Positions 1 to 57,266 of a DNA stretch of 57,266 nt are shown piece by piece. The first letter of the stretch is position 1. Each line of letters begins with the position of its first letter. The translations under genes were made by a program, and so were the position numbers. The notes under the pieces were generated by a model, which had not been told where the DNA came from, ran no database searches, and worked only from the letters and a program-made list of their open reading frames with translations. This DNA is from Clostridia bacterium (GTDB taxonomy: Bacteria > Bacillota > Clostridia > Oscillospirales > Acutalibacteraceae): positions 1 through 57,266 of the forward strand of contig JAFVIF010000041.1 in NCBI GenBank assembly GCA_017474125.1, read 5' to 3'.

Positions 1-366
1 AAAATCGCTAATGTTACCGGCAGAACTCCTACGCTTATACGCGTTCCTTACGGGGACTATAATAATAACGTTGTTGAAACGGTTGAAAATATGGGTATGT
101 ACTGTATACAGTGGGACGTTGACAGTCTTGACTGGAAGGACGGCGCTACGGCGGAAAACATAGCCGAAAGGGTAATAAGCAGGGTAGAGCCCGGCAGTAT
201 AGTGCTTTTCCATAACGATGCAGAATTCACCCCCGAGGCCTTGCCCACAATACTTAAAACCTTAATTAACGAAGGCTATACCTTTGTATTTATTGAAGAT
301 TTGATTTTAAAGGAAAATTACGAAATAATCCACGACGGAACACAGTGCAAAAAAGACGGCGAATAA
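1..366 (+). CDS. Polysaccharide deacetylase (NodB/CE4), C-terminal part
   Basis: The frame is open from base 1, so the N-terminal half with the Asp and His-x-x-x-His metal ligands lies outside the window. The 121 visible residues keep the late CE4 motifs: RVPYG at residues 14-18, WDVDSLDW at 38-45 and the LFHND strand with His71. CE4 enzymes remove acetyl groups from peptidoglycan or chitin-like glycans outside the cell membrane; in Clostridia the nearest kinds are PdaA/PdaB/YlxY, which act on spore or vegetative wall. The stop codon sits in the loop of the gene's own terminator hairpin. The family is clear; the exact substrate is not. Confidence 0.85.
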   Translation, partial: KIANVTGRTPTLIRVPYGDYNNNVVETVENMGMYCIQWDVDSLDWKDGATAENIAERVISRVEPGSIVLFHNDAEFTPEALPTILKTLINEGYTFVFIEDLILKENYEIIHDGTQCKKDGE

Positions 367-380
367 TCGCCGTCTTTTTT
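349..380 (+). terminator. Intrinsic terminator of the deacetylase gene
   Basis: GACGGCGA-ATAA-TCGCCGTC followed by six T. The stop codon TAA (364-366) lies in the loop, so the last codons form the 5' arm. Confidence 0.85.
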
Positions 381-436
381 AGTGAATAGTGAATAGTTTC
401 GGTGTGCTTGGCACGAATATAAAAAATATTTGTAGG

Positions 437-467
437 GAAAAAGTGGGCGGATGCCCACATCCGCCCG
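437..467 (-). terminator. REP-like palindrome acting as terminator of the zinc-ribbon gene
   Basis: GGGCGGAT-gcccac-ATCCGCCC, followed on the minus strand by a five-T run. The GC-rich stem inside AT-rich sequence preceded by TGTAGGG resembles dispersed extragenic palindromes of gut bacteria (recollection, not searched). Confidence 0.6.
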
Positions 468-473
468 CTGATT

Positions 474-908
474 TTACTCTTTATTTTCAGGTTTATCCAT
501 GATTTTGCAAATGGGGCATTCGTCCAAATCGGTGCTTACAGTTGCGCCGCATTTTTCACAGCTCCAGGTTGTAGGCTCCTTGATTTCGGTGTCCTTGATT
601 TCGGTGTCCTTAGCTTCGGCGGTAGGCTTTTCCTCGCCGTTTTTTGCCATTTGCTCAAATGCTTTTACTATTCTGTCGGTATTATCAATAAGCTTACCGT
701 AGCCGTATGCGGCAAAGGAACCAATCCAGCAAATAAGTGCGTACAAAAGTGCAACTGCTACGCCCGAGGAAACAGCAATGGCAACATTATTTGTTCTCTC
801 CCCTAAAATGTAGAATATTGAAAAGCCTGCCAATAAAGAAAGTACCATACCTATAATACAAAGTACGGTGGTTAACACCATAATTTTTTTACCAATATTT
901 TTAAACAT
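474..908 (-). CDS. Small membrane protein with C-terminal zinc ribbon
   Basis: The 144 residues contain two membrane segments (about 10-34 and 42-66), then a charged linker and a C-terminal CxxC...CxxC zinc ribbon (WSCEKCG and CPICK, about 117-135). The linker has a tandem repeat, DTEIK twice, encoded by a 15-bp direct repeat. The start ATG at 908 follows AAGGAGAG. Such anchored zinc-ribbon proteins are common in Clostridia and their role is unknown. It is followed by its own terminator and lies just downstream of the HAD gene on the same strand. Confidence 0.7.
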   Translation of the reverse strand: MFKNIGKKIMVLTTVLCIIGMVLSLLAGFSIFYILGERTNNVAIAVSSGVAVALLYALICWIGSFAAYGYGKLIDNTDRIVKAFEQMAKNGEEKPTAEAKDTEIKDTEIKEPTTWSCEKCGATVSTDLDECPICKIMDKPENKE

Positions 909-919
909 AAAAACTCTCC

Positions 920-1558
920 TTATAAATATTTATTCAAAACTTCTGTTGCTTCGCTTAAGTTGTTAAGCTCGGCGAAAAGAAGGTCTTTGATTTCTTCGGT
1001 GAATTTTGCTACGTCGGGAATTCCTATACATTTCATTCCGGCGTTAACTGCTGATCTTATGCCGTTGGCGGAATCTTCAAAAACAATACATTCTTCAGGC
1101 TTTGCACCGATTAAAGCTGCTGCTTTCAAAAAGATATCGGGTGCGGGCTTGCCGTTTTTAATTTCATCGCCGCCGACTATTGCGTCGAAATAATCTTCGC
1201 AGTTAAGCTTTTTTAAATGGCTTAATACCGTGGCTTTGCGTGTTCCCGAAGCGAGAGCAACCTTTATACCTTTTTCTTTTAGAAATTGCATAAGTTTTTC
1301 AGCACCCGGCATAAACTTAATCGTACCGTTTTGCTTTATGTATCCGCGGTAGTCTTCTTTGAATTTAGGAACGTTTAGGGTAGGGTAGTTATCAATGATA
1401 TGAGCGGTCCAACCTGCCTCATTCATTCCGCATACCTTTTCTATACAACCGCCCATTCCGTTTATGCCCTGAAGCCTGCCTGCATATTCCCAGGCGGGAA
1501 TACAGATTCTTTGAGTATCCAACAGGGTTCCGTCCATATCGAAAATTACGCTGTGCAT
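920..1558 (-). CDS. HAD-superfamily hydrolase, beta-phosphoglucomutase-like (subfamily IA)
   Basis: The 212-residue protein opens with FDMDGTLLD (motif I, nucleophile Asp and acid/base Asp), then a helical cap, ASGT (motif II Ser/Thr), GKPAPDIF (motif III Lys) and VFEDSANG (motif IV Asp). These features fit phosphatases or phosphoglucomutases acting on sugar phosphates in the cytoplasm. I start it at ATG 1558, which has GCGGTGAT just upstream; a longer frame to 1603 adds residues that do not belong to the fold. The substrate cannot be told from sequence. Confidence 0.85.
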   Translation of the reverse strand: MHSVIFDMDGTLLDTQRICIPAWEYAGRLQGINGMGGCIEKVCGMNEAGWTAHIIDNYPTLNVPKFKEDYRGYIKQNGTIKFMPGAEKLMQFLKEKGIKVALASGTRKATVLSHLKKLNCEDYFDAIVGGDEIKNGKPAPDIFLKAAALIGAKPEECIVFEDSANGIRSAVNAGMKCIGIPDVAKFTEEIKDLLFAELNNLSEATEVLNKYL

Positions 1559-1735
1559 AAAATCACCGCATATTATTCTAACATATATGAAAAATAAAGG
1601 CAAGAAAAATGTTCTTTTGCATATTTATAAGTAATATTAGGTAAAATATTGTAATAAAATTGTGATTTAGGGGTGGAAATATTTTTCACAAGGTGATATA
1701 ATAAATTGGAATGATTTTTTTTAGAGGTGACCTTT

Positions 1736-2860
1736 ATGTCAAACTACATAAGATACAGCTATAAGGAACTTGAAAGGTTCTGTATAGACTGCTTTAACAA
1801 GTTCGGTTTTAAAGAGGATGAAAGCCGCATTATTACCGACGTGCTTCTCCTTTCCGACCTTTACGGAATTGAATCTCACGGTATGCAAAGACTCGCCCGT
1901 TATCATAAGGGTATTGAAAAAGGACTTATTAAAATTGAAGCAAAGCCCGAGGTGGTTTTTGAAACACCCGTTTCTGCCGTAATTGAAGGCAACGACGGTA
2001 TGGGTCAGCTTATTGCCCACAAGGCTATGAGTATTGCTATTGAAAAGGCAAAGAAAACCGGTATGGCTATTGTAACAGTCAGAAACTCCAACCACTTTGG
2101 TATTGCGGGATATTACGCAAAAATGGCTTGCGATGCAGGACTTTTAGGTATGGCTATGACTAATAGTGAAGCTATAATGGTGCCTACCTTTGGCAGACTT
2201 GCTATGCTTGGCAGTAACCCTATTGCCGTTGCTATGCCTGCCGAGCCTTATGACTTCTTCTTCGATGCTTCCACCACAGTTGTTACCCGTGGTAAATTGG
2301 AAATTTATAATAAGTTAAACAAACCCCTTCCCGACGGTTGGGCACTTGATTCCAAGGGTAAGGGCTCAAGTGATGCTTCCGACGTGCTTAAGAACATAGT
2401 TGCTAAAAACGGCGGCGGAATTATGCCGCTCGGCGGTGAAACCGAGCAAACGGGCAGTCATAAGGGCTACGGCTACGGTATGTTCTGTGAAATTTTCTGC
2501 TCTATTATTTCTATGGGTCTTACTTCTAACCATACTCATATTGGCGGAAAGGGCGGTACCTGTCATGGCTTTATTGCTATTGACCCCAAGGTATTCGGTG
2601 ACCCCGATGCTATTAAAGAGCATCTTTCTACCTTCTTAAGGGAGCTTCGCGAATCTCCCAAGAGCGAAGGTCACGACAGAATTTACACCCACGGCGAAAA
2701 GGAAATTTTTGCCAAGGCAGACAGGCTTGAAAACGGTATCGACGTTAATATTAATACCGTAAAAGAAATGTTTGATATGTGTAAATACGTAGGCCTTAAT
2801 CCTGTAGAATATCTTGGCGACGTTAAATTTGAGGACTCCACCGAGAGCTCCTATAACTAA
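1736..2860 (+). CDS. Malate/L-lactate dehydrogenase family protein (LDH2/MDH2 type)
   Basis: The 374 residues match the LDH2/MDG2 oxidoreductases, NAD(P)-dependent enzymes unrelated to classical malate dehydrogenase that reduce 2-oxoacids such as oxaloacetate or pyruvate. Visible marks are the N-terminal helices with SHG, NSNHFG (catalytic His region, about 118-123), LGSNPIA and a glycine-rich GSHKGYG segment. ATG 1736 is chosen because GAGGTGA lies 6 nt before it; a GTG inside that ribosome site is not the start. The malic enzyme gene follows after 14 nt with its own ribosome site, so the two probably move carbon between malate, oxaloacetate and pyruvate. Exact substrate uncertain. Confidence 0.88.
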   Translation: MSNYIRYSYKELERFCIDCFNKFGFKEDESRIITDVLLLSDLYGIESHGMQRLARYHKGIEKGLIKIEAKPEVVFETPVSAVIEGNDGMGQLIAHKAMSIAIEKAKKTGMAIVTVRNSNHFGIAGYYAKMACDAGLLGMAMTNSEAIMVPTFGRLAMLGSNPIAVAMPAEPYDFFFDASTTVVTRGKLEIYNKLNKPLPDGWALDSKGKGSSDASDVLKNIVAKNGGGIMPLGGETEQTGSHKGYGYGMFCEIFCSIISMGLTSNHTHIGGKGGTCHGFIAIDPKVFGDPDAIKEHLSTFLRELRESPKSEGHDRIYTHGEKEIFAKADRLENGIDVNINTVKEMFDMCKYVGLNPVEYLGDVKFEDSTESSYN

Positions 2861-2874
2861 TAAAGGTGATAAAA

Positions 2875-4047
2875 ATGGATATTAAAGAAAAAGCATTAAA
2901 ACAGCATTACGAATGGAAGGGTAAAATAGAGGTTACCTCCCGTACCCCCGTTACAAATAAGGAGCAGCTTTCGGTTGCTTATACACCGGGCGTAGCAGAG
3001 CCCTGCCTTGAAATTAATAAGGACTACAACAAATCCTTCGAGCTTACAAGAAGATGGAATATGGTTGCGGTTATTACCGACGGTACCGCTGTTTTGGGCC
3101 TTGGTGATATCGGCCCCGAGGCAGGTATGCCGGTAATGGAGGGTAAGTGCGTACTCTTTAAGGAATTTGCCGACGTAGATGCATTCCCTCTTTGTATAAG
3201 AAGTAAGGATGTTGATGAAATAGTTAGAACTATTTATCTTATTTCCGGTTCCTTCGGTGGTATTAACCTTGAGGATATTGCCGCTCCAAGGTGCTTTGAA
3301 ATTGAAAAGAAGCTTAAAGAGCTTTGCGATATCCCCGTATTCCACGATGACCAGCACGGTACTGCCGTTGTTGTTGGTGCCGCTCTTCTTAATGCTTTAC
3401 GCCTTACCAAAAAGGAAATCGGCGAAATTAAGTGTGTTATTAACGGCGCAGGCAGCGCAGGTATTGCGATTGGTAAGCACCTGTTAAAATTAGGCGTAAA
3501 AAACCTTACTATGGTTGACCGCTTCGGTATTATAGTGGAGGGTGACAGCCAATTAAATCCTGCTCAGGCTGAAATGAGTAAGGTTACCAATAAGGAAAAA
3601 ATGAACGGTACTCTTAAGGATGCTATGAAGGGCGCAGACGTATTTATCGGCGTATCTGCACCGGGAGTAGTAGATGAAGAAATGATTAAGTCGATGAACA
3701 GTGATGCTATCGTATTCCCCATGGCTAACCCCGTTCCCGAAATTATGCCCGACCTCGCCAAGAAGGCAGGGGCAAGGGTGGTTGGCACAGGCCGTTCAGA
3801 CTTCCCCAATCAGATTAACAACGTTATGGCTTTCCCCGGAATTTTCCGTGGTGCCTTAGACGTTAGAGCAAGTGATATTAACGAAGAAATGCAAATGGCC
3901 GCTTCCTTGGCTATTGCTTCCTTGGTTAGTGATGAGGAGCTTAATGAAGAATACATTATGCCCTTTGCTTTTGATGAAAGAATAGGTAAAACCGTTGCTG
4001 AAAAGGTTGCAGAGGCCGCTCGCAAAACGGGTGTTGCAAGAATTTAA
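2875..4047 (+). CDS. NAD(P)-dependent malic enzyme
   Basis: This 390-residue short bacterial malic enzyme decarboxylates malate to pyruvate with NAD(P) reduction. The catalytic domain shows [12 protein letters not shown] with the substrate Tyr, [14 protein letters not shown], the lysine in MEGKCVLF, and metal ligands in the AAPRCFEIE and FHDDQHGTA segments. The Rossmann domain has [10 protein letters not shown] (GxGxxA/G). ATG 2875 is preceded by AAAGGTGAT; an upstream GTG lies inside that ribosome site. It is probably co-transcribed with the preceding dehydrogenase. The C-terminal part is complete, with no phosphotransacetylase extension. Confidence 0.95.
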
Positions 4048-4058
4048 ACAAAAAACAG

Positions 4059-4087
4059 TTGAAAATGTTTAAAGGTTAGTATATAAT
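4059..4087 (+). promoter_or_regulatory. Sigma-A promoter of the small lipoprotein gene
   Basis: TTGAAA, 17-nt spacer, TATAAT, ending 56 nt before the lipoprotein start. Confidence 0.7.
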
Positions 4088-4143
4088 TACCTTGGTGGTT
4101 AAAACCGATGAATAAAATTTAAATAATGAAAGGTGTACCTATT

Positions 4144-4611
4144 ATGAAAAAACTTTTAGCTTTACTTTTAGCGATGCTTATGGTATTCAGCCTTGTTGCT
4201 TGTGGCGGCGGCGAAACCAAGGATCCCGACAAGGATAAGAACTCTAACCCTTCTATCGTTACCGGTCAGGATGATTCTGATGAAGACGACGACGCTAAGG
4301 AGCCTCTCGTTCTCGAAGGCAAGGATCCTTACGTAGTTTGCGTTAAGAAGGGCAATCCCAAGAACATAAACATCACCTCTATTAAAGAGATTGAGGGTCT
4401 TACCGTTGGTATTGCTTATGAAGGCGACGGCGAAAAAATTGCTTATCACTACAAAGCTAACGTGGTTGGCTACGGCGGTGAAAACGATGCTTTCTCCGAG
4501 CTTGTCGGCGGTACTTCTCTTGATTGTGTAATCGTTAAGAAAATGTGCGGCGAGCAGTACAGAGACAAAGGCAGTTGTGAAATTATTCTTGATCCTATCG
4601 TTATTGAATAA
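4144..4611 (+). CDS. Small lipoprotein resembling one lobe of a solute-binding protein
   Basis: The 155-residue product has a type II signal peptide (MKKLLALLLAML...) with lipobox LVAC, Cys20 being the lipidated residue, then an acidic, disordered linker (DSDEDDDAKEP). The remaining 95 residues resemble part of a family-3 amino-acid-type solute-binding domain: an LTVGIAYEGDGE strand-helix and a DAFSELVGG...DCVIVKK stretch like the 'A-L-x-x-G-x-x-D-A-V-V' pattern. Whole family-3 binders have about 220 residues, so only one lobe could be present. ATG 4144 follows AAAGGTG by 8 nt. No ABC permease is adjacent. Ligand and function unknown. Confidence 0.75.
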   Translation: MKKLLALLLAMLMVFSLVACGGGETKDPDKDKNSNPSIVTGQDDSDEDDDAKEPLVLEGKDPYVVCVKKGNPKNINITSIKEIEGLTVGIAYEGDGEKIAYHYKANVVGYGGENDAFSELVGGTSLDCVIVKKMCGEQYRDKGSCEIILDPIVIE

Positions 4612-4628
4612 TTTTTAATGATAGTTAG

Positions 4629-4662
4629 AATAACCGTGCTTAGTGCACGGTTATTTTTTTTA
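4629..4662 (+). terminator. Intrinsic terminator of the lipoprotein gene
   Basis: AATAACCGTGC-ttagt-GCACGGTTATT followed by a long T run. Confidence 0.9.
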
Positions 4663-4694
4663 TATTTTGTTCATAATAGTAAGGTAACATCGGC

Positions 4695-4723
4695 TTGACA
4701 TATTGCCAATAATATAATATTAT
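4695..4723 (+). promoter_or_regulatory. Sigma-A promoter of the rnj-ftsH operon
   Basis: TTGACA, 17-nt spacer, TATTAT, about 100 nt before the RNase J start. The leader contains a hairpin at about 4768-4791 (GTCTTTTGC/GCAAAGAC). RNase J binds 5' ends, so the hairpin could influence its own message; that is a guess. Confidence 0.75.
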
Positions 4724-4822
4724 AAATATATCTATACTCTATTATGGGGTATTGTTGCCGAGATTGTCTTTTGCGTGATGTGCAAAGACTTAAAATATAA
4801 AATTTTATCAGGAGGATATTAA

Positions 4823-6709
4823 ATGAATCAAGAAAAAGCGACGCAGGAAAAGAAGCGCCGCAGAGCGGAAACGGGCAAGGCCGCTAAAGCTAAGAAGAAT
4901 GTTTCAAAGCAGAAGCCTTCTTCAAAATTAAAGAAAAAGTATTCGGGTAAGCCTGAAATTAAAATTGAAAAGAAGCCCACGAAAAAATCAGGAGGCATAA
5001 AGAAAACCGCGGATACAAAAAAGCAGGTTAAAAAGGAATCGGCTGTTAGTAATAAGCCCGTACGTATAATTCCTTTGGGCGGTATTGGAGAAATAGGTAA
5101 AAATATTACCCTTTATGAATTTGACGGTGATATGTTTATCGTAGATTGCGGAATGAGCTTTCCGGACGAATCTACTCCGGGTATTGATATTATAATTCCC
5201 GACTTTACCTACCTTATTGAAAACAAGGATAAAATTAAGGGTATGGTGCTTACCCACGGTCACGAGGACCATATAGGCGCTATACCGTATTTGCTTAAAA
5301 ACTTTAACATTCCTATTTACGGCACCAAGCTTACCTTGGGTCTTGTAGAAGGAAAGCTTAAGGAGCACGGGCTCCTTAATATGGCAAAGCTTGTAGTAAC
5401 CAAGGCAGGGGATACCGTAAGGCTCGGTAAGTTTACGGTTGAGCTTATCCACGTAAATCACTCCATTCCCGATGCAGTTGCCCTTGCAATAAAGTGTGGG
5501 GCAGGCACCATTATACAAACAGGCGATTTTAAAATTGACACCACCCCCATTGATAACACGGTTATTGATATTGCGCGTTTTGCCGAGCTTGGCAAGGAGG
5601 GTGTGCTTGCGCTCCTTTGTGAGTCCACCAATGCTGAGCGTGCCGGCTTTACCGCAAGTGAGCGTATTGTGGGTGATTCCTTTGCGACACTGTTCAGAAA
5701 AGCAGGGAAGCACCGTATAATAGTTGCTACCTTCTCTTCAAACATTCACCGAATTCAGCAAATTATTTATCAGGCTGAAAAGTGCGGCCGAAAGGTTGCC
5801 GTTTCGGGCAGAAGTATGGAAAACGTTGTAAGCATAGCCGCCGAGCTCGGTTATTTGCATATTCCCGAAAATTTGCTTATTGATATAGGCTCCATTAAAA
5901 ACTATACTCCGGAGCAAATTGTTGTTGTAACCACGGGAAGTCAGGGCGAGCCTCTTTCGGCGCTTCACCGTATGGCCTTTAACGAGCACAGACAGCTTGA
6001 ATTAATACCCGGTGATATGATTATTATTTCGGCTACCCCTATTCCCGGTAACGAAAAAACAGTGGGAAACGTTGTGAACGAGCTTATGCGACGCGGCGCC
6101 AACGTGGTATATGAAAAAATGTACGACGTTCACGTTTCGGGTCACGCCTGTCAGGAAGAATTAAAGCTTATGATGCGAATAACCAACCCGCGTTACTTCA
6201 TTCCCGTGCACGGTGAACAAAAGCATCTTGTTCACAACGTACAGCTTGCCAATGCCGTTGGTATTGATAAAAAGAACTGCATAATTGCCGATATAGGCAA
6301 CGTAGTGGAAATCGGAAAAAGCGGCATAAGGGTTAACGGTAACGTGCCTGCAGGTCGACTTCTTGTTGACGGCTTCGGTGTTGGCGACGTCGGTAACGTT
6401 GTGCTTAAGGACAGAATTCACCTTGCCGACGACGGTATTATAATAGTTGCCGTTACCGTTGATTCGGTAACGGGTGAGGTTGTTGCAGGACCCGAGGTTA
6501 TTTCCCGAGGCTTCGTTTTCGTTAAGGAATCGGAAGAGCTTATGGCTGATATGAATGAGGTTGCCTGCGATATACTCGAAAAATGCTATATTTCGGGTAT
6601 TAAGGACTGGAACACCCTTAAGGTAAGGCTGCGCGACGGTCTTACAAGGTTTATAAGGGAGCGTACAGGACGCGGACCTATGGTATTACCAATAGTTATG
6701 GAAATGTAG
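4823..6709 (+). CDS. rnj: Ribonuclease J
   Basis: RNase J is the 5'-3' exonuclease and endonuclease of Gram-positive mRNA decay and rRNA maturation. Residues 80-628 form the metallo-beta-lactamase/beta-CASP core: HGHEDH zinc ligands at 145-150, the GDFKID strand, beta-CASP motifs including TTGSQGEP, and [10 protein letters not shown] near the C-terminal metal site, followed by the C-terminal domain. Residues 1-78 are an added tail very rich in Lys and Arg, absent from the 555-residue Bacillus RNase J1, and likely disordered and RNA-binding. AGGAGG lies 6 nt before ATG 4823. First gene of a five-gene operon. Confidence 0.95.
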
Positions 6710-6725
6710 AAAGGATGATATAAAA

Positions 6726-7166
6726 ATGAAGGTCATTTTAACTGCTGACGTTAAGGGACAGGGCAAAAAGGGTGAGCTTGTAAACGTATCCGACGGTTAC
6801 GCTCGTAACTTCCTTTTTCCGAAAAATCTTGCTATCGAGGCTAACAGCGCGGCTATGTCTGAACTTAAAAACCGTGAAAATGCCGCCGCCTTCCATAAGC
6901 AGGAGGAAATTGATGCCGCAAAGGCTGTTGCGAAAAAGCTTGACGGTCAAACCGTTATTATAAAGGCAAAGGCAGGCTCACAGGGCAAGCTTTTCGGCGC
7001 CGTTACCTCTAAGGAGGTAGCTGCCGAAATCAATAAGTCCTTCGGAGTTAACGTTGATAAAAAGAAAACAAGTATTGCCGATATTAAGAATTTCGGTGAA
7101 TACACCGCCGAAATCCGCCTTTATACAGGTATTACTGCAAAAATTACCGTAAGGGTAGAAGAATAG
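6726..7166 (+). CDS. rplI: 50S ribosomal protein L9
   Basis: The 146-residue length is normal for bL9. The N-terminal rRNA-binding domain begins [16 protein letters not shown] and contains the [13 protein letters not shown] signature; the long connecting helix and the C-terminal domain follow. It sits 16 nt after rnj with an AAAGGATG ribosome site and precedes dnaB, the usual rplI-dnaB order in Firmicutes. Confidence 0.97.
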
Positions 7167-7176
7167 AGGAATTATA

Positions 7177-8550
7177 ATGGCTGACGAAAGACAGATTCTC
7201 GATATTGACGGAGCAGGTCTGCCTTATGATATAGATGCCGAGCAGGCAATTCTTGGCTCAATTCTAATTGACCCAAGCTGTATTAACGAGGTTATTACCC
7301 AGATTAAGGAGGAGTATTTTTACTTTCCTCAGCACAAGGCTATTTATAATACCCTTGTGGGAATGACCAACGACAACCTGCGAATTGATTTCGTAACACT
7401 TCTTGATAAACTTAAAAAAGAGGGCGTTTACGATAAGGCGGGTGGTAAGCGATACCTTACCGACCTTGTTCAGTGCGTGCCTTCAAGTGCTAACGTGCTT
7501 ACCTACGTTTCCATTGTTAGGGAGCGTTACTATGCAAGGGCGCTTATTGTGGCTTCTCGTCAAATAATTACTGATGCCACCGAAAACGTAATGGATGCAG
7601 GCAAGCTGCTTGATTCTGCCGAGCAAAGAATTTACGAAATAAGAGAAGGCAGAAGCGTATCGGGTCTTGAGCATATTGCATCGGTTATTCAAAACGAAAC
7701 CTATGACCGACTTTCCAAAATGAATAACCCCGAAACAAGGGATAACTACATAGGTATTCCTACGGGTATTTCGGGCCTTGATAAAATGATAACAGGTCTT
7801 AATAAATCTGACCTTATTATTTTAGGCGCCCGTCCCGGTATGGGTAAAACCTCTTTTGCCCTTAATATAGTACGTAACGTTGCTATAAACGCAGGCAAAA
7901 AGGTAGCCTTTTTCTCCCTTGAAATGACCAGAGACCAGCTTGCTCAGCGTATGCTTTCGGGCGAGGCCGCTATTAAGAGCGAAAAGCTCCGTACAGGCCA
8001 GCTTGATGCCGATGAATGGACAAGGCTTGGTCAGGCGGGGGCACAGCTCAGTCAGGCAGAAATATATTTTGACGAAACCTCGTCTATTACCGTGCCGGAA
8101 ATGAAGGCAAAGCTAAGAAGAAAAGGCGATATCGACTTGGTTGTTATAGACTATCTCGGACTTATGCATTCCGCACATCATACCGACAACCGAGTGCAGG
8201 AAATTTCCGAAATTACCCGTAGCCTTAAAATTATGGCTAAGGAGCTTATGGTTCCGCTTATTGTCTGCGCTCAGCTTTCACGTGGTACCGAGTCTAAGGG
8301 ACAGTCCCATAGACCTGCTCTTTCCGATCTGCGTGATTCGGGTTCTATTGAGCAGGATGCGGATATAGTACTTTTCCTGTACAGAGAAAAGTACTACGAC
8401 GGTGAAAAGAAAGATGGAGAGGAAAAGGGAGACCCCAATAAGGCAGAGTGTATCGTAGCAAAAAACCGTCACGGTGAGATTGGTACGGTTGAGCTTCATT
8501 GGGACGGCAGATTTACTCGCTTTACTTCTCCGGCAGGTTTTGACGAATGA
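7177..8550 (+). CDS. dnaB: Replicative DNA helicase DnaB (DnaC of Bacillus)
   Basis: The 457-residue hexameric 5'-3' helicase opens the replication fork and binds primase. The N-terminal helical domain begins with DAEQAILGSIL; the RecA-like motor has Walker A GARPGMGKTS near residue 220, FFSLEM, Walker B VVIDYLGLM, and SRGTE...RDSGSIEQDAD. It lies 10 nt after rplI and its stop overlaps the tilS start as ATGA, indicating translational coupling. Complete and ordinary. Confidence 0.97.
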   Translation: MADERQILDIDGAGLPYDIDAEQAILGSILIDPSCINEVITQIKEEYFYFPQHKAIYNTLVGMTNDNLRIDFVTLLDKLKKEGVYDKAGGKRYLTDLVQCVPSSANVLTYVSIVRERYYARALIVASRQIITDATENVMDAGKLLDSAEQRIYEIREGRSVSGLEHIASVIQNETYDRLSKMNNPETRDNYIGIPTGISGLDKMITGLNKSDLIILGARPGMGKTSFALNIVRNVAINAGKKVAFFSLEMTRDQLAQRMLSGEAAIKSEKLRTGQLDADEWTRLGQAGAQLSQAEIYFDETSSITVPEMKAKLRRKGDIDLVVIDYLGLMHSAHHTDNRVQEISEITRSLKIMAKELMVPLIVCAQLSRGTESKGQSHRPALSDLRDSGSIEQDADIVLFLYREKYYDGEKKDGEEKGDPNKAECIVAKNRHGEIGTVELHWDGRFTRFTSPAGFDE

Positions 8551-9836
8551 GTGACGTGCTTTCAACCCTTCGCGCTTTCCCTTTTAAGGAAAACGAAAGG
8601 CATATAACGGTTGCTTTATCGGGCGGCGCCGATTCAATGGCGCTGTTCAGGGGGCTTTATATGCTGAGAGAGGAATTATCTATTACGCTTAGCGCCGTTC
8701 ATATTAATCATTTACTTCGCGGCGAGGAATCGGACAGGGACGAGGCCTTTGTAAGAAAGCAATGCAAAATGCTTAACGTACCCCTTACCGTACACAGAAT
8801 AAACGTAGAGGATATTGCTGTAAGTGAAAAACAGAGCATAGAGCTTGCCGCAAGGCAGGCGCGCTATAACGTTTTTGATAAATGTGAATGTGACGCGCTT
8901 GCAACGGCACACAATGCCGATGATAATCTTGAAACGGTGCTCTTTCGGTTAACCCGCGCAACGGGTCTTAACGGACTTTGCGGTATTCCCGAACGCAGGG
9001 ATAAATTTATTCGCCCTCTGCTTAGCTGTACAAGGGAAGAGGTTGAGGCCTTTTGCAGTGAGTATAAGGTGCCCTACGTTACCGATTCCACCAATTTATC
9101 AGATGATTTTACCCGAAACCGCATAAGACACGCCGTAGTGCCTGTTTTAAAAAGCCTCAATCCCTCCTTGCTTAAATCCTTTGCAACCACCTTAACGCTG
9201 TTAAACGACGACAGTAGTTTTATTGATAATATTGCAAAGGAAGAATTCGGTAAACGGCTTTGCGGTGAAGCGCTTAATATTACAGGCTTAGAAGGTCTGC
9301 ACAGGTCAGTAGCGTCAAGAGTTATTTCATTATATCTTGAAACCCTTAACGAAAGCGGCAATTTCGCTGTAAGCGGTGTTACAAAGCTTGCATTCAGCGG
9401 CAGCGGACGTTTAAACGTTAGCGGCGGAAGAGCGCTTAAAGCAGCCGATGGGTTTATAAAGCCTGTAAAAAATGAAAATCTTCCGGTTTTTGTTACCGAG
9501 CTTGAGGAATGTGATGCATCGGTCATAAAAGAAAACGGAAAAATTCATAATTTGTTATTAAAAAATGCAATAGACTGTGATAAAATAGTCGGGAAGCTTG
9601 AAATCAGAACACGACTTCCCGGTGACAGCATAACTTTTTTACACCGTGGAGTATCAAAGGCACTTCGCAAATGGATGAATGAAGAGGGAATTGATCCTGC
9701 TCTTCGCGATATTCTACCCGTAGTTGCAGATAATAACGGTGTTGTATGGGTTTATGGCGGCGGTGTGGATAAACGGGTTTGTCCCGATTCCGAAACCAAA
9801 AGAATTATTAAGGTTAACTGCACCAAAAAACCGTGA
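8547..9836 (+). CDS. tilS: tRNA(Ile)-lysidine synthase
   Basis: TilS converts C34 of the CAU-anticodon tRNA-Ile to lysidine using ATP and lysine, preventing AUA from being read as Met. The 429 residues show the PP-loop SGGADSMA near residue 25, HINHLLRGEESDRDE, the HNADDNLET motif, and a short C-terminal domain ending with the LPVVADNNGVVWVYG region. The start codon overlaps the dnaB stop. In many Firmicutes hpt lies between tilS and ftsH; here ftsH follows directly after 42 nt, so hpt is absent from this spot. Confidence 0.93.
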   Translation: MSDVLSTLRAFPFKENERHITVALSGGADSMALFRGLYMLREELSITLSAVHINHLLRGEESDRDEAFVRKQCKMLNVPLTVHRINVEDIAVSEKQSIELAARQARYNVFDKCECDALATAHNADDNLETVLFRLTRATGLNGLCGIPERRDKFIRPLLSCTREEVEAFCSEYKVPYVTDSTNLSDDFTRNRIRHAVVPVLKSLNPSLLKSFATTLTLLNDDSSFIDNIAKEEFGKRLCGEALNITGLEGLHRSVASRVISLYLETLNESGNFAVSGVTKLAFSGSGRLNVSGGRALKAADGFIKPVKNENLPVFVTELEECDASVIKENGKIHNLLLKNAIDCDKIVGKLEIRTRLPGDSITFLHRGVSKALRKWMNEEGIDPALRDILPVVADNNGVVWVYGGGVDKRVCPDSETKRIIKVNCTKKP

Positions 9837-9878
9837 TTTTTAAGAGGTTTACAGTAAAAAGAGAAAGGATGTGGGAAA

Positions 9879-11717
9879 ATGAATAAAACAGTAAAAAATT
9901 TACTGCTTTATATCGGAATCCCGATTATTCTGCTAATTGCAATTCTTTCGGTGTCTTATTTCAGCAACTCTGCAGGAAAGACTACCTATTATGATGTAAT
10001 TGCAAAGTTCCAAAGCGGCGAGGTTGTTTCATATACCTTAAACCTGTATAACGGCGACCTTGATTACGTAACGCAGGACGGTAAAAAGCACAGCTATACC
10101 GTTCCCGATGCAGGTATTTTTTATCAGGATTTTAACGTTATAGAATATAACGAGCAGCATCCCGATGCACAAATTAAAATGGACTACGAAAACGGAAGCG
10201 GTCTTGCTTGGATAGTTCAACTACTGCCCACCTTAATTCTTGTGGTGGTAATGTTTGTCGTAGGCTATATCTTTATGAAGCGTATGAGCTCTTCAATGGG
10301 AGCCGATAAATCGTTGCAGTTTGGTAAAGCTAAGCCAAAGCGCGAAACCAACCGCAAAACCACCTTTGCCGACGTTGCAGGTGCCGATGAAGAAAAGGAA
10401 GAAATGGTGGAAATCGTAGACTTCCTTAAGGACCCCAAAAAGTTTGACGAGCTTGGCGCACGTATTCCGAAGGGTGTGCTTCTCGTTGGCCCTCCGGGTA
10501 CAGGTAAAACCCTTCTTGCCCGTGCAGTGGCAGGTGAGGCAGGGGTGCCCTTCTTCAGTATTTCGGGTTCGGACTTTGTTGAAATGTTCGTTGGTGTAGG
10601 TGCCTCCCGTGTGCGCGACCTTTTTGAAGAAGCAAAGAAAAATGCTCCCGCAATAGTATTTATAGATGAAATTGACGCCGTAGGCCGTCAGCGTGGCGCA
10701 GGTCTCGGCGGCGGTCATGATGAAAGAGAGCAAACACTTAACCAGTTGCTTGTTGAAATGGATGGCTTTGGCGCTAATGAAGGCGTTATCGTTATGGCGG
10801 CAACCAACCGCCCCGATATCCTTGATAAGGCACTTCTTCGTCCCGGCCGTTTCGACCGTCAAATTACAGTTAACTATCCCGACGTAAAGGGCAGAGAGGA
10901 AATACTGAAGGTTCATTCTCGCGGTAAGCCCTTAGGCCCCGACGTTAACCTCAAAACCATTGCGGCGTCTACCGCAGGCTTTACGGGTGCCGACCTTGAA
11001 AACCTTCTTAACGAAGCGGCTCTTCTTGCCGTTCGTAAGGGCCTTAAGGCTATTACACAGCCCCAAATTGAGGAGGCTACCATTAAGGTTGTAATGGGTA
11101 CCGAAAAGAAATCCAGAGTAATTAAGGAAAAGGACAAGATGATTACCTCTTACCACGAAGCAGGTCACGCTATTGTTTCCTACTTCCTGCCTACTCAGGA
11201 CCCTGTTCACCAGATTTCTATTATTCCCAGAGGTATGGCGGCAGGCTATACTATGTATATCCCCACCGAGGAAAAGGGTCACGTTTCCAAAATATCTATG
11301 CTTGAGGATATTTGCTCGCTCCTTGGCGGCAGAGCCGCAGAGCAGCTTACTCAGGACGATATTTGTACGGGCGCTTCAAACGATATTCAACGTGCCACCG
11401 ACCTTGCGAGAAAAATGGTTACCAAGTACGGTATGAGCGAAAAGCTGGGTCTTGTAACCTACGGCACCGATAACGATTCGGTATTCTTAGGACGTGATTT
11501 TTCATCTACACCTAACTATTCCGAAAAAATTGCCGCTATGATAGACGATGAAATAGAGTCTATCGTTATGACACAATATAACAAGGCACTCGAGATTCTT
11601 AAGGCTAATATGCCTAAGCTTCACGAGGTTGCCAAGGTGTTGTTTAACGAAGAAAAAATCGACGGTGAGCGCTTTATTTCCATAATGGAAGAAAAGCAAG
11701 AAGCAACTAATGAATAA
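9879..11717 (+). CDS. ftsH: ATP-dependent zinc metalloprotease FtsH
   Basis: This 612-residue membrane AAA protease degrades misassembled membrane proteins and short-lived regulators. It has transmembrane segments at about 6-28 and 110-132 flanking the extracytoplasmic domain, Walker A GPPGTGKT near 204, Walker B VFIDEIDA, the pore FVGVG, the second region of homology ending RPGRFDR, and the zinc motif HEAGH near 426. AAAGGATG precedes ATG 9879. Last gene of the operon, closed by the terminator at 11718-11755. Confidence 0.97.
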
Positions 11718-11755
11718 TAAAAAAGCTGTATTACTTACGGTAATACAGCTTTTTT
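11718..11755. terminator. Bidirectional terminator, left copy of a 38-bp direct repeat
   Basis: Ten-bp stem GCTGTATTAC/GTAATACAGC with loop TTACG, flanked by A6 and T7, serving ftsH (+) and the araC-type gene (-). The identical 38 bp recur at 13937-13974. The minus-strand gene ends inside the stem. Confidence 0.9.
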
Positions 11756-12568
11756 TCTATATTCCTTAGGTGACGTACCAACGTTTTCTTTAAATACAGA
11801 AGAGAAATAATTTCCATTGTCAAAGCCGGTTGCAATGGCTATTTCGCTTATATTCATTTTTGTGTTCTTTAGCAGGCTTTTACTGCTTTCTATTCTTAGA
11901 GTTTTGATATATTCACTTATTGTTTGTCCTGTAAACTCCTTAAAATCCTTGCTTAGCTTTGAACGACTTAAATGAAACTTGTTGCAGAGCTCGTCGATAG
12001 TGATTTTGACGGTATGGTTTAAGCGCAAATAATTGACAATATCGCTCAAATATGAATGGTTCTGCTCAAAGCCTTCTCGTTTTACATAAGCAAGCTCTAG
12101 CATTCTGCAAAGCGGATTCAAAAGGGTATCTATATCTCTTTTTGGTGGAGCAGATTTTAGTCTATCGTATACGTTTTTGACCTGATCTACAGGTAAATTA
12201 TAACAGTTGGAAACCTTTTCGCAATATTCTTCACCGTTACCGTCTTTATAACCGCTTACCGAAATGAAACCAATAACTTTATCGGCTGTAATAGGGTATA
12301 CGTATTCTCTGACTCCTGCAAAACAACTTCCGCAAAAGGAACCGTTTTGGCACTTCTTTAATATTTTATTCTGTCTTTCTATACAGTACTTCCAAATTTC
12401 TTTTTTGCTTTTAAGGTATACGCAATAGGAATTTTCGTGAATATTAAAGCGATGTAATTTAGAACTTGTAATTACTGTATCATAGCAAAGTGGGTGCAAA
12501 GTGATTTCTAATTCTTTTTCGGTTCGTAAAAAAAGTATGTAGTTATAGATTTCTTCGATATCATTCAT
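11735..12568 (-). CDS. AraC-family regulator with PocR-like sensor domain
   Basis: The 277 residues comprise an N-terminal sensor of about 165 residues with a cysteine-rich segment (KKCQNGSFCGSCFAG) and VREYVYPI...GFISVSGY, resembling PocR-type ligand domains, and a C-terminal AraC double helix-turn-helix (about 180-272; ITIDELCNKFHLSRSKLSKDF, then AIATGFDNGNYFSSVFKENVG). Divergent from the FAD oxidoreductase with 101 nt between starts, so it most likely controls that gene. Its last codons lie in the terminator stem. The ribosome site is weak (AAGAGAA). The ligand is unknown. Confidence 0.8.
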   Translation of the reverse strand: MNDIEEIYNYILFLRTEKELEITLHPLCYDTVITSSKLHRFNIHENSYCVYLKSKKEIWKYCIERQNKILKKCQNGSFCGSCFAGVREYVYPITADKVIGFISVSGYKDGNGEEYCEKVSNCYNLPVDQVKNVYDRLKSAPPKRDIDTLLNPLCRMLELAYVKREGFEQNHSYLSDIVNYLRLNHTVKITIDELCNKFHLSRSKLSKDFKEFTGQTISEYIKTLRIESSKSLLKNTKMNISEIAIATGFDNGNYFSSVFKENVGTSPKEYRKKAVLP

Positions 12569-12669
12569 AGCATTCTCTTTTGCACAATATTGTAGATTTT
12601 AAAGATAATATTAAATGTTTTTAGCAAAATTATTTTTTATAATGTTATCATAGTAAGGAGGAAATGTCA

Positions 12670-13962
12670 ATGATGTATTTTGAAGGACCAAAAGAGATTC
12701 CTATAGACGATAGATACGACGTAATTGTAGTTGGCTCTGGACCCTCGGGAATTTCCGCTGCAGTTATGGCGGGAAGAAACGGTGCTAAGACACTTTTAAT
12801 AGAGAATTTGGGCAGTGTGGGCGGTATATCTACAAGCGGACTGATGAGTCATTTTACAGGTAAATGTGATAGCTTGCTTTATTACGAGATACTTAACAGA
12901 GCATCACAGAAGAACTATTTTGATAATGGTGAAGCAACGATAAAAATAGACCCCGAAATGCTAAAAATTACCTATATGGAAATGCTTTGTGAAGCAGGGG
13001 TTGAATTGCTTTTGTATACCTTTGCTTGTGACGTAATTAACGACGGTGATTTTGTAACCGGTATTATAACCGAAAGCAAAAGCGGAAGAAAAGCATATAC
13101 TGCAAAGGTTGTTATTGATGCTTCGGGTGATGGAGATATAGCCAGTAAGGCGGGAGCCTCTTTTATTTTGGGAAGAGAAAACGACAATAAAATGCAGCCT
13201 GCTACACTTATGTTTAAGGTGGGTGGTGTTGACCCTGAAAGGGCGGTATATCTTTGGTCTTTTGAAAGTAAATACAATACGGAAAAGGGGGAGCTTCAGG
13301 CACTTGCCAAAGCAAAACTGCCAGAACCTGCAGGGCATGTATTGTTGTATCCCTCAACAATTCCCGGTATAACAACCTGTAATATGACTAACGTTACTGA
13401 TATCGACGGTACAAAGGCAGAGGATTTGACAAGAGCGGAAATAATATGCCGTAAGCAAATGCTGCCTATAGTGGATTTCTTGCGAGAATACGTGCCGGGA
13501 TATGAGAACTGTTATATAATAAGTGCGGCTTCTTTAATTGGTATAAGAGAAACACGTCATTTTAAAGGGATTAAAACTATAACCGAAAAAGATATTCTTG
13601 AAGCAAAGGAATTCGAAGATTGGGTGGTCACAGGGGCACATTTTAATTTTGACGTACATAATATAACAGGCTCGGGTCTTGATAAAACGGGAGCTCAGCA
13701 CAAGTTCGCTCAAGCTAAGGGGTATACAATTCCTTACGGTTGTTTGATTCCCGAAAAGAAGGAAGGTCTTCTTCTTTCGGGCAGAAACATTTCGGGAACT
13801 CATATTGCTCATTCAAATTTTCGAGCTATGCCTATTTGTGTTGCTATAGGTGAGGCGTGCGGAGTAGCTGCGGCGATTTCGGTAAAGAGCAACTGCTTAT
13901 TAAGAGATATTAACGTAAAAGAAATACAAAAAATATTAAAAAAGCTGTATTACTTACGGTAA
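12670..13962 (+). CDS. FAD-dependent oxidoreductase (FAD_oxidored family), paralogue 1
   Basis: The 430 residues match the PF12831-type flavoproteins: dinucleotide-binding VVGSGPSGISAA near residue 20, the acidic strand end LLIEN, then SVGGISTSGLM, VIDASGDGD and a C-terminal GRNISGTHIAHSNFR...GEACGVAAA FAD segment. Such proteins are often found in glycan or organic-acid loci, but few have known reactions. I chose ATG 12670 because AAGGAGG ends 8 nt before it; ATG 12664 is only 2 nt away. The last residues KKLYYLR come from the 3' terminator stem. Probably regulated by the divergent AraC protein. Paralogues start at 38555 and 47965. Confidence 0.8.
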   Translation: MMYFEGPKEIPIDDRYDVIVVGSGPSGISAAVMAGRNGAKTLLIENLGSVGGISTSGLMSHFTGKCDSLLYYEILNRASQKNYFDNGEATIKIDPEMLKITYMEMLCEAGVELLLYTFACDVINDGDFVTGIITESKSGRKAYTAKVVIDASGDGDIASKAGASFILGRENDNKMQPATLMFKVGGVDPERAVYLWSFESKYNTEKGELQALAKAKLPEPAGHVLLYPSTIPGITTCNMTNVTDIDGTKAEDLTRAEIICRKQMLPIVDFLREYVPGYENCYIISAASLIGIRETRHFKGIKTITEKDILEAKEFEDWVVTGAHFNFDVHNITGSGLDKTGAQHKFAQAKGYTIPYGCLIPEKKEGLLLSGRNISGTHIAHSNFRAMPICVAIGEACGVAAAISVKSNCLLRDINVKEIQKILKKLYYLR

Positions 13963-13974
13963 TACAGCTTTTTT
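13937..13974. terminator. Terminator, right copy of the 38-bp direct repeat
   Basis: Same 38 bp and same orientation, including the loop, as 11718-11755. The stop codon of the FAD oxidoreductase lies within it. Confidence 0.9.
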
Positions 13975-14077
13975 AAGGCTTTTTTGAAACAGATAGGTGT
14001 TTAAACGGTTGTTGAAGCTTTTGTACGGCACCTATTATTTGTTCAAATATTTAATAGCCTTGTGCTTTAAATAACTA

Positions 14078-14106
14078 TTGACAAGCGCCCCTTTATGTGA
14101 TATCAT
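14078..14106 (+). promoter_or_regulatory. Consensus promoter of the ABC exporter operon
   Basis: TTGACA (14078-14083), 17-nt spacer, TATCAT (14101-14106), 29 nt before ATG 14136. The -10 box lies inside the palindrome at 14088-14126. Confidence 0.8.
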
Positions 14107-14126
14107 TTTGATATCACATAAAGGGG
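14088..14126. promoter_or_regulatory. Perfect 18-bp palindrome over the -10 box and ribosome site (likely operator)
   Basis: CCCCTTTATGTGATATCA, 3-nt centre TTT, then the exact reverse complement. It spans the spacer, -10 box, transcription start and the AAGGGG ribosome site. A dimeric repressor site is the simplest reading. The transcript would start near the middle, so it would carry only the right arm, and an RNA hairpin is less likely. Confidence 0.75.
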
Positions 14127-14135
14127 TTGTTTTTT

Positions 14136-15035
14136 ATGATATTAATAGAACACCTTAGCAAATATTACGGTAAGGTAAAGGCTGTAGACGATATAAGCTT
14201 CAAGGTTAAAAAAGGGGAGCTTTTCGCTTTTCTCGGTGTAAACGGAGCAGGTAAAAGCACAACAATCGGTGTTATTTCCGCTTCCCATAAAAAGGATACG
14301 GGCAAGGTTTTCGTAGGCGGAATAGATATTGACGCTAACACCGAAGCCATTAAAAGGGATATCGGCGTTGTTTTTCAAAACAGCGTTCTTGATAAGGCGC
14401 TCAGCGTTAAGGCTAATTTAGAAAACCGTGCCGCTCTTTACGGTATTGGCGGCGCAGCTTTTAAAAAACGACTTAATGAGCTTATTGCCCTTCTTGATTT
14501 TGCTGATATATTAAACCGTCCCGTAGGTAAGCTTTCGGGCGGCCAACGCAGAAGAATAGATATTGCAAGGGCGCTTATTCACAGTCCCAAATTGCTTATT
14601 CTTGACGAGCCTACCACAGGGCTTGACCCCCAAACCAGAACAATGCTGTGGGAAGTTATAGAAAGACTTCGCAAGGAAACCGATATGACGGTGCTTCTTA
14701 CAACACATTATATGGAGGAAGCGGCCAATGCCGACAACGTTGTAATTATTGACGGTGGTAAAATCATTGCCGAGGGCACCCCTCTTGAACTAAAAAATAA
14801 ATATACAGGCGACTTTATTTCTCTTTATAACGTAAGCGAAAGTGAGGTCGAGCTTTTGGGTAAGCCTTACGAAAAAATTGCCGACGGCTATAAAATCTGT
14901 GTCAAAGATACTAACGAGGCGACAAATCTTATTATTGGGTATCCGCAAATATTTAGAGATTATGAAATTATAAAGGGCAGAATGGACGACGTTTTTCTTT
15001 CTGTTACGGGAAAAAGATTGGGGGAGAATAAATGA
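14136..15035 (+). CDS. ABC transporter ATP-binding protein (drug/ABC-2 exporter type)
   Basis: The 299-residue ATPase couples ATP hydrolysis to export through the following permease. It has Walker A GVNGAGKST near residue 38, Q-loop VFQNSVLD, signature LSGGQRRRID, Walker B LLILDEPTTGLDP, and H-loop TTHYMEEA, plus a C-terminal extension of about 75 residues as in daunorubicin-resistance-like ATPases. ATG 14136 is taken because AAGGGG lies 9 nt upstream; a TTG at 14127 overlaps that site. The stop overlaps the permease start (ATGA). The operon is headed by a strong promoter covered by a long palindrome. Confidence 0.93.
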   Translation: MILIEHLSKYYGKVKAVDDISFKVKKGELFAFLGVNGAGKSTTIGVISASHKKDTGKVFVGGIDIDANTEAIKRDIGVVFQNSVLDKALSVKANLENRAALYGIGGAAFKKRLNELIALLDFADILNRPVGKLSGGQRRRIDIARALIHSPKLLILDEPTTGLDPQTRTMLWEVIERLRKETDMTVLLTTHYMEEAANADNVVIIDGGKIIAEGTPLELKNKYTGDFISLYNVSESEVELLGKPYEKIADGYKICVKDTNEATNLIIGYPQIFRDYEIIKGRMDDVFLSVTGKRLGENK

Positions 15036-15925
15036 TAACCGTAAAATCACTTATTAAAAGAAATACCGTTCTTTTCTTTAAGGATAAGGGTATGTTTTTT
15101 ACCTCACTTATAACTCCTTTAATTCTCCTCGTGCTTTATACTACCTTTTTAGGTAATGTTTACGAGGACAGCTTTAAAAGTGTAATTGAGGCAGCAGGCT
15201 TGACTATTGATGAAAAACTGCTTGCAGGCTGTGTAGGCGGTCAGCTTTTATCCTCTCTGTTGGCGGTTTCCTGCATTACCGTTGCGTTTTGCTCGAATCT
15301 ATTGTCGGTGCAGGATAAGGTAAGCGGTGCAAGAAAGGATATTGTTGTTGCTCCCGTAAAGGGCTGGAAATTATCGGTTGGCTACTACGTTGCTACCCTT
15401 ATTTCTACCGTAATTATTTGCTACGTTGCCCTTTTTGCAGGTCTTATTTATCTTTCGGTTACGGGTTGGTTTTTAACTCTAAGCGACGTTTTACTGTTAA
15501 TTTTAGACGTATTTTTATTAAGCCTTTTCGGCACCGCACTTTCTTCTGTTGTTAATTTCTTTTTATCAACTCAGGGTCAAATTTCGGCGGTGGGCTCTAT
15601 TGTCAGCTCCTGCTACGGTTTTATTTGCGGCGCATATATGCCTATTTCTACCTTTAGCCAAGGGCTTCAAAGGGTGCTTTCCTTTTTCCCGGGTACCTAC
15701 GCTACGGCTCTGCTTCGCTACCATACCTTAAGAAGTGCCTTTGAAAAGGCGGGAGAAGCCTTACCCAAGGAGCTTATAGACGGACTAAAGGATTCGGTAG
15801 ACTATAACGTATACTTTTTTGAAAAGCAGGTTTCGGTGTCCGTTATGTATGCCATACTTATAGGCACGGTTGTTTTACTTATGTCGGTGTATATTTTAAT
15901 GAATAAAGGCAAAAAGACGGCTTAG
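15032..15925 (+). CDS. ABC-2 type transporter permease
   Basis: The 297 residues have about six membrane segments: one near 25-42, then near 75-98, 115-140, 150-172, 185-205 and 267-288, with a large first extracytoplasmic loop. This is the usual layout of ABC-2 permeases that export drugs or lipids. The coding start overlaps the ATPase gene, so the pair is translationally coupled. The final codons KKTA and the stop lie in the terminator hairpin. Substrate unknown. Confidence 0.88.
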   Translation: MITVKSLIKRNTVLFFKDKGMFFTSLITPLILLVLYTTFLGNVYEDSFKSVIEAAGLTIDEKLLAGCVGGQLLSSLLAVSCITVAFCSNLLSVQDKVSGARKDIVVAPVKGWKLSVGYYVATLISTVIICYVALFAGLIYLSVTGWFLTLSDVLLLILDVFLLSLFGTALSSVVNFFLSTQGQISAVGSIVSSCYGFICGAYMPISTFSQGLQRVLSFFPGTYATALLRYHTLRSAFEKAGEALPKELIDGLKDSVDYNVYFFEKQVSVSVMYAILIGTVVLLMSVYILMNKGKKTA

Positions 15926-15936
15926 CCGTCTTTTTT
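15911..15936 (+). terminator. Intrinsic terminator of the ABC exporter operon
   Basis: AAAAAGACGGC-TTA-GCCGTCTTTTTT; the stop codon TAG is within the hairpin. Confidence 0.88.
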
Positions 15937-15991
15937 GTTGCTAAAATCAGTAATATGTGGTATTATTTAACTAACGATTGTGGGTGAAAAA

Positions 15992-16999
15992 ATGCAAGTT
16001 TTATTAGATTCCGATAAAAACTTTTACAAGGCAAACCTTCATTGCCATTCAACCGATTCCGACGGCAAACTTACCAAGGAAGAAATTAAAGCCGAGTTTA
16101 AAAAGCGCGGCTACAGTATAGTGGCCTTTACCGACCACGAGCACGTGCTTGATAATTCCCATTTAGATGATGAGGATTTTTTAGCTATAACCTCCTGCGA
16201 AATCGCCGTTAAGGAGGTTCCTACAGCTTCAACCCTTGTTAATCAGTCTATGAAGGTTACACATCTTAATTTTTATGCTTTAGATAGGCACAACTGCATT
16301 ACACCCTGCTATTCTTCTGTTTACGACCATTTTAAAAACCCTATGATAGAGGATAAAATTCGCTTTACCGAAGAATACCAAAGGGAATACTCAAGTAAAG
16401 GCATTAACGAAATAATTGAAACGGCGAAAAAATCGGGCTTTATCGTTTCCTATAACCACCCCATTTGGTCTAATGAAAATGCTACGGATTATCTTAATTA
16501 CGACGGCCTTTTTGCTGTGGAAATTTATAATCATTCCTGCAACGTTCACGGTATAAATTCCCATAGTATTAACGTTTTTGACGATATGCTCAGAGCAGGC
16601 AAAAGGGTGTACTGCACTATGTGTGACGACTGTCATTTCGGCGAGCCTCTTGATTCTCCCGACAGCGACGCTTTCGGCGGTTGGGTAATGATAAATGCCG
16701 AAAGGCTTCAATACGACGTAATTATGAATGCCCTTTTAAAGGGTGAGTTCTATGCTTCGACGGGGCCTACCATTAAAAGCCTTATTAGGTGCGGTGAAAA
16801 GGTTATAATTGAAACCTCGCCCGCAACTCAAATTGCCTATTCTACCGGTGGCAGACGCTGTGCCGCCCTTAACGCAAAAGTGGGCGAAACGGTAAGCAGA
16901 GCGGAGTTTACAGTGGATAAAAATGACCGATATTTCAGAATATCGGTTAAGGATAAAAACGGCAATTTCGCCTATACACAGGGGTATGAAGTAATATGA
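15992..16999 (+). CDS. PHP-domain metal-dependent phosphoesterase
   Basis: The 335 residues start with the PHP signature NLHCHSTDSDG and FTDHEHV, followed by metal-binding stretches including YNHPIWS, VEIYNHS and CDDCHFG. PHP proteins hydrolyse phosphoesters with two or three metal ions; the cellular substrate is unknown. ATG 15992 is used with GGGTG upstream. The C-terminal 85 residues look like a separate beta-rich domain. Its stop overlaps the start of the metallo-hydrolase gene, so the two proteins are coupled and may act in one pathway. Confidence 0.82.
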   Translation: MQVLLDSDKNFYKANLHCHSTDSDGKLTKEEIKAEFKKRGYSIVAFTDHEHVLDNSHLDDEDFLAITSCEIAVKEVPTASTLVNQSMKVTHLNFYALDRHNCITPCYSSVYDHFKNPMIEDKIRFTEEYQREYSSKGINEIIETAKKSGFIVSYNHPIWSNENATDYLNYDGLFAVEIYNHSCNVHGINSHSINVFDDMLRAGKRVYCTMCDDCHFGEPLDSPDSDAFGGWVMINAERLQYDVIMNALLKGEFYASTGPTIKSLIRCGEKVIIETSPATQIAYSTGGRRCAALNAKVGETVSRAEFTVDKNDRYFRISVKDKNGNFAYTQGYEVI

Positions 17000-17736
17000 A
17001 AATTTTGTTTTTGGGAACGGGTGCCGATGATTGGCATAATTACGATGGTGCTGATAAAAGAAAAAATTCGGGCGCAATAATTAACGAAAATCTGCTTATT
17101 GATTTTTCGCCTGCCGTATCGGATTATCCGAAAGCATTAAAAAGGATTAAAAATATAATTATAACCCATACGCACCGTGACCATTTTAACGCTGACCTTT
17201 TAAAGGAATTTATAAAGGAAAATAATGCTCGAGTATATGCCGAAAGTCTTTCTGCCAAAAAAATAAGCAGCGATATGGGTATAAACGTAATTCCCTTTAA
17301 AATAGGCGAGGAATATGAAATCGACGATTATACCATAATCCCTTTGGCGGCTAACCACAGCGTAGAGGATGAAAAGGAAAGGCCGGTGCATTATATTATT
17401 AATGACGGCGATAAAAAAATATTTTGGGGCTGTGACGGCGGTTGGCTTGTTAATAAAACCTGGCACGAAATAAGAAAGCATAAGCTCAACTCTGCAGTTT
17501 TTGATTGCACCATTTGGGATAAAGAGGGCGACTACAGAGTATTTGAGCATAATAATATTTCTATGGTTAAAAGCCTTAAAAAGGCCTTTTATGCAGTAAA
17601 GGTGATTGATGACAGCTCTAAAATTTTTGCCACCCATTTTTCAAAAAATGCTCAGCATCCCCATGAAAAGCTTTGCGAAATTTTAGGCGAAGATAACATT
17701 ATAACCGCCTATGACGGTATGGAAGCAGAAATATAA
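16996..17736 (+). CDS. Metallo-beta-lactamase-fold hydrolase
   Basis: The 246 residues contain the zinc motif THTHRDHF (about 55-62), a later NHSV, GCDGG and a C-terminal THFSKN His. It resembles small PhnP/UlaG-like hydrolases of phosphodiesters or lactones; residues near the start (FLGTGADDWHNY) are typical of that group. Coupled to the upstream PHP gene by ATGA overlap. Substrate unknown. Confidence 0.8.
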   Translation: MKILFLGTGADDWHNYDGADKRKNSGAIINENLLIDFSPAVSDYPKALKRIKNIIITHTHRDHFNADLLKEFIKENNARVYAESLSAKKISSDMGINVIPFKIGEEYEIDDYTIIPLAANHSVEDEKERPVHYIINDGDKKIFWGCDGGWLVNKTWHEIRKHKLNSAVFDCTIWDKEGDYRVFEHNNISMVKSLKKAFYAVKVIDDSSKIFATHFSKNAQHPHEKLCEILGEDNIITAYDGMEAEI

Positions 17737-17739
17737 AAC

Positions 17740-17773
17740 AAAACGGTGAACGAAGTTGTTCACCGTTTTTTTT
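17740..17773. terminator. Bidirectional terminator between convergent genes
   Basis: AAACGGTGAAC-gaagtt-GTTCACCGTTT with T8 on the plus strand and A-run on the other side, serving 16996-17736 (+) and 17777-18661 (-). Confidence 0.88.
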
Positions 17774-17776
17774 GCA

Positions 17777-18661
17777 TTATCCGTAAATTCTGTTTTTAAG
17801 AGCAAGATATTCTTCCTTTGTTACACCGTTTCTTACGTCGGTGGAAAGGGGAACGAGGAAACAGGGGTCGCGGTCTTCAGGGTCGGTTTCACGCTCTAAC
17901 GGGAAGTTAGAAAGCATACCCGTATGATCGGTGCCGCCTGCCATATAAATCTTTTTGCCCTTTGCGAATGCAAGAATTTCCTCAATATCCTTTTGGTCAA
18001 TATCGGGGTGGTCGTACTCTACTGCATTCATACCCATTTCGTAAAGCTCGGGTAAATATTTTGTGATACAGTGAGGGTGGGCAAGACCGATAACTCCGCC
18101 TGCGTTTCTTATTATTTTAATAATATCCTCGGCATCGCTATAAACTATACGCGCCGATTGTTCAACGGGTGCGGCACGGAAAGCCAGAAAATACTGTCTG
18201 TAATCTGCCTGAGTCATTTCGGTACGCTTAACTAATGAAGCAAAAATTTGCTCGTTGCACATCCACATAGGCTCCTTGCAGTCGTCGAGCACGTCCTGCC
18301 AGGTTATGCCGTTAATATAATTATGTTTAACCAAAGAATCAAACTTTGCTTTTGAGTTTACGTACATAATTTCGTGGTGATATTTAAGATACTCTGCAAC
18401 CTTGTTGTCGGTTTCGTCGAAATCGAAGCAAACAAAGTGAAGGTTTGAGTTTCCCATAATACCGTTTGCTTCCATACCCAAAATACAGTCCATACCGTGA
18501 TTTTTTGCGGCCTCGCTAAAGGCACGCCAGCCCGTTACTGTGTTGTGGTCGGTTATGGCCAAGGCACCGAAGCCCTGCTCCTTTGCTTTTTCGAAAATTT
18601 GGTCGGGGGTTTGAGCGCCGTCGGAATAAATAGTATGTAAATGAAGATTTGCAAATTTCAT
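17777..18661 (-). CDS. PHP-domain phosphoesterase (second copy)
   Basis: The 294 residues show the YciV/RNase AM-like PHP signature: NLHLHTIYSDG, AITDHNTV, GMEANG with the metal-binding Glu, GLAHPH and GGTDHTG. The substrate could be a nucleotide such as 3',5'-bisphosphate or an oligonucleotide end, as in the E. coli protein, but this is inferred. ATG 18661 follows GAGGTGATTTTA; a GTG within that site is rejected. It is only distantly similar to the PHP protein at 15992. Confidence 0.82.
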   Translation of the reverse strand: MKFANLHLHTIYSDGAQTPDQIFEKAKEQGFGALAITDHNTVTGWRAFSEAAKNHGMDCILGMEANGIMGNSNLHFVCFDFDETDNKVAEYLKYHHEIMYVNSKAKFDSLVKHNYINGITWQDVLDDCKEPMWMCNEQIFASLVKRTEMTQADYRQYFLAFRAAPVEQSARIVYSDAEDIIKIIRNAGGVIGLAHPHCITKYLPELYEMGMNAVEYDHPDIDQKDIEEILAFAKGKKIYMAGGTDHTGMLSNFPLERETDPEDRDPCFLVPLSTDVRNGVTKEEYLALKNRIYG

Positions 18662-18728
18662 TAAAATCACCTCTGCTAAAGTATAGCACGCCGAATTATA
18701 AAAATCAATTGCTTTTTAGTATTAACAT

Positions 18729-18764
18729 TAAAAATCGTCTCGGTTTATTCCGAGACGATTTCAA
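18729..18764 (-). terminator. Terminator of the scf-decarboxylase operon
   Basis: AATCGTCTCGG/CCGAGACGATT, T-run on the minus strand; the decarboxylase stop codon is in the loop. Confidence 0.85.
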
Positions 18765-20040
18765 TTTCTTCAATGCCGTAATACTCAAAGCATTTAACTG
18801 CGTTTTCGCTAATTACTTCGCCGCATACCAAAATAGGTACGGCAGGCGGGCAGGATAGGGAAAGGCTTGCTAAAGCATTTCCCTGCGCTTCATTAATTAC
18901 CGCTTTTTTATTTTTGCTCATTATGGCCTGTCTAATACTTAAGGCTCGTTGAGGCTTTTCGATTTTTGGCGGAAAAACCGTTATGGGCGCAAGGGGAGTA
19001 ATACTAAGCAATGCCTTTTCAAGATAGTCGAGATTTGACGTAATGCCTATCATAAGCACCGTAAAGTCAGGGTCGGCAAATTCACATTCAATGCTTTTGC
19101 TTCGTAATATTTCGGCAAATTCAATTCCCGTATAGCCGTATGCCTTGGTGCAAAGGGTGATTTTAAGCGGCTCTGCCTCGTAAAGGGTATAGCCCTTGCT
19201 TCTGAGCACTTTTTTCATACGCTCCGCCTTTAAAATTAAGGCGGAAAGCTTGTCCTTAAAGCCTAAGGATAAATACTCGTTTACTTTGTCAAGCGACTGT
19301 AAAATCAAAAACGAAGGACTTGTTGAGCCGAAAAGCGCAAGAGCCATTTTGGCATAGCTGGCTAAGGCTTCATCCTTAATATGAAGATAAGCTCCACCGG
19401 TAAGGCAGGGTAGGGTTTTGTGTGCCGAAGCGCAGCACATATCAGCACCAAGGTCTACGGGAAAAAGGCTTTCGGGCAAAAATTTAAAATAAGCTCCATG
19501 AGCGCAGTCAACAAGTAATAGCACCTTGTGCTTTTTGCAAATTTCACTTATTGCATTTATGTCCGAAGTGCCGCCCAAATAATCGGGAGAGGTTATATAA
19601 ACAGCCCCGGGACGGTGTTTAATTATTTCCTGCTCTAAGCCTTCTTTACTTATTTCGCAGGATAAATACGAAGCATTTGAAAAAATCCACTCAACCTCTA
19701 AATCAAGCAAAGCGGCGGCAGTAATAAAGGCTTTGTGAGCGTTTCTCCCTGCGAGAATTTTGTTTCGTCCCAAAAGCTTTGCAATATAAAGCATAGCGCG
19801 TATACATTGAGAAGAGCCTTCAGTGCTGTAAAAGGTGGGACAGCCGAAAAGGGAAGAGGCGTTATCCTCGCTTTCCTTAATGATGCCGTTTGCCTCGTAA
19901 AGAGCGTCGGCACCCTTTATTTCGGTAATATCGTATTGCTCAAAGCCTAAAAGGGGAGCTCCCTTATGACCGGGCATATGCAGTCGATGAAAATTGCTGT
20001 CGTTGTATTTTTTTACAAAATCACAAATAGGGGTATTCAT
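18745..20040 (-). CDS. Orn/Lys/Arg decarboxylase-family PLP enzyme
   Basis: The 431 residues belong to the fold-type I group I decarboxylases (as SpeA/YaaO/CadA), with HMPGHKG at 21-27, YSTEGSS at 71-77, VDCAHG with the cofactor Asp178 and SAHK with the Schiff-base Lys208. Members remove CO2 from arginine, lysine or ornithine to give polyamines. At 431 residues it is shorter than typical 480-residue clostridial arginine decarboxylases, with a reduced C-terminal domain, so substrate is uncertain. The scfB stop and this start overlap as TAATG, so it is translationally coupled to the SCIFF maturase. Confidence 0.85.
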   Translation of the reverse strand: MNTPICDFVKKYNDSNFHRLHMPGHKGAPLLGFEQYDITEIKGADALYEANGIIKESEDNASSLFGCPTFYSTEGSSQCIRAMLYIAKLLGRNKILAGRNAHKAFITAAALLDLEVEWIFSNASYLSCEISKEGLEQEIIKHRPGAVYITSPDYLGGTSDINAISEICKKHKVLLLVDCAHGAYFKFLPESLFPVDLGADMCCASAHKTLPCLTGGAYLHIKDEALASYAKMALALFGSTSPSFLILQSLDKVNEYLSLGFKDKLSALILKAERMKKVLRSKGYTLYEAEPLKITLCTKAYGYTGIEFAEILRSKSIECEFADPDFTVLMIGITSNLDYLEKALLSITPLAPITVFPPKIEKPQRALSIRQAIMSKNKKAVINEAQGNALASLSLSCPPAVPILVCGEVISENAVKCFEYYGIEEIEIVSE

Positions 20041-21416
20041 TATTCGTTACCGCCGATTTGACGCGCAATAGCAACCATAATGGCGCACTCCATACGCTTT
20101 TTGAATAATTCACAGCCGTATTTATAAACACCCGTAACCTTGCCTGTAGAATGGTATGCGTTTGCGGCACAACCGCCTGAGCAATAAAGACGCGCCCAGC
20201 AGTCCTTACATTCCTCGTGGGCGTATACGTTGCAGGCCATAAATTCGTTTTGAATTTCTTTATTTGTTACCCCTTGCCAAATATCACCGAGCTTGAATTT
20301 CTCCTCCCCTACAAACTGATGGCAGGGGTAAAGGTCGCCCCAAGGGGTAACGGCCATATATTCGGTACCGCTTCCGCAACCCGAAATGCGTTTGTAAATA
20401 CAGGGACCGCCTGTAAGGTCAATCATATAATGATAGAAGGTAAAGGGCTTGCCCTCCTTATCCTTTTGAAGCATTAATTCGGCAAGTTTTTCGTATTGCT
20501 CCATAACAATTGGTAAATCATCAAGGGTTAGCTCGTTTTTATCTCCCTTTTCACATACAACGGGCTCCATACTCAGCTCAGTAAAGCCTAAGCCGAGCAT
20601 AACCTTAATATCCTCTAAAAAGTCGGGATTCTGATGGGTAAAGGTGCCGCGCATATAGTAGTTCCTATTTCCTCTTGCTTTAACAAGCTTTTGGAACTTA
20701 GGAACTATTCTTTCAAAGCTTCCGTTGCCTGCATAGTCCACTCTGTAACGGTCGTGAACTTCCTTTCTTCCGTCAAGACTAAGTACTACGTTGCTCATTT
20801 CCTTGTTGGCAAATTCAATAACCTCGTCGTCGATTAAAAGACCGTTGGTGGTAAGGGTAAAGCGGAAATTTTTGCCCTTTTCCTTTTCAATGCTTCGTGC
20901 ATAGGCAACCATTTGCTTTACTACTTCAAAATTCATTAATGGCTCGCCGCCGAAAAAGTCAACCTCAAGGTTTTTGCGACTGCCTGAGTTTTCAATAAGA
21001 AAATCAAGGGCGCGCTTGCCAACCTCAAAGCTCATAACCGCCCTGTCACCGTGGTATTTTCCTTGACTTGCAAAGCAGTACTCACAGTTTAAATTACAGG
21101 TGTGGGCAATATGAATACAAAGGGCTTTTACAACCCCTGCGGTTTTTTCCTTAAGCGCACCTGCCATACCTTGGAAGGTGTCCTCGGCAAAAAGCTTGCC
21201 GCTGTTTTTAAGCTCTTCTACGTCGGCGTAGCATTCGGCAATATCCTCTTCCGAGATATCCTTATATTTAGCTTTAACAGCCTTAACAATATCTTCTTTT
21301 GAATTATTTTCAAATAAGCCGATAATATCGTAAGCAACCTCGTCAACGACGTGAACGGCGCCGCTGCAAACATCAAGAACGATATTATAGCCGCCTTGCT
21401 TGTATTGATGAATCAT
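20040..21416 (-). CDS. scfB: SCIFF maturase, radical SAM thioether-forming enzyme
   Basis: This 458-residue enzyme installs Cys-to-Thr thioether crosslinks in the SCIFF peptide. The N-terminal RRE-like domain (about 1-90) precedes the radical SAM core CNLNCEYC (C107, C111, C114) and DFFGGEPL. The C-terminal SPASM-type region binds auxiliary iron-sulfur clusters through CIY, CGSG, CHQF and the final CKDCWARLYCSGGC cluster. It lies directly after scfA on the same strand, separated by a terminator hairpin that would lower its expression relative to the peptide. AGGAG lies 7 nt before ATG 21416. Confidence 0.95.
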   Translation of the reverse strand: MIHQYKQGGYNIVLDVCSGAVHVVDEVAYDIIGLFENNSKEDIVKAVKAKYKDISEEDIAECYADVEELKNSGKLFAEDTFQGMAGALKEKTAGVVKALCIHIAHTCNLNCEYCFASQGKYHGDRAVMSFEVGKRALDFLIENSGSRKNLEVDFFGGEPLMNFEVVKQMVAYARSIEKEKGKNFRFTLTTNGLLIDDEVIEFANKEMSNVVLSLDGRKEVHDRYRVDYAGNGSFERIVPKFQKLVKARGNRNYYMRGTFTHQNPDFLEDIKVMLGLGFTELSMEPVVCEKGDKNELTLDDLPIVMEQYEKLAELMLQKDKEGKPFTFYHYMIDLTGGPCIYKRISGCGSGTEYMAVTPWGDLYPCHQFVGEEKFKLGDIWQGVTNKEIQNEFMACNVYAHEECKDCWARLYCSGGCAANAYHSTGKVTGVYKYGCELFKKRMECAIMVAIARQIGGNE

Positions 21417-21431
21417 AATATATCTCCTAAG

Positions 21432-21458
21432 AAAAAATGCCGCCGTAAGGCGGCATTT
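21432..21458 (-). terminator. Attenuating terminator between scfA and scfB
   Basis: AATGCCGCC-GTAA-GGCGGCATT followed on the minus strand by six T. It sits after the scfA stop, so most transcripts should carry the peptide gene alone. Confidence 0.85.
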
Positions 21459-21470
21459 GAATCGAGCAAT

Positions 21471-21623
21471 TTATTTGCTTTCTTCGGTGTTCTCGCACTG
21501 CTGATTAGCAATACCGCAGCTGGTTTTGCAAGCAGACTGACAAGAAGTCTGACATTCACCGCAGCCGCCGTTCTTAGCGCTTTCGCAAAGATTACGGGTT
21601 TCAATAGTAATGATGTGTTTCAT
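21471..21623 (-). CDS. scfA: SCIFF (six cysteines in forty-five) ribosomal peptide precursor
   Basis: This 50-residue peptide starts MKHIITIETRN and contains the diagnostic core CGECQTSCQSACKTSC with six family cysteines at positions 21, 24, 28, 32, 36 and 43. A seventh cysteine at position 13 in the leader part is not typical. SCIFF is one of the most conserved ribosomal peptides in Clostridia, and the maturase gene follows at once. The ribosome site GGAGG lies 7 nt before ATG 21623, and a promoter lies at 21655-21683. Function of mature SCIFF is unknown. Confidence 0.95.
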   Translation of the reverse strand: MKHIITIETRNLCESAKNGGCGECQTSCQSACKTSCGIANQQCENTEESK

Positions 21624-21654
21624 TGTATTTCCTCCGATACATTAGTCTTTAAAA

Positions 21655-21683
21655 ATAATAACATATTGCAAATAATAAGTCAA
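21655..21683 (-). promoter_or_regulatory. Promoter of scfA-scfB-decarboxylase operon
   Basis: On the minus strand: TTGACT, 17-nt spacer, TATTAT, 31 nt before the scfA start. Confidence 0.75.
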
Positions 21684-21816
21684 TAGCTGTCACCGACAAA
21701 AATAAGAAAAAATATTTTGTGTGTGGCTACATTTTCCTTTAGCTTTGGCTTCAAGCCATCGCCGTCCTTTCCTGAAGTTTTGAGAATATTGTAACATAAA
21801 CAGTGCCGATTATCTA

Positions 21817-21846
21817 CAAAAAACGGCAGTCTTTAGACTGCCGTTT
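21817..21846 (-). terminator. Terminator of the amino-sugar operon
   Basis: AAACGGCAGTCT/AGACTGCCGTTT with T-run on the minus strand, just after nagB. Confidence 0.88.
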
Positions 21847-21851
21847 GAAAA

Positions 21852-22562
21852 TTAGTTTTCGCTGTAGATAACCGTTAAATCGGGATGAAGCTGTAGAATG
21901 GAAGCGGGAACCTTAGGAGTAATGGGACCGAAAAAGGCTTTTTCCAAAATTTCCTTTTTAGCGGCGCCGTTTGCAATAAGGAGTACCTTTTTGGCCTGCA
22001 TAATCGACATCATACCCATTGTGATTGCTTTGGTGGGTACGTCGGCCTCGCTTGCAAAAAAGCGTGCGTTTGCTTTAATGGTAGAAGCGTCAAGGCTAAC
22101 GAGGTGTGTTTCGGCGGTGAAGTATTCGTCGGGCTCGTTAAAGCCGATGTGACCGTCAAGACCGATTCCTAAAAGCTGTAAATCAATACCGCCAAGGCTT
22201 TTTATAAGCTTGTCGTATTGCTCTCCCTCTTTTTCAATATCGTCAGCGGTGCCGCTGGGAACGAAGGTTTTCTCCTTGTTGATATTAACCCTATCAAAAA
22301 GATTTTTGTTCATAAAGTAGCGGTAGCTTTGGTTGTTGCTTGAATCAAGTCCAACGTATTCATCAAGGTTAACGCTCGTTACGGTGGAAAAGTCGATAAT
22401 ACCGTTTTTGCAGTACTCGGTTAATTTGTCGTAGGCTCCTACGGGTGAAGAACCTGTTGCAAGACCTAAAACACAGTTGGGCTTATTAATGATTTGCGCC
22501 GCAATAATGTTGGCCGCCTTGGTGCTTAATTCATCATAGGTTTTTACAGTGATAAAATTCAT
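21852..22562 (-). CDS. nagB: Glucosamine-6-phosphate deaminase
   Basis: NagB converts glucosamine-6-phosphate to fructose-6-phosphate and ammonia. The 236 residues show LGLATGSSPVGAY (phosphate loop), VNLDEYVGL, SYRYFMN, LLGIGLDGHIGFNEP with catalytic Asp and His, and the KAITMGM lid. ATG 22562 is preferred because AAGGAAG lies 8 nt before it; ATG 22568 is the alternative. It is the last gene of an operon with the HTH-GlmM and the beta-helix acyltransferase, placing it at the junction of amino-sugar synthesis and breakdown. Confidence 0.95.
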   Translation of the reverse strand: MNFITVKTYDELSTKAANIIAAQIINKPNCVLGLATGSSPVGAYDKLTEYCKNGIIDFSTVTSVNLDEYVGLDSSNNQSYRYFMNKNLFDRVNINKEKTFVPSGTADDIEKEGEQYDKLIKSLGGIDLQLLGIGLDGHIGFNEPDEYFTAETHLVSLDASTIKANARFFASEADVPTKAITMGMMSIMQAKKVLLIANGAAKKEILEKAFFGPITPKVPASILQLHPDLTVIYSEN

Positions 22563-22575
22563 AGTCATCGCTTCC

Positions 22576-23244
22576 TTAAAATGGTATTCTTTTAACTACG
22601 CAGTCTTTTCCCTTAACGATACATTCGGCAGGGTAAACACCGCGAAGTGAGGTTAGGGGATATACCGAGGTATTTTTCCCTACTACAGTTCCGGGGTTTA
22701 AAACGCAACCGCACCCAATATCGGCGTAATCGGCAAGTATGCCGCCGATTTTCCTAAGTCCCGTGGCGTATTCCTCATCACCGTGTATGGTAATGCTTTT
22801 GCCGTCGGACTTTAAATTGGAGCAAATTGAGCCTGCGCCCATATGGGAATGATTACCCAAAACGGAATCTCCTACATAATTATAATGCGGAACGCTGACT
22901 TTATCAAGTAAAATACTGTTTTTTATTTCAGAAGAATTTCCGATTACACAGTTTTTGCCCGTAATTACGTTTCCGCGCAGGTATGCGCCCGGTCGAACTT
23001 CGGTTCCGCTGCCCAAAATAGCAGGGGGGATAATGGTGGCTGTGGGGGCGATGGTTACGTTTTCCCCTAAGAGTATTCCCTCTTTTATTTCGGTATAACC
23101 GTTAATTCCTTCCTTTAAAATATCTTTTATATGCTCTTTTATAAGAGGAAGCATTTCCCAAGGGTAGGTGCACTTTTCAAAAAGAGGCAATAAATAGCTT
23201 GTTTCACAGTTAAACAGCTCGGCGGTTTTTACCTTTTTATTCAA
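22576..23244 (-). CDS. Left-handed beta-helix acyltransferase-like protein (GlmU C-terminal-like)
   Basis: The 222 residues lack a nucleotidyltransferase domain. From about residue 45 they form hexapeptide repeats (ENVTIAPTATI, GNSSEIKNSIL, DYADIGCGCVLNPGT) like the acetyltransferase half of GlmU, including HMGAGSICSNLKSD that resembles the GlmU active-site loop. A TTG start at 23244 is supported by AGGAGG 8 nt upstream; the frame overlaps the end of the mutase gene by 8 nt. It may acetylate glucosamine-1-phosphate made by the preceding enzyme, or act on another sugar phosphate. Acetyl transfer is inferred. Confidence 0.8.
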   Translation of the reverse strand: MNKKVKTAELFNCETSYLLPLFEKCTYPWEMLPLIKEHIKDILKEGINGYTEIKEGILLGENVTIAPTATIIPPAILGSGTEVRPGAYLRGNVITGKNCVIGNSSEIKNSILLDKVSVPHYNYVGDSVLGNHSHMGAGSICSNLKSDGKSITIHGDEEYATGLRKIGGILADYADIGCGCVLNPGTVVGKNTSVYPLTSLRGVYPAECIVKGKDCVVKRIPF

Positions 23245-24853
23245 CGCTGTGTCCTCCTTCGTATACCGCTTTTCCGATTATTTCTGTATATTGCTCGCAA
23301 AGGGAAAGGTTTTCGGCCTCAACCATAATGCGTATAACAGGCTCGGTACCGCTTTGACGGAGCAGAACTCTGCCAACACCGTTTAAAAGCTTTTCAACGC
23401 TTTCCTTAGCCTTTAGCACGTTGGGGTCGTTAAGCGCGGCTTCCTTGTTTTTAACCTTTATATTAACGGTTTTCTGCGGATAAATAAGAACGTCTGCACA
23501 AAGCTTAGACAAAGAGGTTTTGGTATCGCAGATTTCTTCTGTAACCATAATAGCGGTTAATATTCCGTCACCTGTGGTAGCGTATTTTTTGAGAATGATG
23601 TGTCCCGATTGCTCTCCGCCCAAGGAATAATCGTTTTTCTGCATACAATCATAAACGTAGCGGTCGCCAACCGAGGTAAGGCTTGCCTTCATTCCCGCCT
23701 TTTCAAGACTTTTAATAAATCCGCTGTTAGACATAACGGTGGCAACTACGGTATCATTACTCAGCATACCGCGGTTTTTAAGGCGTCGACCTAAAAGATA
23801 AAGCATGGCATCGCCGTCTACGGTAGTGCCGTTTTCGTCTACCGCAATACAGCGGTCGGCGTCACCGTCAAAGGCAAAGCCGATATCAAGATGCTGTTCC
23901 TTAACCAATTTACAAAGATTTTCAATATGGGTGGAGCCGCAGCCGTTATTGACGTTAAGCCCGTCGGGGGAGTCGCCCGTAACGAATACCTGTGCGCCTA
24001 AAGCAGAGAATACGTTTTTTGCAATCATCCAGGAAGCACCGTTTGCACAGTCAAGGCCTATTCTAAGCTTCTTGTAAGAATTTGATGCCAAGGAAATAAG
24101 GTAGCCTAAGTATCGGTTTCTTCCCGAAACGTAGTCTACAATACAGCCTATATTTTCTCTTTTGGCTAAGGGTAAATCTTCCCCCGAAATATTGAGTCTT
24201 TCGAAATCGCCGTCAATATATGCTTCTATAAGGGCAGTGGTATCGTCATCAAGCTTTTCGCCGTAACGGTTAATAACCTTAATGCCATTGTCGTAAAAGG
24301 GGTTATGGGAAGCGGTAATCATTATTCCGCAGTCAAATTCATCCTGACGGGTAACGTAGGAAACGCTTGGAGTGGTAGTAACGTGAAGCATATAAGCATC
24401 GGCGCCCGAAGCGGTAATACCGGCTACAATAGAGTATTCAAGCATATAGCTGGAACGACGGGTGTCCTTGCCTATAACTATTCTTGTGCGTTCACCCTTT
24501 TTTTGGTAATTTGAAAAGGGGGAGGAAAAATACCAGCCTAAGAATCGGCCCACCTTGTAAGCTTGAAGTGAGGTTAGACTTACGTTTGCTTCACCGCGAA
24601 AGCCGTCGGTGCCGAAGTATTTAAGACCGCCCTTGTTTTCGTTTATCTTAATGGGCTGTGAATCAATAAGAAGCTGATCGGTGGTAATGCCGAAAAGGGT
24701 GCATAGCTGAAGCACCTTATCAATTTGAGGCAGTGCCTGATCCATTTCCCATTTAGACACCGATTGGCGCGAAACGTTTATTTTTTCTGCGAGCTGTTCT
24801 TGTGAAATATTTTTTTGCGTACGAAGAACGGCGATTTTTTCGCCTATGGTCAT
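23237..24853 (-). CDS. glmM: Phosphoglucosamine mutase with N-terminal XRE helix-turn-helix domain
   Basis: Residues 1-64 are a full XRE/Cro HTH (IGEKIAVLRTQKNISQEQLA, then VSRQSVSKWE, ITTDQLL), and residues 76-538 are a complete alpha-D-phosphohexomutase: KYFGTDGFRG, TASHNP with phosphoserine Ser182, the metal loop DGDADR (329-334), GGEQSGH (412-418) and the C-terminal phosphate loop RQSGTEP. Normal GlmM is about 445 residues without the HTH. It should interconvert glucosamine-6- and -1-phosphate. The frame is continuous, with no frameshift. The operon continues with the beta-helix acyltransferase and nagB. A perfect 17-bp palindrome lies upstream at 24939-24955. PNGM specificity is by motif and context only. 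Confidence 0.88.
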   Translation of the reverse strand: MTIGEKIAVLRTQKNISQEQLAEKINVSRQSVSKWEMDQALPQIDKVLQLCTLFGITTDQLLIDSQPIKINENKGGLKYFGTDGFRGEANVSLTSLQAYKVGRFLGWYFSSPFSNYQKKGERTRIVIGKDTRRSSYMLEYSIVAGITASGADAYMLHVTTTPSVSYVTRQDEFDCGIMITASHNPFYDNGIKVINRYGEKLDDDTTALIEAYIDGDFERLNISGEDLPLAKRENIGCIVDYVSGRNRYLGYLISLASNSYKKLRIGLDCANGASWMIAKNVFSALGAQVFVTGDSPDGLNVNNGCGSTHIENLCKLVKEQHLDIGFAFDGDADRCIAVDENGTTVDGDAMLYLLGRRLKNRGMLSNDTVVATVMSNSGFIKSLEKAGMKASLTSVGDRYVYDCMQKNDYSLGGEQSGHIILKKYATTGDGILTAIMVTEEICDTKTSLSKLCADVLIYPQKTVNIKVKNKEAALNDPNVLKAKESVEKLLNGVGRVLLRQSGTEPVIRIMVEAENLSLCEQYTEIIGKAVYEGGHSVE

Positions 24854-24938
24854 AATAAAAACCTTCTTTCTTTAATACTACTATTATTATGCTATCAAAA
24901 ATTGTTTTATATATCAATCAACTTCGGTTTCTTTTTTT

Positions 24939-24955
24939 CGCAACTGATAGTTGCG
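24939..24955. promoter_or_regulatory. Palindrome upstream of the HTH-glmM operon (candidate operator)
   Basis: CGCAACT-GAT-AGTTGCG, perfect 7-bp arms, about 85 nt upstream of the mutase start. It is preceded by T-run on the plus strand, so a terminator reading in the other orientation is possible, but no plus-strand gene ends there. Confidence 0.5.
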
Positions 24956-25030
24956 TTATCGAGGCTTTGAATTTAAAAAAAGTATAAACAGTGATTTTAG
25001 AAATCGAAAAATGCAAATTTTTGTTTACTG

Positions 25031-25062
25031 AAAAATAAAGCCGACAGAATTTTCTGTCGGCT
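25031..25062 (-). terminator. Probable terminator of the ABC_sub_bind lipoprotein gene
   Basis: AGCCGACAGAA/TTCTGTCGGCT; the minus-strand T-run is interrupted (TTTATTTTT). Confidence 0.65.
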
Positions 25063-25068
25063 AAAAGG

Positions 25069-25977
25069 TTATGGAACGGTAATGCCTAATTCATTACATA
25101 TTTCTTTATTGTATACGGCAATCGGAGAAAGAGATAGGATTTCAAATTCCTCGGGGGTTTTGTTATTAAGCAAAATTTCGGCTGCCATTTTACCTGCTTC
25201 TCTGCCTAAAGCGTAATAATCAACCGTAAGGCTTGCATAACAAATATCACCGCCATACGCCGTAAATACGGGGATTTTGTTTTGACTGCAAATAATACCT
25301 ATGGTTTTTTCGTTATAGGCAACCGTGTTGTCCGACGGCAAATAAACAGCCTTGTTTTCAAGTGCGGCAGTGGCGGTAACCGTTTGAAGCTCGCTTATTT
25401 CGGTAAACGGATAAGCGTTCAAAACAATGCCGTAGGCTTCAAAGCTCTTTTTTATTTCGCTGAGCTGAATGGTAGAATTTGCTTCCTTTGAGCAATAAAT
25501 TATTCCTACCTTATCGCCTGCAATAAGCTTTAAGGATTCAACCATCATTTTTGCCTGCTCCTCAAAGGGTACCGCATCAGAGGTGCCGGTTACGTTTTTG
25601 GGAATATTATTAACAAAAGCGTAGTGGTAATCGGTTACTAAGGTGCCTACAACGGGTGTATTTACCGTACAATCAGCGGCGGCAAGCAGAGCGGGGGTTG
25701 AGCAGGCCATAATAAGATCAACCTTAAGGGCTGTTAAATCCTCTATCGACTTTTTACAAAATTCAGCCTTTTCTACAATTCTTTGTTCTATTTTTACCGT
25801 TTTGCCATTCTTTGCCAATTCTTCCTTTAAGGCTTCTATAAAGCCTACGGTAGCCTTATTGTGAGAATCAAAGTCGGTAAGCTGGCAAATACCAACGGTA
25901 AAATCAGCGGTGCCGCTACAGGAACAAAGGGAAAAGCATAAGCAGAATACGAGGATTAAGGAAAATACCTTTTTCAT
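25069..25977 (-). CDS. ABC-transporter substrate-binding lipoprotein (ABC_sub_bind family)
   Basis: The 302-residue lipoprotein has a signal peptide and a lipobox SLCSC near residues 16-20. The mature part begins FTVGICQLTDF and shows the two-lobed pattern of the TrpX/YtnO-like PF04392 binders (LIMACSTPALLAA, PVVGTLVTDY, VGIIYCSKEANS, VYLPSDNTV, VFTAYGGD). Members bind aromatic amino acids or similar small molecules for uptake; here no permease or ATPase is adjacent, so it is an orphan or works with a transporter encoded elsewhere. The ThuA-like gene lies 14 nt upstream on the same strand. Confidence 0.85.
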   Translation of the reverse strand: MKKVFSLILVFCLCFSLCSCSGTADFTVGICQLTDFDSHNKATVGFIEALKEELAKNGKTVKIEQRIVEKAEFCKKSIEDLTALKVDLIMACSTPALLAAADCTVNTPVVGTLVTDYHYAFVNNIPKNVTGTSDAVPFEEQAKMMVESLKLIAGDKVGIIYCSKEANSTIQLSEIKKSFEAYGIVLNAYPFTEISELQTVTATAALENKAVYLPSDNTVAYNEKTIGIICSQNKIPVFTAYGGDICYASLTVDYYALGREAGKMAAEILLNNKTPEEFEILSLSPIAVYNKEICNELGITVP

Positions 25978-25991
25978 TAATTTAACCTCTT

Positions 25992-26735
25992 TTATTCATC
26001 TTTGTTTAAAATTTCCGACAAGAAATTTGTCGGTTTAATGCAGGGAAACTCAATTTTTTCTGTCCTGCAAAGGGGCTTTGCCCAGCGTACTGCGTTTATA
26101 ATAACCTTTTGTACATGTTCGTTATAATACGTAGGGAAGGTTTCGTGACCCGGTTGGAAGTAAAAGATTCTGCCGTTGTTGCGCTTGAAGGTGCAGGCGG
26201 AACGGAAAACCTCTCCGCCCGAAAACCAACCAATCATTAATAATTCATCGGGGTCGGGGATACCAAAGGGCTCGGCATAGGTTTCCTCGTGCTCCAGCTC
26301 AATATAATCGGGAATATGGGCAGTGATGGGGTGTGCGTGGGTTAATACCCAAAGCCGTTCAAAATCCTTACTTTCTCTCCAGCTTAAATTACCTGCCGTG
26401 CCCATAAGCATTACAAAGGGCTTAGATGCGTGTGAGGAGTGAAGAGGAATAAAGCCCATACCGTTTTGTACTGCATTCTTAACCCGTGCCGCAATTTCAT
26501 CAGGCACCTTGGCGTGGGCGGCATGACCCCACCATATAAGCACGTCGGTATCGGCAAGAACCTCATCGGTAAGTCCGCATTCAGGGTCGTCAAGGGTAGC
26601 TGTTCGAACGGTAATATCCTCCTCACGGCTTAAAAAATCAGCAATAGCACCGTGAATTCCATTTGGATATAATTCCTTGCATTTTGGGTTTGTTTTTTCG
26701 TGAACAAACTCGTTCCATACAGTAACCTTAATCAT
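25992..26735 (-). CDS. ThuA-like protein (trehalose utilisation family)
   Basis: The 247 residues match ThuA/PF06283: VTVWNEFVHEK at the start, LIWWGHAAH, PLHSSHASKPF and YFQPGHETFPTY. ThuA-type proteins have a class I glutamine-amidotransferase-like fold and are linked to sugar 3-keto-glycoside metabolism, but the reaction is poorly defined. Only 14 nt separate it from the lipoprotein gene, suggesting an operon. ATG 26735 has GGATGTGAT upstream. Confidence 0.85.
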   Translation of the reverse strand: MIKVTVWNEFVHEKTNPKCKELYPNGIHGAIADFLSREEDITVRTATLDDPECGLTDEVLADTDVLIWWGHAAHAKVPDEIAARVKNAVQNGMGFIPLHSSHASKPFVMLMGTAGNLSWRESKDFERLWVLTHAHPITAHIPDYIELEHEETYAEPFGIPDPDELLMIGWFSGGEVFRSACTFKRNNGRIFYFQPGHETFPTYYNEHVQKVIINAVRWAKPLCRTEKIEFPCIKPTNFLSEILNKDE

Positions 26736-26818
26736 AAAATCACATCCTTAAGTGAATTTTAACATACCAAAAAAATAAAAGCAACAGCAAATTGTGCTTT
26801 TGAAGCTTTGAGATATAA

Positions 26819-26853
26819 TTAAAAAAGCTAAGTCGAATTTAGACTTAGCTTTA
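26819..26853 (-). terminator. Terminator of the pyrophosphatase-like gene
   Basis: AAAGCTAAGTC-gaattta-GACTTAGCTTT with minus-strand T6. The rest of 26736-26915 holds nothing else I can recognise. Confidence 0.8.
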
Positions 26854-26915
26854 TAAGAAAGGCTGCTAACCGAGCAGAAAAATGAGAGATTAAGCAAAAG
26901 CGCGTAAAGCTGACG

Positions 26916-27248
26916 TTATAAATTCAGCAATTCGATGGTTGACTTAAAATACCGTTCTTGAAAATACGTTGATTTTGCAATTTCTTCACGTGTAAAAAGC
27001 ATACCTTCGGGTGCGACTACCCATTTATGCTCTACGTCATTTTCGCGTTTGATAATGGCAATAATCTTTCCGGTAAACTCAGATACAGGCTCGGTTACAC
27101 CTAAAACATATGCATCCTCTTCTTCGCCGTCCGCTGCTAACGTTCCTTTAATATAGCCATAGTTTATGGGATAGTATATATTCGAATGTTCGGGATGATA
27201 ACTTCCAAGCGGCCTGTCAACGGTTACTGTGACAATCGGATGTATCAT
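26916..27248 (-). CDS. Short inorganic pyrophosphatase-like protein
   Basis: The 110 residues resemble the centre of family I inorganic pyrophosphatases: VTVDRPLGSYH, YYPINYGYI (substrate and metal region), LAADGEEEDAYVLG (the D-G-D-x-x-D metal loop, here with Glu replacements) and FTGKIIAII. Typical bacterial enzymes have about 175 residues, so this is a shortened branch seen in Firmicutes. Whether it hydrolyses pyrophosphate is uncertain, since two of the metal-binding Asp positions are Glu. Confidence 0.7.
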   Translation of the reverse strand: MIHPIVTVTVDRPLGSYHPEHSNIYYPINYGYIKGTLAADGEEEDAYVLGVTEPVSEFTGKIIAIIKRENDVEHKWVVAPEGMLFTREEIAKSTYFQERYFKSTIELLNL

Positions 27249-27348
27249 TTAGCATTCTCCTTTTTTTATATTATGTTACGTTACTGCTTGCCAAAATCCG
27301 ATGTAGCAATAAATTCTCATTTATGGATTTAACCCCCGTAAATAAAAA

Positions 27349-28413
27349 TCACATTTGTTTTAATGCTTTTTCTGCACTTGATACACGCTCGTTAATTTTT
27401 TCTTTAGTAGTATTCCAAGATGCATCAAGGTCACCCTCAATAAACATTAGACAATGCTTATCACTTGGATTATCGACACATGCAAAAAACTCATCACGTG
27501 TTTTCAATAGTTCCTGCATATGCTCTTTAGCTCTGTCAAGGTTGCCCACTTTAACGTTTTGCGAAACCAATCCGGGTAAAAGACAGGTTTTTTGAAAGAT
27601 TTGTCGGTGCGGTAAATAATCTCCACCGGATAAAAAAGCATTTATAAGTCTTAACATATATTCATCTAATTCAAGACTGATTTTATCTGCATCGGGGCCA
27701 CCCTTTGCACGAATAATTCCTCCGGCAAGTCTTATGCATCGAGAAGTAAAACGAGCCATTTGAGCAAAACTCTTTTTGACTTTCTCAAGAGCAATATCAT
27801 TTTTACCGTCAGCAAGAGCAATTTCCGCTTCCCAATAATCCCTAAAACCAAAAACATACGGGAGATTTTGCAGATAACTTTCTGCCTTTTTGTCATCTCC
27901 GCACAAATCATACGCTCTTGACAATAAATAATGTGTTTTGTAAATGCGATCTGCCACTGTTTCGTATCTAAAAATACTGTTACCATAGCGTTCACATTCC
28001 TCTAAAAACTCGGATTTTGATATGCCTATTTTACCTTTGGCAAATAACTCTATATATGTTTCTAATGCAACAACGGCAATATCTGAAACATCGGGATGTT
28101 TGTTAAAGAATTTAGAGGTGAGAATATATAACTCTTCAGCGTAACTTAAATCGCTTATAAAGTTAATACCGCCGAATTTTTGTCGAATCTCCGTTACCTC
28201 TTTTTCGAAAGCTGAATCGGTGTGTCCTAAAAGTTTGTCGGTTGAAATTTCCAGAACACGTGCAAGAGGAACGATTTGTGAGATATCAGGCATTCCCGAA
28301 TCCGTTTCCCATTTGGAAATTGCTTGTGTAGAAACTCCAATAAGTTCTGCCAACTCACTTTGAGTAAAGTTTTTTTCTTTTCTATAAAGTTTTATCGTTT
28401 GACCTATTGTCAT
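27349..28413 (-). CDS. XRE-family transcriptional regulator with helical C-terminal domain
   Basis: The 354 residues start with a helix-turn-helix (TIGQTIKLYRKEKNFTQSELA, VSTQAISKWE, about 1-65) followed by roughly 285 residues of helical, TPR-like sequence. This layout is common in Clostridia, often for stress or peptide-responsive regulators. ATG 28413 is chosen with GAGGTGATTCTA upstream. The HTH is strikingly like the one fused to GlmM (same TIG..I...R spacing and KWE). Upstream palindromes GTGTACAC and CGGTACCG flank the promoter and may be its own operators. Target genes unknown. Confidence 0.82.
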   Translation of the reverse strand: MTIGQTIKLYRKEKNFTQSELAELIGVSTQAISKWETDSGMPDISQIVPLARVLEISTDKLLGHTDSAFEKEVTEIRQKFGGINFISDLSYAEELYILTSKFFNKHPDVSDIAVVALETYIELFAKGKIGISKSEFLEECERYGNSIFRYETVADRIYKTHYLLSRAYDLCGDDKKAESYLQNLPYVFGFRDYWEAEIALADGKNDIALEKVKKSFAQMARFTSRCIRLAGGIIRAKGGPDADKISLELDEYMLRLINAFLSGGDYLPHRQIFQKTCLLPGLVSQNVKVGNLDRAKEHMQELLKTRDEFFACVDNPSDKHCLMFIEGDLDASWNTTKEKINERVSSAEKALKQM

Positions 28414-28465
28414 TAGAATCACCTCGCTAAATATTCCGGTACCGTAACTATATAATAACAAATTA

Positions 28466-28495
28466 ATTATACCGTGTACACCGATAAATTAGCAA
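28466..28495 (-). promoter_or_regulatory. Promoter and candidate operators of the XRE regulator
   Basis: Minus strand: TTGCTA, 18-nt spacer, TATAAT. GTGTACAC lies in the spacer and CGGTACCG just downstream of the start site; both are short palindromes and could be autoregulatory. Confidence 0.55.
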
Positions 28496-28552
28496 CAAAA
28501 AATCAACGGAAAGTAGAAAAGACGGTATTGAATTTCAAATGACTTGCCCAAT

Positions 28553-28713
28553 ACACACCTAAAGGTGTGATGAGATGCAACAACGGTACCACCGTTGTTT
28601 ATGATATACAGCCTATCGGATAATGATATACCATTGCTTTCGCAATAAAAAAATAAGACAGTCCGAATGATATGCACCCCAAAAGTTAGACACTTTTGGG
28701 GTGCATATTTTTA
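28553..28713. repeat. Hairpin array with ATGATAT separators
   Basis: Consecutive short inverted repeats (ACACCTAAAGGTGT, CAACAACGGTACCACCGTTGTT, others, and a 12-bp stem GCACCCCAAAAG/CTTTTGGGGTGC) separated by ATGAGAT or ATGATAT. It runs directly into the ATGAAAT array that follows. No coding potential. Confidence 0.6.
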
Positions 28714-28979
28714 ATGAAATATTTTCCTCGCAGAAAATATGAAATAATCCTAACGGATTATGAAATATTTTTGCTGTTTTTGCGTATAAATTCGAAATCT
28801 TGCAAAAATGAAATCCTTGCTGATGCAAGGATGAAATCAGCTAACGCTGATGAAATCTTCGGCTTTGCCTCAGATGAAATTAAATCCGTCCTTTTCTCCC
28901 CGCGAAGCGGGATTTCATCACGAAGTGATTTCATCCCACGTTAGAGGGATTTATCCCGTCCGCAAGGACGGATTTAGTT
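28714..28979. repeat. Hairpin array with ATGAAAT/ATTTCAT separators, copy 1
   Basis: At least nine short stem-loops. The left part uses ATGAAAT as separator (seven exact copies), the right part the inverse ATTTCAT (two exact, two variants ATTTAT/ATTTAG). Stems include AATCC-taac-GGATT, ATTTTTGC/GCAAAAAT and CCTTGC/GCAAGG. It ends in TTGAAAAAAG, directly abutting the tRNA operon terminator. Same layout as 56776-56949. Confidence 0.8.
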
Positions 28980-29015
28980 GAAAAAAGCCATTCGCGAAAG
29001 CGAATGGCTTTTTTC
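28980..29015 (-). terminator. Terminator of the tRNA-Met/tRNA-Trp operon
   Basis: Sixteen-bp stem GAAAAAAGCCATTCGC/GCGAATGGCTTTTTTC with loop GAAA. Confidence 0.9.
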
Positions 29016-29016
29016 T

Positions 29017-29091
29017 TGGCAGGGGTAGAAGGACTCGAACCCTCACAAACGGTTTTGGAGACCGGTGTGCTACCATTGACACCATACCCCT
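29017..29091 (-). tRNA. tRNA-Trp (anticodon CCA)
   Basis: Acceptor AGGGGTA/TACCCCT, discriminator G and encoded CCA at the 3' end, T-loop GTTCGAGTC and anticodon loop CTCCAAA. Second gene of a two-tRNA transcript. A hairpin (ATGGCGAATG-cttg-CATTCGCCAT) lies between the two tRNAs. Confidence 0.95.
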
Positions 29092-29127
29092 ATATAATTG
29101 ATGGCGAATGCTTGCATTCGCCATAAC

Positions 29128-29204
29128 TGGTGGAGCATCAGGGACTCGAACCCCGGACCGACCGGTTATGAGCCGGGAGCTCTAACCAACTGAGCTAATG
29201 CTCC
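29128..29204 (-). tRNA. tRNA with CAT anticodon (Met, or lysidine-modified Ile2)
   Basis: Acceptor GGAGCAT/ATGCTCC, discriminator A and encoded CCA; anticodon loop CTCATAA. Elongator Met is the plain reading, but a TilS-dependent tRNA-Ile has the same anticodon and cannot be excluded by eye. The acceptor lacks the 1-72 mismatch of initiator tRNA. Confidence 0.9.
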
Positions 29205-29219
29205 AAATCAGCAAGAACA

Positions 29220-29247
29220 ATTATACCACATTTTATTGGTTTGTCAA
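29220..29247 (-). promoter_or_regulatory. Promoter of the tRNA operon
   Basis: Minus strand: TTGACA, 16-nt spacer, TATAAT, 15 nt before the first tRNA. Confidence 0.85.
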
Positions 29248-29296
29248 TAAGAAATTGCTTTTTTAATATAATTTTTTTGTCTGCTTGGTTTTTAAC

Positions 29297-30133
29297 TTAA
29301 AAGGTGAAATCCTTAAACAGTGCTTCACAGTTGCGCATATATTCAAGTCCTTTTTCGCTGTTGGATACTACAAGAGCATTACATATATGGTCTAAAAGGC
29401 AAATGGGCGCAACCGAGGAATTTTTAATTCCGTTAATATTAACCGAGCAGGGAAACAAAATTTCCACTCCCTTTTCAATATCGTCAAAGGGCGGAGAGGT
29501 AACGAGTATAATTTTAACTCCCTGTTTCTTCAGCAATTCGAGAATTTTTGGGGCGGGATGTGTGTAGCGGTGGAAAAGGAAAAAGATACATATATCGCTT
29601 TTATTAAGACTGAGTATTGATTCGATTTCTCCGCTTTGACCCGAGGTAAGCATATACACGTTGCTTCTCACCGTTAAAAACCGAGTGTATGCGTAATGGG
29701 CAAGGGCATAGGATTCCTTTAAGCCGAAGCAAAATACACGCTGTGCCGACAAAATTTCCGCTACTGCTTTATTAATTAAGGCTTCGTCAAAATTATAAAA
29801 GGTTTGCTCAATGCAGGCTACAGCGTTGCTTACCGTTTTGGAAAGCGGAGAGGAGGAATTATTAATATCAACAGTTATTTTAAACTTGTCGGGCAAAGTA
29901 AGACCGAATCTAAAGCTGTCGCGTACGGCAAACTGAAAATCCTTGTAACCGTTAAAGCCGATTTTTTGGCAGAAGCGTATAACCGACGTGGTGCTTGTGT
30001 CAATATCACGCGCAACCTCTCCTAAAGTATTAAAGGCAAAGCCGTTAGGGCTTTTAAAATAGTATGCGGCTATACGTTGCTCCGATTTTGTCATATACTC
30101 AAGCCTTGTTTTTATAGTTTCGGATAAATTCAT
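29297..30133 (-). CDS. RpiR/MurR-family transcriptional regulator
   Basis: The 278 residues comprise an N-terminal HTH_6 domain (about 1-75; MTKSEQRIAAYYF, then DTSTTSVIRFCQKIGFNGYKDF) and a C-terminal SIS sugar-phosphate-binding domain (FCFGLKESYALA, FLFHRYTHPAP, ILVTSPP). RpiR proteins sense phosphosugars. Divergent from the ornithine-cyclodeaminase-family gene, with consensus promoters for both genes in the 186-nt gap and inverted repeats that could be operators, so it probably controls itself and that gene. AGAGGTG lies 9 nt before ATG 30133. Confidence 0.9.
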   Translation of the reverse strand: MNLSETIKTRLEYMTKSEQRIAAYYFKSPNGFAFNTLGEVARDIDTSTTSVIRFCQKIGFNGYKDFQFAVRDSFRFGLTLPDKFKITVDINNSSSPLSKTVSNAVACIEQTFYNFDEALINKAVAEILSAQRVFCFGLKESYALAHYAYTRFLTVRSNVYMLTSGQSGEIESILSLNKSDICIFFLFHRYTHPAPKILELLKKQGVKIILVTSPPFDDIEKGVEILFPCSVNINGIKNSSVAPICLLDHICNALVVSNSEKGLEYMRNCEALFKDFTF

Positions 30134-30152
30134 TCAAAACACCTCTCATTTA

Positions 30153-30181
30153 AGTATACTACCGTTGTGCGGCCAATTCAA
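30153..30181 (-). promoter_or_regulatory. Promoter of the RpiR regulator
   Basis: Minus strand: TTGAAT, 17-nt spacer, TATACT. Confidence 0.75.
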
Positions 30182-30184
30182 GCG

Positions 30185-30206
30185 TTTTGTATTGTTTAGT
30201 ACAAAA
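30185..30206. promoter_or_regulatory. Inverted repeat between the divergent promoters (candidate RpiR operator)
   Basis: TTTTGTA-N8-TACAAAA, 7-bp arms, placed between the RpiR and cyclodeaminase promoters. A second imperfect palindrome TTGCTTTGAT-ata-ATCAAGCAA covers the plus-strand -10 box. Confidence 0.5.
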
Positions 30207-30234
30207 ATGTATTAAAATTAATCCTTGCAATTGG

Positions 30235-30263
30235 TTGACTTGTGTAAATTGCTTTGATATAAT
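30235..30263 (+). promoter_or_regulatory. Promoter of the cyclodeaminase-family gene
   Basis: TTGACT, 17-nt spacer, TATAAT, 57 nt before the start codon. Confidence 0.8.
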
Positions 30264-30319
30264 CAAGCAAAGTAATAGTTAAAATGTATTAAAAAATACA
30301 AAAGGAGTGCGAAAAGGGA

Positions 30320-31432
30320 ATGAAAACAGAGTTTTTATACCTCAACGAAAAAGAAATGATAGATGCAGGCGTGCTTGATTACGGCCGTTGTATTGACGTA
30401 GAGGAAGAGGTTTTCCGTCTTCTTAGCGTGGGCGACTACGTTATGGGCGGCGATAAGCACAATTCTCACGGTATTATGATGAAATTCCCCAAGGAAAGTC
30501 CGTTCCCCAATATGCCTACCGATGCGCCTGACCGCCGTTTTATGGCAATGCCCGCCTACGTTGGCGGTCGCTTTAACGTAGCAGGGCAAAAGTGGTACGG
30601 CTCTAACATTATTAACCCTGAAAGAGGACTTCCTCGTTCTATTTTAATGGTAATGCTTAACGATGCCGATACCTGCGAGCCCATTGCTCTTATGTCAGGT
30701 AACCTTATAAGCTCGGTACGTACAGGCTGTGTGCCCGGTGTCGGTGTAAGGTATTTGGCAAACAAAAATGCCGCCGTTTGCTCCTGTATTGGCGCAGGCC
30801 CCGTAAGTATGGCTTGTTTTGAGGGTATCATTCACGAGGCCAAAAACCTTAAAGAGCTTGTGGTTTGCGACCTTATATCCGAAAAGGCGCAGGCCTTTGC
30901 CGAGGAAATGAGCAAAAAGTACGGTGTTAAGGCAAGTATTACCACTTCTCTTGAGGAAGCGGTAAGAGCAGGTGATATAGTAAGCGTTGCCGCATCCTCG
31001 GTTAAACCCATTAAGCTTGAAAACGAATGGCTGAAAAAGGGCTCGTTGCTTATTTTCTCGGGCAGAGGTAACGTTGACGAGGAATACTTTACCACCTCTA
31101 AGGTTATTTGGGATAATACCAAAATGCACGAGGTTTACTACGACGAGCATATGCTTCTCCCCGAAAACGAGCGCTTTATTAACGGTATAGCCGTTCAAAT
31201 TTACCGTTTTATGTACGAGGGCAAATTACCGCCCATTACCGAGGGTGTGAGCCTTGGCGACGTAATTTGTCAAAACAGAAGGGGAAGAGAAAGCGAGGAC
31301 GAGCGTATTTGCTTTATTGCAAGCGGTATGCCCGTATGGGACGTTGCCTGGGGCTACGAACTTTATGAAAACGCTCTTAAGAAAGGCCTTGGTCAAAAGC
31401 TTCTTCTTTGGGACGACCCATATTTAGCGTAA
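30320..31432 (+). CDS. Ornithine cyclodeaminase/mu-crystallin family protein
   Basis: The 370 residues have the family's substrate segment (RFMAMPAYVGGRFNVAGQKWYGSN), the SGNLISSVRTGCV stretch and a Rossmann fold with CSCIGAGPVSMACFEG. Members are NAD-dependent ornithine cyclodeaminases, alanine dehydrogenases or imine reductases; some clostridial members are annotated as tyramine oxidase subunit B, which this length also fits. The substrate is not certain. It stands alone between its promoter and a bidirectional terminator, opposite an RpiR regulator that senses sugar phosphates, which is an unusual partner for an amino-acid enzyme. Confidence 0.8.
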   Translation: MKTEFLYLNEKEMIDAGVLDYGRCIDVEEEVFRLLSVGDYVMGGDKHNSHGIMMKFPKESPFPNMPTDAPDRRFMAMPAYVGGRFNVAGQKWYGSNIINPERGLPRSILMVMLNDADTCEPIALMSGNLISSVRTGCVPGVGVRYLANKNAAVCSCIGAGPVSMACFEGIIHEAKNLKELVVCDLISEKAQAFAEEMSKKYGVKASITTSLEEAVRAGDIVSVAASSVKPIKLENEWLKKGSLLIFSGRGNVDEEYFTTSKVIWDNTKMHEVYYDEHMLLPENERFINGIAVQIYRFMYEGKLPPITEGVSLGDVICQNRRGRESEDERICFIASGMPVWDVAWGYELYENALKKGLGQKLLLWDDPYLA

Positions 31433-31462
31433 GAAAAAAAGCTCCTTTAGGAGCTTTTTTCT
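31433..31462. terminator. Bidirectional terminator
   Basis: AAAAAGCTCC-TTTA-GGAGCTTTTT between the convergent cyclodeaminase and EamA genes. Confidence 0.88.
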
Positions 31463-32337
31463 TTTTTTATATCGAATACCACAATTAAAATGCTTGCAAG
31501 TATAACAAGTATACAGCCTATAAGGGAAGGGATGGAGGGCAGAACCTTAGTTAATAGAAGGGCGTCGATTACTACGCTTGTGATAGGCTCGAAGGTGCTT
31601 AGTATCGACGACTGCTGACTGCCGATTAAGGCTGTTCCGTGCTGGAACAGCACGACTGCACCGACATTGACAACGAAGGCAAAGAAAAACGACAGACCCC
31701 AGCCTGCGGCCGTTTGCGGAAGGGAAATATTGCCTATTACGGCGCAGGTGCAAAGTAAAACAACACTACTGCTTACCGAAATATAAAAGCTTAATAAAAA
31801 GCCGGAAATTTCTTTTTGCTTAAAGCGGGACAGCATAATTATGTATAAAGCATATACAACACCCGAAAGCAGAGCAAGGCTTGCTCCCTTAAAGTCAAGT
31901 GGGTCGTTGGGGTTATAGAAAAAGCAAATACCTATAAAGCATATTATAACGCTGAGTATACTGCCCTTGTCGGACTTTTTTTGTATTATTATATTGATTA
32001 TTAAAACTACGGCAGGGTAAACGAAGTGGAAAACCGTTGCTACACCCGAGGGGATATAGATATAGGATGCGAACAGCATAAGGGGTGTTATACAGCACCC
32101 TAAAAGACCTATAACCGAAACTGTAGGCAAAGATTTTAAGGGGATTTTTAAGGTTTTTTTGGTAAGTAATGCCGCAACGGCAAGCATTGGGACAGATAAA
32201 AAATTTCGCAACAGCACAAGGCTTAGGGGATTAACGCCGTCAGCGTATATTTTTGTTGCCATAAGCGGCATACAGCCGAATATTATTGCGCTTAATATTA
32301 CGAAAATGTATCCTTTTATTTTGGCAGAATATTTCAT
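31447..32337 (-). CDS. EamA/DMT-superfamily transporter
   Basis: The 296 residues form about ten transmembrane helices in two EamA repeats; the first repeat starts GYIFVILSAIIFGCMPLMA and the second near GASLALLSGVVYALYIIM. Family members export amino acids, purines or drugs, or carry nucleotide sugars. A membrane protein of unknown type lies 18 nt upstream on the same strand, so the two may be co-transcribed. GAGGAAAT precedes ATG 32337. Confidence 0.88.
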   Translation of the reverse strand: MKYSAKIKGYIFVILSAIIFGCMPLMATKIYADGVNPLSLVLLRNFLSVPMLAVAALLTKKTLKIPLKSLPTVSVIGLLGCCITPLMLFASYIYIPSGVATVFHFVYPAVVLIINIIIQKKSDKGSILSVIICFIGICFFYNPNDPLDFKGASLALLSGVVYALYIIMLSRFKQKEISGFLLSFYISVSSSVVLLCTCAVIGNISLPQTAAGWGLSFFFAFVVNVGAVVLFQHGTALIGSQQSSILSTFEPITSVVIDALLLTKVLPSIPSLIGCILVILASILIVVFDIKKEKSS

Positions 32338-32355
32338 GGTATTTCCTCATTTTTA

Positions 32356-33021
32356 TCAGTGACGTGTTTCGGGAACGAATGCCAGCAGCAGTAACAGCAA
32401 AAAATAGGGGAGATCCAAAAAGGCCTCGTTCAGAATGTTTTTGGTTAATTCAAAAAAATATACCAAGGCATCAGCGTTTATTTGAGCTTTAATAACGGTC
32501 TTTAAAACCTCAAAGCCTACGGTAACGGGGAAACAGGCTATAAGAAGCCGCATACAAACAAAGGGGTAATTTTTAGAATACACACGGCGGGTGTGAATAA
32601 GCTTTCCTATGAATAAAAGAATCAGGAAAAGTGAAAACAGTAAGCCTTCGCTCACCTTCGATAAGGCCGCAATTTTTTCGTAAAGGGACGACGTTTCATA
32701 ATGAGCGAAGAGGAGGTATAGGTTTTGGGCTACGGTATAAAGCTTTACGAAAAGCAGGAAAAAGTCGGGTATCAAAAGATATTTGTATTTTACCTCGGCT
32801 GCAAGGAGTATTGCAACGCTTACGTAAACCGAAATACAAATAATATCGGTAAGCTTTAAAGAAAAGCTAAAGAGCAATTCCCCCGAACTTAGATAAGCTG
32901 TAGCACTGGTAACCAGCTTCTCTATAACCAAAAGTAAAAACATTATATGGGTGGCAATGCGTAAATTATGTTGATTTTTTGTGTTGTGGAAGAATAAATA
33001 GCCTCTGCTTTTTCTTTTCAT
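32356..33021 (-). CDS. Membrane protein of unknown family
   Basis: The 221 residues have about six hydrophobic segments (near 23-42, 54-74, 80-100, 120-142, 155-175 and 203-218) with short Lys/Arg-rich connections; the N-terminus is very basic. I do not recognise a family. It is encoded 18 nt upstream of the EamA transporter with the same orientation. GGGGAAAAGG precedes ATG 33021. Confidence 0.65.
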   Translation of the reverse strand: MKRKSRGYLFFHNTKNQHNLRIATHIMFLLLVIEKLVTSATAYLSSGELLFSFSLKLTDIICISVYVSVAILLAAEVKYKYLLIPDFFLLFVKLYTVAQNLYLLFAHYETSSLYEKIAALSKVSEGLLFSLFLILLFIGKLIHTRRVYSKNYPFVCMRLLIACFPVTVGFEVLKTVIKAQINADALVYFFELTKNILNEAFLDLPYFLLLLLLAFVPETRH

Positions 33022-33120
33022 ACCTTTTCCCCTTCGGATATTTTTACCATTCTATCACATTTTTTTAAAAGTTACAATATTAAAGGAATAAATAGTTTGG
33101 AAAACATTCTAATTATTTCC

Positions 33121-33149
33121 TTGTTATAGCCAAATGATTGTGTTATTAT
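33121..33149 (+). promoter_or_regulatory. Promoter of the sugar-locus regulator
   Basis: TTGTTA, 17-nt spacer, TATTAT, 40 nt before the GTG start. Confidence 0.6.
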
Positions 33150-33188
33150 TAATATGTATAAAAATGAATTTTTCTATGGAGGAGAATC

Positions 33189-34295
33189 GTGCAGAAGAAT
33201 GACGTTTACGTACTGGTTCAGCCCAGTGAAAAAGAATTTTTCTGGATTAATAATATCCTTGTAGGTATGCAAAAAATGGCGGTTCGTCAGGAATATAACC
33301 TTTGCCTTTTTAATAAGCTTGATTGTTCCGAAATAATAACGGGCGTTCCCGTGCTTATCGTTGGCTATACCTACCGTTGGGTTAGGGATTCCGCCGAGGA
33401 GGCGGTTAAGCGAGGACTAAGGCCTATTATAGTCGGTGCCTGTCTTCACCCCGACTTAAAGGAGCGGTGCAACGGCGTTGATTTTGAGCTTACTCAAATT
33501 ATCCGTCAGGTTATGCATTACCTTGAACAGGTTGGCTGTAAAAGGACTGCTCTTTTAGGTGTCAATCGCAGTTCCATTGCTGATAGGGAAAAGGAAAAAA
33601 CAATTCTTTTAATGCATAAGGAGGATTGCGACGTTTACGTTTGCGAGCAAAGCCTTGCACGGTGTGTTGACGAGTTTATTGAAAGCTTTAAGATAAAGCC
33701 CTATAACGGTGTGCTTTGCGTTAACGATACTGTGGCAATTTATCTTATTAACCGACTGAAAATTGAAGGCATTCGCGTGCCTGAGGACGTTATGGTGGTG
33801 GGTATAGGTAATTCCAATTTGGGACAGCGCCACTTTGTACCCATTACCTCAATTAATTTTGATTATTGTGAAATGGGGCGTCAGGCAATAAGGGCGTGGA
33901 GCTTTATAAGAAAATCGAATTCCGCCTCGCGTCTTATTTTGTCCTTGCCCTGTGAGCTTATTATTCGTGGCTCTACAGGTAACTTAAATCCCGAAAACAG
34001 CTCAGATACTTCCGATTATGATTTTGGCGACGGAAACGAATCGTATTATTACGACCCCGACGTTCAAAGCATTATACACACCGAAGCCTTTTTGGGTGAG
34101 TGTGACGATATTGACCGTGAGATTCTTTATTGCCTTACCGAAAACCTAACCTATTCGGAAATGGCCGACAAATTAAATCTTACCGACCGTGCCATTAAGT
34201 ATAGAGTGGCTAAAATGATAAAAAATTTCGGTGCAGAAAAAAGGGAAGACATATCCGCTATTATGAAGGCCCTTTTAAACCCGAATGAGAAGTAA
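33189..34295 (+). CDS. Regulator with LacI-type sugar-sensor domain and C-terminal LuxR-like HTH
   Basis: The 368 residues lack the N-terminal LacI HTH. Residues 5-255 resemble the periplasmic-binding-like sensor of LacI repressors (GVLCVNDTVAIYLINRLKIEGIRVPEDVMVVG, ITSINFDYCEMGRQA). After an acidic linker (about 262-295) comes a GerE/LuxR-like helix-turn-helix (EILYCLTENLTYSEMADKLN, TDRAIKYRVAKMIKNF, 315-355). This inverts the usual domain order. A GTG start is supported by GGAGGAG 5 nt upstream. The sugar-locus genes follow after 12 nt, so it most likely controls them in response to a sugar. Confidence 0.82.
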   Translation: MQKNDVYVLVQPSEKEFFWINNILVGMQKMAVRQEYNLCLFNKLDCSEIITGVPVLIVGYTYRWVRDSAEEAVKRGLRPIIVGACLHPDLKERCNGVDFELTQIIRQVMHYLEQVGCKRTALLGVNRSSIADREKEKTILLMHKEDCDVYVCEQSLARCVDEFIESFKIKPYNGVLCVNDTVAIYLINRLKIEGIRVPEDVMVVGIGNSNLGQRHFVPITSINFDYCEMGRQAIRAWSFIRKSNSASRLILSLPCELIIRGSTGNLNPENSSDTSDYDFGDGNESYYYDPDVQSIIHTEAFLGECDDIDREILYCLTENLTYSEMADKLNLTDRAIKYRVAKMIKNFGAEKREDISAIMKALLNPNEK

Positions 34296-34307
34296 AGGAG
34301 AAAATTT

Positions 34308-36326
34308 ATGCTTAGATTTGAAAAGTACATTATCAGAAGTGCAAACCTTGGTGTTGAGAATCCTTTGCCTGATATTAAGAACGTTTCTTATATTCACGCA
34401 GGCTTTGAAGTAACCGACAAAGTAACCGAGGAAGAAAGGAAGGGCCTTGGAAAGGGAAAAATTAACACCCTGTTGCCCTATACCAATCAGGACAACTATG
34501 ACCGTAACAGAAATGACAGAGCCTTTAATGCCGCTATACTTGAAAACAAGTATATCAAGGCGGTTTTCCTTCCGGAGCTGGGCGGACGTCTTTGGTCCCT
34601 TGAGGATAAAACCACCGGTAAGGAAATTCTTTATAAGAATGCAGTATATCAGCCCTGCAATCTTGCGCTTCGTAACGCTTGGTTTTCGGGCGGTGTAGAG
34701 TTTAATGTTGGCATTAAGGGTCATAATCCCTTAACCTGCGATTCTCTTTTTGCTAAAAAGCTTACCTATAAGGGCGGCGAGGAAGTTCTTTCGATGTATG
34801 AGTTCGAGCGTAAAAGAGAGGTTGTTTACTCTATTAACGCTTATCTGCCCGAGGACAGCAAGGTGCTTTACATAAAGAACAGAATTGAAAATACCTCTAA
34901 TGACGACAAGTATATGTATTGGTGGTCAAACATTGCCGTAACCGAAGAAAAGGGTATAAGGGTTATTGTTCCTACCGATGAATCCTTCCTTTGCCGTTAT
35001 GACGAGGGAAGATACCTTCTTGATAAGGTACAGCTTCCTAATTGTCTTGGTGTAGAGGCCACTTACCCTGAGAATCACAACCGTTGTTATGATTTCTTCT
35101 ATAAAATACCAAAAGAGGAAAATAAATGGATAGCATCGGCAAATGCCGACGGAAGCGGACTGCTTCATTTTTCCACCAGCGAATTTATAGGAAGAAAAAT
35201 GTTCCTTTGGGGTCAGGCAAACGGCGGCAGAAACTGGAATTCTTGGCTTACCGAGGACGACCGTCCTTATATTGAAATTCAGGCCGGCCTTGCCCATACT
35301 CAGCTTGAGCATATTCCTATGAAGGCAAAGGATACCTGGCAGTTTATTGAAGCGTATACTCCTCTTGCCTGTGCATCGGAGGATGTTCACAATAAAGATT
35401 GGCACGTTGCTCAGAACGCTGTTAAGGCTCAGCTTTCTTCTCTTGTTGACACCGAAAACCTTGATAACTATATGTACAACCTTTTCCCCGATGGCAAGCC
35501 CGTAAGTGAAGAACAGCTTTGGACAGGTTCCGGCTGGGGCGAAATTGAAAATAAGATAAGAAGCATTAAGGGAGAGGCTCCCATTAGTGCTTATATAAGT
35601 GATTGGGGCAACACCGATTGCAATCAAGCACCCTGGAAGTACCTTCTTGAACACGGTGAATTCCCTGCATATGACGTAAATACCCGTCCTCATTCCTACG
35701 TTTCCAATATGTTCTGGAGAGATCTTCTTATTAAGGCCGCAGAGCAGGGAAGCGAGGCTCAGCGTTGGTACGCTTATATGCAGCTCGGCGTTCACTACTA
35801 TATTGAGGAAGACGTAGACAATGCCGAAAAGGCATTCAGAAAATCTATTGAGGCAACCCCCAACGCTTGGGCGCTACGTAACCTCGGTATGCTCCTTTAT
35901 AAAGAGAGAGATAACCTTGAGGAAGGCCTTTACTATATGTTCAGAGCCGTTGAAATGTACGACAGCTTCCGCGGTCTTTACGTAGAGCTTGCTCAAATGC
36001 TTCAGGCCGCAGGCAGAGATGCTGATTGGCTCCAAGTTTTCGAGAATATGAATCCCATACTTAAAGAGGATGGCCGACTCAATCTTCTTAAAATTTGTTC
36101 TCTTATTAAGGTAGGCGAGCTTGATAAGGCGGCCGAAATGCTTACCCCCGACTTTAAAATGGCCGATATTAAGGAAGGCGAGCTTTCTGTTTCTCAAATT
36201 TGGTTCGACCTTTATACCCTTATCATCAAACGCGATACCGGTATCACCGATGAAGAGGAAGTTAAAAAGATATTGCTGGAAAAATATCCGTTGCCCAAAA
36301 CCTTAGACTACCGTATGCACGGATAA
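34308..36326 (+). CDS. DUF5107-like mutarotase-fold protein with C-terminal TPR repeats
   Basis: The 672 residues fall in two parts. Residues 1-330 look like the galactose-mutarotase-like DUF5107 domain (KAVFLPELGGRLWSLEDK, CNLALRNAWFSGGVEFN, PYIEIQAGLAHTQLEHI). Residues from about 460 are TPR helices (RWYAYMQLGVHYYIEEDVDNAEKAFRKSIE, AWALRNLGMLLYKE). No signal peptide, so cytoplasmic. DUF5107 proteins occur next to glycosidases and sugar transporters; their reaction is not established. AAAGGAG lies 8 nt before the ATG. The GH123-like gene follows 49 nt later. Confidence 0.75.
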   Translation: MLRFEKYIIRSANLGVENPLPDIKNVSYIHAGFEVTDKVTEEERKGLGKGKINTLLPYTNQDNYDRNRNDRAFNAAILENKYIKAVFLPELGGRLWSLEDKTTGKEILYKNAVYQPCNLALRNAWFSGGVEFNVGIKGHNPLTCDSLFAKKLTYKGGEEVLSMYEFERKREVVYSINAYLPEDSKVLYIKNRIENTSNDDKYMYWWSNIAVTEEKGIRVIVPTDESFLCRYDEGRYLLDKVQLPNCLGVEATYPENHNRCYDFFYKIPKEENKWIASANADGSGLLHFSTSEFIGRKMFLWGQANGGRNWNSWLTEDDRPYIEIQAGLAHTQLEHIPMKAKDTWQFIEAYTPLACASEDVHNKDWHVAQNAVKAQLSSLVDTENLDNYMYNLFPDGKPVSEEQLWTGSGWGEIENKIRSIKGEAPISAYISDWGNTDCNQAPWKYLLEHGEFPAYDVNTRPHSYVSNMFWRDLLIKAAEQGSEAQRWYAYMQLGVHYYIEEDVDNAEKAFRKSIEATPNAWALRNLGMLLYKERDNLEEGLYYMFRAVEMYDSFRGLYVELAQMLQAAGRDADWLQVFENMNPILKEDGRLNLLKICSLIKVGELDKAAEMLTPDFKMADIKEGELSVSQIWFDLYTLIIKRDTGITDEEEVKKILLEKYPLPKTLDYRMHG

Positions 36327-36375
36327 GGCAGTGACGAAAACTTCTGTGTAAGCGAAAATCTTAAGGAGAATAAAA

Positions 36376-38439
36376 ATGAAAGAAACGTTTGTAAACGGTG
36401 TTCCGGCTCCTTGGCTTCCCGTAAAAGCAAAGGAAGAAAACAAATGCTGTACGGTAGAAATATGGGGAAGAACCTATACCGTAGATAAGAATCTGCTGTT
36501 TTCATCAGTTACCACACAGGGCGTTGAGCTATTGGCTTCCCCAATAAGAATTAATGCGTCTGAAAACGGCCATAAAATTGAATGGCGTGATATTGACTGC
36601 TTTTTAGGAGAATGCGACCAAAAGCAGGCTATAATTTATGCTACCGCGCAGAGCGATGCATTTATAGTTAATACCTGTATGAAGGTAGAATTTGACGGCT
36701 GTGCCACCATTGACGTAAAGCTTATGCCAAAGGGCTACACGGTACCTCAGCTTTTCGGACTTGAATCGAAGGAAAGCACCACTACCTTACTTGACTATTT
36801 TTGGATTGAAACACCGGTTAAAAAGGAGCTTGCGTCTCTTTATCACGTATATCCAAACGACGTTATGCCAAGTGACACCGGTGAAACCGACAACTCGGTA
36901 AAATATTCGGGAAGCGGATTTTTGGATAACCGCAATATGGACTTAGGCTTTTGCGCCGTTGCACATCTCGGTAACGATGATTTAGGCCTTTCCTTCCTTG
37001 CGGAAAGTCCCAACGGTTGGGAGCCTGAAAGTATGCAAAAGGCGTATCAGTTTGTTGAGGAAGAGAATGCTCAAATTCTTCGTATTCGCCTTCTTGATAA
37101 ACAGCCCTACGACTGGGAGCACAGCGAGGCTGAGAAGCCCGAATTCGGTCAGTATTCCTATCCCTCGGTTTGCTTCCGTTTGGCTATGCAGGCTTCTCCC
37201 GTAAAGCCATTCCCCAATAATCCTTATAAGGAAAAGCTTTTACATATTGACTGCTTTAAAAAGGTGCAAGCCGATTATATTGATTTTCTTGCCAACCCTG
37301 TAAAAGAGGGCGATACCGAAATCGGATATGACAGAATTAAGCGCCTTGGTGTTACCACCCTTGTTATCCACGAAAAATGGAATCAAACCCAAAACTATTG
37401 GAGACTTACTCAACGTACTTCTCATCAGCTTCGCACGATTATTGAAGAATGTCACAAGCGCGGTATAAAGGTGCTTCCTTACTTCGGCTACGAAATGTCC
37501 TCTATGTCCGACTTCTGGACTGACCACGTGGAGCTTTACGCTAAAAAATCGGTTGATATGAGAAAGCGTGCAGTTGCGTGGTATCGTTTCCCCGCACAGC
37601 GTGCCTGTCCCGTTTGCTATGCAAGTCCCTTTGCCGAGCAATGGAGCGACGGCCTTGAAAAATTGGTGGACGAATACAACTTCGACGGTGTTTATCTTGA
37701 CGGTACGGGTATGGTATGGAGCTGCGGTAACGCAAACCACGGCTGCGGCTACACCGATAACGACGGTGTTAGACATGATACACACCCCGTGTTTGCCGTA
37801 AGGAATCTGTTTAAGCGTCTTTACGATATCTTTAATTCCCGCGGTAAGGTTATTAACTGTCATATTTCCGACTGTGTAAGCCTTCCCGGTATGGCATTTG
37901 CTCATTCACTTTGGCTTGGCGAATACATTCAGTATTCTCTTGTTAAAGAGGGTAGCACCGAAATGCCCGAAGGTTATCTTCGTGCTTCTCATTCGGGCAG
38001 AAACTTTGGTCTGCCTACCGAGTTTATTGTTTACGAAAACCGTCCTATTTGGAAGTTTGAGGATGCTATTGCTTTCTCTCTTGTTCACGGAATTTTGCCC
38101 AGACCTAACGATATTTGCGGACCTCTTGAGCAAATGAGCGAAATTTGGAAGATTATTGACAGATTCGATATTGATTCTTCCACCTGGCATCCGTATTGGA
38201 ACAATCACGACTTTACTGCCGACAACAAAGCAGTCAAAATAAGCGGTTATAAGGATAAGGATGGCAAATGGTTGCTGTTTATCGCTAATGCTGAAACTGC
38301 TGAAATTGCTTCCTGCACCATAACCGGCTTTAAGGGTACTGTTACCGATGAGGAAAGCGGCGAAATTTTGACCGCCGAAAACGGAAGTCTTACAATTAAA
38401 ATGCCTCGTTTCGGGCACAGAATTATTACTGTTAAGTAA
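36376..38439 (+). CDS. Glycoside-hydrolase-like TIM-barrel protein (GH123/DUF6067-like)
   Basis: The 687 residues consist of an N-terminal beta-rich part (1-280), a TIM-barrel-like centre (KRLGVTTLVIHEKWN, HKRGIKVLPYFGYEMS, YNFDGVYLDGTGM, HISD) and a C-terminal beta domain typical of amylase-like barrels. Placement near GH123/DUF6067 is by the DGVYLDG...HGCGYTD...GEYIQYSL pattern from memory and needs a profile search. No signal peptide, so it should act on imported oligosaccharides. The Asp and Glu residues of FDGVYLDG and WLGEY are candidate catalytic groups. AAGGAG precedes the ATG. Confidence 0.65.
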   Translation: MKETFVNGVPAPWLPVKAKEENKCCTVEIWGRTYTVDKNLLFSSVTTQGVELLASPIRINASENGHKIEWRDIDCFLGECDQKQAIIYATAQSDAFIVNTCMKVEFDGCATIDVKLMPKGYTVPQLFGLESKESTTTLLDYFWIETPVKKELASLYHVYPNDVMPSDTGETDNSVKYSGSGFLDNRNMDLGFCAVAHLGNDDLGLSFLAESPNGWEPESMQKAYQFVEEENAQILRIRLLDKQPYDWEHSEAEKPEFGQYSYPSVCFRLAMQASPVKPFPNNPYKEKLLHIDCFKKVQADYIDFLANPVKEGDTEIGYDRIKRLGVTTLVIHEKWNQTQNYWRLTQRTSHQLRTIIEECHKRGIKVLPYFGYEMSSMSDFWTDHVELYAKKSVDMRKRAVAWYRFPAQRACPVCYASPFAEQWSDGLEKLVDEYNFDGVYLDGTGMVWSCGNANHGCGYTDNDGVRHDTHPVFAVRNLFKRLYDIFNSRGKVINCHISDCVSLPGMAFAHSLWLGEYIQYSLVKEGSTEMPEGYLRASHSGRNFGLPTEFIVYENRPIWKFEDAIAFSLVHGILPRPNDICGPLEQMSEIWKIIDRFDIDSSTWHPYWNNHDFTADNKAVKISGYKDKDGKWLLFIANAETAEIASCTITGFKGTVTDEESGEILTAENGSLTIKMPRFGHRIITVK

Positions 38440-38443
38440 TTTT

Positions 38444-38479
38444 AAAATAGCTCCAATTATTGATTGGGGCTATTTTTTC
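38444..38479 (+). terminator. Intrinsic terminator after the GH123-like gene
   Basis: AAAATAGCTCCAAT-tattg-ATTGGGGCTATTTTTT. Confidence 0.85.
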
Positions 38480-38508
38480 TCAACATTTTTAGTTTTTGCT
38501 CATTATTC

Positions 38509-38536
38509 TTGACTTCTGTAATAAAAGGTTTAAAAT
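38509..38536 (+). promoter_or_regulatory. Promoter of the FAD oxidoreductase-ROK-SIS operon
   Basis: TTGACT, 16-nt spacer, TAAAAT, 19 nt before the GTG start, so the sugar locus comprises two transcripts. Confidence 0.7.
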
Positions 38537-38554
38537 TAATTCAGAGGTGGTATT

Positions 38555-39982
38555 GTGGAGTATGATTTTTGCGCTAAAGCGCCATTAAAATACAGCGCAG
38601 AGGTTGTTGTTACGGGCGGCGGACTTGCAGGCTGTGCCGCTGCTATAGCCGCTGCACGAAACGGTGCCGATACTTTGCTTGTTGAAGAAACGGGTATGGT
38701 AGGCGGTCTTGCCACCTTAGGCTACGTTGGTCCTCTTGACGCAACTACTAAACGAAACGGTGAATCCTTCGGCGGATTGGCGGAAGAAATTGTAGAAAGC
38801 ACACGCAATTTAACTAAAGCCTATGGCGGCCCTAATTATTATGCGTTAAAGGTGGCTCCGGAAATGCTTCGCTTTGTATTGCTTGATATGCTTCAAAAGT
38901 CGGGGGTTAAAATACTTTTCCACGCTAACCTTATAGGTGTGGAAAAAAGCCAAAATGAAATCAGCCACGTTTATATATCCACCAAAAGCGGAATAGAGGT
39001 TGCTTCGGCAAAGCGCTTTATTGATGCTACCGGTGATGGTGATCTTATCGCCGTTTCGGGTGAGGAATTTGTCAAGGGCAGTGAACCGGGTGTTTTTGAA
39101 GAGCTGTCTGCAGGAAATTTGGATAAAATTCATTACCAGAGCGGTGCTTCGGAAAAATACGACGCTTATAAAAGCGACGGGCTTATGCAACCTGTATCGG
39201 TAATGTTTTCTATGGGAAACGTTGATTGCTCGGTTGCTCAGCAATACTGTAACCGTATGCTCACCTATAATGATCTTGGCATAACCAAGGAGGAGGTTAT
39301 GAAGCTTCCTTATTTCGGTACGGTAGGCTTTGAAGAAAACGGTGATTATATACCGATTCCTCAGGGTAGAGTTCTTATTGTTAAATTCGGTATCGACGGA
39401 AAATTCGCCCTTGTTAATATGTCAAGAGTGGTTGGTATCGACGGCACTAATGCGGCAGAAAAAAGCAGGGCAGAGGAAATTGCTCAAATGCAAATTCTTT
39501 ATTTGTGTGATTTTCTTATTCGTTACGTTCCCGGCTTCGAAAACGCATATCTTTATACCTCTTCCCATACACTCGGTGTAAGAGAAACCAGAAGGCTTGT
39601 GGGAAAATACGTGCTTAAGGGCAGACAGGTAATAAACTGTGAAACCTTTGATGACGGTGTTGCTTGCGGCTCTTACGGTATAGATATTCACGACCCTCAG
39701 GGCAAAAGTAAGGCGATAGGCGGAATTCTTAAGGGCGATTATTACCATATTCCTTACCGTTGTCTTTTACCTAAAACAATAAAGAATCTTCTTGTTGCAG
39801 GCAGGTGTATATCGGTTGACCACGTTGCCCATTCCAGCACCCGTATTCAAGGTACCTGCATTATGACGGGTCAGGCGGCAGGTACAGCCGCGGCTCTTTC
39901 GGTTAAGAATAATCTTTCTTTCGATGAATTAAACGTATCCGAGCTGCGAGAAAAGCTTAAAAAAGACGGAGTGATCCTTTAA
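38555..39982 (+). CDS. FAD-dependent oxidoreductase (FAD_oxidored family), paralogue 2
   Basis: The 475 residues carry VVTGGGLAGCAAAIAAA (FAD motif near 20-36), LLVEETGMVGGLATLG, FIDATGDGDL and the C-terminal GRCISVDHVAHSSTR...MTGQAAGTAAAL. GTG start with AGAGGTGG upstream. It is coupled to the ROK kinase by TAATG and therefore likely takes part in the same sugar pathway, perhaps oxidising a sugar hydroxyl or a cyclitol before or after cleavage of a glycosidic bond. No function can be fixed from sequence alone. Confidence 0.82.
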   Translation: MEYDFCAKAPLKYSAEVVVTGGGLAGCAAAIAAARNGADTLLVEETGMVGGLATLGYVGPLDATTKRNGESFGGLAEEIVESTRNLTKAYGGPNYYALKVAPEMLRFVLLDMLQKSGVKILFHANLIGVEKSQNEISHVYISTKSGIEVASAKRFIDATGDGDLIAVSGEEFVKGSEPGVFEELSAGNLDKIHYQSGASEKYDAYKSDGLMQPVSVMFSMGNVDCSVAQQYCNRMLTYNDLGITKEEVMKLPYFGTVGFEENGDYIPIPQGRVLIVKFGIDGKFALVNMSRVVGIDGTNAAEKSRAEEIAQMQILYLCDFLIRYVPGFENAYLYTSSHTLGVRETRRLVGKYVLKGRQVINCETFDDGVACGSYGIDIHDPQGKSKAIGGILKGDYYHIPYRCLLPKTIKNLLVAGRCISVDHVAHSSTRIQGTCIMTGQAAGTAAALSVKNNLSFDELNVSELREKLKKDGVIL

Positions 39983-40929
39983 TGCTGTTAGTTGGTTTTG
40001 ATATAGGCGGTACAAAATGCGCTGTTTCGGTAGGCGCTTTTGAAAACGGGATTATTAATATAGAGGCTAAGGAGAGCTATCCCACCGATTTTAGCATTAC
40101 TCCTTATGCTATGTGCGAAAAAATGTGCCAAAGCGCAATAAAGCTTTTGGGTGGCCGAACAGTCGATTCCGCAGGTGTTTCCTGCGGCGGCCCCTTAAAC
40201 TCTAAATTGGGTATCATTCAGTCTCCGCCCAATCTTTTGGGTTGGGATAATATTCCCGTAGTTGAAATAATCAAGGAAAAATTAAACTGTCCCGTTTACC
40301 TTGAAAACGATGCCAACGCTTGTGCCCTTGCCGAGTGGAAATTCGGCGCAGGCAGGGGGAGTAATAATATGGCCTTTATGACCTTCGGAACGGGTCTCGG
40401 GGCAGGGCTTATTCTTGACGGCAGATTGTATAGAGGTGTTACCGATATGGCAGGTGAGGTCGGTCACATCCGCCTTGCCAAAAACGGCCCTATAGGTTAC
40501 GGTAAGGAGGGCTCCTTTGAAGGCTTCTGCAGTGGAAACGGTCTTGCTCAGCTTGGCGTTTTTATTGCTGAAAAATATATTGAAAACGGAATAATACCCA
40601 CCTATTTAAACTGTGAAGGAAAAACCACTGCCAAGGATATTGCCGTTGCCGCTCGCAAGGGCGATGCCGCCGCGCTTGAGGTATTTGAAATTTGCGGCAC
40701 AAGGCTTGGTCAAGGCCTTTCGGTAATGATAGATATTTTAAATCTTGACCGAATAGTTATAGGAAGTATTTTTACCCGTTGTTCTGATTTACTTGTTCCT
40801 TCAATGGAAAAAGTGATAAAAAAAGAAGCTTTGCCGCAGGCGGCTGATTATTGCAGTATTTTACCTGCAGAGCTTGGTGAAGATATAGGAGATTACGCGG
40901 CTATAGCAGTTGCCGCTCAGGAGGAATAA
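39982..40929 (+). CDS. ROK-family sugar kinase
   Basis: The 315 residues begin with LVGFDIGGTKCAVSV (ATP phosphate loop), contain CGGPLNSKLG, LENDANACALAEW with the catalytic Asp, FGTGLGAGLI and GEVGHIRL. The usual ROK zinc motif CxCGxxGC is replaced here by GFCSGNGLAQ, so it lacks the full structural zinc cluster. ROK kinases phosphorylate glucose, allose, N-acetylmannosamine or similar hexoses. Its neighbours are an FAD oxidoreductase and a SIS isomerase. Confidence 0.88.
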   Translation: MLLVGFDIGGTKCAVSVGAFENGIINIEAKESYPTDFSITPYAMCEKMCQSAIKLLGGRTVDSAGVSCGGPLNSKLGIIQSPPNLLGWDNIPVVEIIKEKLNCPVYLENDANACALAEWKFGAGRGSNNMAFMTFGTGLGAGLILDGRLYRGVTDMAGEVGHIRLAKNGPIGYGKEGSFEGFCSGNGLAQLGVFIAEKYIENGIIPTYLNCEGKTTAKDIAVAARKGDAAALEVFEICGTRLGQGLSVMIDILNLDRIVIGSIFTRCSDLLVPSMEKVIKKEALPQAADYCSILPAELGEDIGDYAAIAVAAQEE

Positions 40930-40932
40930 AAA

Positions 40933-41565
40933 ATGAAACACGTTAGTTTACTTATTAGCCGTTACGGTTGCCTTGCGCCCTGTAAGGGTGATATTGAGGC
41001 TGTAGCAAGCTTAATTATAGAAACCTTTAAAAAGGGAAACAAATTACTTATTTGCGGTAACGGAGGTAGCTGTGCCGATGCTTATCATATTGCAGGCGAG
41101 CTTATGAAGGGCTTCCTTAAAATGCGCCCCATAGGCGAAAACGAAAAGGCAGAAATGAAGGCTAAATCGCCTTTACTTTCCGACGACACTCTCAATAAGC
41201 TTCAAAAAGGACTTCCTACCGTAGTGCTTAGCGACCTTGTTGCGCTGAACACCGCCTTTTCAAACGACGTTGACCCCAATTTAATTTATGCTCAACAGCT
41301 TTACGCTTTAGGCAGAGAAGGGGATTTGCTGCTTGGAATAAGCACCTCAGGTAACGCTAAAAACGTTGCCGAAACAGTACGTCTTGCAAAGGCAATGGGA
41401 TTAAATACCGTTGGTCTTACGGGCGGCACGGGAGGAGCTTTAAAGGAGCTGTGCGACTTAGCTATAGTAGTACCCGAAAAGGAAACCTTTAAGGTTCAGG
41501 AGCTGCATCTTCCTGTATATCATGCCCTTTGTGCCGAAGCGGAAGAGTATTTTTTTGATAAATAA
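40933..41565 (+). CDS. SIS-domain phosphosugar isomerase (GmhA-like)
   Basis: The 210 residues form one SIS domain of the phosphoheptose-isomerase type: LLICGNGGSCADAYHIAGELMKG (sugar-phosphate loop), LLGISTSGNAKNV, VGLTGGTGGAL and C-terminal HLPVYHALC. GmhA interconverts sedoheptulose-7-phosphate and a heptose-phosphate; in a catabolic locus with a ROK kinase a different phosphosugar isomerisation is likely. Starts 3 nt after the kinase stop, with GAGGAATAAAA upstream. Confidence 0.88.
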   Translation: MKHVSLLISRYGCLAPCKGDIEAVASLIIETFKKGNKLLICGNGGSCADAYHIAGELMKGFLKMRPIGENEKAEMKAKSPLLSDDTLNKLQKGLPTVVLSDLVALNTAFSNDVDPNLIYAQQLYALGREGDLLLGISTSGNAKNVAETVRLAKAMGLNTVGLTGGTGGALKELCDLAIVVPEKETFKVQELHLPVYHALCAEAEEYFFDK

Positions 41566-41627
41566 GACGTTTTTCTAAGGGTTGCGGCAAGGCTTACCTA
41601 TATTTTTGCATTTTTAACAATTTTCTA

Positions 41628-41657
41628 TTGACAAAACCATAGGTTTAGTGTGATAAT
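41628..41657 (+). promoter_or_regulatory. Promoter of rsmD-coaD
   Basis: TTGACA, 18-nt spacer, extended -10 TGTGATAAT, 34 nt before rsmD. Confidence 0.75.
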
Positions 41658-41690
41658 ATAGTATAGATATGTATATATAGGAGTTTTGTT

Positions 41691-42245
41691 ATGCGTGTTA
41701 TTACCGGAAGCGCCCGCAATAAGCGGTTGTGCACCTTACCGGGAAACGACGTTCGCCCCACCACTGAAAAGGTAAAGGAAGCCGTTTTCAGCGCTATTCA
41801 GTTTGAGCTTGAAAACAGCAAGGTGTTGGACCTTTTTGCAGGCTGTGGACAAATGGGTATCGAGGCTCTTAGCCGCGGTGCCGACTCCGCCGTATTTTGC
41901 GACAACAGCAAGGCTTCGGTTGACGTTATTAACCAAAACCTTCAAACCTGCTCACTTTCGGATAAGGCACGGGTTGTACGAAGCGATTACACTACCTTTT
42001 TGGCTACAAGTAAGGAAAAGTTTGATATATGCTTTTTAGACCCACCCTATTATGCAGGCTATTACGAAAACGTAATGAGTATGCTGGACGGCGTAATGAA
42101 GGATGGCGGTAAGGTGTTGTGCGAGCATCCCGACTCGGTTATTTTAAAGGATAACTACGGTTCCCTTAAAAGGGTTAAGGATTACCGTTTTTCTAAAATA
42201 ATAGTCAGCAAATACGTTTCAGGGGGAAATGATGATGAAAAATGA
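41691..42245 (+). CDS. rsmD: 16S rRNA m2G966 methyltransferase
   Basis: The 184-residue enzyme methylates G966 of 16S rRNA. It shows RVITGSARN, RPTTEKVKEAVFSAIQ, VLDLFAGCGQMGIEALSRGA (SAM site) and the catalytic FLDPPYY. Its last codons overlap the coaD start, the usual rsmD-coaD pairing in Firmicutes. A TATAGGAG site precedes ATG 41691. Confidence 0.95.
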   Translation: MRVITGSARNKRLCTLPGNDVRPTTEKVKEAVFSAIQFELENSKVLDLFAGCGQMGIEALSRGADSAVFCDNSKASVDVINQNLQTCSLSDKARVVRSDYTTFLATSKEKFDICFLDPPYYAGYYENVMSMLDGVMKDGGKVLCEHPDSVILKDNYGSLKRVKDYRFSKIIVSKYVSGGNDDEK

Positions 42246-42720
42246 TATTGCTATTTACCCCGGAAGCTTTGACCCTATTACCTTGGGTCATCTGGATATT
42301 ATCCACCGCGCCTCAAAGCTTTTTACAAAGCTTATAGTGGTTGTAATGGTAAACCCTAAAAAGCAATGCTCCTTTTCTCCCGCGGAACGTGTGGAGCTTA
42401 TAAAAAAGTGCACAGATGATTTATTAAACGTTGAGGTTGAATTCTCCGACGGTCTTTTGGCCGATTATGCAAAGGAGAAGGGCGCCTGCGCTATTATTAA
42501 AGGCCTGCGCGCACTTTCCGACTTCGAGTATGAGTTTCAAATGGCGCTTACCAACAGCAAGCTCAACCCCGACGTCGAAACGCTGTTCCTTACTACAAGA
42601 GCTGAAAATATGTATTTGAGCTCAAGTATGGTAAGGCAAATAGCATCTATGGGCGGTGACATCAGCGGCTTCGTCCCTGATATCATTCATAAACAAATAA
42701 TTAACAGATTGAAAGGATAG
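42235..42720 (+). CDS. coaD: Phosphopantetheine adenylyltransferase
   Basis: The 161-residue enzyme adenylates 4'-phosphopantetheine in coenzyme A synthesis. YPGSFDPITLGHLDII carries the T/HxGH nucleotidyltransferase motif, and IKGLRALSDFEYEFQMA and YLSSSMVRQIA follow. Of three adjacent ATG codons, 42235 has AGGGGG at the best spacing (8 nt). It overlaps the end of rsmD. Confidence 0.96.
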   Translation: MKNDIAIYPGSFDPITLGHLDIIHRASKLFTKLIVVVMVNPKKQCSFSPAERVELIKKCTDDLLNVEVEFSDGLLADYAKEKGACAIIKGLRALSDFEYEFQMALTNSKLNPDVETLFLTTRAENMYLSSSMVRQIASMGGDISGFVPDIIHKQIINRLKG

Positions 42721-42726
42721 AGAATT

Positions 42727-43185
42727 ATGAGCCTTGAAGATTTACTTGAACAGTTTGACGAAGCCCTTGAAAGCGGCATTAAAGTGCCGGGAAAAAAAGC
42801 AATTGTAGACATTGAAAAGTTAAGATCCGTTGTAGACGATATCCGTCTTAACATTCCTAACGAAATTAAGCAGGCAAGAGGCATCGTTACCGACAGAGCC
42901 AACATCATCAGCAATGCAAAGCAGGAGGCGGACAACCTTCTCCGCGCCGCTGAGGAGCAGGCTAAGGCAAAGGTTGCCGAGCAGGAAATTACCCGTCTTG
43001 CACAGGAAAAAGCTCAGGAGATTATTGCCGCCGCTCAGGCTAAAAGCCGTGAAATGCGTAAGGCAGCTCAGGATTTCGTAGACGACATTATGCGTAGAGC
43101 AGATGAAGGTCTTACCGCAAATCTCGGAGAGGTTAGAAAAACCCGCGCCGCTCTTAAAGCGCAGGTTCCTCAGAAAAAAGACTAA
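42727..43185 (+). CDS. Coiled-coil protein (ATP synthase b/H-subunit-like, DivIVA-like)
   Basis: The 152 residues start with an SLEDLLEQFDEALESG helix and then form a long coiled coil rich in Ala, Glu, Lys and Arg (about 55-135). Such proteins follow coaD in many Clostridia and are annotated as ATPase-like or V-type H-subunit-like, without proven activity. A structural role in division or membrane organisation is possible. Six nucleotides after coaD, so probably same transcript. Confidence 0.75.
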   Translation: MSLEDLLEQFDEALESGIKVPGKKAIVDIEKLRSVVDDIRLNIPNEIKQARGIVTDRANIISNAKQEADNLLRAAEEQAKAKVAEQEITRLAQEKAQEIIAAAQAKSREMRKAAQDFVDDIMRRADEGLTANLGEVRKTRAALKAQVPQKKD

Positions 43186-43330
43186 TTAAAAAACAGCGGT
43201 AGAGGCACCTTTCCTTACGGAAGGTGCCTCAGTTGTATTCTTCCGCGAGTTTTAAGGTGAATATAATATTTTAGTAGTACTTCTTATTATTTTTTTAAAG
43301 ATAGGTATTTTAAAAGTATGTAACCTGCTA

Positions 43331-43366
43331 AGACACTTTCCCTAATTGAAGGTGTCTTTTTTGCTT
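43331..43366 (+). terminator. Terminator downstream of the coiled-coil gene
   Basis: GACACTTTC/GAAGGTGTC with one wobble and T6. A stronger stem without T-run (GAGGCACCTTTCC/GGAAGGTGCCTC, 43203-43231) lies upstream. Confidence 0.7.
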
Positions 43367-43375
43367 TATATAGAA

Positions 43376-43413
43376 AAACGGAGACTGCTTCTTTACGAAG
43401 CGTCTCCGTTTGG
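43376..43413 (-). terminator. Terminator of the alpha-L-fucosidase gene
   Basis: AAACGGAGAC/GTCTCCGTTT with internal GCTTC/GAAGC, T5 on the minus strand. Confidence 0.85.
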
Positions 43414-43430
43414 GTCGTTATTTATTGGCT

Positions 43431-44654
43431 TTAGGTGGTTATTTTAGCAATTCTTACAACGTAGCTTGTGCCGTACTTATAAGGCTTGCCTTGGATATTA
43501 ACCGTGTTACCTTCCTGAGTAAAGGTAAGTGCTTCACCATTATCAAGCCAGCTTACGCTTTTGATTTTCTTATGGAAGGTGAATATGTTGTTAAGGTTAG
43601 AATCACGGTTAATAACAACGTTTTCGTCACCCTTCATTGAAAGGTCGTTGAAAAACAGATAGTAGTTGTTGCCGTCGTTTAACATAAAGTTTTCGGGTTT
43701 ATCCTGAACCTCAACCTTAAAGGGGGCAGGGTTGTGAAGTGCTTCGTCGTTAAGCTTTGACCAAAGACCTAAAATTTCAAGAGCACCTTTGTCTATGGTT
43801 CTAAGGCTGCCGTCAGGCATAGGGCCAACGTTAAATAAGAAGTTAGAACGGTATTTTCTGCAAATGGCATAGCTTCTTATAAGATTTCCTGTAGACTTAA
43901 AGTTTAAGTCTTGCTCGGCATAACCCCAGTGGTCGCCAAAGGTTTCACACATTTCGCTGGCAATATACTTGGGAGCGCCTTCAATATTAAGAGCGGCAGG
44001 GCGAGCGCGTTCAAAGGTAACGCTGTCAAGCTCTATATGACCGAGCTCACCGCGGTGCGACATACCGGTATTATTTATAATCATAGTATCAGGCTGGTAA
44101 CTTCTTATAAGAGAATAAAGCGCATCTTCCTCCCAGTCTTCCTCAGGCTTATTCCACATTCCGTCAAACCAAATACCGCCGATTTTTCCGTAGTTTTTAC
44201 AAATGATTTCAACGCTTTTTCTAAGGTAAACGAGGTATTCCTTAAAGTTATTCTCGTAGCTTTCCTCGTGCCAGTCGAGAAGTGTATGATAGAAGAAGGG
44301 GATTACGTCGTGCTTTCTGCAGGCTTCAACAAATTCCTTAATTAAATCTCTTCCGCAAACGTGGGGAGCATCGTATTCGTTAAGACCGCAGGTATCATAG
44401 AGCGAAAATCCGTCGTGATGGCGGGTGGTAAGGGTTATGTAACGGCAACCTGCGTTTTTTGCGTTAATTACAAGCTCCTCTGCCCAGTCTTCTTTAGGGT
44501 TAAAAACTTCTAAAGTTTTTAAATATTCATCCCAAGGAATACCTAAGTTGAATTTTGCCCATTCTCCTTTTCCGAGCACGCTGTAAAGACCAAAATGGAC
44601 GAACATTCCAAAGCCTAATTTTTCAAACTCTTTAATACGCTTTTCTATAATCAT
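43431..44654 (-). CDS. Alpha-L-fucosidase (GH29)
   Basis: The 407 residues match the GH29 catalytic barrel: GMFVHFGLYSV, YITLTTRHHDGF, and GGIWFDGMW with the nucleophile Asp, followed by a short C-terminal beta-sandwich. No signal peptide, so it cleaves imported fucosyl oligosaccharides in the cytoplasm. The acid/base residue varies in GH29 and I did not assign it. ATG 44654 follows GGAGGG by 8 nt. A MITE-like element ends only 20 nt upstream of the start, so the promoter lies in or beyond that element. Confidence 0.9.
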   Translation of the reverse strand: MIIEKRIKEFEKLGFGMFVHFGLYSVLGKGEWAKFNLGIPWDEYLKTLEVFNPKEDWAEELVINAKNAGCRYITLTTRHHDGFSLYDTCGLNEYDAPHVCGRDLIKEFVEACRKHDVIPFFYHTLLDWHEESYENNFKEYLVYLRKSVEIICKNYGKIGGIWFDGMWNKPEEDWEEDALYSLIRSYQPDTMIINNTGMSHRGELGHIELDSVTFERARPAALNIEGAPKYIASEMCETFGDHWGYAEQDLNFKSTGNLIRSYAICRKYRSNFLFNVGPMPDGSLRTIDKGALEILGLWSKLNDEALHNPAPFKVEVQDKPENFMLNDGNNYYLFFNDLSMKGDENVVINRDSNLNNIFTFHKKIKSVSWLDNGEALTFTQEGNTVNIQGKPYKYGTSYVVRIAKITT

Positions 44655-44674
44655 ATTGAACACCCTCCATACAT

Positions 44675-44953
44675 TTTAAGCAAACACGAACAATCCGAAC
44701 CTGCCTAAAACGGCATTCTTTCGGCGCTTTTCGGATTGTCATCACCCGTAGGCGTTAGCCTGACGGATTCTTCCGCACCAAAAATCACTCGAAATTCTGT
44801 CCGTTTTAGGTTGCAGAATTTTAAAGAGTTGAATTTTTGGCTGTGCGAGGCACAAAACGCAGTTAATCCTGACGGATTAACGAGTATTTTAACAATGCAA
44901 AGACGAAAATTGAGCCTTTAAAATCAGGTTCGGATTATTAGTGTTTGCTTAAA
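44675..44953. mobile_element. MITE-like element with 29-bp terminal inverted repeats
   Basis: Left end 44675-44703 and right end 44925-44953 are inverted repeats matching at 27 of 29 positions (TTTAAGCAAACAC then AATCCGAACCTG). Both outer borders read TTAA, which may be the target-site duplication. The 221-nt interior has no gene but holds nested inverted repeats (CCTAAAACGG/CCGTTTTAGG, AATCC-tgac-GGATT). Typical of a non-autonomous transposon. Confidence 0.7.
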
Positions 44954-44965
44954 GTCATTATATTC

Positions 44966-45004
44966 AAAAAACACCCTTTTGTAAATAACAAAAGGGTGCT
45001 TTTA
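44966..45004 (-). terminator. Terminator of guaB
   Basis: CACCCTTTTGT/ACAAAAGGGTG, T6 on the minus strand. Confidence 0.85.
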
Positions 45005-45030
45005 TTTGTACAATATTCACTTTTACAAAT

Positions 45031-46539
45031 TTATTTGATTTTGTTTGTGGTGGTGTCCTTTTGAATAACGTCGTGTGCGCCGCCTTCTATAATACTTGTT
45101 GCAGAAACAAGTGTAAGCTTTGCCTTTTGCTGAAGCTCAGGGATAGTAAGAGCGCCGCAGTTACACATGGTAGATTTAACCTTGGTAAGGGAAAGGCTTA
45201 CGTTATCCTTAAGGGTACCTGCGTAAGGAACGTAGGAGTCAACACCCTCTTCAAAGGAAAGCTTCTTATCTCCGCCGAGGTCGTAACGCATCCAGTTTCT
45301 TGCTCTGTTACTGCCTTCACCCCAGTATTCCTTAAAGTAGTTGCCGCCAATGTTAACCTTGTTTGTAGGGCTTTCATCAAAGCGTGCAAAATAACGACCC
45401 AGCATAAGGAAGTCGGCACCCATAGCAAGTGCAAGTGTCATATGGTGGTCGTGAACGATACCACCGTCAGAGCAAACGGGAATGTAAACACCTGTTTTCT
45501 CAAAGTATTCATCTCTGGCCTTGCATACGTCAATAAGAGCGGTAGCCTGTCCGCGGCCGATACCCTTTGTTTCACGGGTAATACAAATTGAACCGCCGCC
45601 GATACCAACCTTAATAAAGTCGGCGCCGCATTCTGCAAGGAACATAAAGCCGTCACGGTCAACTACGTTACCTGCACCGATTTTAACGGTGTCACCGTAT
45701 TTTTCTCTTACAAAAGCAATGGTGCGCTTCTGCCATTCGCTAAAGCCTTCCGAGGAGTCGATACAAAGCACGTCAACACCTGCGTTAATAAGGGCAGGAA
45801 TTCTTTCCTCATAGTCGCGTGTGTTAATACCTGCGCCTACTACGTAACGCTTTTCGCTGTCAAGAAGCTCGTTAACGTTTTCCTTGTGAGAGTCGTAGTC
45901 CTTACGGAATACCATATATTTAAGATGGCCGTCCTTAGTAATAATAGGAAGGGAATTAAGCTTGTTGTCCCAAATAATATCATTTGCCTGCTTAAGGGTG
46001 GTGTTTTCTTCGCCGCAAATAAGCTTGTCAAATGGTGTCATAAACTCGCTTACCTTAGTGGCCTTGTCCATACGGCTGATTCTATAATCTCTGCCGGTAA
46101 CAATGCCGAGTAATTTACCGCAGCAGGTGCCGTCGTCGGTAACGGCAACGGTGGAATGACCGGTGGCTTCCTTAAGAGCGATAATATCAGCAAGCGTAGC
46201 ATCGGGGGTAATATTGGAATCGCTTACTACGAAGCCTGCCTTATAGTTTTTTGCACGGGCTACCATAGCGGCCTCGTCCTCGATAGACTGAGAACCGAAA
46301 ATGAAGGAAACACCGCCTTCACGGGCAAGGGCAACCGCAAGGCGCTCACCTGATACCGACTGCATAATAGCACTGGTAAGGGGAATATTCATAGTAATTG
46401 CAGGCTCTTCGCCCTTTTTGAATTTAACAAGGGGAGTTTTAAGACTAACATTGGCGGGAATACAATGCTCTGAGGAATATCCGGGAACTAAAAGATATTC
46501 GTTAAAGGTATGAGATACTTCTTCAAAATAATAAGCCAT
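45031..46539 (-). CDS. guaB: IMP dehydrogenase with CBS domains
   Basis: The 502-residue enzyme oxidises IMP to XMP in guanine nucleotide synthesis. The barrel opens with [16 protein letters not shown], is interrupted by two CBS domains (about 90-220), and continues with [23 protein letters not shown] and [10 protein letters not shown] with the catalytic Cys. The C-terminal flap region GEGSNRARN is present but lacks the strict Arg-Tyr pair context of short bacterial enzymes. AAAGGAAG precedes ATG 46539. Confidence 0.95.
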
Positions 46540-46585
46540 AATTTCTTCCTTTCATTTACTCTTATAATTATTATTATATATTATA

Positions 46586-46622
46586 TTAAAAGGGCCGTTG
46601 ATTGTCAACAGCCCTTTTAATA
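46586..46622 (-). terminator. Probable terminator of FAD oxidoreductase paralogue 3
   Basis: AAAAGGGC/GCCCTTTT with inner GTTGA/TCAAC; T-run interrupted by an A. Confidence 0.6.
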
Positions 46623-46675
46623 ATTTAGGTTTCTTACTGTTAAATCGGCAAAAATACAATAAATTTTGTGTATTT

Positions 46676-47965
46676 TTACGCATTCGGCAGGTATGCACCA
46701 AGCTTTTTAAGTCTGCTTTGCAGCTCTTTAACGTTGATTCTTCTTGTGTCAAGAGTTTCTGTCGCAAGAGCGGCGGCAATACCTGCTGCCTGACCCGTTA
46801 TAAAGCAACCGGGCATAACGCGTATTGAGGCCTGCATTTTTGTATCGGTACCCATACACCTTCCTGCCACAAGTGCATTTTTAAAGGAAACGGGGACAAG
46901 ACTCCTATAAGGAATACCGTAGGACTCGCCTTTAGCATAATGCAAATCTTTGGTATATTCCTTCCAGAATTTTTCAAATTCAGCCTTGTCGGTGTTTTTT
47001 ACGTGGATATCAACGGGATAGCAGTATCTTCCGATTTCATCTTCAAATACGCTTCTTCCTATAAAGTCGTTTACGTTAAGTGTATAATCACAGGTGATTC
47101 TGCGTGATTCTCTTATACCCAGAACGTTGGCTGTAGTAACAAGACGTATATTTTCATAACCCTTGAAGTACTTTTTAAAGTATTTTTCGTATTCTGTGGC
47201 AAGCTGTCTGCCTTCAAGCATAGCTTCGGTAAGACTTACCTCGTCAATAGGGTTTTTATCGAAGGTGTGGCCAAAGTTTCCGCCCGCAATACCGCAGTTG
47301 GTGTGGAAAAATCCGGGTACGTGACGGTCTTCTTTTGACAAAATTCCTTCAGCATAGGCTTCTTCTACGTTTCTGTTATATGCGGCTCTTTCTCTGTCGG
47401 GACTTATATTAGCCCAGATTGAACACAGAGTTTGGGGCATAACTACGTTATTTTCGTCACCGAGTTCAAATTCACCGCCGCCAAAGGCACAAAGGTCACC
47501 GTCGCCCGTGCAATCAATATATACTTTAGCCTTTACCGTAAACAGACCGCTTTTGCTTCCCAAAATAACGTATTCGATTCTGTCTCCCTCTGTGATAACG
47601 TCGTAAAGGGTGGTGAAAAAGGAAAATTTAACGCCTGCTTCGGTGATTATTCTGTCGTATTCACGTTTTAATTCTTCAACGTTGATGGTAGTCCAGTAGG
47701 TGTTAAGAGGAATATCTTTTGATACGTTTCTTCTTATTTCCATACCTATACCGTCTGCCAAACAGTTTACACCGTCGTCAAAGGGTGCAAAGGCAGGTAC
47801 CATTCCGGCTGTACCGAGACCTCCGAAGCAACCCTGTGATTCGGCTAAAAACACGCTTTTACCTTGCCTTGCGGCAGCAACGGCTGCGGCAACACCTGCG
47901 GCGCCTCCTCCTGCGACAAATACGTCAACCTCGTATTTTACGTCAAGTTTTTTTCTGTAATCCAT
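46676..47965 (-). CDS. FAD-dependent oxidoreductase (FAD_oxidored family), paralogue 3
   Basis: The 429 residues show VFVAGGGAAGVAAAVAAA (FAD motif at about 16-33), FGGLGTAGMVPAFAPFDDG, YIDCTGDGDL and the C-terminal GRCMGTDTKMQASIRVM...ITGQAAGIAAAL. It has its own promoter (47987-48014) opposite that of the acyltransferase gene. Nearby genes are guaB and, beyond it, the fucosidase, so a role in fucose or other sugar metabolism is possible but not shown. Third member of this family within 36 kb. Confidence 0.82.
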   Translation of the reverse strand: MDYRKKLDVKYEVDVFVAGGGAAGVAAAVAAARQGKSVFLAESQGCFGGLGTAGMVPAFAPFDDGVNCLADGIGMEIRRNVSKDIPLNTYWTTINVEELKREYDRIITEAGVKFSFFTTLYDVITEGDRIEYVILGSKSGLFTVKAKVYIDCTGDGDLCAFGGGEFELGDENNVVMPQTLCSIWANISPDRERAAYNRNVEEAYAEGILSKEDRHVPGFFHTNCGIAGGNFGHTFDKNPIDEVSLTEAMLEGRQLATEYEKYFKKYFKGYENIRLVTTANVLGIRESRRITCDYTLNVNDFIGRSVFEDEIGRYCYPVDIHVKNTDKAEFEKFWKEYTKDLHYAKGESYGIPYRSLVPVSFKNALVAGRCMGTDTKMQASIRVMPGCFITGQAAGIAAALATETLDTRRINVKELQSRLKKLGAYLPNA

Positions 47966-47986
47966 AAAAAACGCCCCCTTGAATTA

Positions 47987-48014
47987 ATAGTAGCATACAT
48001 CCTTACTTTGTCAA
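47987..48014 (-). promoter_or_regulatory. Promoter of FAD oxidoreductase paralogue 3
   Basis: Minus strand: TTGACA, 16-nt spacer, TACTAT. Confidence 0.75.
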
Positions 48015-48025
48015 GCATTTCTTTA

Positions 48026-48054
48026 TTGAAACTGCAACATATTTATAGTAAAAT
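48026..48054 (+). promoter_or_regulatory. Promoter of the acyltransferase gene
   Basis: TTGAAA, 17-nt spacer, TAAAAT, 22 nt before the start codon. Confidence 0.72.
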
Positions 48055-48076
48055 GATTTGTGACAGAGGTGAATTT

Positions 48077-49327
48077 ATGAAAATTAAAATAATTAAAACA
48101 ACTTACGAAAAGGTGGCTTCCTTAAAGAAGCCCACCAGAAAGAAGCCTAAAAAACCAAGCTTCTTCTTTCGTTCGCTTATACGAATATTATCGGCTCCCA
48201 CTCTTTGGTCGACCCGTTTTACTTGTGAAAAAATAAATATGGAAAAGGCGGGGGATGAGCCCTGTCTGATTCTAATGAACCATTGTAGCTTTACCGATAT
48301 GAAAATTGCCTACGGCATTTTTTACCCCAAGCCCTTTGGCATTGTCGTTACAACCGATGCACTTATCGGCAAAAAGTGGTTAATGGAGCAAATAGGCTGT
48401 ATTCCCACCCAAAAGTTTGTTACCGATGCCGCTTTGGTTAAGGATATGATAAGGGCTGTAAAAAAGAAGAAAATGAGCGTGCTTATGTATCCCGAAGCAG
48501 GCTATTCCTTCGATGGCAGAGCAACCGTTATGCCCGATACCTTGGGAAAGCTTTGCAAAATGATGGCTGTGCCCGTAGTAACCGTTATTACCGACGGTGC
48601 CTTTTTAAGGGACCCTCTGTATAATAACCTGCAAATACGAAAAACCAAGGTGTCCGCTACCGTTAAATGTATTTTAAGCAGCGATGAGGTTGAGGAAAAA
48701 TCCGCCGATGAAATTAATAGGCTTATATTTGATGAATTCAGCTTCGATAACTTTGCTGAGCAGGTAAAACGCGGCACCGAAATAACCGAGCCCTTTAGAG
48801 CCGATTGTCTGCACCGTATTCTTTACAAATGTCCTTTCTGTAAGGCAGAGGGGGAAATGGTGGGCGAAGGAACCCATATAACCTGCAAAAAGTGCGGTAA
48901 AACTTATTTTATGAACACTCTCGGCAGAATGAACTGTGAAAACGGCGAAACACAGTTTTCCCATATACCCGATTGGTACGATTGGCAAAGACAGTGCGTT
49001 AGGGAAGAAATCGAAAAGGGTGAGTATAGCCTTGACGTACCTGTTGATATTTATCTTATCCGTACCTCAAAGGCGCTTTACAGCGTAGGCGCAGGCCGAC
49101 TTATCCATACTGCCGACGGCTTTACCCTTAAAGGTGACGACGGCGCAATTAATTACTTCCAGCCCTCTAAATCGCTTTACACTCTGAATGCCGATTTTAA
49201 TTGGTACGAAATCGGCGACGTAATAGGCATAGGTGATAAGGATATGCTTTATTATTGCTTCCCCAAGGGAAATATCCCCGTTGCAAAAACTCGACTTGCA
49301 ACCGAGGAAATATATAAAAACCTGTAG
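48077..49327 (+). CDS. PlsC-like 1-acylglycerol-phosphate acyltransferase with zinc ribbon
   Basis: The 416 residues comprise an N-terminal PlsC domain (about 30-250; NHCSFTD with catalytic His/Asp, then MYPEAGYSFDG) and a zinc ribbon CPFC...CKKCGKTY (about 258-283) with a further 130-residue C-terminal domain. PlsC enzymes add an acyl chain to lysophosphatidate at the membrane; the zinc-ribbon tail is unusual for the core enzyme, suggesting a different acceptor or a regulatory part. AGAGGTGAAT lies before ATG 48077. The stop codon lies in the terminator. Confidence 0.82.
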   Translation: MKIKIIKTTYEKVASLKKPTRKKPKKPSFFFRSLIRILSAPTLWSTRFTCEKINMEKAGDEPCLILMNHCSFTDMKIAYGIFYPKPFGIVVTTDALIGKKWLMEQIGCIPTQKFVTDAALVKDMIRAVKKKKMSVLMYPEAGYSFDGRATVMPDTLGKLCKMMAVPVVTVITDGAFLRDPLYNNLQIRKTKVSATVKCILSSDEVEEKSADEINRLIFDEFSFDNFAEQVKRGTEITEPFRADCLHRILYKCPFCKAEGEMVGEGTHITCKKCGKTYFMNTLGRMNCENGETQFSHIPDWYDWQRQCVREEIEKGEYSLDVPVDIYLIRTSKALYSVGAGRLIHTADGFTLKGDDGAINYFQPSKSLYTLNADFNWYEIGDVIGIGDKDMLYYCFPKGNIPVAKTRLATEEIYKNL

Positions 49328-49346
49328 TGTTCAACTACAGGTTTTT
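49316..49346. terminator. Bidirectional terminator
   Basis: AAAACCTGTAGT-gttca-ACTACAGGTTTTT, contains the acyltransferase stop and the end of the opposing radical SAM gene. Confidence 0.85.
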
Positions 49347-50214
49347 AAGTTTTTAAATACTCGTTTAAATAATTCAGCACAGCTTTCTTGTCTGCGCTCC
49401 AAAGGGGTGCTGCAAGCGTCCTTTTATCTCCGTCGCCCGTTATGCGGTGAACTACCGTTTCGTATGGTAAAAGGGCTATACATTCCTTTAAAATTTCGGC
49501 ATATTCCTTTAGGGAGAGAACTTTAATTTTACCTTGGTTATATTCCTTTTCAAGGTCTGTTCCGCGTATTACGTGTAACAGGTGAAACTTTATTCCGTCG
49601 CTTCCTGCCTTTACAACCTGCCGTACGGTTTCCTTTATCATTTCTTTGCTTTCGTCTGGTAAACCTATAATAACGTGGGTAACAACCTCTATTCCTGCCT
49701 GTTTTAAGCGTGAAACAGCGTCAAAGTATACCTGTGTTTTATAGCCGCGGCGAATATACTCGGCTGTTTTGTCGTGAACAGTTTGAAGCCCTAATTCTAC
49801 CGATACGGGCTTTATTTTATTGATTTCTTTCAAAAGCTCAATTTTTTCCTGCTCCAAGCAATCGGGGCGGGTGCCGATGGAAAGTCCGACTATATAATCG
49901 GGCTTTATGGCTTCGTAAAACAGCGCTTTAAGGTGTGAAACGGGGGCGTACGTATTGGTAAAGGACTGAAAATACGCAACGTATTTACCGTTTTTGTTTT
50001 TATGCTCAACTCTGTTTTTTGCTTTTAAAAGCTGTTCTTCCATTGTGGAGCAGGATTTTTCGGCAAATTCGTTACTGCCCGAACAAAAAATACATCCGTC
50101 TTTTCCAAGCGTTCCGTCACGGTTGGGGCATGTAAAACCGCCGTCTAAGGATAATTTATAAACCTTGCAGCCGAATCTTTCTTTATTATAATCGTTTACG
50201 GTTTTGTAATACAT
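49345..50214 (-). CDS. TIGR01212-type radical SAM protein (YtqA-like)
   Basis: The 289 residues contain a near-N-terminal iron-sulfur motif CPNRDGTLGKDGCIFC in the TIGR01212 style, GLSIGTRPDCL, ELGLQTVH and HVIIGLPDE. Function of this family is unproven; it is related to elongator-type radical SAM enzymes. It is followed upstream (8 nt) by the phosphodiesterase gene on the same strand, so both may be co-transcribed. Confidence 0.88.
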   Translation of the reverse strand: MYYKTVNDYNKERFGCKVYKLSLDGGFTCPNRDGTLGKDGCIFCSGSNEFAEKSCSTMEEQLLKAKNRVEHKNKNGKYVAYFQSFTNTYAPVSHLKALFYEAIKPDYIVGLSIGTRPDCLEQEKIELLKEINKIKPVSVELGLQTVHDKTAEYIRRGYKTQVYFDAVSRLKQAGIEVVTHVIIGLPDESKEMIKETVRQVVKAGSDGIKFHLLHVIRGTDLEKEYNQGKIKVLSLKEYAEILKECIALLPYETVVHRITGDGDKRTLAAPLWSADKKAVLNYLNEYLKT

Positions 50215-50221
50215 AGAGACA

Positions 50222-50995
50222 TTAAATTACCGATTTGCCTTCCCATTCGGCTTCGGCTTCAATATCAAAAAGGTGTGCTATCGTAGGCGCAATGTCAAGA
50301 AGGGTAACGCCGTCAAGCTCCTTTCCCTTGGCAAAAGCATTTCCGATAAAGAAAAACGGAACGGTCATATCCTCGGGCAGAGTGCTTCCGTGAGAACGGT
50401 TGTGTCCGCCGTGGTCAGTCACAATAATTACAGAGTATTCATCACCGAAATTATCAATAACTCTTTTAACGTTATCAATAGCTATACTTATTCTGCGTAA
50501 GTATTCGTCACTCATCCAGCCGTTATCGTGTCCGCCCTTTTCATCGGTTTCAACCATATAGAGAAAAACAAAATCGGGATGGTCCTCGTTTATTCTTTTT
50601 ATGGCTTCGTCGGTAAGATAGGTGTCGCTGCTTTCCTTTTTGTAGGCGTTAACGTAGGTGGCAAAGGCAAGGGTCTCGGGCAAGGCAATATCGCGAAGAG
50701 GCTCCCAACCGTAAAACATTGCCGATACGCCGCCTGCTGCATAAATCTTTTCAAAAATTCCCTTAACGGGGCGAACCTGAGGCACGTAGGTATTGGAAAG
50801 AATGCCGTGTCTTTGCGGAGTAACCGAATGGGTCATTGAAAAATGACAGGGGAAGGTTACCGAAGGGTCCATCGCGCTGCCGTTATAGGTGTATGAGGCT
50901 ATTTTTTCGAGTTCCTTAACGTAAGGGTTTCCGCAGATCTTTAAGGCGTCGGGACGCATACCATCAACAGAAATAAGAATTACCTTGTTTTTCAT
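50222..50995 (-). CDS. Type I phosphodiesterase/nucleotide pyrophosphatase (alkaline phosphatase superfamily)
   Basis: The 257 residues begin KVILISVDGMRPD with the first metal Asp, have DPSVTFPCHFSMTHS with the Thr nucleophile region, VETDEKGGHDNG (Asp/His metal ligands) and VTDHGGHNRSHGS. No signal peptide, so cytoplasmic. ENPP-like enzymes cleave phosphodiester or pyrophosphate bonds; the substrate is not known. ATG 50995 follows GGCGGTGATATTT. Confidence 0.87.
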   Translation of the reverse strand: MKNKVILISVDGMRPDALKICGNPYVKELEKIASYTYNGSAMDPSVTFPCHFSMTHSVTPQRHGILSNTYVPQVRPVKGIFEKIYAAGGVSAMFYGWEPLRDIALPETLAFATYVNAYKKESSDTYLTDEAIKRINEDHPDFVFLYMVETDEKGGHDNGWMSDEYLRRISIAIDNVKRVIDNFGDEYSVIIVTDHGGHNRSHGSTLPEDMTVPFFFIGNAFAKGKELDGVTLLDIAPTIAHLFDIEAEAEWEGKSVI

Positions 50996-51093
50996 AAATA
51001 TCACCGCCTAGCAGTAATATAGCATAAACGAAAAAGAAAAGCAACAGGACGTTAAATGTTTGGAGGCTGAAGCTTGAGCCTGAAAAAATATAT

Positions 51094-51270
51094 TTAAAAT
51101 TGTTTTTTGTCTTTTTTCATTCTTTTAAATATCGTTTTAAGCTTCGGTGTATTATACCTTAAAACTAAGGTTGGCAGTATGTTTAAAAACAAATTAACGG
51201 CCGCAACGGGGAAGGCGAGTAAACCGAAGGCTTGGAAATACGAGTCTACTAATTGGTTTTTATTTTGAGA
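51094..51270 (-). pseudogene. C-terminal remnant of an integral-membrane acyltransferase-like gene
   Basis: An open minus-strand frame without a start (preceded by a stop at about 51271-51273) gives 58 residues: a hydrophobic AFGLLAFPVAAVNLFLNILP segment, then LVLRYNTPKLKTIF and a Lys-rich end. The N-L-x-x-N-x-x-P...RYN-x-P-x-L pattern resembles the C-terminus of glycosyl-diaponeurosporenoate acyltransferase-like (CrtO-type) membrane proteins, from memory. The rest of the gene is gone. The surrounding 51000-51330 holds no other gene. Confidence 0.45.
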
Positions 51271-51329
51271 TTATTATTCGGTTTTTTCTCTCGTGTCCGA
51301 AAAAGAACTGGGAAAAAACTTGGGTTTCT

Positions 51330-51524
51330 TTACTTTTTTCTTGTTAAAAACAATACAATACCACAAATGGTGGGTGCTATTATCGTAACCCATACAGTTA
51401 TTCTTGTTTTCTCCTGTTGTTCAGGAGTAGGAAACCATTCTAACGAACCTGTAAATAAATATAAAAGTCCTAATAAGAAAAAGATACATATTATAATCCA
51501 TAAAAATATTCGGACTATTTTCAT
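51330..51524 (-). CDS. Small membrane protein, unknown
   Basis: The 64 residues consist of two hydrophobic segments (about 4-24 and 42-60) separated by a short acidic stretch. ATG 51524 follows GGTCGGTGAT. No family recognised. Promoter region resembles that of the 56349-56720 gene (TTTTATGCTA then GGTGAT). Confidence 0.55.
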   Translation of the reverse strand: MKIVRIFLWIIICIFFLLGLLYLFTGSLEWFPTPEQQEKTRITVWVTIIAPTICGIVLFLTRKK

Positions 51525-51659
51525 ATAATCACCGACCTTTAGGCGTATTCTAGCATAAAAGCGGTGAAAAATCAATGCGGACTATTATTTATAACTCGTG
51601 GCGAAGCCGCAATACTGAAACTTGTCAAGAATTTCGGACAGATAAAAGAGTGAAAAAGT

Positions 51660-51693
51660 AAAATCCCGAACGCTCTCGCATTCGGGATTTTTG
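51660..51693. terminator. Bidirectional terminator-like hairpin
   Basis: AAAATCCCGAA/TTCGGGATTTT in the 315-nt gap 51525-51839. Nothing else identified there. Confidence 0.6.
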
Positions 51694-51839
51694 TCTTTTA
51701 TACCACAAAATACGAACAATGCATTTCCAAATTAAAGTCGTTAGTTCGAATCTGGGTGATTTGATTTTGATCCACCAACTTTATCTTGTGTCATCAAACC
51801 AATATGATGTCATGTTATATTCAGTATCGACGAACAACA

Positions 51840-52934
51840 TCATAAAGGAATCTCCTTGTTATAGAGCTCTCGTTCGTGCATCGCTTGGCGCACCTTATGT
51901 TCATAGATTTTACGGCAGAGGTCTATTGCGATCATTTCGGCAGCAACGCATTTATATTCGTGCTTTTCGGCATTGTATTCTGTAATGAATGCAATCAGTT
52001 CTTCACCTTGCATAACTGCCGCACCAATAGCGGGTGGATCCCCTAATCCATCAATAGAACTTACGATGATATTATCCGGTGCGAGTGGCGACACCTTCAC
52101 TTCATCGCAGGTAAATCCACCATTTTTATCTGGAATTCTTAGTTCGGCCTTTCCGCTATCTATATCATCAAACAATCGGAGTTTCACCTGCATATCAGGG
52201 TCTTTTAAGAATTCTTGACCTTCGTAGAACATACCATAAATACCTGTAGGCATCGCGCCCATAACAAAAGCAAATGCTCCATTATCATCCACAGCCTCAA
52301 TATTGAAGTATTGTTCGGTATCCTCATCGTTAAACGCCGCAAAATAACCTTCGCTTGTGGCAAAACAAAGTACGCTTTCGCTCATCTTAGTCTCACCGTT
52401 TTCTTTATACTTGGCAAAATCGCAGATTCGATTGCACCAGTAAAACTTTTCTCTTTTATAATCAACTGGTTCCACGGATATGTCCTTCTTTAAAAAGAAA
52501 TTTTTAATGTTTGTCTTATCCGGCAAAACATTGTATAACAACCACAAACAAACCGTCGCTAAGAAAAGTAACAACGCGTAAATCAAGTGCCCCATATGCG
52601 GTTTAACAAAACCAGTGGCAATATTGGTTATCCAACTGTAAGCCGCAGATGTTGCTCCACATAACGCTACACTATCCAATAATAACAAGCCAAGCAATCC
52701 TATTGTCTTAACCGAAGATTTAATTTTGCTTAACATCAAACCAAGTAACACAAGCGGAGTAAGCAGCATAACTCCACCCCACGGAGAAAACTCAACTAAG
52801 TTGTATCCCTTAACAATCAAATTGCAGGCTTCACCATCGGTTATGTTGGTGCTGTATATGGGCAGAAATAGAGATGCGATAGCGAATAATGACAATATTA
52901 TTGCGAGCACACTAAAAAGTTTTCGTACCATCAT
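51840..52934 (-). CDS. Membrane protein with degenerate protease-like cytoplasmic/extracytoplasmic tail
   Basis: The 364 residues have four hydrophobic segments in the first 145 (near 7-29, 53-72, 77-98, 118-138) and a soluble part of about 210 residues. Near 300-330 the stretch IDGLGDPPAIGAAVMQGEELIAFITEY resembles the G-x-S-G-S-P-I...G-x-L-I-G-x-V-T strand of S1/S55 serine proteases, but the Ser is absent, so it would be inactive. Two nucleotides after the beta-helix gene, therefore in one operon controlled by the shared WYL-type site at 53584-53598. Function unknown. Confidence 0.7.
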   Translation of the reverse strand: MMVRKLFSVLAIILSLFAIASLFLPIYSTNITDGEACNLIVKGYNLVEFSPWGGVMLLTPLVLLGLMLSKIKSSVKTIGLLGLLLLDSVALCGATSAAYSWITNIATGFVKPHMGHLIYALLLFLATVCLWLLYNVLPDKTNIKNFFLKKDISVEPVDYKREKFYWCNRICDFAKYKENGETKMSESVLCFATSEGYFAAFNDEDTEQYFNIEAVDDNGAFAFVMGAMPTGIYGMFYEGQEFLKDPDMQVKLRLFDDIDSGKAELRIPDKNGGFTCDEVKVSPLAPDNIIVSSIDGLGDPPAIGAAVMQGEELIAFITEYNAEKHEYKCVAAEMIAIDLCRKIYEHKVRQAMHERELYNKEIPL

Positions 52935-52936
52935 TT

Positions 52937-53530
52937 TTAGATAGTCTCCCCTGCGATAGTGGTACAGTTGTCAAAATGACAACTCTCGTAATCCAAATTA
53001 TCGACCCTAACTGTGCGAAATGAAGAAAGCGGTTTAAAATAATAGCAATGGCACAGTTCGTTATCTTCGCTTTCTACCTGGCAGTCAATAAATTTACAAT
53101 CAACTACCATCTCAACCTCGTGTTTCTTTCCGTAACCGGACCAAATGACATATCCCTGATCGCCAAGCGCCGTAATGGTTTCAAATGTGCAACCTTTTGC
53201 TTGTCCGTGACTGTCAATGGTGAGAAAGGGACCGTCTGAGCAGCACTCTTTGAATAGGCAACCATAAAAGTTTGTTCGTGCACCGTTTACTGTACAAACA
53301 TTTTTGAAATTGCAGTTCTTAATCTGACAACTCTCAAACGAAACTGTTTGGCAGTTCTCAAATGTGCAGTTCTCGAAAATGGTGTTTTCTACGCATAAGT
53401 GACCAAAGTTGCGGAAGGTTGTATCTGTTACTACCTTGCCTTGCGAGAAATATACTTCGCCGAGTGTGTTTTCGGGCTTAACGCCGTTTTCCAAAGCGAG
53501 CTCTCTGTTGTTTTTGTAATCGATAATCAT
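52937..53530 (-). CDS. Right-handed parallel beta-helix protein
   Basis: The 197 residues contain short repeats of Phe/Asn/Cys pattern (NTIFENCTFENC, CQIKNCNFKN, CLFKECC, CKFIDCQVE, YESCHFDNC) forming about five to seven coils. Many Cys residues lie at equivalent positions. No signal peptide. Such cytoplasmic beta-helix proteins are common in accessory regions and their partners are unknown. It opens the operon with the four-helix membrane protein and has a WYL-type promoter site upstream. A degenerate relative lies at 54316-54792. Confidence 0.72.
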   Translation of the reverse strand: MIIDYKNNRELALENGVKPENTLGEVYFSQGKVVTDTTFRNFGHLCVENTIFENCTFENCQTVSFESCQIKNCNFKNVCTVNGARTNFYGCLFKECCSDGPFLTIDSHGQAKGCTFETITALGDQGYVIWSGYGKKHEVEMVVDCKFIDCQVESEDNELCHCYYFKPLSSFRTVRVDNLDYESCHFDNCTTIAGETI

Positions 53531-53583
53531 AAAAATATCCTCCTGTGAGTTTTAGTTTGTAACCAAATTATACTCTCACAGGA

Positions 53584-53598
53584 GGACAAATGTATGTC
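53584..53598 (-). promoter_or_regulatory. GACA-N6-TGTC site, copy 1 (before the beta-helix operon)
   Basis: GGACA-N6-TGTC; the minus-strand -10 TATAAT (53567-53572) starts 12 nt after TGTC. An 11-bp inverted repeat CCTCCTGTGAG/CTCACAGGAGG flanks that -10 box and includes the ribosome site. Confidence 0.65.
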
Positions 53599-53614
53599 TT
53601 TGTTAAATTATATT

Positions 53615-53950
53615 TTAGCGTTGTTCTAATGCGAGGAACAGAGCGATGTAGCAGGCGAAGTCGCCTTTAGCTTTTCGGTCTGGCATTATTCCATCGATGC
53701 CTTCTATTCCAAGGTTTCTGCATACAGCTCCAAGACTGGACATATAGGAGTCGTGTTTGATACTTCGACTTCTATCTCTTTCCATTCGCTCAGATAGTTC
53801 CATGAAATTCCACTCGGTTCGCGTTTCAGCATAACTCACGGCGGATTTCAAAAAACCATTGTAAAAGTCATCAAAGCCGGGTCGTGTGTCGTTTTTAGCT
53901 TTGGTTTTGATTTCATCATACAATCTTTTTGCAATTTCATATTGTAGCAT
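53615..53950 (-). CDS. Conserved-looking small protein, unknown
   Basis: The 111 residues are mostly helical, with QYEIAKRLYDEIKTKAK, RPGFDDFYNGFLKSAVSYAETR and CYIALFLALEQR. ATG 53950 follows GAGGTTGA. Bicistronic neighbours have the same promoter motif (53993-54007). No family recognised. Confidence 0.55.
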   Translation of the reverse strand: MLQYEIAKRLYDEIKTKAKNDTRPGFDDFYNGFLKSAVSYAETRTEWNFMELSERMERDRSRSIKHDSYMSSLGAVCRNLGIEGIDGIMPDRKAKGDFACYIALFLALEQR

Positions 53951-53992
53951 TGCAATCAACCTCACTTTCAACGTTATTATATTATAACTTTC

Positions 53993-54007
53993 GGACAAAT
54001 GGGTGTC
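53993..54007 (-). promoter_or_regulatory. GACA-N6-TGTC site, copy 2
   Basis: GGACAAATGGGTGTC; minus-strand -10 TATAAT at 53976-53981, again 12 nt from TGTC. Serves the 53615-53950 gene. Confidence 0.65.
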
Positions 54008-54011
54008 TTTC

Positions 54012-54224
54012 TTAAATTTGATTCTTCAGTTTTTCTTTAAGTTCCTGAAAATCCTGTTCAGTAATAGCACCGCGTTCTTTGAGACGGTATAAACGCTCAA
54101 TATTATCAATCGCATCCACACCATATTTCGCACGTTTCTTGCGCTTGTGGTTTTCAATTTTATCCGACAACCACCGAGTCAATGCAGGAACTGTAGACAA
54201 AAACTTTCCGTGTTCTGTTGACAT
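54012..54224 (-). CDS. SHOCT-domain small protein
   Basis: The 70 residues end in a SHOCT-like helix pair (NIERLYRLKERGAITEQDFQELK, about 42-68), a short C-terminal oligomerisation module found in many phage and membrane-stress proteins. The N-terminal half is basic. ATG 54224 follows GGAGGG by 7 nt (54227 is also possible). Own promoter with motif at 54297-54311. Role unknown. Confidence 0.7.
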   Translation of the reverse strand: MSTEHGKFLSTVPALTRWLSDKIENHKRKKRAKYGVDAIDNIERLYRLKERGAITEQDFQELKEKLKNQI

Positions 54225-54296
54225 CATAACACCCTCCAAAAGAACGTCCCCTTAGGACGTATTCTTAGATTATGCTCTAATTATACTTTCCCAAGG

Positions 54297-54311
54297 GGAC
54301 ATATGGGTGTC
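54297..54311 (-). promoter_or_regulatory. GACA-N6-TGTC site, copy 3
   Basis: GGACATATGGGTGTC; minus-strand -10 TATAAT at 54280-54285, 12 nt from TGTC. An 8-bp inverted repeat GTCCCCTT/AAGGGGAC surrounds this -10. Confidence 0.65.
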
Positions 54312-54315
54312 TATA

Positions 54316-54792
54316 TTAAATTTTACCTTTTATGACATTTATCATATCAAGACCTGTGCAGGTGTTTTTATCGATAATCTCACTTTGATAAGATGTTTTT
54401 AAAAAGCCCCATCCATCTTCTTTCTCGTAATTACTAAGCATCATATCAACTCTGTCCGTAAATATATTTATAAACGTGCTATTAACAATCTCGCAACAGC
54501 CGAATGCATTAAATAAAAATGCTTCATTTTTTAATGATATATTTTCGAAAATAGAATCTTCAATCGTTACATTCTCTAAAACAAAAACCTCATCCAAGCC
54601 ATCAAAGTTAGACTCGATATTTTTAAAATGTGATTTACTGACCTTAACACTTTCGAAGTCAAACGAAACAATATTTTCAAAAATGCAATCAACTACATAA
54701 ATATGACCTTTATCACCATAATAATCATCTATAGAAACATTATGACATTTTTCAAAAGTGCAATTTTGAATAATAGTTGCAACAATACGCAA
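54316..54792 (-). pseudogene. 5'-truncated beta-helix gene remnant
   Basis: The 158-residue frame has beta-helix repeats (QNCTFEKCHNVS, VVDCIFENIVSF, HFKNIES, SIFENIS, NSTFINIF) like the protein at 52937-53530 but lacks its first 60 residues. It can start only at TTG 54792 with no clear ribosome site and a stop lies just upstream. It follows the WYL regulator. May be expressed as a shorter protein. Confidence 0.5.
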
Positions 54793-54799
54793 GGAAATC

Positions 54800-54974
54800 T
54801 TTTGAATTGTTTGCTATTGGAATCATACCATAAATAGCATCTTATTTGGTTTTGTACGGTTGGCCATTGAGAAATATTGATGTCTATATAACCGTTTTTG
54901 GTTTAACTTGCATCAATATCACCATATTGTACGGTTCCAATTTTATTATTGTTCCAAAATAAGTTAATATCCAT
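54800..54974 (-). pseudogene. Small remnant reading frame with internal stop
   Basis: From ATG 54974 (inside the end of the WYL gene, GAGGT upstream) a 23-residue frame MDINLFWNNNKIGT... stops at TAA 54903-54905; the same frame continues in phase with NGYIDINISQWPTVQNQIRC, suggesting a once longer protein. Unrecognised family. The beta-helix remnant begins in another frame further downstream. Confidence 0.35.
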
Positions 54975-55938
54975 TGTAAACCTCAATTAGATTTTTAATT
55001 TCTTCTTTTATCTCCTCCACCAAATCAGGTGGCTCAGTAACCTTCACCCAAGCACCTTGGCTTAGGAGCCACATCTTGATGCCATCGCCATAAACTTCTG
55101 CTTCGATAAGATACTTATTTCCGCTAAGACGCTCAATGATTTTTGCGGTTGGGAGTTTATCTAAAACAGCTTGAACGGAAGGACCCGAGAATTCGAATCT
55201 AATTGTTCTAAGTTCGCCCGGCCACATAAACAGACTTCGTTTTCGAAGTTCTCCCTCGTCAAAGTTGGGGATGTCGCTGGCTTCAAACGTTTTTCGATGT
55301 TCGGTTACATTTTTAATTCGATCAAGTCGGAAATAATACGGCTTTTCTGTTTTACCTTCACTCATAAATGCAATAAGGTAAAAATAATAATCTGTAAACA
55401 TTACCGACGCCGGTCGTAGGCGATGTGTTACCCATTTGCGGTCCATTCGGTAATACTCAATGGATATTTCTTTTTTCTCGGTTATACAATTTATAATCTG
55501 CCATAGTCTATCTTGAACGCTCTCACAATCGTGTTTCACTTCAGGGTAGTGATACAGTTCTTTACGGATAAGCTCGGCAAGTTTTGGTCTATCTTCGCCC
55601 GTAGTAAAGCGTTTTAGTTTATCAACTAAAATCAGAAGCTCATCCCGTGAAAAAGCGCGTGCACCAATCATAACCTCTACCAGCGCAAAAAGCTCTTTGC
55701 TGCTTAAAAACTCATCCATAAAAAGTCGGTAGCATTTATCCTTGTGTGAGTATTCAAGCTCGGTATTACCGACAAGCTCGCGGTTATCAGCAAGAAATGC
55801 CTTTAAATCCGAAATGCTGCGGCTGACACTTTTTGTTGATACGCCATATTCATCCGCTAATTTTTGAACCGATATATCTTCACCGCGAAGAGCGCGGAAG
55901 AAAATCTCTAAAACCCTATATTGTTTTGTATTTTTCAA
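54964..55938 (-). CDS. WYL-domain transcriptional regulator (HTH_11 + WYL)
   Basis: The 324 residues comprise an HTH_11 domain at the N-terminus (QYRVLEIFFRALRGEDISVQ, VSTKSVSRSISDL), a linker, and a WYL domain (about 140-235, with DYYFYLIA in place of the W-Y-L core), then the WCX-type C-terminus (ELRTIRFEFSG, WLLSQGAWVKVTEP). WYL regulators sense nucleic acids or nucleotides and often control defence or DNA-damage islands. A TTG start at 55938 is supported by GGCGGTGAT just before it; GTG 55986 is an alternative. Its own promoter carries the island's shared site (55980-55994). Confidence 0.85.
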   Translation of the reverse strand: MKNTKQYRVLEIFFRALRGEDISVQKLADEYGVSTKSVSRSISDLKAFLADNRELVGNTELEYSHKDKCYRLFMDEFLSSKELFALVEVMIGARAFSRDELLILVDKLKRFTTGEDRPKLAELIRKELYHYPEVKHDCESVQDRLWQIINCITEKKEISIEYYRMDRKWVTHRLRPASVMFTDYYFYLIAFMSEGKTEKPYYFRLDRIKNVTEHRKTFEASDIPNFDEGELRKRSLFMWPGELRTIRFEFSGPSVQAVLDKLPTAKIIERLSGNKYLIEAEVYGDGIKMWLLSQGAWVKVTEPPDLVEEIKEEIKNLIEVYNGY

Positions 55939-55979
55939 AATATCACCGCCTTTGTGATTCCATTTTATTAAATCACTTA

Positions 55980-55994
55980 GACACACCCTTGTCC
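55980..55994 (-). promoter_or_regulatory. GACA-N6-TGTC site, copy 4 (before the WYL regulator)
   Basis: Minus strand GGACA-AGGGTG-TGTC, then exactly 12 nt, then TAAAAT (55962-55967). GTGATT/AATCAC inverted repeat surrounds the -10. Confidence 0.65.
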
Positions 55995-56011
55995 AGTTAA
56001 ATAATTAAAAT

Positions 56012-56185
56012 AAAAAATGCGCAGCCCCGCAAAGGACTACGCACGAAAATCATACCCTCTGCTGTTTAAGGTTGCTGGACACTTAAATTAAACTTTGTTG
56101 CAAAGTCAGTCAGTGGGTATGGTTTTACCAGAGCTTTCTTTGCAACAACAAATTACAATATCCCATCCTAATTTAAGTATCCAGC
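56012..56185 (-). ncRNA. Structured ncRNA with own promoter, terminator and predicted pseudoknot
   Basis: Minus strand. Promoter TTGAAA-17-TATAAT at 56192-56220 puts the first base at about 56185, the first base of stem P1 (17 bp, one mismatch, GCTGGATAC...). Inside, P2 pairs TTGTTGCAAAG with CTTTGCAACAA, enclosing a 32-nt loop. That loop's AAAACCATACCCACTG can pair 14 of 16 bases with CAGCAGAGGGTATGATTTT located after P1, giving a long pseudoknot. A GC-rich terminator (56018-56043) and T6 end it. I do not recognise a known family. Confidence 0.65.
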
Positions 56186-56191
56186 ATAATC

Positions 56192-56220
56192 ATTATATCA
56201 TATTGAGGTTTTGTTTTCAA
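56192..56220 (-). promoter_or_regulatory. Promoter of the structured ncRNA
   Basis: Minus strand: TTGAAA (56215-56220), 17-nt spacer, TATAAT (56192-56197). Confidence 0.78.
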
Positions 56221-56230
56221 CAGAAAAAAC

Positions 56231-56255
56231 AAAAAAGCGACCGTAAAGTCGCTTA
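56231..56255 (-). terminator. Terminator downstream of the 56349-56720 gene (second)
   Basis: AAGCGAC-cgtaaa-GTCGCTT with T6 on the minus strand; it insulates the ncRNA promoter. Confidence 0.75.
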
Positions 56256-56276
56256 AATAAAGGGTTTTATAAAGAA

Positions 56277-56322
56277 AAATCACCTTCTAATCGAACACGA
56301 ATGGTTCAGATTTGGAAGGTGA
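56277..56322 (-). terminator. First terminator of the 56349-56720 gene
   Basis: AATCACCTTC/GAAGGTGATT with minus-strand T-run TTTTTCTTT; the outer GTTTTATA/TATAAAAC extends it. Confidence 0.65.
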
Positions 56323-56348
56323 TTATAAAACCTGATTTTCTTAAATTT

Positions 56349-56720
56349 TTATGATAAATCTAATGTTGTCCAACCATTTGCATTAAATTTCTTTTGCAAA
56401 GCGTAAAATTGCTGAAAATCTCTACTATGGAAATTCCAACCTGTAATTTTCGTGATAAAACGCTTAAAGGCATTTGTTTTTAAGTTCATATATATTTGCG
56501 TATGCTCTTCGGTGAACAATTCATAATAAGCATACTCACCAAAAAACCGTTCTCCAACACATCGATCTTTTAACTCGTTTTTATTTATAATATTATGAGT
56601 TGATTCATAGTTATTTGCACAAAGCGCTAATTCAATATCTACAACATTCCCATTATCATCACGATAATTTAATTTATCTTTTGTTATGTCAATCACATTT
56701 GAAAGAGGTATCCTTTTCAT
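56349..56720 (-). CDS. Small protein of unknown function
   Basis: The 123 residues, mixed alpha/beta, start MKRIPLSNVIDITKDKLNY with many Asn and aromatic residues (FFGEYAYYELFTEE, WNFHSRDFQQFYALQ). ATG 56720 follows GGCGGTGATTTG. No family recognised; monocistronic with two terminators. Codon use looks more AT-rich than the core genes. Confidence 0.55.
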   Translation of the reverse strand: MKRIPLSNVIDITKDKLNYRDDNGNVVDIELALCANNYESTHNIINKNELKDRCVGERFFGEYAYYELFTEEHTQIYMNLKTNAFKRFITKITGWNFHSRDFQQFYALQKKFNANGWTTLDLS

Positions 56721-56775
56721 CAAATCACCGCCTTAAGCGTAGTATAGCATAAAAGCGGTGGAGGGGCAAGTGAAA

Positions 56776-56949
56776 ATGAAATATGGCTTCGCCATATGAA
56801 ATAATCCTTGCGGATTATGAAATATTTTGCCGTTGGCAAAATGTGAAATACAATTCGTTCCTTCATATGCCGTAGGCATATTTCATACGCAAAGCGTATT
56901 TCATATGGCGTGGCAATATTTCACTCGTTCCGCAAGGAACGAATTTCAT
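56776..56949. repeat. Hairpin array with ATGAAAT/ATTTCAT separators, copy 2
   Basis: Four ATGAAAT-type separators (three exact, one GTGAAAT) in the left half and four ATTTCAT-type (three exact, one ATTTCAC) in the right half, with a perfect hairpin between most of them: ATGGC/GCCAT, AATCC-ttgc-GGATT, ATTTTGCC/GGCAAAAT, ATGCC/GGCAT, ACGC/GCGT, TCGTTCC/GGAACGA. It abuts the tRNA terminator at 56951. Confidence 0.82.
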
Positions 56950-56950
56950 T

Positions 56951-56990
56951 GAAAAAGAAAAGACACGCTTTCGCGTGTCTTTTCTTTTTC
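56951..56990 (-). terminator. Terminator downstream of the tRNA-Asn remnant
   Basis: Eighteen-bp stem GAAAAAGAAAAGACACGC/GCGTGTCTTTTCTTTTTC with loop TTTC. Confidence 0.85.
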
Positions 56991-57047
56991 TGGCTGCTCC
57001 TGTCAGGCTCGAACTGACGACATCATGATTAACAGTCATGCTGTACC
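56991..57047 (-). pseudogene. Broken tRNA-Asn (3' half)
   Basis: Minus strand: CCA, discriminator G, acceptor strand AGGAGCA, T-arm GTCAG-TTCGAGC-CTGAC and anticodon arm CATGA-CTGTTAA-TCATG (anticodon GTT). The expected 5' acceptor TGCTCCT and D-arm do not occur in the remaining 220 bases; GC-rich sequence begins right at the anticodon arm or D-arm edge. Confidence 0.75.
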
Positions 57048-57218
57048 GTTTGCGGTGCCCGAAATCGCCGTCGGGCTACCGCCGTTCCTCGGCGATTTCG
57101 ACCGCGGCACCAACTACGCACTCGCTTCTCCCCGCCCCGCGGGCGCTCGTGCTCGTTCCCACCGACTTCGCCACGCTCAGTCGGTACAGCGCAGGGCGTT
57201 GATCACGGTGCGATCAAC
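57040..57218. repeat. GC-rich palindromic segment joined to the broken tRNA
   Basis: Contains nested inverted repeats: GCTGTACCG/CGGTACAGC (57040-57048 and 57182-57190), CGAAATCGCCG/CGGCGATTTCG (57060-57070, 57090-57100), ACCGACT/AGTCGGT (57161-57167, 57179-57185) and GTTGATC/GATCAAC (57198-57204, 57212-57218). Base composition is sharply different from the rest. No gene. Confidence 0.6.
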
Positions 57219-57244
57219 GCGGACAAAACAAAAAAAGCCAAAGA

Positions 57245-57266
57245 AAAAACCACCTCTTTGAGGTGG
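57245..57266 (-). terminator. Terminator of a minus-strand gene beyond the right edge
   Basis: CCACCTC-ttt-GAGGTGG preceded on the plus strand by AAAAAA, cut by the window end. Confidence 0.55.

Follow-up and report, generated by a model that had tools for sequence, protein, structure and literature searches.

What reads the palindrome that recurs at four closely spaced promoters, none of which has a good -35 box, and does the WYL protein encoded beside them switch these promoters on or off? We addressed this question in a 57,266-nucleotide stretch of DNA from a gut bacterium of the Clostridia, referred to here as the window. The gene order behind the four sites was as initially annotated, namely wyl, a SHOCT-like gene, a gene for a 111-aa protein, and a beta-helix-like gene followed by a membrane protein gene:

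54964..55938, minus strand: WYL regulator of 324 aa with a TTG start (Pfam HTH_11, WYL and WCX; predicted model nearest DriD)
54316..54792, minus strand: 158-aa frame following wyl, with no convincing start and no PADLOC match
54012..54227, minus strand: 71-aa SHOCT-like protein (PF09851 at 25.2 bits, under the 27-bit Pfam cut-off)
53615..53950, minus strand: 111-aa protein of unknown function, without a Pfam or PADLOC match
52937..53530, minus strand: 197-aa beta-helix/pentapeptide-like protein (PF13229 at 19.8 bits, under the 25.9-bit cut-off)
51840..52934, minus strand: 364-aa membrane protein, in the same operon as the beta-helix gene

The 158-aa frame is probably what is left of a longer gene. 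Neither the 111-aa protein nor the 364-aa membrane protein has a homologue among the 199 other genomes of the family. HalA was considered for the beta-helix protein and rejected, as its NCBIfam score of 20.4 bits falls far under the 250-bit cut-off. The promoter elements preceding these genes are as follows:

55980..55993, minus strand: operator 4 (GACAAGGGTGTGTC), before wyl
55962..55967, minus strand: -10 box TAAAAT, 12 nt past operator 4
54298..54311, minus strand: operator 3 (GACACCCATATGTC), before the SHOCT-like gene
54280..54285, minus strand: -10 box TATAAT, 12 nt past operator 3
53994..54007, minus strand: operator 2 (GACACCCATTTGTC), before the 111-aa gene
53976..53981, minus strand: -10 box TATAAT, 12 nt past operator 2
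53585..53598, minus strand: operator 1 (GACATACATTTGTC), before the beta-helix gene
53567..53572, minus strand: -10 box TATAAT, 12 nt past operator 1

At all four palindromes of the form GACA-N6-TGTC, the minus-strand -10 box starts exactly 12 nt past TGTC, confirming the three TATAAT boxes and one TAAAAT box of the initial annotation; its motif and site positions also held, with one end of the coordinates off by one base. The window contains 4 such palindromes compared to an average of 0.28 over 100 shuffles, one of which also reached 4. When the palindrome was combined with a -10 box (two mismatches or fewer), 7 matches were retrieved, of which 4 are the sites themselves and 3 are reverse-direction readings of them, against a mean of 1.10, and 0 of 100 shuffles reached 7. 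The source genome (2.0 Mb searched, 85.9% complete) gave 12 palindromes versus 32 for the reversed pattern, i.e., no excess, and of these 12 only the 4 described here, all within one 2.4-kb stretch, have TANAAT at +12. Operator 4 also reads TGTC-N12-TAAAAT in the plus direction; a bidirectional promoter was rejected here and the match was treated as chance, because this TAAAAT is the terminator T-run of an upstream RNA. For that structured RNA upstream of wyl, an assignment as 6S RNA was likewise discarded, there being no Rfam match at the gathering score and weak ones below it.

The four window promoters had been described as lacking a good -35 box, which is correct: at a spacing of 16 to 18 bp, their best matches to TTGACA cover only 1, 2, 2, and 3 of 6 positions. 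In a model of 61 sites, from which four second-direction matches (in the window, L038, L043, and L089) were excluded beforehand, no promoter matched TTGACA at four or more positions, which is poorer than chance. An extended -10 element (TGn) is present in 34 of the 61 promoters, yet in 0 of the 4 in the window.

The regulator consists of an N-terminal helix-turn-helix (HTH; PF08279, 25.1 bits, cut-off 25), a WYL domain (PF13280, 34.5 bits, cut-off 21.8), and a WCX domain (PF25583, 31.6 bits, cut-off 23.9). Foldseek analysis of its predicted model returned DriD as the nearest solved structure (E 5.7e-14), together with PafBC (E 8.0e-10), and BrxR and CapW structures were also among the nearest. 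Sequence identity to DriD is low (17 to 20%); a single-sequence search of solved structures found no WYL structure, and a profile search led to DriD and PafBC. Two arginines of the WYL domain, R204 and R207, of the kind that serves nucleic-acid sensing in DriD/PafBC-type activators, are invariant in 44 homologues, and their motif aligns with DriD and PafBC; the WYL-domain arginines of SiwR are described as required (PMC10693628). The HTH aligned too weakly for its recognition-helix residues to be compared with those of solved structures.

The initial annotation had named absence of the motif upstream of orthologues as one observation that would count against a WYL regulon. Among 59 orthologue loci (regulator identity of 43% or more; site counted anywhere in the locus), the clade-typical site was present in 51. 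Its geometry is N6 with 12 nt to the -10 box in 42 loci, N6 with 13 nt in 4 loci of one sub-clade, and N5 with 12 nt in 5 loci of another; the remaining 8 comprise 3 with near-sites, 2 at contig ends, and 3 with none. In the main group, 34 of the 45 loci having at least 250 bp upstream of wyl carry the site within 300 bp upstream of this gene. The 12-nt distance is retained across many genera although core length varies, and the form of the site follows the wyl gene tree. The N6 form was absent from all 21 distant homologue loci. A view of these loci as motif free holds for N6 only: GAC-N7-GTC with a -10 box (at least 4 of 6 positions) 12 or 13 nt away was detected upstream of wyl in L105, L111, L113, and L116, and a stricter count gave GACA-N5-TGTC sites in L097, L111, and L116 (12 nt) and in L113 (13 nt). 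Across 59 further WYL loci drawn from the class and the phylum, GAC-N7/8-GTC again peaks 12 to 13 nt ahead of the -10 box. The proposal of a candidate WYL regulon is therefore supported by a geometry that is kept together with the regulator in orthologue loci. The distance table has secondary peaks of 20 pairs at 15 nt and 11 at 17 nt. Neither was accepted as a separate spacing. At 15 nt, 16 of the 20 pairs arise on the other side of a palindrome that already has its -10 box at 12 nt; most pairs (12 of 20) read TACAAT, the reverse orientation of ATTGTA, an element conserved ahead of many Ruminococcus sites. At 17 nt, 9 of the 11 pairs are a further AT-rich reading past a -10 box at 12 nt.

This arrangement resembles that of characterized WYL activators. 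DriD, a homodimeric activator of the DNA-damage response in Caulobacter crescentus, shares the HTH-WYL-WCX architecture and is described as using a GAC/GTC palindrome that overlaps a poor -35 and keeps a constant distance to the -10 box (PMC12340889). In our own alignment of DriD promoters, the downstream half lies 12 nt before the -12 element in didA and CCNA_03891, with bapE placed by hand. The two systems differ in half-site spacing (GAC-N7-GTC in DriD versus GAC-N8-GTC here, with N7 in a Lachnospiraceae sub-clade) and in targets, which are DNA-damage genes for DriD and would be a local cassette here. PafBC, which acts through sigma adaptation in mycobacteria, shares the domains, -35 replacement (proposed here), and the 12-nt distance from TGTC to the -10 box, its reported motif being tTGTCRgtg-8nt-TAnnnT (PMC5656591), and it is reported to be triggered by single-stranded DNA (ssDNA) (PMC11804915). 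Whereas one protein and a palindrome are considered here, PafBC acts as a heterodimer and its site is asymmetric. The activator SiwR of Mycobacterium smegmatis is similar in its homodimer (putative here), its palindrome, and its WYL arginines; its site is reported to be a 19-bp imperfect palindrome located between -35 and -10, in which the -26 region is essential (PMC10693628), and it differs by a conserved GGA at -26 and two DinB-like targets. The window displays, in its DNA, the DriD/PafBC-type site over the -35 region, the fixed -10 distance, and the poor -35, along with the corresponding fold in the predicted model and the WYL arginines.

We infer that a homodimer of the WYL protein likely recognizes GACA-N6-TGTC and, by replacing the -35 element, turns on wyl together with a cassette of rapidly exchanged genes nearby. 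The site would span the -35 region, with its downstream TGTC half 12 nt before the -10 box (the "-26" position), and once bound would substitute for the absent -35, allowing housekeeping RNA polymerase to initiate at otherwise poor promoters. The trigger, by analogy with the family, is probably ssDNA, with single-stranded nucleic acid occupying the WYL domain. The shared layout suggests that one activator switches on all four promoters. Where the initial annotation allowed for promoters either activator dependent or repressed, activator dependence is most likely because of the rigid spacing, the poorer-than-chance -35, and the geometry published for PafBC and aligned for DriD; repression is the less favored side.

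Alternatively, the WYL protein could act on the same palindrome as a repressor that blocks RNA polymerase at -35 until released by ssDNA or another ligand, in the style of BrxR and of CapW, itself a repressor. We regard this as unlikely. It would fit the position of an operator before wyl itself, since autoregulation is common among repressors, and the extended -10 elements, which could permit activity without a -35. BrxR and CapW are likewise WYL regulators of related fold beside exchangeable defence genes, with BrxR described as a repressor in this setting (PMC9122601, PMC9122589). However, an operator that acts by blocking could sit at varying distances, whereas the 12-nt interval persists in many genera despite changes in core length; -35 matches also fall below chance. 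Repressor sites are also not bound to this place: BrxR of E. fergusonii is reported to bind repeats downstream of -10 (PMC9122601). These are 10- to 11-bp repeats with a 5-bp spacer, in contrast to GACA-N6-TGTC upstream of -10.

It is considerably more doubtful that the motif is read by some other DNA-binding protein or by an alternative sigma factor, with wyl merely one target. At the order level, no WYL homologue is encoded within roughly 1.5 kb of 17 of 28 N12 loci (own genome excluded), as judged by a WYL profile whose seeds included three of these 28 loci (L119, L131, and L133; the L119 WYL protein was independently confirmed by Pfam at 81.7 bits); hence, the pattern alone is no proof of a WYL promoter. 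Against a different reader, changes in site form go along with the wyl gene tree, and this form also precedes the regulator gene of a second WYL family. That the pattern arose by chance, or by recent copying of a single promoter within the locus, has a negligible probability: operators 2 and 3 do have similar cores (CCCATT and CCCATA), but the spacers of the four promoters differ, there is no fifth such promoter in the genome, and the geometry kept across genera already contradicts this explanation.

Returning to activation by the WYL protein, the cassette genes that it would reach in relatives are often anti-phage-type modules. Cargo varies among relatives and includes Bunzi BnzB, PDC-M09-like, PemK toxin, and dynamin-like GTPase genes. 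All 8 scanned cluster members matched BnzB (E 2e-15 to 1e-127); Bunzi is represented here by BnzB, the second Bunzi gene not being among the genes identified. BnzB was rejected as a mark of the motif clade, as it was not clearly enriched (12 of 60 loci versus 3 of 21). In the window, none of the five cargo frames matched a family of PADLOC-DB 2.0.0, BnzB included. The suggested defence link therefore holds for relatives and not for known families in the window, whose cargo may nonetheless serve defence. An HD/Csm1-like CRISPR gene is cargo in one distant locus (L208). In seven loci, a promoter is directed antisense into an XRE gene.

To our knowledge, most WYL regulators have no known targets. 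The fixed geometry in several Bacillota WYL families is that of two structurally solved activators from other phyla, and we give even weight for and against a WYL-activator code shared across phyla (GAC-N7/8-GTC, with GTC 12 or 13 nt before -10, replacing -35) combined with an excludon-like antisense XRE switch in one family. If true, this code would be readable from DNA alone, so that regulons could be predicted for WYL proteins not yet studied, many of which control defence; -35 replacement by WYL proteins would become directly testable, and antisense transcription through the convergent XRE gene would silence a second regulator during cassette induction. By analogy, it would point to an ssDNA-to-defence switch over the Bunzi, PDC-M09-like, PemK, and dynamin-like cassettes of gut Clostridia, and possibly over the CRISPR gene of L208. 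Finally, the order-wide distances also peak at 7 nt (26 of 150 sites among the matches listed), where GACA may be the tail of a TTGACA -35 box separated from the -10 by 17 bp.

The positions of four GACA-N6-TGTC palindromes with -10 boxes, reported in the initial annotation, were confirmed to within one base, as were the genes behind them: the WYL regulator gene (wyl), a gene for a SHOCT-like protein, one for a 111-aa protein, and a beta-helix and membrane-protein pair. In the genome to which the window belongs, a -10 box begins 12 nt after TGTC (the N6/12 form) at 4 of 12 such palindromes, all four being those of the window.

For comparison, relatives were retrieved with an alignment that joined the window regulator to five homologues from its own family. 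Of 388 relatives, the best 80 were kept (loci L038 to L117): 59 loci whose regulators share at least 43% identity in the best segment (orthologue loci) and 21 below that value (distant homologue loci). In these loci and the window, 74 site-direction pairs have a -10 box (5 or 6 of 6 matches) at a distance of 11 to 13 nt from the N6 palindrome: 65 are at 12 nt, 7 at 13 nt, and 2 at 11 nt. The next peaks over distances of 0 to 30 nt, at 15 nt (20 pairs) and 17 nt (11 pairs), were rejected as separate spacings, because they come from second readings at sites already possessing a -10 box at 12 nt. A promoter model was built from 61 sites, drawn from 43 loci that include the window, after removal of four second-direction matches; its consensus is CGGACATACGTATGTCCG plus an extended -10. 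Scanning 1.07 Mb with this model gave 88 matches of at least 12 bits, training sites and reverse-direction matches included, versus ∼1 in Markov-resampled sequence.

The initial annotation had proposed a search for the motif near homologues in related genomes, and the N6/12 form is present in 42 of 47 main-group orthologue loci; in 34 of 45 it lies within 300 bp upstream of wyl. Among the main-group loci lacking it, L039, L064, and L069 hold near-sites (one half-site mismatch, TATCCT, or TATTCT), while in L090 and L112 the contig ends. Because some loci are closely related (L047/L082, L071/L079, L073/L075, and L077/L078), these counts do not represent independent events. In one sub-clade, a 13-nt distance replaces 12 nt in 4 of 5 loci (L085, L088, L089, and L096; L087 is without it), which fits a single origin inside the 12-nt clade (support 96/94). 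None of the seven loci of a Lachnospiraceae sub-clade has the N6 site; eight GACA-N5-TGTC-N12 matches are instead spread over five of them. From such clade-specific forms, it follows that the half-site separation changed and the downstream half stayed in place. The N6 form occurs in 0 of the 21 distant homologue loci, and the N5 form in a few. By eye, distant WYL homologues in L016 to L019 adjoin proteins with SHOCT-like C termini and small Mor-like HTH proteins; since these loci have no N6 site, the WYL-SHOCT pairing may predate the N6 operator form.

This site architecture is a real, conserved regulatory arrangement. A TTGACA element 16 to 18 bp from the -10 box, matched at four or more positions, is found in 0 of the 61 promoters versus 15% of shuffles, and TGn precedes the -10 box in 34 of 61, none of them the window's four. 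Because the spacing is rigid and the -35 box is missing, we read the promoters as activator dependent, a prediction from sequence. The sites and their genes are very likely a WYL regulon, one predicted to be most likely activator driven. WYL activators at the -26/-35 position are a known kind; new here are the family and the regulon in Bacillota, and no description of this WYL regulon architecture in Bacillota was found in the open-access papers searched. Many Ruminococcus sites (e.g., L051, L052, L060, L062, and L065) also carry a conserved ATTGTAAAT-like element ∼20 nt upstream of the palindrome. Read on the opposite strand, this element gives TACAAT at a distance of 15 nt; a UP element, a divergent promoter, and a second regulator are candidates for it.

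In relatives, the genes behind such sites are wyl itself (40 loci) and a variable cargo. BnzB of Bunzi lies in the wyl operon in L043, L072, and L085 and behind its own site in L045 and L059; PADLOC matches were obtained for all 8 cluster members scanned (E values of 2e-15 to 1e-127). TerB, which excerpts of PMC10952713 place in Bunzi and Shango, is also among the cargo, as are PDC-M09A/B-like proteins (L079 and L038, the window's nearest relative), a PemK-family toxin (E value of 7e-11; three loci), and beta-helix, Sel1, and zinc-ribbon proteins. In L064, with TATCCT in its site, the cargo includes dynamin-like and AIG1-like GTPases partly matching LeoA, and the L039 near-site precedes an IetA-like AAA ATPase. 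The link to defense suggested in the initial annotation is upheld by the cargo of relatives and not by the window's own five cargo frames, which match no PADLOC family. Neither the membrane protein nor the 111-aa protein of the window has a homologue in 199 other genomes of the family. Fast cargo exchange fits a defense role; enrichment of BnzB near orthologues is not clear-cut (12/60 orthologue versus 3/21 distant homologue loci).

One kind of XRE-family gene occurs in 16 of 60 orthologue loci versus 0 of 21 distant ones. In 7 of the 16 tested, the -10 box of a WYL-type site ends 4 to 50 bp past the stop codon of the convergent XRE gene and points into it:

L047, 7535, antisense-type promoter
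L049, 9567, antisense-type promoter
L051, 10562, antisense-type promoter
L052, 1594, antisense-type promoter
L063, 8994, antisense-type promoter
L070, 16229, antisense-type promoter
L088, 1308, antisense-type promoter (13-nt form)

Genes continue along the promoter direction in several of these loci. We propose a candidate excludon-like switch, in which a second regulator (XRE) would be under antisense control.

The exact N12/TATAAT pattern was found in 27 of 295 genomes of the order. Outside the window's own genome, 11 of 28 fetched N12 loci hold a WYL homologue within ∼1.5 kb, versus 1 of 26 loci with 14- to 20-nt spacing (Fisher P = 0.002). Two of the 11 are orthologues; the other nine (L119, L120, L127, L128, L130, L131, L133, L146, and L147) have GACA-N6-TGTC-N12-TATAAT before the gene of a different, YafY-like WYL family. 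The L119 protein contains WYL, WCX, and HTH_11, with a Pfam PafC HTH match above cutoff (38.7 versus 32 bits). When the order was searched with variable gaps, the 150 sites listed included 27 at 12 nt and 13 at 13 nt, versus a mean of 4.6 sites per distance at 14 to 22 nt. A further set of 59 WYL loci covers only the best matches in 59 class and 61 phylum genomes; of its 40 GAC-Nn-GTC/-10 pairs, 14 have n = 7 to 8 and distances of 12 to 13 nt, four cells among 160 for which the remaining cells predict 0.67 pairs. At least one of these 14 pairs (L217, 1740), inside a WYL gene, is probably due to chance. The genes behind the sites encode, among others, DJ-1/PfpI, DUF1706, GyrI/Cass2-like, zinc-ribbon, PNPOx-like, exonuclease-family, and HD proteins, the last matching Csm1_B below the cutoff. 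Together, these data are evidence for a wider WYL promoter code beyond this family. In the phylum locus L208, GAC-N7-GTC-N12-TATAAT (∼1130, minus strand) lies near a WYL gene and before the HD protein with the below-cutoff Csm1_B match; a type III CRISPR system may be under WYL control there.

Just upstream of wyl ends a strongly structured RNA with a terminator (56008-56195, minus strand; -64.7 kcal/mol, z = -6.3). It has no Rfam match at the gathering score and is conserved at the corresponding position of L038 and L043. Two Gut-1 RNAs (RF01706) lie beside the locus:

56768-56828, plus strand, Gut-1 RNA, 51.6 bits
56875-56951, minus strand, Gut-1 RNA, 65.1 bits
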